Shown: positions 1 to 43,352 of the stretch, piece after piece
Numbering within the stretch: the first letter of the stretch is position 1
Layout: each line of letters opens with the position of its first letter
DNA from: Lachnospiraceae bacterium
GTDB taxonomy: Bacteria > Bacillota > Clostridia > Lachnospirales > Lachnospiraceae
Reading direction: 5' to 3'
Assembly: GCA_022781395.1 (NCBI GenBank)
Contig: JALETS010000191.1
Coordinates: forward strand, 1-43,352
DNA length: 43,352 nt
Translations under genes and position numbers: made by a program
The notes under the pieces: generated by a model
Databases searched by the model: none
Told to the model about the DNA's origin: nothing
The model's input: the letters and a program-made list of their open reading frames with translations, nothing else

Positions 1-60
1 ACTGACTGTTGTATAAGTTCTTACAGATTCCATTCCGATTGTACCGGAATCAATTCTCAC
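1..60 (-). CDS. 5' end of an uncharacterised protein, truncated by window edge (reads VRIDSGTIGMESVRTYTTVS...)
   Basis: Minus strand: AAAGGAGGGACTA RBS followed by GTG at 60 and 20 open codons to the window edge. Too short for the ORF track. Confidence 0.55.
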   Translation of the reverse strand, partial: MRIDSGTIGMESVRTYTTVS

Positions 61-142
61 TAGTCCCTCCTTTTGTATAAGCCCATTTCCATGCCTGTCT
101 GTGTCACCCGACTGCACCCTCCCTGATGCATGGCAATAGAAA

Positions 143-187
143 GGACGATATCTTACCGGAAAATCCTTTTCCCATAAAATACCGTCC
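143..187 (-). terminator. Long hairpin downstream of the aconitase-family gene, probable terminator
   Basis: Minus strand GGACGGTATTTTATGGGAAAAGGATTTTCCGGTAAGATATCGTCC then TTTCTATT. About 21 bp stem with one mismatch and GGA loop. Confidence 0.5.
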
Positions 188-279
188 GTGGTCTCAACAT
201 ATTACAGATTCAGGAAAAACCACTCTGGCCAAGAGTTATCTTCCCTGTACCATATATATCGGAACATTCTGTGATTTCA

Positions 280-2586
280 TTAACCGTCTACTCTGTTATA
301 GTTGATCAGGCAGCCTTTTAAGATAATCTGTCTCTCTTCATCCGTCAGTTCGCCGAGTCTTAAGTCGAACTCTGCCAACTGTCCTGCTGTCACATCTACC
401 TTATAAGCCTTGATCACATCTGCCTTCTCCTCTACTGCCTTCCTGATACCGGGGAAGAAAAGGTAGTCCAGATTCTTAAACGGAAGTTCTCCTTCCGGAA
501 TCAGGAACGGAAGCATACCCCAGTTGATCAGGTTAGAACGATATCTCTTGGTGGCATACTCATTGGCAATATTAGCCCAGCCGCCCAATACTTTCTGACA
601 GCTTGCTGCCTGCTCTCTGGCAGAACCGTCACCCGGCTTTACTGCGAAAATAGTGGAGCCGAAACCTGTATTCTCGTGAGACGCATCTGCAAAAGTCTTC
701 TTAACCACATCCATAACCGGTTTTACATCCGGATGTACCTCACAGGGATGTTCTCCCTTCATTCTGGCTGTCTCTGCTCTCTGGATATCCTTAGCACGTC
801 CTACATACTCAGGATCTTTTCTGGATAAGGTAAACTCTGCCAGTCCCAGAGGATTAGAACGATAAGAGGATGTCTCACCGGAAGGAATCAGCTCATCTGT
901 AGTGGTAACCGGATCATGAATCTCAGATACTACGCGCAGCACCAGATTCTCCGGCAGTGCCCCCATAGCCGGCCAGTCCTTAATATTGGGACCAAACTGA
1001 ATCTCCACGCTCTCGTCAGCCACGCCCTTGGAATCAAAAACACGGTTCGCATAAATATTTGCATCAAAATGATATTTGTACTGTCCGATGGTTCCGTCAA
1101 AATCAGTAGCCGGTGTCAATACACCCTTATTGGCCGCCGTAGCTGCAATAGAGCGGGCATCCATCAATGCTACTGAAGAGATCTGTCCATTCTGCAGCTT
1201 AGAGCCCTCTCTGTTCGGGAAGTTTCTGGTAGAATGACGGATACTGAACGCATTGTTAGCCGGTGTATCTCCTGCTCCAAAGCAAGGACCACAGAATGCG
1301 GTCTTCATGACGGCACCTGTCTCCATAATAGTTGCTGCACAGCCGTTCTTGATCAATTCCATATAAACGGGCATGGAAGCCGGATATACGCTAAGCGTAA
1401 ATCCATCCGAACCGATATAAGAGCCTTTCAGGATATCGGCTGCCGCACAGATATTCTCAAAACCGCCGCCTGCACAGCCTGCAATAATACCCTGGTCAAC
1501 CATGAATTTACCGTTTACAACTTTATCCTGTAAGGAATAGGGTACTGCACCGTCTAAGCTGACCTTGGCACGTTCCTCTACATCATGAAGGACATCTGCA
1601 AGATTCGCATTTACCTCATCAATCGTATATGTATTGCTGGGATGAAAAGGCATTGCGATCATCGGACGGATCTTAGACAGATCCACTTTGATCATACCGT
1701 CATAATATGCCGCTTCACCCGGATTTAACTCCTTATATTCATCCACTCTGCCATGGATATCATAGAACTCTTTGATTGTATCATCTGTTTTCCAGATGGA
1801 GGACAGACAGGTTGTCTCTGTCGTCATGACATCGATACCGATACGGAAATCGGCACTCAGGGATGCCACACCCGGCCCTACAAACTCCATTACTTTATTC
1901 TTCACATAACCATTCCCGAATACGGCCCCGATAATCGCCAGTGCCACATCCTGAGGACCTACACCCTTCACCGGCTCACCGGTCAGATACACACCAACCA
2001 CACCGGGCATATTGATATCGTAAGTCTGGGATAATAACTGTTTAACTAACTCAGGTCCACCCTCGCCCATGGCCATGGTACCAAGCGCACCATATCTGGT
2101 ATGGGAATCAGAACCCAGAATCATCTTGCCGCCGCCTGCAAGCATCTCTCTTGCATACTGATGGATGACTGCCTGATGAGGCGGTACATAGACACCGCCA
2201 TACTTTTTCGCACAGGTCAGACCAAACATGTGGTCATCCTCATTGATTGTACCGCCTACTGCGCACAAGGAATTGTGACAGTTGGTAAGTACATACGGAA
2301 TCGGGAACTTGGTCAGTCCTGATGCTCTGGCTGTCTGGATAATACCCACAAAAGTAATATCATGTGAGGTCAATTTATCAAATTTGATTTTCAGCTTCTC
2401 CATATTGCCGGAGGTATTATGCTCCTGCAAGATACCATACGCCATCGTGTTTTTGGTGGCTTCTGCCTTAGAGATTTCTTTCCCTGTTTTACTTTTCACT
2501 TCCGCAGCGGCATCCTCACCGTCCGGAATAATCTCGGTGCCGTTTACAAGATAAGCACCACCTTCTAATAATTCAATCATTTTCAA
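280..2586 (-). CDS. Aconitase-family hydratase (768 aa)
   Basis: Aconitase-like motifs: [33 protein letters not shown]. Fe-S cysteines present. RBS GAGGAGGTTAG upstream. Confidence 0.85.
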
Positions 2587-2674
2587 CTAACCTCCTCATT
2601 TATATTTAGTACGTATACATTATCCCTCAATCTGACAGGCAGACGGGCTTTCTTACCGCCACACCTAATTAATA

Positions 2675-2703
2675 ATTATATAGGATAACCGTCGGCGACG
2701 CAA
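2675..2703 (-). promoter_or_regulatory. Sigma-A type promoter for the aconitase-family gene
   Basis: Minus strand TTGCGT-17 bp-TATAAT (TATAAT at 2675-2680, TTGCGT at 2698-2703). Confidence 0.5.
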
Positions 2704-2745
2704 TGAATTTAGGAAAAATCAGGATATTTAGAAAATCCGGTTTAT

Positions 2746-4074
2746 TTAGGCGAAAGGTGTCGGATCAACGACATACTTCTCATAGAATCTATAGTCTTCC
2801 ATCCGACAGTTGACCTTCATCCGTACCCCTTCCTCCAGATAGGAGGTCTCATACACTACGGCATGCTCATTCAGATAAGACACCGCCCTGCCGTCTGTAT
2901 AAGGAATCAGGAAAATACATTCCCGATAGCCGCCTGACAGCTTCTGTTCCATCAGGCTGATCAGTTCTTCCATCCCAATCTGCTGTTTGGCAGACAAATA
3001 GATGCTGTTCTCTGTCACCACCGGCAGATGCTCTGTCAGCCCTTCTTCGGAAAGACCGGACAATCCCGGTATCTCATCCGGCGTTACCAGGTCTGCCTTG
3101 TTATAGACATATATCATGGGAATACCATCTGCTCCCAATTCCTTTAGCGTCTGATTGGTAACAGCAATCTGCTCTTTGTAATGCTCATCACTGTAATCCA
3201 CCACCTGCAGAAGAATATCTGCTTCCCTGGCTTCTTCCAGGGTAGAATGGAAAGCCTCCACCAGATTGTGGGGCAGCTTATGAATGAACCCTACAGTATC
3301 CGACAACAGGAAAGCATGATGATTCTCCGGAGCAATCTTACGCACAGTAGTATCCAACGTGGCAAAAAGCATATCCTTCTCCATAACCTTTTTCTCTTCC
3401 ACATCCACTTCATCTATTCCGTATAGATCCAGCATGGCGTTCAGCAGCGTAGATTTCCCCGCATTGGTATACCCCACCAGAGCTGCCCTGGGCAGACCTG
3501 ACTGGGCACGGCGCTTTCTCTGGGTTTCACGCTCCCGGCTCACATTCTTCAGCTCCCGCCGCAGTTCTGTCAGACGATGCTCCAGAACACGTCTGTCCAG
3601 TTCCAGCTTCTTCTCCCCGGCACCCTTATTGCTCATGGCACCGCTGCCGCCTCCCTGTCGGCTCAGTGCGGCATGGAGTCCTACAAGTCTGGGCAGCATA
3701 TACTGCAACCTGGCCACCTCCACCTGTAATTTTGCCTCACGGGAATGGGCTCTGCTTGCAAAAATATCGAGAATCAGTGTACTTCTGTCCAGAACAGGCT
3801 TCTCCAATCGTTCCTGAAGATTCCGCATCTGCATGGGAGAAAGAGAATTGTCAAATATTATGATGTCCGTGTCGGTTTCCAGAGCAAGTTCTTTTACTTC
3901 CTCCACCTTACCTGTACCGATATAAAATGCCTTATGCACTTCCGCAAGGGTCTGCTCTATGGTAGCAACCACTTCCATATCACAGGCTTCTGCCAAAGCA
4001 CCCAATTCCTCCAGAGAAGCAACATAATCTTCTCCATCATTTAAATTGATACCAACCAACAATGCCCGTTCCAT
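2746..4074 (-). CDS. hflX: GTPase HflX
   Basis: GYTNAGKSTLLN P-loop, DTVGFIHKLPHNLVEAFHSTLEE, YNKADL; N-terminal ERALLVGINL. Start moved to MERALLVG inside the listed ORF. Confidence 0.93.
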   Translation of the reverse strand: MERALLVGINLNDGEDYVASLEELGALAEACDMEVVATIEQTLAEVHKAFYIGTGKVEEVKELALETDTDIIIFDNSLSPMQMRNLQERLEKPVLDRSTLILDIFASRAHSREAKLQVEVARLQYMLPRLVGLHAALSRQGGGSGAMSNKGAGEKKLELDRRVLEHRLTELRRELKNVSRERETQRKRRAQSGLPRAALVGYTNAGKSTLLNAMLDLYGIDEVDVEEKKVMEKDMLFATLDTTVRKIAPENHHAFLLSDTVGFIHKLPHNLVEAFHSTLEEAREADILLQVVDYSDEHYKEQIAVTNQTLKELGADGIPMIYVYNKADLVTPDEIPGLSGLSEEGLTEHLPVVTENSIYLSAKQQIGMEELISLMEQKLSGGYRECIFLIPYTDGRAVSYLNEHAVVYETSYLEEGVRMKVNCRMEDYRFYEKYVVDPTPFA

Positions 4075-4099
4075 CTGATATCTATACCTTTCTTTTGCA

Positions 4100-5206
4100 C
4101 TATCCATGCAGATCCAAATATTTCTCTGCCAGTTCCACAGTGCCCTCCGCAAATTTTTCCCGATACGTTATAGCAGAGGCAGCATTGGTGCGGCTGTGTA
4201 CCCATGCCAGTAACTGCAGTCTGCGCATCATAATAAAAGTGGAAATCATATCCAGGTCTTCCCGTGTAAGAGTACCCTGCTTCCGATACCCTGCTATCCA
4301 TGCCTTAATTAATTCAGGAACTGCCTCTTTTGTCTCAACAAAACTTAAGGACGCAGCCAGATCCTGCATATACCAGCCAAATCCGCAATCATCAAAATCT
4401 ATGATCTTCAGCCTGTCCTCTTCAATCAAAAGATTGGCTCCCCGCAGATCCCCATGAATCAAACCGTACTTCCCCCGGTTAACACCATATTCCTGCAATT
4501 TCTGATAAATCAGCCTGTCTGCCCTGTTCAGGACATCCGGTATGCCCTGCCCGGACTTAATCGGCTGTGCCGGGACAAACACCTCTCTCCAATCTCCCCA
4601 GACAGCCTGCCTGCCGATCATCGTCTCGTAATTCCAATGGAACCGGGGTAATTCTGATGCCTCTTTCCAGCCCTTTGTCTGTGTATGAAATAATGCTGTC
4701 ACTTCGCCCAGGCGCTCAAACCAGACTGTCTGTTCCGACAAAGTCAAATTCTCCAGCGGCATACCTGTCAGATAAGTAAAAAGCATCCCATAATATACTT
4801 GTCCCTTTCGATCCTCTACCTGATACAGATACTGTCCGTCATCACCAGCCAGTGGCTGCCGCAGGCTGAATCGTACTTCAGACTGCTTATCCCTGCCGCA
4901 TACCTGCCGGTCTTCATCATACTCCCTATATTGCTTCTGCAGTTCCAGCATCCATCGGATCTCTGACAGAAGTTCTTCCTCACTGTGATATGCCGGCCGG
5001 CACAAGCGCACGATGACACGTCTGCTCCGGCTGTCTGGGTCACTGTTTGGAGATTCATCTGTATTTTCAGTATGCTCCGCCAGATAGGTAATATTCTCTG
5101 ACACCTGCAAAAGCTTTATAGTATCAGCACCTTTCAGCATCCGGTTGTAATTCTGCAATATTCTGTTGGCTAAACGGATACATTCTTCTTTATCATCAAA
5201 CATCAT
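4100..5206 (-). CDS. Phosphotransferase (APH/CotS-like kinase fold)
   Basis: LIHGDLRGANLLIEEDRLKIIDFDDCGFGWYMQDLA catalytic HGD/IDFDD motifs. The listed start at 5254 is TTG and overlaps the glgP-side hairpin; ATG at 5206 (MMFDDKEE) is more likely. Confidence 0.7.
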   Translation of the reverse strand: MMFDDKEECIRLANRILQNYNRMLKGADTIKLLQVSENITYLAEHTENTDESPNSDPDSRSRRVIVRLCRPAYHSEEELLSEIRWMLELQKQYREYDEDRQVCGRDKQSEVRFSLRQPLAGDDGQYLYQVEDRKGQVYYGMLFTYLTGMPLENLTLSEQTVWFERLGEVTALFHTQTKGWKEASELPRFHWNYETMIGRQAVWGDWREVFVPAQPIKSGQGIPDVLNRADRLIYQKLQEYGVNRGKYGLIHGDLRGANLLIEEDRLKIIDFDDCGFGWYMQDLAASLSFVETKEAVPELIKAWIAGYRKQGTLTREDLDMISTFIMMRRLQLLAWVHSRTNAASAITYREKFAEGTVELAEKYLDLHG

Positions 5207-5254
5207 ATTTCTGATTATATCATGACTTACTGAGACTTGTCGCAATAAATTCAA

Positions 5255-5287
5255 AAGCTCTTACCCCATATAGCAGAGTAAGAGCTT
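5255..5287. terminator. Hairpin between glgP and the APH-like gene
   Basis: Inverted repeat AAGCTCTTAC...GTAAGAGCTT, followed on the minus strand by TTTGAATTT. Confidence 0.6.
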
Positions 5288-5299
5288 CCCTTTAATAAA

Positions 5300-7801
5300 T
5301 TATTTACCGATTTTCTTTCCGATAACAGGTTCTTTCGGAATCACTACCTTGTCAAGCTTCCAGATATCATCCACATACTCCTGAATCGTTCTGTCGGATG
5401 TAAATTTACCGGAGCATGCCACATTGAGAATAGCACTCTTAGCCCATCTCTTCTCATCCCTGTACGCTGCTTCCACTCTTCTCTGAGCCTCTGCATAGGA
5501 TTTAAAATCTTTCAGGATAAAATAGGTGTCCGCTTTCGCCGTGCATTGTGTATTCAGCAAGGAATTATACAACGGTCTGAACAGATCAGGATCGTTCGGT
5601 GCATAGGTACCGTTAATCAGCTGCATTAATACTTTTCTGATATCCGGATCATTGTTAAATATCTCTGTCGGATCATAACCGCCATAATTCTCATAACGGA
5701 TGACTTCATCAGAACTTAACCCGAAAATAAATGCATTCTCTTCGCCTACTTCTTCCACGATCTCCACATTGGCACCGTCCATCGTACCCAGCGTCAAAGC
5801 ACCGTTTAACATGAACTTCATATTACCGGTACCGGATGCCTCCTTACTTGCTGTAGAAATCTGCTCGGATACATCGGATGCTGCAAAAATAATCTCCGCA
5901 TTGGATACACGGTAGTTCTCAATAAAGACTACCTTAATCTTACCGTTAATACCGGGATCATTGTTAATCACATCTGCCACGGAATTGATCAGCTTAATTG
6001 TCAGCTTGGCATTTTTGTAACCTGCTGCTGCCTTTGCACCGAAGATAAAAGTTCTCGGATAGAAATCCATATCCGGATGCTCTTTCAACTCATTGTACAG
6101 ATACATAACATGTAAGATGTTCAGCAGCTGACGTTTATACTCATGCAGTCTCTTAACCTGCACATCAAAGATGGAACGGGGATCTACCTCGATACCATTG
6201 TGTTCCAGAATATACTCAGCCAGACGAACCTTGTTCTGATACTTGATGTTCATAAACTCCTGCTGAGCCTTCTCATCATCAGCATATACTTTTAATTTAT
6301 TAATCATCGGAAGGTCTGTAATCCAGTCACTTCCCACATGGGCTGTTACCCAGTCGGCAAGAAGCGGATTCGCATGCAATAAGAAACGTCTCTGTGTGAT
6401 ACCGTTAGTCTTATTGTTGAACTTCTCAGGCATCATCTCGTAGAAGTCCTTCAATTCCTGATTCTTCAGGATCTCTGTATGTAATCTTGCCACACCATTG
6501 ACAGAATAGCCTGCTGCAATAGCCAGATGAGCCATCTTAACCTGTCCGTCATAGATAATAGCCATCTTACGGACTTTCTCCTGATCACCGGGGTATCTCT
6601 GCTGGATCTGTGCAACAAATCTGCGGTTAATCTCCTCTACGATCTGATAAACACGGGGAAGCAGTCTGGAGAACAGCTCAATAGGCCATTTTTCCAATGC
6701 CTCTGCCATAATCGTATGATTCGTATACGCACAGGTCTTGGTCGTTACTTCCCATGCCTCATCCCAGGAAAGGTAATACTCATCCATCAGGATACGCATA
6801 AGCTCTGCGATTGCCACAGTCGGATGGGTATCATTCAACTGGAAGGTAACCTTTTCATAGAATTTTCTGATATCATCATGCTTTCTCATGTATTTCGCTA
6901 CTGCTTCCTGTACAGATGCAGAGATAAAGAAATACTGCTGTTTTAAACGAAGCTCTTTACCGGCGTAATGATTATCATTCGGATAAAGTACTTCAACGAT
7001 ATTTCTCGCCAGATTCTCCTGTTCAACAGCCTTCTGATAGTCACCCTTATCAAAAGAGTCAAGCTGGAAGCAGTCTACCGGTTCTGCATCCCAGATACGG
7101 AGCGTATTGACAATGCCGTTGCCATATCCTACAACCGGCATATCATAAGGAATCGCTTTCACGGCCTGATAGCCTTCCTGTCTGAAGTTGCTTCTGCCGT
7201 TCTCATCCACATATACATTGACATAACCGCCGAAACGGACTTCCTTGGCATATTCCGGTCTACGCAGTTCGAATGGATTACCATCCTGCAGCCAGTTATC
7301 CGGCACCTCAACCTGATAACCGTCTCTGATCTCCTGCTTAAACATACCATAACGATAACGGATACCGCAGCCGTATGCCGCATACCCCAGCGTAGCCAGG
7401 GAATCTAAGAAGCAGGCTGCCAGACGACCCAAACCACCGTTACCGAGCGCTGCATCCGGTTCCTGATCCTCTACTACATTAATATCAATACCAAGCTCAT
7501 CCAAAGCCTTCTCTACGGCCTTGTAAGCCTGCAGGTTAATCATGTTATTACCAAGGGCACGGCCCATCAGGAATTCCATGGACAGATAATATACCATCTT
7601 AGGGTCCTGTTTATCATATTCCTTCTGTGTCGTCATCCACTGATCTACAATTGCATCCTTAATCGCATAGGATACTGCCTGAAAAATCTGCTGATCGGTA
7701 GCTTCCTCAAGCGTCTTTCTGTAAAGCGTCTTTACATTATAAAGTACGCTTCGCTTAAAAAGCTCTGTATCAAAGGTTGTGGTAACAGCTTTTTTTGCCA
7801 T
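5300..7801 (-). CDS. glgP: Glycogen/starch phosphorylase
   Basis: 833 aa; ALGNGGLGRLAACFLDSLATLG, EASGTGNMKFMLNGALTLGTMDGANVEI pyridoxal-phosphate site. Confidence 0.95.
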   Translation of the reverse strand: MAKKAVTTTFDTELFKRSVLYNVKTLYRKTLEEATDQQIFQAVSYAIKDAIVDQWMTTQKEYDKQDPKMVYYLSMEFLMGRALGNNMINLQAYKAVEKALDELGIDINVVEDQEPDAALGNGGLGRLAACFLDSLATLGYAAYGCGIRYRYGMFKQEIRDGYQVEVPDNWLQDGNPFELRRPEYAKEVRFGGYVNVYVDENGRSNFRQEGYQAVKAIPYDMPVVGYGNGIVNTLRIWDAEPVDCFQLDSFDKGDYQKAVEQENLARNIVEVLYPNDNHYAGKELRLKQQYFFISASVQEAVAKYMRKHDDIRKFYEKVTFQLNDTHPTVAIAELMRILMDEYYLSWDEAWEVTTKTCAYTNHTIMAEALEKWPIELFSRLLPRVYQIVEEINRRFVAQIQQRYPGDQEKVRKMAIIYDGQVKMAHLAIAAGYSVNGVARLHTEILKNQELKDFYEMMPEKFNNKTNGITQRRFLLHANPLLADWVTAHVGSDWITDLPMINKLKVYADDEKAQQEFMNIKYQNKVRLAEYILEHNGIEVDPRSIFDVQVKRLHEYKRQLLNILHVMYLYNELKEHPDMDFYPRTFIFGAKAAAGYKNAKLTIKLINSVADVINNDPGINGKIKVVFIENYRVSNAEIIFAASDVSEQISTASKEASGTGNMKFMLNGALTLGTMDGANVEIVEEVGEENAFIFGLSSDEVIRYENYGGYDPTEIFNNDPDIRKVLMQLINGTYAPNDPDLFRPLYNSLLNTQCTAKADTYFILKDFKSYAEAQRRVEAAYRDEKRWAKSAILNVACSGKFTSDRTIQEYVDDIWKLDKVVIPKEPVIGKKIGK

Positions 7802-7989
7802 TTGCGTTCCTCCTCGTTTCCATCTTCTTTCATTCCAAATATCGTACAGATGTAAGTATGCAATCCTGCACTATATTTATTATATATGCTCTTTATTGTT
7901 TTGCCTATCAGCAAACTGCTCAAAAAGTGACATTTTTTTACATAAAATACGAATATATTGGTAATTCAGGTATATTTCACGCCTTAAGC

Positions 7990-10900
7990 TCAGCACTTCT
8001 CAATGCTGATCGTTACCATCTCACCATTGACATTCCACTCTTTGGAAACAGCAAGTGTTTCTCCTGTCGTGATACTCTCTGCCAGAACCTTACCGGAGAT
8101 CATTGCCTCATTCTTCAGCACGATACCGGCCACCTTATCATTACTGCTCAAGGAAACCTTAATATGATCCATCACTTCAAAATCAGCTTCCTTACGCATG
8201 GTCTGGATCTTACTGATCACTTCATAGACAAAGCCTTCCTCGATCAGTTCTTCAGTCAGATTAGTATCCAGCACAACAGTCACATAGTTATCTGCCTCTG
8301 CCACAAAACCATCCTTCTGTGCCATATCAATGAGCAGATCCTCTTCTGCCAGAACAATTTCCGTACCATCCACTTCAAATTTCAGAGCACCATCGGATTT
8401 CAACGCAGCCATGGCAGCACTGCCATCAACATTAGCAAGATAATTCTTAATGCCGCCCAGCTGTTTACCGTATTTAGGGCCAACCGTCTTAAGCTGCGGC
8501 TTGAAGCTGTAGCTTGTGAAAGCAGATACGTCATCCGAGAATTCTACCTTTTTCACATTCAATTCATCCTCAATGATCTCCTGATAGAAGGTACCAAGTT
8601 TATTCGGAGCTTTCACATACATGGTGCCAATAGGCTGACGGTTCTTGATATTCGCTGTATTACGGGCTGCACGACCCATGACAACGATCTTAAGAACTTC
8701 TTCCATATCCTCTTCCAGCTTCTGATCGATCAGCTTCTCATCTGCAACCGGGAAGTCACACAGATGGATACTATCCGGTGCGCTCCGGTCAATACTTCTT
8801 ACCAGATTCTGATAGATTTCTTCTGTCATAAAAGGAATCATCGGCGCTGCACACTTGGAAATCGTAACAAGAGCGGTATACAGGGTCATATAGGCATTGA
8901 TCTTATCCTGCTCCATACCTTTGGCCCAGAAACGTTCACGGCTTCTTCTGACATACCAGTTACTCATCTCATCCACAAAATTGTCCAGTACTCTTGCAGC
9001 CTCGGGAATCCGGTAATTGCCTAAATTATCATCCACTTCCTTGATTGCCGTATTCAGCTTGGATAAAAGCCATTTATCCATAACCGGAAGTTTCTCATAA
9101 TCTAACGTATATTTTGTCGCATCAAAGTTATCAATGTTTGCATACAGAACAAAGAATGCATAAGTATTCCACAGCGTACCCAGGAACTTACGCTGACCTT
9201 CCTGTACCGCCTTACCGTGGAATCTGTTAGGAAGCCATGGTGCGGAATTAATGTAGAAATACCAGCGGATTGCATCGGCGCCATAGGTTTCCAGTGCCTC
9301 AAACGGATCAACCGCATTTCCTTTGGATTTGCTCATCTTCTGACCGTTCTCATCCTGAACATGCCCCAAAACAATTACATTTTCAAAAGGAGCCTTATTA
9401 AACAGTAAGGTAGACTCAGCCATCAGGGAATAGAACCAGCCACGGGTCTGGTCAACCGCCTCAGAGATAAACTGTGCCGGGAACTGCTGTTCAAATAAAT
9501 CTTTATTTTCAAAAGGATAATGATGCTGTGCAAAAGGCATCGCACCGGAATCAAACCAGCAGTCGATTACTTCCGGTACACGCTTCATGGTTTTGCCACA
9601 CTTCGGACAGGTAATCGTAATCTCATCAATATATGGTCTGTGCAGTTCCACCGTCTTGGCAGCCGGATTGCCGCTTAACTTCTCCAGTTCTTCACGGGAA
9701 CCGATAGATTCCATATGTCCGCAGTCATCACACTGCCATACATTTAACGGAGTACCCCAGTAACGGTTACGGGAAATGCCCCAGTCCTGAATGTTCTCAA
9801 GCCAGTTGCCAAAACGTCCCTCACCAATAGATTCCGGAATCCAGTTTACAGTCTTGTTATTGCGCACAAGATCATCTCTTACCGCTGTCATCTTAATAAA
9901 CCAGGATTCACGCGCATAGTAGATCAGCGGAGTATCACATCTCCAGCAGAAAGGATAATCATGCTCAAATTTCGGCGCATCAAAAAGCTTGCCCTCTTTG
10001 TCCAGATCCTTCAAAACCTCCGGGTCAGCCTTCTTGACAAATAAGCCTGCATAAGGTGTTTCTTCTGTCATCTCACCCTTACCGTTAACGAACTGCACGA
10101 AAGGAAGGTCATATTTCCGGCCTACCTGGGCATCATCCTCACCAAATGCCGGTGCAATATGAACGATACCGGTACCGTCTGTCATTGTAACGTAGCTGTC
10201 ACAGGTTACGAAATGTGCTTTCTTATGCTGTTTTGCTGCGGATTCTGCCGCACATGCAAACAACGGTTCATACTCTTTATATTCCAGATCTGTTCCCACA
10301 TAGGTTTCCAGAATTTCATAAGCCGGCTTCCCTTCTTCTGCCAGCTTGCCCAGCACATTATCAAGAAGTGCCTGTGCCATATAGTAGGTATAGCCATCGG
10401 CTGCCTTAACCTTTACATAGGTCTCATCCGGGTTCACACAAAGTGCCACGTTGGAAGGAAGTGTCCAGGGTGTTGTGGTCCATGCAAGGAAGTAAGCATC
10501 TTCACCCACAACCTTGAAACGTACCACAGCGGAACGCTCCTTCACTGCTTTGTAGCCCTGGGCTACCTCATGAGAAGACAGCGGGGTACCACAGCGAGGA
10601 CAGTAAGGCACAATCTTAAATCCCTTGTACAAAAGTCCCTTATCCCAGATCTGCTTGAGTGCCCACCACTCTGATTCAATGAAATTATCATCATAGGTTA
10701 CATACGGATTATCCATATCTGCCCAGAAACCAACCGTACTGGAGAAATCCTCCCACATACCTTTGTATTTCCATACAGATTCTTTACATTTTGTGATAAA
10801 AGGGTCCAGACCGTATTCTTCGATCTGCTCTTTGCCATCTAAGCCTAACAGCTTCTCAACTTCCAGCTCTACCGGCAGGCCGTGGGTATCCCATCCGGCC

Positions 10901-11145
10901 TTACGGGGTACCATATAACCCTTCATAGTACGGTATCTGGGAATCATATCCTTAATAACACGGGTCAGTACATGCCCGATATGAGGCTTGCCGTTTGCGG
11001 TCGGCGGTCCGTCATAAAAGGTATAGGTAGGGCCTTCCTTTCTGGAATCCATACTCTTCTTGAAAATATCATTGTCTTTCCAGAACTGGCAGACTTCCTT
11101 CTCTCTGTCAACAAAATTTAGACTGGCATCAACTTTCTGGTACAT
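7990..11145 (-). CDS. ileS: Isoleucyl-tRNA synthetase
   Basis: GPPTANGKPHIGHVL (HIGH), KMSKSKGN (KMSKS), DTHGLPVE, WFYSLM. Start at MYQKVDASLNF (11145). Confidence 0.95.
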   Translation of the reverse strand: MYQKVDASLNFVDREKEVCQFWKDNDIFKKSMDSRKEGPTYTFYDGPPTANGKPHIGHVLTRVIKDMIPRYRTMKGYMVPRKAGWDTHGLPVELEVEKLLGLDGKEQIEEYGLDPFITKCKESVWKYKGMWEDFSSTVGFWADMDNPYVTYDDNFIESEWWALKQIWDKGLLYKGFKIVPYCPRCGTPLSSHEVAQGYKAVKERSAVVRFKVVGEDAYFLAWTTTPWTLPSNVALCVNPDETYVKVKAADGYTYYMAQALLDNVLGKLAEEGKPAYEILETYVGTDLEYKEYEPLFACAAESAAKQHKKAHFVTCDSYVTMTDGTGIVHIAPAFGEDDAQVGRKYDLPFVQFVNGKGEMTEETPYAGLFVKKADPEVLKDLDKEGKLFDAPKFEHDYPFCWRCDTPLIYYARESWFIKMTAVRDDLVRNNKTVNWIPESIGEGRFGNWLENIQDWGISRNRYWGTPLNVWQCDDCGHMESIGSREELEKLSGNPAAKTVELHRPYIDEITITCPKCGKTMKRVPEVIDCWFDSGAMPFAQHHYPFENKDLFEQQFPAQFISEAVDQTRGWFYSLMAESTLLFNKAPFENVIVLGHVQDENGQKMSKSKGNAVDPFEALETYGADAIRWYFYINSAPWLPNRFHGKAVQEGQRKFLGTLWNTYAFFVLYANIDNFDATKYTLDYEKLPVMDKWLLSKLNTAIKEVDDNLGNYRIPEAARVLDNFVDEMSNWYVRRSRERFWAKGMEQDKINAYMTLYTALVTISKCAAPMIPFMTEEIYQNLVRSIDRSAPDSIHLCDFPVADEKLIDQKLEEDMEEVLKIVVMGRAARNTANIKNRQPIGTMYVKAPNKLGTFYQEIIEDELNVKKVEFSDDVSAFTSYSFKPQLKTVGPKYGKQLGGIKNYLANVDGSAAMAALKSDGALKFEVDGTEIVLAEEDLLIDMAQKDGFVAEADNYVTVVLDTNLTEELIEEGFVYEVISKIQTMRKEADFEVMDHIKVSLSSNDKVAGIVLKNEAMISGKVLAESITTGETLAVSKEWNVNGEMVTISIEKC

Positions 11146-11171
11146 AGTTTGCTCCTTTCTTAACACATAAA

Positions 11172-11480
11172 TAAAATAAAAAGACCCCGTCCCGTAAAAG
11201 GACGAGGTCAAAATCTCGTGTTACCACCTGTTACGACGTACAAATCACACACTCAGCATACGCTGCCATTCTACAAAAGCGTATTGCAATCTATGTGATT
11301 GATACGGTTCCCGATAACGGCGGAATACCGTCAGTCCCTACTGATTCTCCCACGCGGATAACCCCGGCAGACAGAACGTTCAGTCTGAAACTCAGAAGTG
11401 ATTTTCCCTAATCTTCTACTTGCACCGGTCTTGCACCATCACCGGCTCGCTGTTGCTTTTAAAGATAAGGTACTGTCTTC
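11172..11480 (-). promoter_or_regulatory. T-box leader (Ile specific) upstream of ileS
   Basis: Minus strand contains T-box-like CAGGTGGTAACACGAGA (11214-11231) and terminator GACCTCGTCC-TTTTAC-GGGACGGGGTC + TTTTTATTTT (11183-11209). Candidate specifier ATC (11400-11402) followed by A in the context GGGAAAATCACTTCTGAG. Confidence 0.88.
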
Positions 11481-11510
11481 TTCAATGTTTTTGCTTTTTT
11501 TACTATGCCT

Positions 11511-11540
11511 ATTATAGTATCAGGAAAAAGCGGTTGTCAA
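11511..11540 (-). promoter_or_regulatory. Promoter of T-box/ileS transcript
   Basis: Minus strand TTGACA-18 bp-TATAAT (TGTCAA at 11535-11540, ATTATA at 11511-11516 on plus). Confidence 0.75.
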
Positions 11541-11551
11541 GGCAAAACCCG

Positions 11552-12436
11552 CTATACAAAATACTTTTCGTATTTCCCATCATCTGCATCGAAGAAGCAT
11601 AACCCCACAATGCCACGTCCGGTATGGGCTCCGATGGCACAGCCTACCGTTCCTACCATAACAGACTTCGGGTGAAGCTCCTGATCAATGACAGATAGCA
11701 TATAGTCGCGGCCTTCCTCTTCTTCCCCATGACAGATGGCAATCTGCTGATTCTCCAGATGGTATCCGTTTTCCTTCGCATAATCTGCCAGGAAACGAAG
11801 AGATTTCTTCCTTCCCCTCACAGTCTTGAGCACCGCCAGTGAGCCTTCTTGATCCACTATCAGAATCGGTTTCATATCCAGGGTTTCTGCCAAAGTCCCT
11901 TTGAACTTGGTCAGCCTGCCTCCCTTGATCAGATAGGCCAGCGTATGTACTGTAAAGACATGACGGATATGGGAGATGTAATAACCTGCTGCCTCGATCA
12001 GTTCTTCCTTAGTGGCGCCCTTCTCCAGCATGGTTACCAGCTTGCTTACCACCAGACCAAACCCGATTGACGCCGACCTTGAATCGATGATTGTCAGGTC
12101 AAAGTCAGGATATTCTTCCACCACATTGACCTTGGCAATATTGGCGGCATTATAGGTTCCTGCAATCCCTGTGGAAAAGCAAAGATAAATAACGGTATCC
12201 CCTGCCTCCGCATAAGGCGTAAAGGCTTTGGCAAACATCTCGGGATTGATATGATAGGTCTTCACATCTCTCTTGATATCATCCAGAATCTCATAAAATT
12301 CTTTCGTCTGAATTGTTGCACCGTCAAAGTAATCTACATCATCAATTACCACCGGTGTAGGAATCACATGCAGCTTATGCTGCTCTATGTAATCCTTGGG
12401 CAAATCACTTGCCGAATCAGTAATAATCCGAATCAT
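11552..12436 (-). CDS. DegV family (fatty-acid binding) protein
   Basis: MIRIITDSASDLPKDYI, CFSTGIAGTYNAA, DSRSASIGFGLVV, KGGRLTKFKG are characteristic of the DegV family. Confidence 0.93.
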   Translation of the reverse strand: MIRIITDSASDLPKDYIEQHKLHVIPTPVVIDDVDYFDGATIQTKEFYEILDDIKRDVKTYHINPEMFAKAFTPYAEAGDTVIYLCFSTGIAGTYNAANIAKVNVVEEYPDFDLTIIDSRSASIGFGLVVSKLVTMLEKGATKEELIEAAGYYISHIRHVFTVHTLAYLIKGGRLTKFKGTLAETLDMKPILIVDQEGSLAVLKTVRGRKKSLRFLADYAKENGYHLENQQIAICHGEEEEGRDYMLSVIDQELHPKSVMVGTVGCAIGAHTGRGIVGLCFFDADDGKYEKYFV

Positions 12437-12511
12437 ACAGTTTCTTGCTCCGTTGTTATTTTATATTTACATGTTTTCATACGTTGAAACTATGATACCA
12501 TATCTTTTCCC

Positions 12512-13759
12512 TTAAAAATAGTCTGAAAAATATGGTTTTTCCGCCGGGATCATTCTCTCCAGCCAGGTAAGCATATAATATTCGGTCTGAATCTTTTCAT
12601 GCTCATACAGATAACTTGGACGTTTATACCCCATCAGCATGGTTGTCAACGTATTGACCGTTAATTCCACTACATTGATGGACTGGTTGTCATCCACCTT
12701 CTCGCAGACAGTCTCCCCATCATGCCATGACACCATATAATCTCCCTCATTCCATGGTGCCATCTCGTCATGTACCTTGAAATGAATCTTAAAATCCTCC
12801 GGCTGGATCAGATACGGATATTCCCGTAAGAAATCTTCCACATTAATGATTCTTGCCATAATATAAGGTGATATATTCTCCGTGATCTCACTGTCCTCCA
12901 GCAGATAGGCCAGTGTCTCGCCCGAATAATTGGCTCCCTTTACCTGATCGACCATGGAGAAGTGGGCACTGATATAATTCCATAGTCCGTGATTCGCCTC
13001 AATATTCAGATATACCATTTCTTTGATATAGAAAATATCATTGGCAATATAATATACGATATAACCAAGAGGCTTATGCTCCTTGCTGTAATAAACCGCT
13101 GCGATCATATCCTCATTGTCCCAGCGCCAGTATTCTTCCCATGACAACGCATCTCTTATTAAAGCCCCATGCCTTTGCAGGGCAAAATAGGAATGCACAT
13201 TGTGATAATCCTCAGAATCCAGACTGACCCTTTCCACCATTCCTTCCACCGGATGCGGTTTCGGAAGCTGGGTATCCTTAATCGTAAAGGTCAGCTTATC
13301 GGACACAATCTCCCAGCCCATCTTACGATAGAAAGGAATGGAATAAGGATACAGAAAAGAAATCGTCATATCCTGCTTATGCATATAATCAAGGACATGT
13401 CTCATTAGGGAATGGATAAGTCCCCGTCCTGTATATTCCGGATAGGTCGCCACACCGGTAATACCACCCATGTCCATGATCTCATCATACACATTCACCC
13501 TCATGGAATAAACCACGATCATGGATGCCAGCCGATCCCGGTAAAACCATCCAAGAACGTAAGCTTCCTCCAGGATCGGCCGTTTGGCATATTTTATCTC
13601 ATCCTGCTTCCATCCTGTCTGGAACAGATCATAAGAAGTTACCTGAAAGGCATACTGCAACAGCGCATTAAACTGCTCCAGATCCCCCTTATCCAGTTCC
13701 CGCATACGGAAGTCTCCGTTTACCTCTATATAATTGTGCTGATCCGACTGACTCTCCAT
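12512..13759 (-). CDS. GNAT N-acetyltransferase, Eis-like
   Basis: ITGVATYPEYTGRGLIHSLMRHVLDYM acetyl-CoA binding motif, FLYPYSIPFYRKMGWE; 415 aa multi-domain layout. Confidence 0.85.
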   Translation of the reverse strand: MESQSDQHNYIEVNGDFRMRELDKGDLEQFNALLQYAFQVTSYDLFQTGWKQDEIKYAKRPILEEAYVLGWFYRDRLASMIVVYSMRVNVYDEIMDMGGITGVATYPEYTGRGLIHSLMRHVLDYMHKQDMTISFLYPYSIPFYRKMGWEIVSDKLTFTIKDTQLPKPHPVEGMVERVSLDSEDYHNVHSYFALQRHGALIRDALSWEEYWRWDNEDMIAAVYYSKEHKPLGYIVYYIANDIFYIKEMVYLNIEANHGLWNYISAHFSMVDQVKGANYSGETLAYLLEDSEITENISPYIMARIINVEDFLREYPYLIQPEDFKIHFKVHDEMAPWNEGDYMVSWHDGETVCEKVDDNQSINVVELTVNTLTTMLMGYKRPSYLYEHEKIQTEYYMLTWLERMIPAEKPYFSDYF

Positions 13760-13778
13760 GTTTCGTTTCCTTTTCTTT

Positions 13779-15233
13779 CTAATCCCTGCTCATCTGATCA
13801 AGAAGCTGGATCTTGATGTCATATAATTTACTGGAAAGATCCACATAGACCTTGTGCGGATTTACCAGACGTCTTGTTTCATCCCACAACGTATTCTGCT
13901 CCTGCCGACAATACTCTCTGATATCCATAACCTTAGGAGAAGTATAACAACACTCTCCGTTCTTAAATACCGGCACCATCAGTTCCCTTAACCGGTAACT
14001 GCCGGCAGGAAGTTTGGTCTTTTTCCACGGTTCGGAAGGATCAAACAGCATCATAGGCTCATTCTCATCAAACTTCTCATCTACCAGGCAGATCAGATCT
14101 GCCTTGATTTTGCCGCTCTCTTTATCATAGATACGATAAATCGTCTTATTGCCCGGGTTGGTTATTTTCTCCGTGTTCTCGGAAAGCTTAATCTTCGGGA
14201 TAAACTTTCCGTCCTTGCCCATAATGGCCGCCAGCTTGTATACACCACCGAAGGACGGACAGTCCTTGGAAGTGATCAGATGCGTACCCACACCCCAGGA
14301 GGTAATGGCTGCCCCCTGATCCTTCAGGCTCTGAATCAGGAATTCATCCAGATCATTGGAAGCAGAGATCACAGCATCCGTAAATCCTGCATCGTCCAGC
14401 ATCTTCCTGGCTTTCTTGGACAGATATGCAAGGTCGCCGCTGTCTAACCGGATACCATAGAAAGTAAGCGGGATGCCTGCTTCCCGCATCTCTGTAAAGA
14501 CCCGTATGGCATTGGGCACACCGGATTTCAATGTATCATAAGTATCTACCAGCAAAATACATGCAGAAGGATACATATCTGCGTATGTCTTAAAAGCCGT
14601 ATACTCATCCGGGAAGCTCATGATCCAGCTATGGGCATGGGTTCCCTTAACCGGCACATCAAAAAGCTGACCGCATAACACATTGGAAGTGCCGACGCAG
14701 CCACCGATCACAGCTGCTCTTGCGCCATAAGTACCTGCGTCCGGCCCCTGTGCACGACGAAGACCAAATTCCATGATGCCGTCTCCCTGCGCCGCATAGC
14801 AGACTCTGGCGGCCTTCGTGGCAATCAGGCTCTGGTGATTGATAATATTCAGAATAGCTGTTTCCATGAGCTGCGCCTGCATAATCGGTGCAATGACTTT
14901 AACAATGGGTTCCCTTGGAAATACCACAGTTCCCTCGGGAATCGCATAAATATCTCCGGTAAATCTGAAGTTCCTAAGATAATCGAGAAAATCCTGTTCA
15001 AAAATTCCCAGGCTTGCCAAATAGGCAATATCCTCTTCATTGAAGTGTAGCTCCTTAATATATTGAATGAGCTGGTCTAATCCCGCTGCAATGGCAAATC
15101 CTCCGTCACAGGGATTATTGCGGTAAAATGCATCAAAGATAACCGTCTCATTCTGATCCTTATTCTTAAAATAACCCTGCATCATCGTCAACTCATACAA
15201 GTCTGTGAGCAGTGTTAAGTTCTGTCTGTCCAT
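13779..15233 (-). CDS. pncB: Nicotinate phosphoribosyltransferase
   Basis: LTLLTDLYELTMMQGYF, EFGLRRAQGPDAG, GTHAHSWIMSFPDEYTAF, GIRLDSGDLAYLSKKAR. Confidence 0.94.
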   Translation of the reverse strand: MDRQNLTLLTDLYELTMMQGYFKNKDQNETVIFDAFYRNNPCDGGFAIAAGLDQLIQYIKELHFNEEDIAYLASLGIFEQDFLDYLRNFRFTGDIYAIPEGTVVFPREPIVKVIAPIMQAQLMETAILNIINHQSLIATKAARVCYAAQGDGIMEFGLRRAQGPDAGTYGARAAVIGGCVGTSNVLCGQLFDVPVKGTHAHSWIMSFPDEYTAFKTYADMYPSACILLVDTYDTLKSGVPNAIRVFTEMREAGIPLTFYGIRLDSGDLAYLSKKARKMLDDAGFTDAVISASNDLDEFLIQSLKDQGAAITSWGVGTHLITSKDCPSFGGVYKLAAIMGKDGKFIPKIKLSENTEKITNPGNKTIYRIYDKESGKIKADLICLVDEKFDENEPMMLFDPSEPWKKTKLPAGSYRLRELMVPVFKNGECCYTSPKVMDIREYCRQEQNTLWDETRRLVNPHKVYVDLSSKLYDIKIQLLDQMSRD

Positions 15234-15319
15234 CTCTGCTTTCCTTTCCCAACGCAATTTGCAAATTTGTGTATCTATCATACACCTTTTATAAAAAATA
15301 GAAAAGGCTTTTTACAGAA

Positions 15320-15360
15320 AAGACAAGACAACTGTCTTGTCAGCAGTTCGTCTTGCCTTC
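15320..15360 (-). terminator. Terminator of the peptide transporter/amidohydrolase operon
   Basis: Minus strand AAGACGAACTG...CAGTTGTCTTGTCTTTTCTG stem-loop just after the M20 stop codon. Confidence 0.45.
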
Positions 15361-15381
15361 CAACTATTTTATCTTTCGGAT

Positions 15382-16536
15382 TCATCTCTCATCATATACT
15401 TCTGACAAAAGCAGTTCTGCCAGATATTGCGCTGTAGGCAGAATCACTGCCGTGTCCACACAGAATGAAGGATGGTGGATAGGATGCCCCACTCCTGTAC
15501 CAATCTTCACATAACAACCCGGTACATCTCTTCCCATAGTGTCCAAGTCTTCATAAAACGCGAAATCGTCGCCGCCCATGGAGCTTTCCTCCGGTACGGT
15601 TTCCATTCCCAGCCGATACGCCACCTCTTCACAGATCCGTGCCATTCTGCCATCATTATAGGTAGCGGGCGGGCCTGCTACCCACTCCACCTCAGCAGCA
15701 GCGCCATAGGCCGCCGCTATCTTTTGCGAAATTTCTTTCACTTTACGCTCATATAAGATACGGTCTTCCCTGTCCATGGTACGGACAGTTCCCTCTAACT
15801 CTGCTTCCGTAGGAATGACATTCCAGGTATTACCGGCTGTGATCCTTGTCACGCTTAAAAGCGAAGGATGAAACGCATTCACATTTCGGCTGACGATAGA
15901 CTGTAAGCCCTGCACAATAGCCGATGCCGTCAGAATCGGGTCAATGCCGTCGTCCGGATGTGCACCGTGACAACCAATTCCTTTGACCTTAATCACAAAG
16001 CGGTCTACTGCTGCCGTCACATACCCTTCCCGGATGCCGATCACATTAACCGCATTGGTCGGGTCTGCATGAAATCCCCATATATATGGCACATCATCCA
16101 TAACATCTGTTTTCAGAATCTTCAGCGCGCCGTGGGACTCCTCCTCTGCAGGCTGGAAAATAAACTTGATCGTGCCGCCAAATTCATCCCTTCGCTCCTG
16201 CAGCAGAATAGCTGCACCGATTCCTGCCGTGATGTGCAGATCATGCCCGCAGGCATGCATGTGTCCCGGTATTTCAGAACGATATTCCAACTGTGTCTGC
16301 TCTGTAATGGGAAGTGCATCGATGTCACAACGCAGCGCAGTAACACGGTCTTCCGGCTTCTGCCCCCTTACCACGGCTACCAGTCCCGTTTCAAGCGGAT
16401 AGGGCAGAATCTCAATTCCTGCTGCCGTCAGTAGTTCCCGAATTTTCGCTGTCGTCTGTACTTCCTCGTAAGGCATCTCCGGATGTCTGTGGAACCATTT
16501 GAAATTCTCAATTAAATACTGTTCAAAATTCTCCAT
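15382..16536 (-). CDS. M20 family amidohydrolase/peptidase
   Basis: FKWFHRHPEMPYEE, ALRCDIDALPI, HMHACGHDLHITAGIGAA, FQPAEEESHGA, MGGDDFAFY, VGHPIHHPSFCVD. Confidence 0.92.
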   Translation of the reverse strand: MENFEQYLIENFKWFHRHPEMPYEEVQTTAKIRELLTAAGIEILPYPLETGLVAVVRGQKPEDRVTALRCDIDALPITEQTQLEYRSEIPGHMHACGHDLHITAGIGAAILLQERRDEFGGTIKFIFQPAEEESHGALKILKTDVMDDVPYIWGFHADPTNAVNVIGIREGYVTAAVDRFVIKVKGIGCHGAHPDDGIDPILTASAIVQGLQSIVSRNVNAFHPSLLSVTRITAGNTWNVIPTEAELEGTVRTMDREDRILYERKVKEISQKIAAAYGAAAEVEWVAGPPATYNDGRMARICEEVAYRLGMETVPEESSMGGDDFAFYEDLDTMGRDVPGCYVKIGTGVGHPIHHPSFCVDTAVILPTAQYLAELLLSEVYDER

Positions 16537-16549
16537 GTTTATATTCCTC

Positions 16550-17428
16550 TTAACGACCGCTGTTGGGATCAAGCGCATCCCGCAGCGCATCTCCGATAAA
16601 GTTAATTGCCATCACAATCACAACAATCAGCAGTCCCGGCGGAATCCACAGCCACGGCTGGGAAGTCAGTACCGTAAGAGACTGGGCACCGTTTAACATA
16701 TTACCAAGGCTCGCCGTAGGCGGCTGCACACCCTGCCCCAAGAAGCTCAGTGCTGCTTCATCTAAGATAGACAATGCCAGCACGGAGGTAGCATATACAA
16801 GTATCGGTGCCACTGTATTAGGCAGAATCTCAGAAAACAAAATATGTCGAAGCGGCATGCCTGCTACGATATTTCCTTTTACAAAATTAGTCTCTCTCAG
16901 GTTCAAGACGTTACCGCGCACCAGTCTGGCAATACCCGGCCAGTCCACAAAGCCAAGGATCAGGATAATATTCCATAATCCCGGTTTAAAGATTGCTGCC
17001 GCAACCAGTACCAGCAGAATATACGGGAAAGACATGACCATATCCGTAAACCGCATGATGAGCATATCTGCCACACCGCCAAAATATCCTGCAATCAACC
17101 CCAAAACAACACCTATTATGGTAGAAATCAGTGTGGCCATTACACCTACCAGTAAAGAAATTCTGGTGGCATATAAAAGTCTGCTTAAGACGTCCCTGCC
17201 GATTAAGTCAGTTCCCAGCCAGAAATCTTTGGAAGGTGCCGCAGCAAATGGCCCTGCAATCTCCGTGGGATCATAGGGTGCACTCACCGGTGCCAGAAGA
17301 GCCGCCGCCACAATAACCGTCAGAATTACCAGACTGATTGCTGCCAGACGATGTCTGCAAAATCTGCGCCAGACAGTCTGTACATAGCTTTCACTGTGAA
17401 TGTCTTTATTCTTCAATATCATCGGCAT
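16550..17428 (-). CDS. Oligopeptide/dipeptide ABC transporter permease (DppC-like)
   Basis: WLGTDLIGRDVLSRLLYATRISLLVG, LNLRETNFVKGNIVAGM...HILFSEILPNTVAPI, multi-TM. Confidence 0.9.
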   Translation of the reverse strand: MPMILKNKDIHSESYVQTVWRRFCRHRLAAISLVILTVIVAAALLAPVSAPYDPTEIAGPFAAAPSKDFWLGTDLIGRDVLSRLLYATRISLLVGVMATLISTIIGVVLGLIAGYFGGVADMLIMRFTDMVMSFPYILLVLVAAAIFKPGLWNIILILGFVDWPGIARLVRGNVLNLRETNFVKGNIVAGMPLRHILFSEILPNTVAPILVYATSVLALSILDEAALSFLGQGVQPPTASLGNMLNGAQSLTVLTSQPWLWIPPGLLIVVIVMAINFIGDALRDALDPNSGR

Positions 17429-17434
17429 ACCCTC

Positions 17435-18382
17435 CTAATCCAGCTGAATGGTAGGATCTACCAATGCATATAAAATATCCGTTACCAGATTAGCGATCAG
17501 TACTACTACTGCAGATAACAGGCATACTCCCATAATAACCGGATAATCCCTGCTGCTGATAGCGCTCATGGTCATCAATCCCAGGCCGGGCCAGGAAAAT
17601 ACCTGTTCAATAATAACCGCACCACCGAACAGTACCGGAATCTCCATGCCGATCACAGTAATGATTGGCACCAGAGCATTTCTTAAGGCATGCTTATTTA
17701 TAACCCGGAAATGCCCGATTCCCTTGGCTCTTGCCGTTCTCAGGTAATCCTGCTGCAAGATTTCCAGCACTGCGCTTCGAATATATCGGATGTTACTGCC
17801 CGCCATGGAAAAAGCAAGTACGATCACAGGCATTACCATGTGCTTCGCCACATCCGCCGCGCCGCCTTCCGTGCCCAGAGTCGTCATGCCGCTGGATGGC
17901 AGCCATCCCAGCTTGATCGTAAACAGATAAACCAACAGCATGGAAAGAAAGAAGCCCGGTACACTGCTTCCCAGAAAAGATGCCGTGACCACTGCATAAT
18001 CTCCTTTCGAATACTGGTGAATGGCACTATAAATGCCTGCCGGAACAGCAAACAAAAGACTTACAATCAGGGAGACTCCCATCAGAAGAAGAGTCGGCCC
18101 CAGATGACTTGCAATCATTGAGCTGACAGATTGATAGGATTTCATGGAATATCCCAAATTGCCATGTAACAACTGCCCCAGCCAGACAAAATACTGGATA
18201 TATATCGGCTGATCTAAGCCCAAAGCAATCTTCTTAGCCTCAACCGCTGCCTGGGATACGCGAGGCCCCTGCAGCATTTCCAACGGGCTTCCTGCCAGAC
18301 ACATAATGACATAATCGATTATAGTGATTCCAATCAGAACCGGAATGGCAATCAAGATACGTTTCAATATATATTTACCCAT
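17435..18382 (-). CDS. Oligopeptide/dipeptide ABC transporter permease (DppB-like)
   Basis: MGKYILKRILIAIPVLIGITI, DYLRTARAKGIGHFRVINKHALRNALVPIITV, multi-TM. Confidence 0.92.
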   Translation of the reverse strand: MGKYILKRILIAIPVLIGITIIDYVIMCLAGSPLEMLQGPRVSQAAVEAKKIALGLDQPIYIQYFVWLGQLLHGNLGYSMKSYQSVSSMIASHLGPTLLLMGVSLIVSLLFAVPAGIYSAIHQYSKGDYAVVTASFLGSSVPGFFLSMLLVYLFTIKLGWLPSSGMTTLGTEGGAADVAKHMVMPVIVLAFSMAGSNIRYIRSAVLEILQQDYLRTARAKGIGHFRVINKHALRNALVPIITVIGMEIPVLFGGAVIIEQVFSWPGLGLMTMSAISSRDYPVIMGVCLLSAVVVLIANLVTDILYALVDPTIQLD

Positions 18383-19397
18383 GAGTTGCCTCCTTTCCGC
18401 TCTGTAGTATTACAGGACATGCCACCTGACGTAAACCTCTGTCATCCACATTTCGAAGCTCCGGCACTTCCCGCCTACATTCTTCCGTAGCATATGGGCA
18501 TCGATTATGGAATCTACACCCTGACGGCGGATTTGTGCTGCTGCCGATTTCTCCCTGTAAAAGCTTACGTTCCTGATTCTTCTGTGTAATATCAGGAATT
18601 AATACTGCATCCAACAGCGCTTTGGTATACGGATGCAGGGGGTGTCTGAAAACCTCTTGTGCATCGCCAATCTCCACAATCTTACCCAGATACATGACCG
18701 CAATCCGGTCACTGACATAATGGACCGCACCCAGACCATGCCCCACAAACAGCAGCGTCAGCCCAAGCTCCTTTTGTAATTCTTTTAACAAATTTAAAAT
18801 CTGTGCCTGAATGGACACATCCAACGCGCTTACCGGTTCATCGCAGACGATAAATTCCGGATTCAGGGAAAGCGCCTTGGCAATACCGATCCTCTGCCTC
18901 TGTCCTCCGGAAAACTCATGGGGATATCTGCCCAGCACGGTTCTCGGAAGACCAACCATATCTAAAATCTTCAAAATATCCTGTTCCACCGTATCCTTAG
19001 CGGAAATATGATGGTACAGCATAGGCTGTGCCAGGATCTCAAAGATGTGTTTTCTTGGATTTAAAGAAGAATAAGGGTCCTGAAATACCATCTGCAGCTT
19101 CGTTCTGATCTGCTGCATCTGCTTCTTATTCTTCCGAATGACCGATAAATCACAGCCATTATAATATATCTTACCTTCCGTGGGATTCTCCAGGCCTACC
19201 AACTGCCTGCCTATCGTAGATTTTCCACATCCCGATTCTCCCACCAGCCCCAGGGTCTGTCCTTTCAGTATGTCAAAACTGACACCGTCCACGGCTTTCA
19301 CATAACCGGTCGTATGGGTAATGATGCCACCCTTGACCGGATAGTATTTTTTCATGTTTTCCACTGCAATCAGAGGTATTTTATTTTCATCCGACAT
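18375..19397 (-). CDS. Oligopeptide ABC transporter ATP-binding protein (OppF/DppF-like)
   Basis: GESGCGKSTIGRQ Walker A, SGGQRQRIGIAKAL signature, CRFHNRCPYA C-terminal motif. Start at MSDENK. Confidence 0.93.
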   Translation of the reverse strand: MSDENKIPLIAVENMKKYYPVKGGIITHTTGYVKAVDGVSFDILKGQTLGLVGESGCGKSTIGRQLVGLENPTEGKIYYNGCDLSVIRKNKKQMQQIRTKLQMVFQDPYSSLNPRKHIFEILAQPMLYHHISAKDTVEQDILKILDMVGLPRTVLGRYPHEFSGGQRQRIGIAKALSLNPEFIVCDEPVSALDVSIQAQILNLLKELQKELGLTLLFVGHGLGAVHYVSDRIAVMYLGKIVEIGDAQEVFRHPLHPYTKALLDAVLIPDITQKNQERKLLQGEIGSSTNPPSGCRFHNRCPYATEECRREVPELRNVDDRGLRQVACPVILQSGKEATHG

Positions 19398-20374
19398 TAC
19401 GCAATACCTCCTTCGTACGCAACAATGCATCTCGCCCTATGGCCGTTTCCAAAATCGTAATTCTTCTGTGGCTTGCTGCATTCTTCTCTTCTGTAAGGAC
19501 ACCGGTCTGCAAAACGGCATCCTCTGATATCATCATAGCTTTCCGGTACCATCCCGGGAATCGCCTGCAACTGCCTGTCCTCATCATCCCGGATCGTGGG
19601 AACCGTATTTAACAATGCCTTTGTATAGGGGTGCTTCGGATGAGTAAATATCTCTTCCGCTGTCGCCTCCTCAATAATCTGCCCCGCATACATGACCAGT
19701 ACCCTGTCTGCCGTATTCGCCACCAGACCGATATCATGGGTAATCAGAATCATAGACATATGATTTTCCTGCTGCAGTGCTTTTAACAGCTTCATAATCT
19801 GCGCCTGTATCGTCACATCCAATGCTGTAGTCGGTTCATCTGCTATAAGAAGCTTCGGGTTGCAGGATAATGCCATGGCAATCATCACACGCTGCCGCAT
19901 ACCACCGGATAAAGTATGGGGATATTTACGGATTACTTGCTCTGCATCAGGCATGCCGACCTTGGTAAGCAGATCTATGGCCCGTTCCCTGGCCTGTTCC
20001 TTGGATAAATGCATATGGATTCTGATACTTTCCGTAAGCTGGCTGCCCACAGTAAATACCGGATTTAAGGAAGTAAGCGGGTCCTGGAAGATCATGGTCA
20101 GTTCATCTCCCCTGATCTGATCCAGTTCTTTTTCCTTCATGGTAAGAAGGTCCTTACCGTCAAAGAGGACAGAGCCGTCAATGACAGCTCCGCCCCTTCC
20201 TAATAATCCCATAATAGACAGTGAGGTAACACTTTTACCGCAGCCTGATTCACCCACAATGCAGACTACTTCACCCTGATCTACGTGAAAACTCACATGA
20301 TCAACACTGATATTTTTACCGTAATCACCGGTAAAGACTGTTGTCAGGTCTTTTACCTCTAACAAATGCTGCAT
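19397..20374 (-). CDS. Oligopeptide ABC transporter ATP-binding protein (OppD/DppD-like)
   Basis: GESGCGKSVTSLSIMGLL, LSGGMRQRVMIAMALSCNPKLLIADEPTTALD, CRFADRCPYR. Confidence 0.94.
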   Translation of the reverse strand: MQHLLEVKDLTTVFTGDYGKNISVDHVSFHVDQGEVVCIVGESGCGKSVTSLSIMGLLGRGGAVIDGSVLFDGKDLLTMKEKELDQIRGDELTMIFQDPLTSLNPVFTVGSQLTESIRIHMHLSKEQARERAIDLLTKVGMPDAEQVIRKYPHTLSGGMRQRVMIAMALSCNPKLLIADEPTTALDVTIQAQIMKLLKALQQENHMSMILITHDIGLVANTADRVLVMYAGQIIEEATAEEIFTHPKHPYTKALLNTVPTIRDDEDRQLQAIPGMVPESYDDIRGCRFADRCPYRREECSKPQKNYDFGNGHRARCIVAYEGGIA

Positions 20375-20397
20375 CTGTTACCTCCCAGTTTTGTTAA

Positions 20398-22077
20398 TTA
20401 TTCAGTAACATCCCAGTTCTGAACGTCGTTAAAGAAACCGTATGCAGTAGGTTCTGCGCCGACTACACGATTGTTGACCGCCCCCATCTGGCTGATCACA
20501 TAAACAGAGAACATCGGAACATCTTCCTGAACCTTCTTATCTACCACTGCATAGTCAGCCTTTAACTGCTCCACATCTGTGGTGGTCTGTGTATCTTCTA
20601 ATGCTGCGTTTATCTCATCAGCAGCATATCCGGTCCAGCTTCCTTCTCCGCTTAAAAGCCATGCAACATCCGGGTATGGATCAACCGGTGCATAGGTATA
20701 CTGTACTGCCATGATATCATAATCTGTACTTCCCGCTACACTCATCATGCTGGCCAGATCCAGTGTGGTGATCTCCACATTGATTCCTACTGCCGCCCAC
20801 TGTGCTGCCAGGATCTGTGCTCCGTTGACAAATGTGGTATCGCCGGACCATACATAGAAGCGAAGTGTCTGGGAGCCGTCCCAGCCTGCTTCCTCTAAGA
20901 GTGCTTTGGCCTTCTCCGGATCATACGGTAAGGGCTCAATAGAACTGTCATAATACGGGCTTGCCGAAGAAACGAATCCATCAATAACCTCTCCGTTTCC
21001 CTTTAGCAGCTGGTCCACTAACTGCTGTCTGTCAATGGCATAAACAAGTGCCTGACGTACTCTTGCATCAGGAATATTTGCTGTCTGGATAAAAGCAGAC
21101 TGATTGGTAATCGGTGAACCATATACAGCCTTCACATTCTCCAGCTTCTCAATACTTTCATAATCAGTCTCAGGAATAGATGTCATGGTAAGCTGTGTAA
21201 TATCAATCTCACCGGACTGTAATCCCGCATATACCTGGCTTCCGTCTACGATCTTGATATTCAACTTATCAAGCTTCGGTGCACCCTTAAAATAATTCTC
21301 ATTTGCAACATAAGAAATATAATGATCTGCATCATAGTCAGTCAAAAGGAATGGTCCGTCAATCACATCCGGATGATTAAACCAATCTGCAGTTAACAGT
21401 TCCTCTTCACTAAACTGTTCGATCACATGCTTCGGTAATGCACGAAGATATCTTCCGTAAGTATTGTTAAAGGTTGTAAGGGACATGGGATACTTGGATG
21501 TAAACTGAAGTGTCTTGTCATCCAGCACGGTAAGTCCTGCCATGCTTGTGGCGCCTTCCTCCACAAAGCCCTCATCCGTAGTTCCCTCGAATGCATAAAG
21601 CATAAGTGTTGTATTGTTTACAACCGGACTTGCCAGACGAAGCACCGTGTATTCCAGGTCATAGGCTGTAACCGGCTGACCGTCAGACCATGTGGCTGCA
21701 TCATCGATATGGACAACAAAATTGATGTTATCCTCAGTCGTAACAGAATCTGCCAGCATATACTGAAAATTGGAATCCTTATCCAATTCAACAAGTGGCA
21801 AAAACATCAGATCAACCGCATATTTGTTGATCTCTGTCTGGTCAATGACAAAGGGATTGATGCCGCCCAGACTGCTGGTAACACCTACGTTGATAATCTT
21901 CTCACCCTCTGCCGCTTCTGTCGGCGCTGCATCACTGTCTTGTGTAGCAGTTTCCGTCTCTGCAGCATTATCTGTTCCGGTACTGCTGCCGCTGTCAGAT
22001 GAACCGCACGCTGTCAATGATGCCATCATTGCACCTGTCAGCAACAGACTTGCAAGTTTTGCTAACTTTCTTTTCAT
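20398..22077 (-). CDS. Oligopeptide ABC transporter substrate-binding lipoprotein (SBP family 5)
   Basis: N-terminal signal with lipobox LTAC, SSDSGSSTG linker, SBP_bac_5-type architecture (VRQALVYAIDRQQLVDQLLKGNGEV). Confidence 0.92.
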   Translation of the reverse strand: MKRKLAKLASLLLTGAMMASLTACGSSDSGSSTGTDNAAETETATQDSDAAPTEAAEGEKIINVGVTSSLGGINPFVIDQTEINKYAVDLMFLPLVELDKDSNFQYMLADSVTTEDNINFVVHIDDAATWSDGQPVTAYDLEYTVLRLASPVVNNTTLMLYAFEGTTDEGFVEEGATSMAGLTVLDDKTLQFTSKYPMSLTTFNNTYGRYLRALPKHVIEQFSEEELLTADWFNHPDVIDGPFLLTDYDADHYISYVANENYFKGAPKLDKLNIKIVDGSQVYAGLQSGEIDITQLTMTSIPETDYESIEKLENVKAVYGSPITNQSAFIQTANIPDARVRQALVYAIDRQQLVDQLLKGNGEVIDGFVSSASPYYDSSIEPLPYDPEKAKALLEEAGWDGSQTLRFYVWSGDTTFVNGAQILAAQWAAVGINVEITTLDLASMMSVAGSTDYDIMAVQYTYAPVDPYPDVAWLLSGEGSWTGYAADEINAALEDTQTTTDVEQLKADYAVVDKKVQEDVPMFSVYVISQMGAVNNRVVGAEPTAYGFFNDVQNWDVTE

Positions 22078-22130
22078 AATACTCCTCCTCTTGGCATTTA
22101 TTCCTACTATTTAGCTAGGTATTGTATAGA

Positions 22131-22159
22131 ATTATACTTCCAAGCAAAAACAATGTCAA
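22131..22159 (-). promoter_or_regulatory. Promoter of the oligopeptide ABC operon
   Basis: Minus strand TTGACA-17 bp-TATAAT (consensus hexamers). Confidence 0.8.
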
Positions 22160-22195
22160 TATTTTTCCCAATAATCGCTTTAGTATAGCATAACC

Positions 22196-22224
22196 TTGAC
22201 AAAAAATGCAATGCGATGTATATA
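22196..22224 (+). promoter_or_regulatory. Promoter of the C39-like peptidase gene
   Basis: Plus strand TTGACA (22196-22201)-17 bp-TATATA (22219-22224), about 34 bp before the ATG. Confidence 0.75.
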
Positions 22225-22257
22225 TTTCATAAGTAAAATAATACAAAGGATTCTATC

Positions 22258-22899
22258 ATGAAAAATGTACTTAATTATCAATCAAGTGAATATGACTGCG
22301 GCCCTGTTGCATTAACCAATGCTATTCGCTACTTATTTGACCGTGAAGTCATCTATCCCGATATCATAAAATATATTATGCTGTATTGCCTGGATTCTTA
22401 CAATGAGCAGGGGGAAGTTGGCAAGCGCGGCACCTCTGCTTCCGCCATGATGTTTCTGAGCAACTGGCTGAACCAGTTCGGAAAGATGAAGAATTTCCCG
22501 ATTTCCTGTGAATTTCTTTCCGGTGAGGATGTATATCTGTCACAAAATTGTAAAATAATCGGAGCGCTGCAGCAAGGCGGTGCTGTTGTACTGCGACTCT
22601 TTCTGGATGTGGGACATTATGTACTGCTGACAGGCATCGAAGGAGACAGCATCTACCTCTTTGATCCCTATTACGAAGAATTGAATGATCCTGAATTGGA
22701 CGAGGAATATCTCTCGGAAGGCATCACTTTTGTAACAGACCAGCCGAAGCGTGCGAATCGCCTTGTTTCCATAGATCGCTTAAACCGGCTGACAGAAGGC
22801 TTTTACGAGATGGGTCCTTATGAAATCCGTGAAGCTCTGATCGTATTTAATCAGGAGACGCGGTTGACTCCCGAAGCAACTATTGATTACTTTATATAA
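22258..22899 (+). CDS. Stand-alone C39-like cysteine peptidase (papain-like fold)
   Basis: QSSEYDCGPVALTNAIRYLF (catalytic Cys), DVGHYVLLTGIEGDSIYLFDPY (catalytic His/Asp). No signal peptide, TM or ABC domain. Confidence 0.75.
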   Translation: MKNVLNYQSSEYDCGPVALTNAIRYLFDREVIYPDIIKYIMLYCLDSYNEQGEVGKRGTSASAMMFLSNWLNQFGKMKNFPISCEFLSGEDVYLSQNCKIIGALQQGGAVVLRLFLDVGHYVLLTGIEGDSIYLFDPYYEELNDPELDEEYLSEGITFVTDQPKRANRLVSIDRLNRLTEGFYEMGPYEIREALIVFNQETRLTPEATIDYFI

Positions 22900-22909
22900 T
22901 TTAAATAAC

Positions 22910-22949
22910 AAAGTCAGGCTTGGCCGATTACAGCAGATAGCCTGACTTT
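22910..22949. terminator. Bidirectional terminator between the C39-like gene and spoVT
   Basis: AAAGTCAGGCT...AGCCTGACTTT perfect 11 bp arms, T/A-rich flanks on both strands, convergent genes. Confidence 0.8.
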
Positions 22950-22978
22950 ATTTATATTACAATACCATAAGATTTTCA

Positions 22979-23521
22979 TTATTGTTCCATCTGTCTTCCC
23001 AGAAATCCGGCGGCCGACTGGATCAGTTTCTGTTCAACCTCACCCATCTTGGCTTTATGATCCGTTTCCAGTAAAATTACGGAACCAATCACATCGCCTT
23101 CACAGATAATCGGGCTGATCGCCTCATGGTGAAATTCCTCTGCATCATTACAAATCTGAATAAAATTTCTGTCACCTTTGGCTGCTATCACGCTTTCCCT
23201 ATGATTGATTTTTTCCTCAAGTTCCCTACTGATTGACTTGCCGATCAGGTTTTTCATACCACCGGCCACTGCAATAAACTGATCTCTGTCAGATATCATG
23301 GCAATGTGTCCCGACACCTGTGCCATGCTCTCCGCATACTGCTTGGCAAAGGTTCCCATCTCACCGATTGGAGAATATTTTTTTAGGATAATCTCGCCTT
23401 CCTTATCGGTAAATATTTCCAGGGGATCTGATTCCCTGATGTGGAGCGTTCTGCGAATTTCCTTAGGGATTACGATACGTCCCAGATCATCTATTCTACG
23501 TACAATGCCTGTTGCTTTCAT
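22979..23521 (-). CDS. spoVT: Stage V sporulation protein T (AbrB-type regulator with GAF domain)
   Basis: MKATGIVRRIDDLGRIVIPKEIRRTLHIRESDPLEIFTDKEGEIILKKYSPIGE N-terminus; 180 aa. Confidence 0.95.
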   Translation of the reverse strand: MKATGIVRRIDDLGRIVIPKEIRRTLHIRESDPLEIFTDKEGEIILKKYSPIGEMGTFAKQYAESMAQVSGHIAMISDRDQFIAVAGGMKNLIGKSISRELEEKINHRESVIAAKGDRNFIQICNDAEEFHHEAISPIICEGDVIGSVILLETDHKAKMGEVEQKLIQSAAGFLGRQMEQ

Positions 23522-23595
23522 GTGATTTTTTCCTCCAATGCCATATTCTCGCTTTCGCTTTGGAGTTATTATGTGGAAATGTCAGAAAAATATTC

Positions 23596-24999
23596 CTATT
23601 TCCATATTCCTTTGCTCTTACGCACATGATAGTATAAGTCATTTTCCATTGCCATTACCTTTTCCAAAGGAATGCTCTTAAAGACTTTCATTTTCATCTT
23701 AAATTTAATCCAAAGAGCCGAATAAAGCCCAAGTACAACGAAGCATCCACTTGTCAATAACCAGATCATAAGCCTCTCATGAGGATCACTGGAAATATTG
23801 AGAATCATATATACCGTTCCCACAATTCCGATAATGGGGAAAATCACTCCACCCGGCACCTTAAAATTTCTGGGTGCCTTCGGAAGCCGTTTCCGAAAAA
23901 CCAGAAGATCCACATGTGCAAGCACATAAGAGATCATCCAGAATACGGAGCCTGCCAGAATGAGGAACGAAATCATATCAGCCGAACTGTCGCTTAAAAA
24001 GCCGAACACAAGGATCGCCGCACTGACAAACACCTGTCCAAACCACGGTACATTGTGTTTGTTTGTCTTAGAGAAAACCTTAGGAAGCATGTTCATCTTA
24101 GCCATTCCCTGACAGATGACAGCCAGCGAATTTACCGTCGAGTTCTGTGTACTGATAACTGCAAGCGCTCCCACTAATGTCATCCATATTTTGCCTGCCG
24201 TTCCAAGCACTGCATATCCATATACAAGATGGGGAGCTGCCGAATTGGCAAGCTCATCCCATTTCACATAATTATGAAAGCCCAGCACCATAACAGACTG
24301 CATGATAAAGATTAAGAACAATCCTATCATCATACCAAGAGGTACATTCCGCTTGGCATTTTTTACTTCTTTTGAAATGGGGATCGCATATTCCGCTCCG
24401 ATAAACAGCCAGAAGGCAACGGCCGTCATAGCCGCGATATTGCCAAAATCAGCATCCAGTACATAGGGCTGGTCCACCTTGACCCCGACACCCATTCCGA
24501 TCATTCCGATAAAACCCATCGCAACAAGCGAGCCCACTAACAAAAATGCTACAATATCCTGTATCTTGGCAAACATATCCACGCCTCGCAGATTCGCCAG
24601 CAGAATAACCACGGTCATCACAAAGGTATATACAAAGCTTGGTATATTAAGCCCCAGTGTATCTGCAAGAGAGAAGGAAAAAATAGATGCTTCCACTCCG
24701 CAGGACATGGTATTGCAGATGATATAGCCTCCCACCATGGATATGAGAGTCGGGAACGGACCAAGCGCTGCCAGCGTATACTGTGCCAAGCCTCCCGTTG
24801 TATTCGGCATCAGTGCATTAAGTTCCGACAGGGATGCCACCGTTGTCATATTGAGAAGCATTGCGATTGCCATTGCCAGTATAAACGTAACGCCAAGCGT
24901 TCCCGCACCCTCTCCCAGTGAAACAAGACAGCTTGTAGCAACCACAAGTCCCACTGAAATTGATACTACATTTCCTAAGCCTAATTTCTTCTCATTCAT
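23596..24999 (-). CDS. APC superfamily amino acid/amine permease
   Basis: 467 aa, multi-TM, GLGNVVSISVGLVVATSCLVSLGEGAG, ALSELNALMPNTTGGLAQYT. Confidence 0.88.
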   Translation of the reverse strand: MNEKKLGLGNVVSISVGLVVATSCLVSLGEGAGTLGVTFILAMAIAMLLNMTTVASLSELNALMPNTTGGLAQYTLAALGPFPTLISMVGGYIICNTMSCGVEASIFSFSLADTLGLNIPSFVYTFVMTVVILLANLRGVDMFAKIQDIVAFLLVGSLVAMGFIGMIGMGVGVKVDQPYVLDADFGNIAAMTAVAFWLFIGAEYAIPISKEVKNAKRNVPLGMMIGLFLIFIMQSVMVLGFHNYVKWDELANSAAPHLVYGYAVLGTAGKIWMTLVGALAVISTQNSTVNSLAVICQGMAKMNMLPKVFSKTNKHNVPWFGQVFVSAAILVFGFLSDSSADMISFLILAGSVFWMISYVLAHVDLLVFRKRLPKAPRNFKVPGGVIFPIIGIVGTVYMILNISSDPHERLMIWLLTSGCFVVLGLYSALWIKFKMKMKVFKSIPLEKVMAMENDLYYHVRKSKGIWK

Positions 25000-25019
25000 A
25001 AGCGAACTCCTTCAATATT

Positions 25020-25367
25020 CTACAGAGCATCTATTCCTTCTTCCCCGGTGCGTACTCTGATCACATTATCGATATCATACACGAAGATCTTGCCATCACC
25101 GATATGCCCCGTATAAAGCTCCTTCTTGATAATATCCAGAATCTTATCGACCTTGCCCGCTTCAACCACAATATTAATCTGCTGCTTCGGCAGCAATTCC
25201 ATTACCTCTTTAAGCTCCACCTCATATTCCTGAGTTCCCATTTCCACGCCACAGCCCAGCACCTGCATGACGGTAACACCTCTCACGCCTACCTTGCTAA
25301 GCTCCTGAATCAGATTGGTAAGCTTCGACATTCCCGTTATCACTTCAATTTTTGATATCTTTCCCAT
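25020..25367 (-). CDS. P-II family nitrogen regulatory protein (divergent)
   Basis: 115 aa; GVRGVTVMQVLGCG, C-terminal signature TGHIGDGKIFVYDIDNVIRVRTGEEG. T-loop sequence is atypical. Confidence 0.88.
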   Translation of the reverse strand: MGKISKIEVITGMSKLTNLIQELSKVGVRGVTVMQVLGCGVEMGTQEYEVELKEVMELLPKQQINIVVEAGKVDKILDIIKKELYTGHIGDGKIFVYDIDNVIRVRTGEEGIDAL

Positions 25368-26169
25368 TTGTTTTTCCTCCCTGTAATCGTTTGTATTGTT
25401 CCAATGTGATCCCCGTATAATTTTTAAATTCCTTCATCATATGCGCTTCATCAAAATAACCACACTCCAAAGCCAGTTCATCATAACGTACATTCCCATT
25501 TCCCAGACTGTCCAAAAGCGTCTGGAATCTGACATACTGTGCAAACTGCTTCGGCGATATGCTATGATAATTCTTGAAAACACGCCTTAAGTAACACGCA
25601 GAATAATTGGTTTCCTCTTCCAGCTCACTCATATTGACCTGTCCCCTGGAACGTGTGATTCTGCTTACCAGATATTCGTTGATCTTCTCCTTATCAGAAA
25701 AAGTGTTCCTGCTGTAGACCAGATTTTCATAAGCCTCCTTGAAGATTCCGCTTCTCTCGTTAATGTCTTTGGCCAGTGCGATTCTTTCGGTCAAATGATC
25801 GCCAAAGATATCTCCGTCGATCTCCACATCATCATTTACCAGCATATCCATGGATAGATCCTTAGGCAGAACTCCCTGCCCCGGCTGAAACCGGACGCCA
25901 AAGCACCAATCCTCATCACCCAGCTCCCATGCCTTGACGCCAAACACAGTTCCGCTTATGTAGGTTGTCGCCTTGCCGCTTCCTATGTTAAAAAGCAGAT
26001 CTATACTGCCATCAGGAACCGCTTTGACCTCATGCGGTCTGTCCTGTCCCAAAGAAAATTCATAGAAGTGCGAAATGCCAAGCTGGGGGCAATTCAGTTT
26101 CTGAAGCTGTTCTACGCCCAGTTCAATATAGGGTTGACGCGGGCTTATAATGGTGCTTTCCTTTTTCAT
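25345..26169 (-). CDS. AraC family transcriptional regulator
   Basis: C-terminal double HTH: NMSELEEETNYSACYLRRVFKNYHSISPKQFAQYVRFQ...LALECGYFDEAHMMKEFKNYTGITLEQY. Confidence 0.9.
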   Translation of the reverse strand: MKKESTIISPRQPYIELGVEQLQKLNCPQLGISHFYEFSLGQDRPHEVKAVPDGSIDLLFNIGSGKATTYISGTVFGVKAWELGDEDWCFGVRFQPGQGVLPKDLSMDMLVNDDVEIDGDIFGDHLTERIALAKDINERSGIFKEAYENLVYSRNTFSDKEKINEYLVSRITRSRGQVNMSELEEETNYSACYLRRVFKNYHSISPKQFAQYVRFQTLLDSLGNGNVRYDELALECGYFDEAHMMKEFKNYTGITLEQYKRLQGGKTNGKDIKN

Positions 26170-26196
26170 AGCTGTTCCTCTCTTACAGAGGCATGG

Positions 26197-27330
26197 CTAG
26201 TGCAGTTCGGGTTCCTCCCAAAGCGGAAGCTTCACGCCGATACCAAGCTCCAGTGCTTTCTTATAGACGGTTTCGCCCCATGCAATATCTTCTACAGGCA
26301 TACCACCAACCGAATAAATGATTCTCTGCTTGTCATTGTCTCTTCCCGGCACCTTACCGGTTATCACATCTGCGATGTCAATGATTTCTTCTCTGGTGAT
26401 TTTCTTATCATGTAAAAGATCCATGAACTTACAGCCTACGATCTGCACCGGATCGTAGCTTGGATAGGGATACTCCTCTGCCCATGCCTCATACAATTTA
26501 TAGTTATCTACTACTAATTTGGTATTCTCATCTAAATAAAAGCTTTCGTTAAATCTGGCAGCCGAAGGCATACAGATCAAAGCGCCTTCTTTAATCCATG
26601 CTTCATCAATATACGGGAATAAAGCCTCCTTATCCCCCACACAGGTAGTAGTGCTGATGATATCGCTGTCCTTGATCGCCTCTTCCATAGTCTCACAGAT
26701 TACAATGTTCTTAATCTGCGGATAGTCTGCCTTCACATATTCTACAAAAGAATCAATTCCTTTTTGACTGCGACCCTTGATCTTGATCGTATCAATACCG
26801 GGGCAGACACTCATAAATGCTGCAAGGCTTGTCTTTCCCATAACGCCCGGTCCTACGATAGATACCACTCTGGAATCTTTTCTGGCAAGATATTTGGCTC
26901 CAACACCCGGAATAGCTCCCGTTCTGTATGCGCTCAACAGGTTGGCTGACATCAGTGCAAGCGGTGCTCCCGTATCCTTATCATTCAACATCATCATAAG
27001 AATGGAACGGGGCAGTCCCTTCTGCTTGTTCTCTGTATTGGAACCATACCATTTCATTCCCGCCATCTTAAAGTTGCCGCCTAAGTATGCAGGCATAGCC
27101 ATGAATCTTCTGTCTTCTCCGTTCTTCGGCATTCCTTCAAATTCCGGATTGTCCGGGAAAGTGACCATGCAGCCGTGAGAGTTGTGGTTCTCACCACCCA
27201 TTACATAATCTCCCTTTTTCAGGGTAATCATCATGTCCTCCATGACTTCTACACACTTGCCCATATCCTTGACACCGGCCTTGATCATGTCAGGCTCACT
27301 TAAATATAAAAAATCAATCTTTGCACTCAT
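26197..27330 (-). CDS. Ornithine cyclodeaminase / mu-crystallin family protein
   Basis: GPGVMGKTSLAAFMSVCPGIDTIKIKGRSQKGIDSFV Rossmann motif, LSAYRTGAIPGVGAKYLARKDSRVVSIVG. Start at MSAKIDFLYL with GGAGGAGAACGC RBS. Confidence 0.87.
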   Translation of the reverse strand: MSAKIDFLYLSEPDMIKAGVKDMGKCVEVMEDMMITLKKGDYVMGGENHNSHGCMVTFPDNPEFEGMPKNGEDRRFMAMPAYLGGNFKMAGMKWYGSNTENKQKGLPRSILMMMLNDKDTGAPLALMSANLLSAYRTGAIPGVGAKYLARKDSRVVSIVGPGVMGKTSLAAFMSVCPGIDTIKIKGRSQKGIDSFVEYVKADYPQIKNIVICETMEEAIKDSDIISTTTCVGDKEALFPYIDEAWIKEGALICMPSAARFNESFYLDENTKLVVDNYKLYEAWAEEYPYPSYDPVQIVGCKFMDLLHDKKITREEIIDIADVITGKVPGRDNDKQRIIYSVGGMPVEDIAWGETVYKKALELGIGVKLPLWEEPELH

Positions 27331-27386
27331 GCGTTCTCCTCCGTTTCCATATATACGCACGGCAGAAAAACACAGCACCAAAGTGC

Positions 27387-27424
27387 AAAAAGACGCCAAC
27401 AGCTACTCTGTTGACGTCTTTGTC
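27387..27424 (-). promoter_or_regulatory. Leader hairpin A (terminator-like) upstream of the OCD-family operon
   Basis: Minus strand GACAAAGACGTCAACAGAGTAGCTGTTGGCGTCTTTTTG: long stem plus short U-tract, 57 bp before the ATG. Confidence 0.7.
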
Positions 27425-27523
27425 ATGCATATATATTAGCATATTTGACTTTTACAGTCCATATGTTTCTAAACATATAAATATTTTATTTGTATATCAG
27501 GATTTTACAACTTTTCTGCTGCC

Positions 27524-27547
27524 TTGTATTGTAAAAAGCAATACAAC
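27524..27547. promoter_or_regulatory. Dyad element A (putative operator)
   Basis: Plus strand TTGTATTGTAAAAAGCAATACAAC: perfect 8-bp inverted repeat TTGTATTG...CAATACAA; 21/24 identical to 31071-31094. Confidence 0.65.
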
Positions 27548-27553
27548 TCTTTC

Positions 27554-28714
27554 TTACCTGCACGGTTTAAATCTGTCATACCGCAGCGCACTGATATCGA
27601 CTACTGTTTCTTCTCCCCTTACCATCTGGGATAACATCAGTCCCACTGCCGGTGCGGTCCCGAATCCATGACCGGTAAATCCACATGCCAGGATTAATCC
27701 GGGGGCTTCCTCCACAGGGCTTAAGAAAGGTACGCCGTCAAAAGCTTCATCCAGCCATCCGCACCAGCTTCTTACTACCTTGGCATCCTTCAAAGCCGGT
27801 ATGTATCCCTGAATAGCTCTGCAGCTTGCCGATAATGTCATGGAATTGGTAATAAGCTTAGAGGGATCGGCAAGATTGGTAGAGGGATCCACCATTTCAT
27901 CCACCGTTTCCCAGCCGGAATCCGAACCGAAGACAAAGGAGCCGTGCTTCGTCTGGTGTCCGTAGAAATCTGCCGTTGCGCATCCGAACATCACATCCGT
28001 CATAGGAGGCTGCATCTCTGTCACAAGACATTCATCTATCAATCTTGTCATCGGTACATCAACGCCGATTGTCCGCGCGATCTCTCTGCTTTCATAGCCC
28101 GCCACCAGAATGATCGTCTCTCCTTCAAATACCGTGCCGTCATTTAAGATTACTTTGCGTACTTTTCCCTTTACCTTCTGCAGGCTGTGCACAGGCGCTT
28201 CTGTATAGAACTGCACGCCCATCTCAAGCGCTCTCTTGTAATACCCAAGTGTCGTCGTAAGCGGATTGGCATGACCGTCTGTGGGACACCAGCTTGCACC
28301 AATTACGTCATCAGATAAACAGGGACATATCTCTTTGACCTCTTTCTGATCTATCATTCTGACATCAAGACCTACCGAACCAGCCGACTTGGCAAGTGCC
28401 TCAAGCTTTTTGAGATGCTCAGGAGTTTTACCCATACGAAGATTACCCTTCTGGGTATATTCTGTATCCACTCCCAACTCTTCCGATAAGGTTGGCCACA
28501 GATTCTGTATTCCGTACATCGCATAAGGAAGCTCTCTGATATCCCTGCCGGACTGTCTTACACCGCCGCCGTTTCTGGAGGAACCGCCATGTCCTATACT
28601 GTTTGATGCCTCTAATACAATCACGGATTTTGTTCCGCTTTTTGCCAGATAATAGGCTGCCGCACAACCATTTATACCGCCACCGATAATTACAACGTCT
28701 GCCACCTTACTCAT
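27554..28714 (-). CDS. FAD-dependent amino acid/amine oxidoreductase (DAO family; HcnC/opine oxidase subunit B-like)
   Basis: ADVVIIGGGINGCAAAYYLAKSGTKSVIVLEA dinucleotide fold, GHGGSSRNGGGVRQSGRD, GFTGHGFGTAPAVGLMLSQ. Confidence 0.87.
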   Translation of the reverse strand: MSKVADVVIIGGGINGCAAAYYLAKSGTKSVIVLEASNSIGHGGSSRNGGGVRQSGRDIRELPYAMYGIQNLWPTLSEELGVDTEYTQKGNLRMGKTPEHLKKLEALAKSAGSVGLDVRMIDQKEVKEICPCLSDDVIGASWCPTDGHANPLTTTLGYYKRALEMGVQFYTEAPVHSLQKVKGKVRKVILNDGTVFEGETIILVAGYESREIARTIGVDVPMTRLIDECLVTEMQPPMTDVMFGCATADFYGHQTKHGSFVFGSDSGWETVDEMVDPSTNLADPSKLITNSMTLSASCRAIQGYIPALKDAKVVRSWCGWLDEAFDGVPFLSPVEEAPGLILACGFTGHGFGTAPAVGLMLSQMVRGEETVVDISALRYDRFKPCR

Positions 28715-29039
28715 CACAGCCACCTCCGTCTTCTGCAAGTATGCACATCTCAATCGGCCTCATAGGTGCCCGCGAGCTTGCCGGGACAACCTCTGCCGGA
28801 GATACCTTTAATTCACTTGCGATAATTGCCTTTACCAATTTTCCACAGGTCTGGCCCTGGCACAGTCCCATGCCTGATCTTAAATATCTTCTCATTTCTT
28901 CCAAAGTAAAGATTCCTTCATGAACCGCTTTCCGAATCTGCCCTTTGGTTACCTCTTCACATCTGCAGACTAAGAGGTCATCATCCGGTCCTTCCACGAA
29001 AGGACCTATTTCCTGTAGTTTCGCCTGAATATCAACCAT
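28707..29039 (-). CDS. BFD-like [2Fe-2S] protein
   Basis: VCRCEEVTKGQIRKAVHEGIFTLEEMRRYLRSGMGLCQGQTCGKLV: CxC...CxxxxC cysteine pattern. Confidence 0.88.
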   Translation of the reverse strand: MVDIQAKLQEIGPFVEGPDDDLLVCRCEEVTKGQIRKAVHEGIFTLEEMRRYLRSGMGLCQGQTCGKLVKAIIASELKVSPAEVVPASSRAPMRPIEMCILAEDGGGCDE

Positions 29040-29050
29040 AATCTAACCTC

Positions 29051-30631
29051 CTAAGCTTCTTTCTTATAGAATCGTGCTTTCATTACCATATCATTCGGAA
29101 CCTTTATCGTAAGCAGATAGGTATGATCAAATACCGGTGCTGTTCTGACCCTGGTCACTTCCGCATCACATACATACTGTCCGTTTCTTCCCAAAGCAAT
29201 GCCCTTATCTCCCACTTCCGGAACCGGCAGGAATTCATACGGCATCGTTACTTCGCCATATCCATCTTCCACATCCTCTTCTACCAGGAAAATTGATTGT
29301 CCTGAACAGGATGCCACACACATACCACAGCCCACACATTTCTTCTCCGGATCAATAGCCGGAAGCGATGTAATTTTCTCTCCGATCCGTATGCAGCCCA
29401 CCTTGCAGGCATCCTGACAGGGATTGCAGGGAATATTCTGGGTACATTCGATCACAGGATGTATTCCTTTCTGTCTGGTCACTCCGGGGAATCTTTCTAT
29501 TTCATCATCTGCCACAAAGCCTTTGTTCAGAAGATTCATGGAAACCTCGATACCCTCATCTGTTTTTTCCACAAGCTTTCCTCTGTTCTTCGGTGCAAAC
29601 ATACCCTGTCTTAATGTATCAAGCTGCTTCTCCAGCTCATCGATTCTTGCATCTCTTTCTTTCTCTGTTATATATCCCAGATAACATGCGATAGCGGCAC
29701 CGGACATCCTGCCCTCTATCATAGCTGAGCTTGCTTCTTCGATTCCCGATACATCTCCTGCCGCATAGATGCCCGGAACACTGGTAGCTCCATATTGATC
29801 ACACTCCGGCACATGTCCGCCCTTGGTATCGTTCATCTTAACTTCTGCCTGTTTTAACAGCTGTGACATCGGCGACAGACCGACTGCAAGACATACCGTG
29901 TCGACATCAAAATGCTTCTCTGTTCCCGGGATTACCTTCCAGTCCGACCCGACTTGTCCGATCACGACTCCGGTGACATAATCATCGCCCTCTACCCGCA
30001 CTATGGTATGGGATAAGTAAAAAGGAACGCCGCATCTGGCTATCTTGGCTGCGTGGACTCCATAGCCACCTACCCTGGGAGCCGCATCTGCAAGCGCCAC
30101 CACCTCACAGCCTGCCTGCATCAGCTGATAGCTGACAACAAGCCCGACATTTCCGGAGCCAAGCATCAGGATTCTGTTACCCGGTTTGATATGATGCAGA
30201 TTCATCATGGTCTGAGCAGCGCCGGCACCGATCACACCGGGCTTGGTCCAGCCCTCGAAATTAACCATATTCTCACTTGCACCGGTGGCAACCAGTACTG
30301 CGTCACCTTTATAATGTCTTACTTCCTCACCAACCTTAACTGTCACTTCTTTTTGGGGATACAGACCAACCACGGTAGCATTTAAAACAACCTCAACACC
30401 GTACTCTTCTGCTTCTGCAAGCAGTTCCTCTCCAATCTTAAATCCTCTGACCTTTGCCTTATGTTCTTTGGAGCCAAAGAATTTATGGATCTGTTTAAAA
30501 AGCTGTCCTCCCGGCTTTGCATTTTCATCAAAAACGACTGGTTTTAATCCTTTTTTGGCAGCTTCGATTGCTGCAGATAAACCGGCCGGGCCGGCACCAA
30601 TTACTATCATGTCATAACGTTCTATCTTCAT
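29051..30631 (-). CDS. FAD/NAD(P)-dependent oxidoreductase with two C-terminal 4Fe-4S motifs (HcnB/opine oxidase subunit A-like)
   Basis: YDMIVIGAGPAGLSAAIEAAKKGLKPVVFDE, second GSGNVGLVVSYQLMQAG, CVGCGMCVASC ferredoxin motif, CNPCQDAC. Confidence 0.88.
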   Translation of the reverse strand: MKIERYDMIVIGAGPAGLSAAIEAAKKGLKPVVFDENAKPGGQLFKQIHKFFGSKEHKAKVRGFKIGEELLAEAEEYGVEVVLNATVVGLYPQKEVTVKVGEEVRHYKGDAVLVATGASENMVNFEGWTKPGVIGAGAAQTMMNLHHIKPGNRILMLGSGNVGLVVSYQLMQAGCEVVALADAAPRVGGYGVHAAKIARCGVPFYLSHTIVRVEGDDYVTGVVIGQVGSDWKVIPGTEKHFDVDTVCLAVGLSPMSQLLKQAEVKMNDTKGGHVPECDQYGATSVPGIYAAGDVSGIEEASSAMIEGRMSGAAIACYLGYITEKERDARIDELEKQLDTLRQGMFAPKNRGKLVEKTDEGIEVSMNLLNKGFVADDEIERFPGVTRQKGIHPVIECTQNIPCNPCQDACKVGCIRIGEKITSLPAIDPEKKCVGCGMCVASCSGQSIFLVEEDVEDGYGEVTMPYEFLPVPEVGDKGIALGRNGQYVCDAEVTRVRTAPVFDHTYLLTIKVPNDMVMKARFYKKEA

Positions 30632-30654
30632 AATCTCTTTCTCCAATCATTGTT

Positions 30655-30972
30655 TTATTCTTGCGGTGCTGCCGATACTCCATACTGCGTCTGGACAACC
30701 ATACCCGCCTCAAGCGGTGTAATACAGGTTCTGATATTCGGCTTACCGTCCACGATCATGACACAATCGGTACATCTTCCGATGGCACAGAAGACGCCTC
30801 GCGGCTCATGGGTTTTGGCAGTATATCGATGCGCCATAACGCCTGCCGCCTTAAGCGCTGTAGCGATTGGCTCTCCCTCATATCCTTCCAGAATCTTGCC
30901 ATCATAACTAAAGGTTACTTTCTTTCTCTTAGGTGTCTCTCCTAATATTGGGTGATTTTCAATTCGCTCCAT
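30655..30972 (-). CDS. [2Fe-2S] protein (HcnA-like small subunit)
   Basis: FCAIGRCTDCVMIVDGKPNIRTCITPLE: CxxxxCxxC...C plant-type 2Fe-2S loop; 105 aa. Confidence 0.87.
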   Translation of the reverse strand: MERIENHPILGETPKRKKVTFSYDGKILEGYEGEPIATALKAAGVMAHRYTAKTHEPRGVFCAIGRCTDCVMIVDGKPNIRTCITPLEAGMVVQTQYGVSAAPQE

Positions 30973-30990
30973 ATGCTCATCCTCCTAACC

Positions 30991-31029
30991 AAAAAAAGCG
31001 CCAACGACCATGTCGCTGACGCCTTTGTC
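30991..31029 (-). promoter_or_regulatory. Leader hairpin B (terminator-like) directly before the RBS of the four-subunit oxidoreductase operon
   Basis: Minus strand GACAAAGGCGTCAGCGACATGGTCGTTGGCGCTTTTTTTGGTTAGGAGG: about 15 bp stem, U7 tract, RBS immediately after. Confidence 0.75.
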
Positions 31030-31070
31030 TAACTCATTTACTGATTAGACTTTACCATTATGCTTCTGTT

Positions 31071-31094
31071 TCGTATTGTAAAAATCGATACAAC
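31071..31094. promoter_or_regulatory. Dyad element B (putative operator)
   Basis: Plus strand TCGTATTGTAAAAATCGATACAAC; 21/24 identical to 27524-27547. Confidence 0.65.
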
Positions 31095-31104
31095 TTAAAT
31101 TCCA

Positions 31105-32286
31105 TCATTTCTTGACGCCCTTGGCACCGGACAGATTCGCATTCTGCAAAATATTGCTGTCAAATGAGGTCAGCATATTCTTCTCCTCCCGTTCTCTCTT
31201 AAGTGCCAGCTTCACCATATCATCCAGAAGTTCTGCATAAGGCTTACCCAATGCCTCCCACAGATAGAACGCCAGAGAACCCGGAATCGGATTGATCTCA
31301 TTCACATACACCTGATCGGTATCCTTATCGATCATAAAATCAATTCGGGAAACGCCACTACAGTTGAGCACCTGGAAGGTTTTGACTGCCATCTCGCGGA
31401 TTTCTTCTCTCTTCTGCGGTGTCAGATTAGCGGGCAGTTCTCTCTTGGCCGTGCGCATGCCTTCTGATCCCGTCTTGCTTCCTGCCACATACTTATCCTC
31501 GTAGCTTAAGATTTCATCACTGGATACCGGCTCCTCGCACTCGGATGCGGCTGCTTCCTCATAATCACCCAGAACAGCACAGTTGATTTCCCGCAGATTC
31601 ATGATTGCCCGCTCCACCAGCACTTTGGGACCGAAGGTGAAGGCATATTCCAAAGCTTCTATCAAACCGTCTCTGTCTTTTGCAATCTTGATACCTACAC
31701 TGGAACCTAAGTTGACCGGTTTAACAATAACAGGATAGGTAATCCTGCCCTCTATCCTGGCAAAGGCTGCTGCCTCATCACGCTGATACTCTTTTACATT
31801 TAACGTCACACAGTCAAGAACCGGAATATCATTGTCCTTCAGCACCGTCTTCATCACGTATTTGTCCATTGTTACAGCTGATGCCATCACATCACAGCCC
31901 GCCAGGGGAATGTTGTAATGGCGAAGGAATCCCTGCAAAGAGCCATCCTCCACATTGGCACCATGCACCACCGGAAAAGCTACATCAATCTCTGCCACTA
32001 CGGAGCTGCCGAACTTCTTAACCGGATATTGTATTAACTGCACTTTGCCCTGTTCATTCATCAGAAAGACTCTCGTACTCTTCTTCAGAAGCTCCGGGAT
32101 ATTCTTATAGTTTGCAATGTCACTGATAGCCTCTCCCGTATAGAATTCATTCTCTTTGGTAATATAGATCGGAACCGGCTCATATTTTTCTCTGTTAAAT
32201 GAGTTAAAAGCCTGCAGACCGGAAATAACCGACACCTCATGCTCTACGCTCTTACCGCCAAAAAATACTCCTACTCGAATCTTCAT
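31105..32286 (-). CDS. ddl: D-alanine--D-alanine ligase
   Basis: VGVFFGGKSVEHEVSVISG, VVHGANVEDGSLQGFLRHYNIPLAGCDVMASAVTMDK, VNEINPIPGSLAFYLWE. Confidence 0.95.
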   Translation of the reverse strand: MKIRVGVFFGGKSVEHEVSVISGLQAFNSFNREKYEPVPIYITKENEFYTGEAISDIANYKNIPELLKKSTRVFLMNEQGKVQLIQYPVKKFGSSVVAEIDVAFPVVHGANVEDGSLQGFLRHYNIPLAGCDVMASAVTMDKYVMKTVLKDNDIPVLDCVTLNVKEYQRDEAAAFARIEGRITYPVIVKPVNLGSSVGIKIAKDRDGLIEALEYAFTFGPKVLVERAIMNLREINCAVLGDYEEAAASECEEPVSSDEILSYEDKYVAGSKTGSEGMRTAKRELPANLTPQKREEIREMAVKTFQVLNCSGVSRIDFMIDKDTDQVYVNEINPIPGSLAFYLWEALGKPYAELLDDMVKLALKREREEKNMLTSFDSNILQNANLSGAKGVKK

Positions 32287-32312
32287 AATCTTCCTCCATT
32301 CCAAATATCAGC

Positions 32313-33908
32313 CTATGCATAGTTATCCGGCAGATCGTTCTCGATCAGTACCACTTTCTGTTTCTCACCGGGGATTGCATTCACCATCTGAAATGCCTCC
32401 TGTAAAGTATCTACCACAATCATCCTGTTGGATGGGAAGCCTGCCTCTGTCAGGCCATCCTGTATAGGCTTCGTCTGCTCCTTGCCTACCAGCACGGCAT
32501 AATCACATTTATCCGCTGCATAAACTCCCACTTCCTTATTCTCATCATACTGCTTTTCCCCCAGCTCTACCATGCCCGGTGTCATCAGGATACGCAGTTC
32601 TTTAAACATTGCAAGGGTATCCAATGCCGCCTTAAAGCCGTTCTTATTGGAATTGTAGCTGTCATCCAACAGAATACGGTTACCCTGCTTCACAAGCTGC
32701 AGCCTGTGAGCCACGCTTTCTAACTGCTTTACCGGATAAATCAGTTTATCCATGGAAATTCCAAGCGTATTGGCCACGGCGATTGCGCCGGCAATATTCT
32801 GTACATTATGATTCCCCACAAGCCTGGTATGGAATTCATACTCCTGCCCGCTTTGATCCTTCATCTTGAAGGCAGATCCTTCCGGGGAAACGGTAATATC
32901 GTAAGCGCGGTAGTCAATCTGCCCGTTGGTTCCGGCAGTCCCATAGCTTACCACCGTTTTATCCGTCAAATGATTTCTGATATATTCATTATCATAATTC
33001 AGGAATACTTTGCCTTCCTGTGGGATTGCATCTGCCAGTTCAAATTTCGTTCCGATGATATTCTCTATTGTATGAAAGCTCTGCAAATGCTGCGGCCCAA
33101 TGGAAGTAATAATGCCGTAATCCGGATGTACCAGATCACAGATCTCTTTAATATCTCCCACCTCTCTGGCTCCCATCTCACAGATGAAAATCTCATGAAA
33201 GGGTTTCATCTGCTCCCGGATTGTTCTGACCACACCTAAGGTAGTATTAAAATTACCGGGTGTATGCAGTACATTAAACTGACCGGACAAAAGTGTATTC
33301 AGGAAATACTTCACACTGGTTTTACCATAGCTTCCCGTCACACCGATAATCTTCAGATCCGGCATCTGGCTTAAAATCCGTGCCGCATCATTAATATAAT
33401 GCTGATTGATGCCCTTCTCAACCGGTCTGTTCAACAGATTCACAAGTAAGATAAGAAATGGTGTCAATAGAAACAACACAAGCAGTACAATGCCTGTCAT
33501 CTGTACGATCCGTTCTACTGCCATTCCCCGGATGATACCTGTCACCACCGGAATCACAATACCCAATACATAAATAACCGCTGTAGTAATCAGCATTCTC
33601 TTGACTCGCGGTGTATATACAAGCGGTTTCTTCGCTTTACGTGGTTTATTAACCCATATCGTCATTACATTCATCAGGCAGGCAATCATCAGACAAACCA
33701 AATTACCAACCCATAACAAAGGCAGCGATAGGATGGCATACAAACATTTGCCAAGCAATCTTCCAACATTGGAATGTACCTGCATCCATTCCCTGTATTC
33801 CCTTGGTTTATAGGAATTCTGCTGAAACATATGCGCTATATATAATTCATAACGGATGGTCCCCACCAGATAGGTGACAGACCATAGAATCATCCAACAT
33901 ACATACAT
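32313..33908 (-). CDS. murF: MurF-type Mur ligase with N-terminal membrane domain
   Basis: GVTGSYGKTSVKYFLNTLL ATP-binding motif, EMGAREVGDIKEI, LDDSYNSNKNGFKAALDTL. N-terminal ~150 aa has several hydrophobic segments. Confidence 0.82.
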   Translation of the reverse strand: MYVCWMILWSVTYLVGTIRYELYIAHMFQQNSYKPREYREWMQVHSNVGRLLGKCLYAILSLPLLWVGNLVCLMIACLMNVMTIWVNKPRKAKKPLVYTPRVKRMLITTAVIYVLGIVIPVVTGIIRGMAVERIVQMTGIVLLVLFLLTPFLILLVNLLNRPVEKGINQHYINDAARILSQMPDLKIIGVTGSYGKTSVKYFLNTLLSGQFNVLHTPGNFNTTLGVVRTIREQMKPFHEIFICEMGAREVGDIKEICDLVHPDYGIITSIGPQHLQSFHTIENIIGTKFELADAIPQEGKVFLNYDNEYIRNHLTDKTVVSYGTAGTNGQIDYRAYDITVSPEGSAFKMKDQSGQEYEFHTRLVGNHNVQNIAGAIAVANTLGISMDKLIYPVKQLESVAHRLQLVKQGNRILLDDSYNSNKNGFKAALDTLAMFKELRILMTPGMVELGEKQYDENKEVGVYAADKCDYAVLVGKEQTKPIQDGLTEAGFPSNRMIVVDTLQEAFQMVNAIPGEKQKVVLIENDLPDNYA

Positions 33909-33945
33909 AGACTTCTACCAACGATACCTTTCTGCTTCCTTGCAC

Positions 33946-34716
33946 TTATGAGATCTTAAAAAAAGATTTCAACGCACTGTTGACCTTCGGTGCCTGCTCT
34001 GTAAAAGAAAAATGTCCCGCACCTTCACATACTACCAACCCGGCATCCGGGATCAGTTCTTCCATCCTTTTCGCATCAGACAATGGGGTGGCTGTATCCA
34101 GATCTCCCCATATCAATAGCGTAGGGCAGGTAACCAGGTGCATCAACGGCTCCAGATCCTCATTGACAACCTTGACAAGAGTTGCACGCATGGTGGGCGT
34201 TGCACTGTTATAATCTGCTGATCCGCGCTTGCGCCGCATGTCCTCCACCGCATCGGGATATAAGAAATGCAGTGGCTTTGTGCTCATGACTGCACGGCCG
34301 ATCTTATAAAACCGTAAGCTGACCTTCTGCCGCAGGGTTTTCTTCGGCAGAATACCCGCACTGTCGATCAGTACGGCTCTCTCAATCTCAAAGGGCAGAT
34401 TCTCTCTGGCATTCATCTTAAAAAACACTCTGCCTCCGAAAGAATGTACTACTATACTCAGCTTCTTCAGATCAAAGGAAGCAATAAACTTCAGCACAAA
34501 ATCTACATAATCATCTACACACCACGGCTCTGCGGGTTCAGATGTTTTGCCAAATCCCGGCATGTCAAGCGCTATTACTCTCTTCCCCTGTGCAAGCGTC
34601 TGAATGATACCCCGATAGAGTGTGATATTGGCGCCCCATCCATGTAAGAGCAGCACAACATCCCCTTCGCCCTCGTCGGTATAATTTACAGAAATATTAT
34701 CTATCTTCTTGATCAT
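33946..34716 (-). CDS. Alpha/beta hydrolase
   Basis: VVLLLHGWGAN, ALDMPGFGKTSEP, VVHSFGGRV nucleophile elbow, GAGHFSF. Confidence 0.9.
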   Translation of the reverse strand: MIKKIDNISVNYTDEGEGDVVLLLHGWGANITLYRGIIQTLAQGKRVIALDMPGFGKTSEPAEPWCVDDYVDFVLKFIASFDLKKLSIVVHSFGGRVFFKMNARENLPFEIERAVLIDSAGILPKKTLRQKVSLRFYKIGRAVMSTKPLHFLYPDAVEDMRRKRGSADYNSATPTMRATLVKVVNEDLEPLMHLVTCPTLLIWGDLDTATPLSDAKRMEELIPDAGLVVCEGAGHFSFTEQAPKVNSALKSFFKIS

Positions 34717-34893
34717 GAATACTCCATGGCATCTGTCTGCACCTCATGCATCCTGACTGCCTTTACTGTTCCTGCATAATAATATGTGCACTTTTTGCAT
34801 AAAACATAATTTAAGATGCACTATGATTTATCATATACCTATGCCGGTCATTTGGCAAATATGTTTTTGCCATCTGCTATGCAAAAACTGCTC

Positions 34894-34995
34894 TTACCGT
34901 TCCAGATAATCCAAATAATCCATCTCACTGGCAAATAACATGTATGTCCCATTCACATATCCCATATACCCACTCTCAACTGCATATCCTTTCAT
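34894..34995 (-). CDS. Candidate 33-aa small protein MKGYAVESGYMGYVNGTYMLFASEMDYLDYLER
   Basis: Minus strand ATG with AAAGGAGAACAGGAT RBS, 33 codons and TAA. Not in the ORF track (below its length cutoff). Confidence 0.6.
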   Translation of the reverse strand: MKGYAVESGYMGYVNGTYMLFASEMDYLDYLER

Positions 34996-35029
34996 ATCCT
35001 GTTCTCCTTTCCAAATGCTCTCTCATTTC

Positions 35030-35043
35030 CGAACCTTTGTTCT
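35030..35043. promoter_or_regulatory. Possible LexA/DinR box upstream of the 33-aa ORF
   Basis: Plus strand CGAAC-CTTT-GTTCT; arms match the Gram-positive SOS box CGAAC-N4-GTTC. Confidence 0.4.
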
Positions 35044-35057
35044 GTAGACAGGATACA

Positions 35058-35086
35058 AAAAATGGAGTCCAATATTTCGGACTCCA
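35058..35086 (-). terminator. Terminator of the cysteine desulfurase gene
   Basis: Minus strand ATGGAGTCCGAAATATTGGACTCCATTTTTTG: 8+ bp stem and U-tract. Confidence 0.8.
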
Positions 35087-35130
35087 TAAAAATATTGAGT
35101 TTCTTAATGAAATCAGTCAACTAAGTCAAT

Positions 35131-36303
35131 TCAGCCCTGTTTCTTCACGAAATCCTCCCACAAGGGTGACATACCACGTAATCTGTCTACGATCTGCTTC
35201 AGTTCCTCTGCCACCAGATCCATCTCTTCCTTCGTATTCTCCTCGCTCAGGGTAAGTCTCAGCGAACCATGGGCTTTCTCATGGGGCAGTCCGATGGCCA
35301 GCAGCACATGCGACGGGTCGAGCGATCCCGAGGTACATGCCGATCCGCTGGAGCCACAGATGCCTTTCATGTCAAGCATGATAAGCATGGACTCGCCTTC
35401 AATAAACTCAAAACTGAAATTGATATTATTGGGAAGCCGCTTTGTCGGATGTCCGTTCAGCTTTGCATAAGGAATTTCCTTCTGAACACGGCTGATAAAA
35501 TAATCTCTCAGTTCTATTTCTTTCTTCGTCTTCTCTTCCATAATCCGGAATGCGCGCTCTGCTGCCGCTGCCAGGCCAACGATTCCCGGCACATTCTCTG
35601 TGCCCGCACGTCTGCCTCTCTCCTGCTGCCCGCCATGCACAAAGGAACGGATCTTAACTTTCTTATTAATATAGAGAAACCCGATTCCCTTCGGCCCATT
35701 TAGTTTATGACCGCTTGCAGAAAGCATATCGATATGAAGCTCGTCCACACGGATGGGAAGCTGACCATATGCCTGCACCGCATCTGTATGGAATAAGATC
35801 CCATGCTCTGCGGCAATCTCACCAATCTCCTGAATAGGTTGTATCGTACCAATCTCATTGTTGGCATACATAATAGAAATCAGTATGGTATCCGGGCGAA
35901 TCGCTTTCTTAAGCTGTTCCAAATCAACCAGACCGTTTTCATCCACATCCAGATAGGTAATCTCTGCACCGCGTTTCTCCAGATATTCACAGGTATGCAA
36001 TATTGCATGATGCTCAATCTTAGAGGTTATAATATGCTTCCCCTTATTCTGATAAGCCTCAAAGGTGGCCTTCAACGCCCAGTTATCAGACTCAGACCCG
36101 CCTGCCGTGAAATAAATTTCGTTTGGCTCCGCACCGAGTGTCTGTGCAATGGTTTCCCTCGCTTTGATAGTCGCTTTCTTACTCTCGCTTCCTAATTTAT
36201 AAATACTGCTGGCATTGCCGTAGAGTTCTGTAAAATAGGGCAGCATGGCCTCCACTACTTCAGGCGCAGTCTTCGTTGTGGCTGCATTATCCAAATAAAT
36301 CAT
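35131..36303 (-). CDS. Cysteine desulfurase (NifS/IscS family)
   Basis: [40 protein letters not shown] lysine motif, [18 protein letters not shown] active Cys. Confidence 0.93.
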
Positions 36304-36415
36304 ATTATGATACCCTCGCTTTCTATATATGTGGGAAATAATCATTCTTTATTTCCTAGTAATTCGATATGAATTATGGATACATTATATAGCAAGAGTC
36401 GGAAGAAATCAAGCC

Positions 36416-39400
36416 CTACGGAAGCAGGATTTCTTCCATCTTTGCAATCGTCTCTTCTGTCAATGCCAGAAGAGTTTCCTCGTCTTTCTCTATCACACCG
36501 CATTTCTTATATCGCAGACGGAAGGTAGGTGTCCCTTTCGGATCAAAGCTCATCTTTCCGCTATATTCCCGAAGAAGCTGTGGAATATTTTCAACCACAA
36601 TCGGTGCATCTGTGCGCAGCTGGAACTGGATCACTTCATTTTTGCCTTTGACCTCGGGCATGTATAGTCTGTGCGCATGGGAACGGATCAATGCAATACG
36701 CAGCAGATTTTCTGCCGACTTGGGAATCTCCCCGAAGCGATCCAGCAGTTCTTCCCGCATATCATCGCATTCCTTCTCGTCTTCAATCCCGGCAATCCGC
36801 TTATAGATATCCAGCTTCTGGATTTCATTTACAATATAGGACGGTGGAATATAGGCATCCGCATCCAGATCAATGGTCGTATTGAAATCTTCAATCGTCG
36901 GAATGCCTTTCAGATTCTTAACCGCCTCGTTAAGCATCTTACAATACAGATCATAACCTACCGCCTGCATGTGCCCATGCTGGCTTCGTCCCAACAGGCT
37001 TCCTGCTCCACGGATTTCCAGATCCCGCATGGCAATTTTAAAACCGCTTCCAAGATCTGTAAATTCCTTGATTGCCTCCAAACGCTTCTCAGCAACTTCC
37101 TTTAACATCTTGTTTCTCTTGTACATCAGAAAAGCGTATGCGGTTCGGTTAGAACGCCCCACACGACCCCGAAGCTGATACAGCTGGGATAAGCCCATCT
37201 GATCGGAATCATGAATAATCATGGTATTCACGTTGGAAATATCCAGTCCTGTCTCGATGATCGTTGTGGACACAAGCACATCGATTTCTCCGTTGATAAA
37301 ATCATACATAATGCGCTCTAATTCTGTTTCTTTCATCTGGCCATGCGCAAAGGCCACATTCGCCTCCGGTACCAGCTTCTGGACAGACGCTGCAATATCC
37401 GCAATATTATTGACCCTGTTATAGACATAGTATACCTGTCCGTTTCTGGACAGCTCCCTGACGATAGCCTCCCGCACCAGTTCTTCATTATATTCGCAGA
37501 CAAAGGTCTGGATTGGCAGCCTGTCATTCGGTGCTTCCTCTAAGACACTCATATCGCGAATCCCAATGAGGCTCATATGAAGGGTTCTGGGAATGGGGGT
37601 TGCTGTCAAGGTCAATACATCTATATTCTCTTTCAGCTTCTTAATCTTCTCTTTATGGGTCACACCAAATCTCTGCTCCTCATCAATGATGAGAAGTCCA
37701 AGATCCTTATATTCCACATCCTTGGAAAGCACTCTGTGAGTTCCGATGACGATATCCACCATACCTTTTTTCAGATCGGCAACCGTTTTCTTCTGCTCCG
37801 CAGTCGTCCGGAATCGGGATAACAGATCGATTCTGACCGGGAAATCCTTCATACGCTGTACAAAAGTATTGTAATGCTGCTGCGCCAGAATGGTAGTAGG
37901 CACCAGATAGACCACCTGCTTCCCTTCCTGTACCGCCTTAAATGCTGCACGGATGGCAATCTCCGTCTTGCCGTATCCCACATCACCGCAGATCAGTCGG
38001 TCCATGATTTTCCCGCTCTCCATATCGGCTTTTGCAGCGGCAATGGCTGCTAACTGATCCTCTGTCTCCTCATAAGGAAACATTTCCTCGAATTCCTTCT
38101 GCCATACAGTATCCTTGCCATATCGGAAACCCTGACTCTGCTGTCTTACAGCGTACAGTTCCACCAGATCCTGAGCCACCTCATCCACCGCAGTGCGCAC
38201 CTTGGATTTGGTCTTATTCCACTCCTGCGTACCCAGCTTATTCAGCTTCGGCTTCGCGCCCGCATCAGCAGAAGCATACTTCTGAATCACGTCCAGCCCT
38301 GTTGCCAGCACATAAAGAATACCACCGTCACGGTAGGATATCTTCATATAATCCTTAACGATCTTATCTACTTCTACCTTCTCAATTCCCTGATAGATAC
38401 CAAGACCGTGGCTTTCATGGACAACATAATCTCCAACCTTCAATTCATTAAAGTCATTGATCTTCTGGCCTTCATAAATCTTTTTCTTCTTCTTTTTCTT
38501 CTTCTCTGCGCCGAAAATATCACTTTCCGCAATCACCATGAACTTCAGAAGCGGATATTCAAAGCCCTTCAGCACTCTGCCGTAACAGGTCATAACCTCC
38601 CCCGGCTGCAGCTCACGCATCGGATCTTCGCTGTAAAATGCACTGATTTCCTGTTCCCGCAAATCCTCCGCAAGTCTTTTTGCCCTGGTACGGGAACCTG
38701 ATAGTAAAAGTATCCGATAGCCTTTCCGTTTATAAGCCGCCAGATCTTTTACGAGCATTTCAAAGCTATTATTATAAGAAGAAAGACTTCTCGCCTGAAT
38801 ATCAAATTTCCTGTCGATCTTAAAGAATGGGTTTTTGCCATCCATTGTCGACAAAGTAACCACTCTGCGTCCGGCAATCTTCGCAGCCACTTCCTCAGCA
38901 CTGAACAAAACATCCATCTGCCCCGGCAGAATATAGCCCTTTTCGGCACGATGCATCATACTCTCCCGGAATTCCAATTCAATGGCTCCGGCATGTTCCT
39001 TAATACGCAACGGCTCATCCAGAAAGATACAACTCTTATCTGTATCAAAGCACTCCAGAAAGGTAGACAATTCCGGATAAAAATACCTTACATAGCTTTC
39101 CAGATTAACTGCATTACGGGACAGGCCAAGCTCCAACAGCTGCTCCGAAAGCTCTCTGACCTGCACCTCTATCCTGTGTGCTTCCTCTATCTTCATCTGC
39201 TTACGCAGTTCTGCTGCCTGTTTCTTCCCTTCGGCCTCTATTTTCTTAAGACCTATCCGCAATTCATCCGTTGATAAGATCATTTCCGTAGCAGGATAGA
39301 TTGTCATAGATTCCAGTTTCTCGATAGAACGCTGGCTTAAAATATCAAAACTCCTGATGGATTCCACCTCATCTCCCCACAGTTCGATTCGATAAGGATT

Positions 39401-39958
39401 CTCTTCCGTCAGATCAAAAATATCAATAATACCGCCACGGATACTGAACTGCCCCGGTGCTTCCACCTGATAGTTCTTCTCATAACCAAGTTCCACCAGA
39501 CGGGCTGCCAGCTCGCTTTCCACCACACTGGTTTTCTTATCAATATAAATTACATGCTTTTTCCACACATCAATGGGCACCTGGGGTGCCATCAGCGCAT
39601 CATAGGTAGTGATTACCGTAACGGGTCTGCCCTCCATAAGTCTGCGCAGACACTTAATCCGCTCCATAACAAGCTGGTTACCATGGATATCTGCCTGGAA
39701 AAAGATTAAATCTTTAGCCGGATACAATGTGACATTCCTGTCATAAAATTTATAATCCTCATACAATTCTTTTGCTTTTAAGTCACTGAAAGTAACGATG
39801 ATCTTATATCGAAAACCATCGCTCAAGCCATAAATCATATGCAGCTTCTGGGAATCCACACACCCGCTTAATGCTACGGCTGCCTGTTCCTTTGTCAAAA
39901 GCTTCTTAATCTCTTCATATTCTCCCAGTTCTTCCAGGGGAGCCAGTAATGCCCTCAC
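36416..39958 (-). CDS. mfd: Transcription-repair coupling factor Mfd
   Basis: 1180 aa; DRLICGDVGYGKTEIAIRAAFKAV, LIIDEEQRFGVTHKEKIK, TLTATPIPRTLHMSL, QLRGRVGRSNRTAYAF, VGDYVVHESHGLGIYQGI. Confidence 0.96.
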   Translation of the reverse strand: MRALLAPLEELGEYEEIKKLLTKEQAAVALSGCVDSQKLHMIYGLSDGFRYKIIVTFSDLKAKELYEDYKFYDRNVTLYPAKDLIFFQADIHGNQLVMERIKCLRRLMEGRPVTVITTYDALMAPQVPIDVWKKHVIYIDKKTSVVESELAARLVELGYEKNYQVEAPGQFSIRGGIIDIFDLTEENPYRIELWGDEVESIRSFDILSQRSIEKLESMTIYPATEMILSTDELRIGLKKIEAEGKKQAAELRKQMKIEEAHRIEVQVRELSEQLLELGLSRNAVNLESYVRYFYPELSTFLECFDTDKSCIFLDEPLRIKEHAGAIELEFRESMMHRAEKGYILPGQMDVLFSAEEVAAKIAGRRVVTLSTMDGKNPFFKIDRKFDIQARSLSSYNNSFEMLVKDLAAYKRKGYRILLLSGSRTRAKRLAEDLREQEISAFYSEDPMRELQPGEVMTCYGRVLKGFEYPLLKFMVIAESDIFGAEKKKKKKKKIYEGQKINDFNELKVGDYVVHESHGLGIYQGIEKVEVDKIVKDYMKISYRDGGILYVLATGLDVIQKYASADAGAKPKLNKLGTQEWNKTKSKVRTAVDEVAQDLVELYAVRQQSQGFRYGKDTVWQKEFEEMFPYEETEDQLAAIAAAKADMESGKIMDRLICGDVGYGKTEIAIRAAFKAVQEGKQVVYLVPTTILAQQHYNTFVQRMKDFPVRIDLLSRFRTTAEQKKTVADLKKGMVDIVIGTHRVLSKDVEYKDLGLLIIDEEQRFGVTHKEKIKKLKENIDVLTLTATPIPRTLHMSLIGIRDMSVLEEAPNDRLPIQTFVCEYNEELVREAIVRELSRNGQVYYVYNRVNNIADIAASVQKLVPEANVAFAHGQMKETELERIMYDFINGEIDVLVSTTIIETGLDISNVNTMIIHDSDQMGLSQLYQLRGRVGRSNRTAYAFLMYKRNKMLKEVAEKRLEAIKEFTDLGSGFKIAMRDLEIRGAGSLLGRSQHGHMQAVGYDLYCKMLNEAVKNLKGIPTIEDFNTTIDLDADAYIPPSYIVNEIQKLDIYKRIAGIEDEKECDDMREELLDRFGEIPKSAENLLRIALIRSHAHRLYMPEVKGKNEVIQFQLRTDAPIVVENIPQLLREYSGKMSFDPKGTPTFRLRYKKCGVIEKDEETLLALTEETIAKMEEILLP

Positions 39959-39973
39959 ATTCTACCTCCAAAG

Positions 39974-40543
39974 CTATATCTTCTTATTAAATAAATTCAT
40001 TGCCTTATCCGGCCCTTCCGTTATCATGACCTCTATGGCTTCGGCCGCACGACCGGCACTCTCATCCATAATGCTGCGTTCTTCCTTACTAAAATGGCCC
40101 AGCACATAGTCTGCCAGATCTCTGCCCTGTGGCTTTTCGCCCACACCCATTTTTACTCTCTGAAATTCATCATGGCCCAGATGCTGTATAATATTTTTCA
40201 AACCATTATGACCACCGGCACTGCCTTTCTTACGGATACGGATTTGTCCAACATCCAGACTGATATCATCCGATACCACGATCAGTTCCTCTTTTTCATC
40301 TATCTTATAAAAGTCTATGACATCCCTTACGCTTTCACCACTCAAATTCATGTAAGTCTGCGGCTTTACCAGCACTGCCTTCTGTCCTGCCACAAAACCT
40401 TTTCCAATGACAGCCTTATGCTTCTTTTCACCCATAACAATATGATTCCTGTCGGCAAGCGCATCTATCACATCAAAGCCAATATTATGTCTTGTATTCT
40501 GATACTCCCGTCCCGGATTACCCAGTCCCACGATAATATACAT
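39974..40543 (-). CDS. pth: Peptidyl-tRNA hydrolase
   Basis: MYIIVGLGNPGREYQNTRHNIGFDVID, KPQTYMNLSGESV, GSAGGHNGLKNIIQHLG. Confidence 0.96.
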   Translation of the reverse strand: MYIIVGLGNPGREYQNTRHNIGFDVIDALADRNHIVMGEKKHKAVIGKGFVAGQKAVLVKPQTYMNLSGESVRDVIDFYKIDEKEELIVVSDDISLDVGQIRIRKKGSAGGHNGLKNIIQHLGHDEFQRVKMGVGEKPQGRDLADYVLGHFSKEERSIMDESAGRAAEAIEVMITEGPDKAMNLFNKKI

Positions 40544-40636
40544 ATTTACCTCCTGCGACTTATCTATAATGTCGCTCTCTCATTTTATCAACAACTCACT
40601 TCCATAACAAGTATATTTTCCTGGTTGCATAAGAAA

Positions 40637-40654
40637 AGGACGCTTCCGCGTCCT
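40637..40654 (-). terminator. Terminator of spoVG
   Basis: Minus strand AGGACGC-GGAA-GCGTCCTTTTCTT. Confidence 0.75.
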
Positions 40655-40678
40655 CTTCCTTCCACCTTATGCATTTTA

Positions 40679-40951
40679 CTACTCACTATCCGGTTCTAAC
40701 AGTGACTTTTCATAGCTTTCCAAAATAATCTTCTGGATTCGATCCCTTGTCTCTGAATTGATCGGATGTGCAATATCACGATATTCACCATCAGTTGCCT
40801 TCTTACTTGGCATAGCAATGAAAAGACCCTTCTCACCTTCAATTACTTTAATGTCATGAACTACGAATTCATCGTCAATGGTAATTGAGACGATTGCTTT
40901 CATCTTGCTGTCTTGAGTCATCTTACGCACGCGGACATCAGTAATTCTCAT
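40679..40951 (-). CDS. spoVG: Septation regulator SpoVG
   Basis: [51 protein letters not shown]; start at MRITDVRV. Confidence 0.95.
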
Positions 40952-41124
40952 GAAGTTTAGCCTCCTTATCATATGATACCGAACATAGCTGTCGGTTTTC
41001 ACAAGCTTCTCCACACAAGTCATACTCATCAAGCCACGTAGCTTGCAATATACATTTAGTTAAATACCCTCATGCCCCTAGCACATTATTGTGCTCCAAT
41101 AGCAGTCGCCTTTCTATCATATCA

Positions 41125-42243
41125 TTAAATTACGTATCTGTCATTATGTTCTACAACAATTTCTATTCCATTGTCTCCTTTGTAATACGAATTTGCACGA
41201 ATTGTACCTCTGCTCTCTACAATACAATTCTCGATATGTGTATTATCTCCAATATAAACGTCATTCAGAATAATGGAGTTCTTAATGTAGCAGTTATTAC
41301 CGATATATACTTTCTTGAAGATTACGGAATCCTCTACTGTACCGTTTACAATACAACCACTGGAGATCAGACTGTTTGTGATTTTGGCTCCTGTATTATA
41401 TTTCGCAGGCGGCAGATCATCCACTTTCGAATAAATATCAGGGTATTGTTTAAAGAAATAATTTCTTATTTCCGGATGAAGGAAATCCATATTGGTTTTA
41501 AAATAATCATCTACTGTTGCAATATTGCTCCAATATTCTTTAATTTTATAGCCGTAGATTCTCTTCTGATCTTTATAACGAATTAAAATGTCCTTAACAA
41601 AATCGTAACGATCTTCCTCTTTACACTTCTCAATCATCTCAATCAGCTGACGTCTTCTGACTACATAGACACCACAGGAAATCGTGTTGGATTTTGCCAC
41701 AACAGGCTTCTCCTCAAATTCCTCGATCCGGCATTCTTCGTTCATCTTAACCGTACCGAACCGGTCTACATTGACATCCGGAGACATATCCTTACATACC
41801 ACTGTAATGTCTGCTTTCTTATCGATGTGATACTCCAAAATCTTATTGTAATCCATCTTATACACGCAGTCACCGGAGGATATTACCACATATGGCTCAT
41901 GGCAATTTTTTAAGAAGGATAAATTCTGTGCAATGGCATCCGCAGTACCACGATACCACGCATTACTCTCTGCTGTCACTGCAGGTGTAAAAACAAACAA
42001 TCCTCCCTGCTTACGGCCAAAATCCCACCATTTGGAAGAGCTCAAGTGTTCATTCAGGCTACCCGCATTGTACTGTGTAAATACAGCTACCTTGTTAATA
42101 TGGGAATTAGACATATTACTCAGTGCAAAGTCAATGCTTCGGTAGCTGCCTGCAATCGGCATTGCGCAGACTGCACGTTTTTGTGTTAATTCCTTAATTC
42201 TATGATTATTACCACCTGCTAAAACAATTCCAATTGCTCTCAC
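41125..42243 (-). CDS. glgD: Glucose-1-phosphate adenylyltransferase, GlgD subunit
   Basis: MRAIGIVLAGGNNHRIKELTQKRAVCAMPIAGSYRSIDFALSNMSNSHI, C-terminal left-handed beta-helix repeats. Confidence 0.93.
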   Translation of the reverse strand: MRAIGIVLAGGNNHRIKELTQKRAVCAMPIAGSYRSIDFALSNMSNSHINKVAVFTQYNAGSLNEHLSSSKWWDFGRKQGGLFVFTPAVTAESNAWYRGTADAIAQNLSFLKNCHEPYVVISSGDCVYKMDYNKILEYHIDKKADITVVCKDMSPDVNVDRFGTVKMNEECRIEEFEEKPVVAKSNTISCGVYVVRRRQLIEMIEKCKEEDRYDFVKDILIRYKDQKRIYGYKIKEYWSNIATVDDYFKTNMDFLHPEIRNYFFKQYPDIYSKVDDLPPAKYNTGAKITNSLISSGCIVNGTVEDSVIFKKVYIGNNCYIKNSIILNDVYIGDNTHIENCIVESRGTIRANSYYKGDNGIEIVVEHNDRYVI

Positions 42244-43352
42244 TATTTGTCACCTGCCTTAATCAAAGTTTTACCGCTTGGAAGACATCCGTTCTCATAA
42301 TCCTCTGCACTTGTCACACCAAATACAACTGAATTCTTTCCAACGGTAATTCCCCTCGGGACAACGCTCTTTTCACCTACTGTTACAAGACCATGATTAT
42401 AAATATGGGGATCTGTTTCATTCTCTGCTTCTTCTCCCACACCCAGCTTAACACAATCTTCAATCACGGCATTCTCTGCAATAATGGCTTTATGTAACTC
42501 ACAATTTGCGCCAATCTGTGATTCGTTCATAATAATGGAATCTCTGACCACCGTATCAGCGCCAATTGTAACACCACAGCCAATAACAGAATTGTATACC
42601 TTGCCGTATATCTCTGAACCTTCTCCGATAATGCTTCTCTCTACAACGCTGCCCGATGCCAGATACTGCGGCGGCAGGATCTCACTTCTCGTATAGATCT
42701 TCCAGTATTCTTCATACAGGTTGAACTCCGGAACAATATCAATCAGTTCCATATTGGCCTCCCAATAAGAATTGAGTGTTCCTACATCCTTCCAATAGCC
42801 ATTAAACTCATATGCATAAAGAGGTGCACCATTCTGATGACAATACGGAATAACATGTTTACCGAAATCCAGTCCCGGCTGCTCTGCATTAGTGAGCAAT
42901 GCTTCCTTCAAGGTCTTCCAGTTGAAGATGTAAATACCCATGGAAGCAAGATTACTTCTTGGATTCTCCGGTTTCTCTTCAAAATCGGTAATCTTACGAT
43001 TCTCATCCGTAATCATGATACCAAACCGTTTTGCCTCTTCCATCGGAACCGGCATAACAGCAATTGTTACCTCAGCATGATTCTGCTTGTGGAAGTCCAG
43101 CATCACTTCATAATCCATCTTATAAATATGATCGCCTGACAGAATCAAAACATATTCCGGATTATAGCTTTCCATATAATCCAGATTCTGATAAATTGCA
43201 TTCGCCGTGCCCGTATACCACTCACTGTTCATGCTCTTCTCATATGGCGGAAGCACTGTTACACCACCAATATTTCTGTCCAAATCCCACGGAATACCAA
43301 TACCGATATGCGTGTTCAGTCGAAGCGGCTGATACTGTGTCAGTACACCTAC
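42243..43352 (-). CDS. glgC: Glucose-1-phosphate adenylyltransferase GlgC, 5' end outside the window
   Basis: Frame stays open to 43352 ([37 protein letters not shown]...); [30 protein letters not shown]. The listed start at 43283 is an internal TTG. Confidence 0.94.

Follow-up and report, generated by a model that had tools for sequence, protein, structure and literature searches.

ANTAR proteins act on leader RNAs with two hexaloop hairpins, such as those of eutP, eutG, eutS and eutA in Enterococcus, nasF in Klebsiella and amiE in Pseudomonas; the proteins are EutV, NasR and AmiR. Solventogenic clostridia possess an ANTAR antitermination system linked to glnA (NitR/GlnR). The RAT hairpins of the BglG/LicT systems are about 30 nt long and carry internal loops. 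The published signature of the ANTAR P2 hairpin is a hexaloop that has A as its first and G as its fourth base, a 3-bp stem and overlap with the terminator (PMC3369931; PMC8934654). EutV antitermination requires both hexaloops, P1 and P2 (PMC3369931, PMC8934654). From EutV structures it was concluded that one ANTAR dimer occupies one hexaloop at a time, and the other hairpin was proposed to serve recruitment (PMC8934654).

The window analysed here is a 43,352-nt stretch of a Lachnospiraceae contig, and it carries an oxidoreductase/OCD locus with two hairpin-headed units. Comparison with related genomes makes it probable that these hairpins are attenuators under a glnA-linked ANTAR protein, and that an AraC-family regulator separately activates initiation at a 19-mer, so that the operon would answer to two signals.

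The locus and its two terminator hairpins

The genes of the locus and the hairpins preceding its two units are as follows.

30991..31026, minus strand: hairpin B in its terminator form, a 15-bp stem with U-tract, about 10 nt 5' of the Shine-Dalgarno sequence
30655..30972, minus strand: 2Fe-2S (Fer2_4) subunit gene, first gene of unit B (Pfam PF13510)
29051..30634, minus strand: FAD/NAD(P) oxidoreductase subunit, sarcosine-oxidase-alpha-like (profile matches)
28707..29039, minus strand: BFD-like 2Fe-2S subunit (profile match)
27554..28720, minus strand: DAO-family FAD oxidoreductase, sarcosine-oxidase-beta-like (profile matches)
27387..27421, minus strand: hairpin A in its terminator form, with U-tract (fold and covariation)
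26197..27330, minus strand: OCD-family dehydrogenase, first gene of unit A (NCBIfam NF004848, score 590 against a cut-off of 362)
25345..26169, minus strand: AraC-family regulator, the proposed 19-mer binder (PF12833/PF00165; co-occurrence with the 19-mer)
25020..25367, minus strand: P-II nitrogen regulatory protein (PF00543)
23596..24999, minus strand: APC-family amino acid permease (PF13520/PF00324)

The operon probably serves the breakdown of an amine or amino acid. NF004848 carries the name 'tyramine oxidase subunit B'.

Hairpins A and B are strong intrinsic terminators. Re-reading the sequence placed both on the minus strand where an earlier note on this DNA had located them. Folding energies are -20.0 kcal/mol (z -5.5) for hairpin A (27386-27426) and -21.2 kcal/mol (z -6.5) for hairpin B (30991-31031), and none of the shuffles was equally stable in either case. 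The inner stems differ in sequence yet keep their pairing, as the note had described. A degenerate pattern search with GACAAAGRYGYC-N10..25-GGCRYYTTTTT returned two matches in the 2.69-Mb genome, namely hairpins A and B. The gap of about 10 nt between the end of the U-tract of hairpin B and the RBS leaves no room for a promoter 3' of the hairpin, which upholds the note on this point. That it recognised no known riboswitch class in the hairpins also stands: none of the Rfam riboswitch and leader families reached its gathering threshold, and E<=1 gave sub-threshold chance matches alone. A known riboswitch or other Rfam family was rejected on this result.

Covariance-model searches and locus comparison recovered many homologous copies before related operons in other genomes, and this check, like the Rfam search, came out in favour of the note. 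OCD-headed operons retain the element where the upstream gene has changed (L007, L055, L059, L062, L065 and L075), and Fer2-headed units keep it behind varied upstream genes. The element thus follows the downstream gene, in agreement with the earlier view that it is not a simple end-of-operon terminator.

A hexaloop mini-hairpin in the terminator arm

Alternatively, the 5' arm of each hairpin can form a mini-hairpin whose stem of 3-4 bp closes a hexaloop A-A-N-G-N-N.

31018..31029, minus strand: antiterminator form of hairpin B, GAC<AAAGGC>GTC, with an ANTAR-type hexaloop (covariation in 63 leaders)
27412..27425, minus strand: antiterminator form of hairpin A, the mini-hairpin TGAC<AAAGAC>GTCA (covariation, folding)

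Mini-hairpin B has a folding energy of -2.2 kcal/mol in isolation. Terminator and mini-hairpin are mutually exclusive, and across 63 leaders each of them covaries. Terminator covariation amounts to 205 against 63.8 in shuffled alignments (0/500 shuffles), and the mini-hairpin shows 31 double-change cells against 9.8 (0/500 shuffles). Pairing of the mini-hairpin is kept in 88.5% of cells compared with at most 54% in slid controls, and its pair changes include GAC/GTC, GGC/GCC, AGC/GCT and GAAC/GTTC. Termination does not explain this covariation, since the terminator stem does not include the 5' arm of the mini-hairpin.

We compared the element with the features of ANTAR target RNAs drawn from PMC3369931, PMC8164766 and PMC8934654. 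The closing stem has at least 3 bp, with one mismatch in some unit-B members; several unit-B leaders are mismatched at the second stem pair, where 10/63 cells are unpaired. A1 and G4 of the hexaloop are present in 63/63 aligned leaders, an invariance that is partly by construction since both positions were used in collecting the elements. G1 loops occur as exceptions in the OCD leader of L063 and the Fer2 leader of L032. Like P2, the mini-hairpin shares sequence with the 5' arm of an intrinsic terminator. Covariation in two mutually exclusive folds of this kind is the hallmark of the ANTAR-bound antitermination hairpin (P2).

The element shares with the dual-hexaloop leaders the A1/G4 loop, the stem of at least 3 bp, the overlap with the terminator 5' arm and the link to nitrogen metabolism. 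It departs from known ANTAR targets in being a single hexaloop hairpin that lies close to the predicted transcript start and lacks P1. A P1 hairpin upstream, with a linker of 2-25 nt, was found in 3/66 OCD/Fer2 leaders (3.0 in shuffles) and in 8/63 regulon leaders (6.7 in shuffles). With BglG/LicT RAT hairpins it has in common a protein-stabilised hairpin overlapping a terminator, the protein binding being proposed here; it differs in that the antiterminator is a hexaloop hairpin of 12-14 nt and in that the locus has no PRD/CAT gene.

The glnA-linked ANTAR gene and the nitrogen genes

The genome contains one ANTAR gene, and it lies immediately 3' of glnA, whose own leader carries AGAAC<AAAGGC>GTTCT and a terminator. 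The ANTAR gene occupies this place in 29/30 glnA loci of the family, and it is present in 26/29 operon-bearing genomes tested. The other three, the Coriobacteria L064, L067 and L070, are also the ones whose operons lack the hairpin.

The profile of the glnA-linked protein matches the structures of EutV, Rv1626, NasR and AmiR, and a predicted model (pLDDT 90) matches RNA-bound EutV. It resembles EutV, NasR and AmiR in combining a receiver-like fold, a coiled coil and an ANTAR domain, but differs from them in that no Pfam receiver domain is recognised in it. Among EutV residues, K149, E160 and M172 are conserved and Y164 is replaced by His, whereas R142, K143, K147, R175 and R177 are not conserved.

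The same element precedes both glnA and pyrG of the source genome. A covariance model (R1) has matches in 58/60 family genomes, and its distribution extends across Lachnospiraceae and into other Clostridia. Most of the 69 R1 places inspected lie 5' of glnA, glnN (GSIII), gltB, asnB, amt, P-II genes, pyrG, purF, nifH or amino acid ABC genes, the names having been checked for a sample. A promoter-like -10 stands just 5' of the element in 37/63 regulon members, against about 10 in control windows. Among 196 Clostridia genomes, R1 matches at E<=1e-3 occur in 42/99 with an ANTAR gene and in 16/97 without (p=5.5e-5); this association is moderate, and good R1 matches also occur in a few of the genomes that lack the gene. 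On these sequence comparisons, the set of elements is a nitrogen/glutamine regulon.

The placement of the ANTAR gene directly 3' of glnA parallels NitR/GlnR of solventogenic clostridia. Unlike that system, the target here reads as a single-hexaloop RNA, and the regulon spans asnB, pyrG, purF, glnN, gltB, amt, P-II, nifH and the amine operon. Searches of open-access papers for NitR/ANTAR in Lachnospiraceae gave no description of the element, which is weak evidence because most subscription journals lie outside their reach. The protein class and the regulon were absent from the earlier note, as were the shared block upstream of the hairpins, the mini-hairpin in the 5' arm and the occurrence of the element at glnA and pyrG.

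Two proposed gates on the operon

Both hairpins are preceded at 43-102 nt by a shared block, GTATYGNTTTTTACAATAC. A near-invariant 19-mer, GTATCGTTTTTTACAATAC, stands 5' of both units with constant spacing to an extended -10 box.

31073..31091, minus strand: unit B 19-mer GTATCGATTTTTACAATAC, a probable AraC-type activator site overlapping the -35 region (copy count, co-occurrence)
31049..31057, minus strand: extended -10 of unit B, TGG-TAAAGT, which follows the 19-mer by 18 nt and gives a predicted start near 31042
27526..27544, minus strand: unit A 19-mer GTATTGCTTTTTACAATAC, a probable AraC-type activator site (copy count, co-occurrence)
27502..27507, minus strand: unit A -10, TAAAAT, at the fixed 18-nt offset from the 19-mer, predicted start near 27495
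27433..27461, minus strand: another promoter-like site of unit A, next to the hairpin, TGGACT-17-TAATAT, with a start predicted at about 27426, at the mini-hairpin (read from the sequence; family-wide matches share the layout)

The genome has two copies of the 19-mer at <=1 mismatch, and its core is invariant in 39 distinct contexts. TANNNT lies at the exact unit-B -10 offset in 92% of these contexts, with TGn ahead of it in 56%. The 19-mer is present in 28/30 operons with the AraC gene and in 0/9 without it. It thus combines fixed promoter spacing with co-occurrence of the regulator gene, and is probably an AraC activator site. Like AraC/XylS sites, it overlaps the -35 region, keeps a fixed distance to the -10 box and has its regulator gene in the operon; unlike their usual pair of degenerate direct repeats, this predicted site is a single near-invariant 19-mer. 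A DNA site is the likelier reading because the commonest form, GTATCG...CAATAC, would have a C-A mismatch as an RNA hairpin. A sigma-54 promoter in TTGGCGTCTTTTTGCA was rejected, since A has a GG-GC spacing of 9 nt where 10 nt would be needed and B has no GC. An invertible promoter between inverted repeats was unsupported, the repeats being short, imperfect and species-variable.

We propose that the strong terminator is the default fold of the leader RNA and that RNA polymerase then halts ahead of the first gene. When nitrogen (glutamine) runs short, the ANTAR protein would grip the A-A-N-G-N-N hexaloop of the mini-hairpin. Held in this form, the mini-hairpin, which is formed by the 5' half of the terminator, would block the terminator and allow the operon to be read. 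Initiation at the same promoters would be activated by the operon-encoded AraC protein at the 19-mer beside the extended -10. With separate gates at initiation (AraC) and elongation (ANTAR), the operon would therefore need two signals, probably its own substrate through AraC and nitrogen shortage through ANTAR. The earlier idea of an attenuator or protein-controlled antiterminator is thus largely borne out by downstream-gene linkage, two covarying folds, and the nitrogen regulon with its ANTAR gene.

Ordinary, unregulated terminators with partial read-through would explain the strong stems and U-tracts, hairpin B ending the ddl transcript 76 nt past its stop codon and hairpin A the DAO transcript about 130 nt past its own. 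We consider this very unlikely, given that the element tracks the downstream rather than the upstream gene, that sequence 5' of the terminator covaries with its 5' arm, that most regulon members have a promoter-like -10 just 5', and that the regulon is strongly biased to nitrogen genes. Only slightly less improbable is a regulon attenuator with another sensor, such as factors that depend on P-II, some other protein that binds RNA, or a small molecule bound directly by the leader. It would accommodate the absence of P1, the R1 matches in genomes without a detectable ANTAR gene and the P-II gene inside the operon. In its hexaloop, its stem length and its overlap with the terminator the element is nevertheless of the ANTAR P2 type, the sole ANTAR gene is linked to an element-bearing glnA, and no known type of riboswitch aptamer is as short as this recognition part of 12-14 nt.

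Somewhat less doubtful, though still unlikely, is a canonical dual-hexaloop target in which P1 escaped detection, either through degeneracy or through a transcription start lying further upstream. The EutV requirement for P1 and P2 (PMC3369931, PMC8934654) favours it, as does another Clostridia family, in which L234 has a good P1 (AAGC<AATGGC>GCTT). Unit A would also have a leader of about 70 nt if its 19-mer-linked promoter is used. Against this, P1-like hairpins occur at the shuffled level, and the predicted starts of unit B and glnA leave about 13 nt or less 5' of the mini-hairpin.

We thus favour ANTAR control through a single hexaloop. We also lean, with some reserve, towards a wider proposal: that a nitrogen/glutamine regulon operates genome-wide in Clostridia, and in Lachnospiraceae above all, via ANTAR antitermination on a single 5'-end hexaloop without a recruitment hairpin, including AraC-gated amine or amino-acid catabolic operons and glutamine-consuming genes of nucleotide and asparagine synthesis. 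If this is true, P1 recruitment would be dispensable where the antiterminator hairpin is the first RNA made by the polymerase, and the large natural set of one-hexaloop leaders would bear on the recruitment-hairpin proposal for EutV (PMC8934654). The uncharacterised oxidoreductase/OCD operon would be tied to nitrogen shortage and a specific AraC inducer, and through the element nitrogen control would gain a readable definition in the Lachnospiraceae, which are dominant gut and rumen bacteria.

Hairpins and genes of the two units

Hairpin A, leading the OCD-headed unit A, and hairpin B, leading the 2Fe-2S (Fer2)-headed unit B, lie on the minus strand exactly as the earlier note described them, with folding z-scores of -5.5 and -6.5. 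A degenerate version of the motif occurs at just these two sites across the 2.69-Mb draft genome. Comparison with Rfam returned no family match, agreeing with the earlier view that this is not a known riboswitch class, and homologous copies, sought with a covariance model and by locus comparison, were found before related operons elsewhere.

Features of the window
26197-27330, minus: OCD-family dehydrogenase (NF004848), first gene of unit A, followed on the same strand by an AraC-family regulator, P-II and an APC permease
27387-27424, minus: hairpin A
30655-30972, minus: 2Fe-2S protein, first gene of unit B, followed on the same strand by an FAD/NAD oxidoreductase, a BFD 2Fe-2S protein and a DAO-family flavoprotein
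30991-31029, minus: hairpin B
27526-27544 and 31073-31091, minus: 19-mer GTATCGTTTTTTACAATAC, near-invariant, with an extended -10 at a constant distance of 18 nt
27424-27436 with 27349-27361, minus: complementary pair
11195-11494, minus: T-box leader (RF00230, 94.9 bits)

The unit B gene set resembles parts of sarcosine-oxidase-like dehydrogenases, and a SpoVT gene comes after unit A. The OCD-family protein matches NCBIfam NF004848, 'tyramine oxidase subunit B', with a score of 590 against a cut-off of 362. The gene context (2Fe-2S, FAD and DAO subunits, AraC, P-II and a permease) points instead to an anaerobic dehydrogenase of amines or secondary amino acids. Judged by family membership only, the substrate is likely an amine, opine or secondary amino acid.

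Orthologous leaders were drawn from 80 loci encoding OCD relatives and from family-wide searches. In most Lachnospiraceae the hairpin precedes both the OCD and the Fer2 gene, invariably in sense orientation, and it is still present in split operons with a different upstream gene.

Proposed antiterminator fold and candidate ANTAR protein

The 5' arm of the terminator carries a loop A-A-N-G-N-N in nearly all leaders (position 1 is G in few), although the A1 and G4 frequencies are inflated by the procedure used to collect the elements. The stem closing this loop is short (mostly 3-5 bp), and its 5' strand falls immediately outside the terminator. This mini-hairpin and the terminator use common bases and are mutually exclusive. 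Across 63 leaders, the mini-hairpin shows 31 double-change cells versus 9.8 after shuffling (0/500), its variants include GAC/GTC, GGC/GCC, AGC/GCT, GAAC/GTTC and AAAC/GTTT, and the pairing is lost when the partner strand is slid; the terminator shows 205 double-change cells versus 63.8. The shuffle controls do not take out kinship among leaders, yet identical exchanges are seen both among paralogous leaders within a single genome and between different genes. Alone, the mini-hairpin folds at -2 to -3 kcal/mol versus about -20 for the terminator, and a protein would therefore be needed to hold it.

The published P2 antitermination hairpin, to which ANTAR proteins bind, combines a hexaloop carrying A1 and G4 with a 3-bp stem and a terminator overlap (PMC3369931; PMC8934654), as does the mini-hairpin here. 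The genome encodes exactly one ANTAR domain; the gene for the 182-residue protein that carries it lies immediately downstream of glnA, a position held by the ANTAR gene at 29 of 30 of the family's glnA loci. The glnA leader itself contains AGAAC<AAAGGC>GTTCT overlapping a terminator, and its putative promoter (TTGACA-18-TATTCT) has a predicted start at the mini-hairpin. A profile of glnA-linked ANTAR proteins matches EutV, Rv1626, NasR and AmiR in the PDB, and RNA-bound EutV is among the best structural matches to an AlphaFold2 model of the protein (pLDDT 90). By alignment and hand mapping, the protein conserves EutV K149 and E160, the residues that hold G4, as well as the loop-plug M172; a nearly invariant His takes the place of Y164, and R142, K143, K147, R175 and R177 are not conserved.

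In 10 of 28 OCD leaders (p<=0.05), the bases between the -10/+1 region and the mini-hairpin recur in complementary form past the terminator, directly ahead of the ribosome-binding site; Fer2 and glnA leaders show no such copy. Besides the window, it occurs at the comparison loci L053, L051, L034, L035, L040, L046 and L061, its sequence varying by species with complementarity retained. It could form a long-range stem around the hairpin or a stem protecting the 5' end.

Nitrogen genes downstream of the element

R1, a covariance model built on the terminator form, has matches in 58 of 60 family genomes. Most of the 69 retrieved places inspected lie upstream of nitrogen or glutamine genes: glnA, glnN (GSIII), gltB, asnB, amt, P-II, pyrG, purF, nifH, amino acid ABC transporters and LL-diaminopimelate aminotransferase, with identities confirmed for a sample only. 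The additional sites identified in the window's own genome precede glnA and pyrG, and other Clostridia families carry the same element before amt, P-II, gltB and GSIII. Among 196 Clostridia genomes, R1 matches at E<=1e-3 in 42 of 99 with an ANTAR gene versus 16 of 97 without (p 5.5e-5). Only three of 29 genomes with the OCD operon or gene lack an ANTAR gene; all three are Coriobacteria, the same three in which the operon has no hairpin.

At four comparison loci (L182, L178, L212, L226), R1 matches lie upstream of a protein family beginning '...LLARYGVKFGIYKN...', which has no NCBIfam match at 1e-40 and which we take to be possibly a circularly permuted ATP-grasp protein. At three Clostridia loci (L220, L223, L233), a single gene is preceded by a tandem pair of complete hexaloop-terminator units.

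Proposed control of initiation and read-through, and the single hexaloop

Aligning both leaders revealed a second shared block, GTATYGNTTTTTACAATAC, upstream of each hairpin and absent from the earlier note; a genome search confined it to these two places plus one two-mismatch site elsewhere. The 19-mer is identical in 26 of 39 contexts, is followed exactly 18 nt later by TANNNT in 92% (TGn in 56%), and occurs in 28 of 30 operons with AraC versus none of nine without (Fisher p 2.6e-7). Because of this near-invariance, fixed spacing and co-occurrence, we read it as a putative site for the AraC activator that overlaps the -35 region. The hairpin is kept in operons lacking both AraC and the 19-mer (L007, L013, L059, L065, L075), which argues for separate control of the hairpin. 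In the likeliest scheme, transcription would be started by the AraC protein together with its inducer, the terminator would stop it by default, and under nitrogen shortage the ANTAR protein would hold the mini-hairpin so that polymerase reads through. The data show the anatomy, the covariation, the regulon and the co-occurrence patterns; binding, signal, start sites and substrate are inferred.

ANTAR leaders in the literature carry a pair of hexaloop hairpins, whereas those described here have one: the upstream recruitment hairpin, P1, was detected in 3 of 66 leaders (3.0 shuffled) and in 8 of 63 of a second set (6.7 shuffled), not above the shuffled level. A -10-like hexamer lies 17-24 nt before the loop in 37 of 63 leaders versus about 10 in control windows, with a -35 also present in 29 of the 37. 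This placement puts the mini-hairpin near the predicted RNA 5' end, often leaving no room for P1. The element is thus best called a single-hexaloop variant with a presumed ANTAR-leader-like mode of action, rather than a canonical member. EutV reportedly binds a single hexaloop yet requires both for antitermination (PMC8934654); since the leaders here have one, this regulon offers a natural test of whether antitermination can do without the recruitment hairpin.
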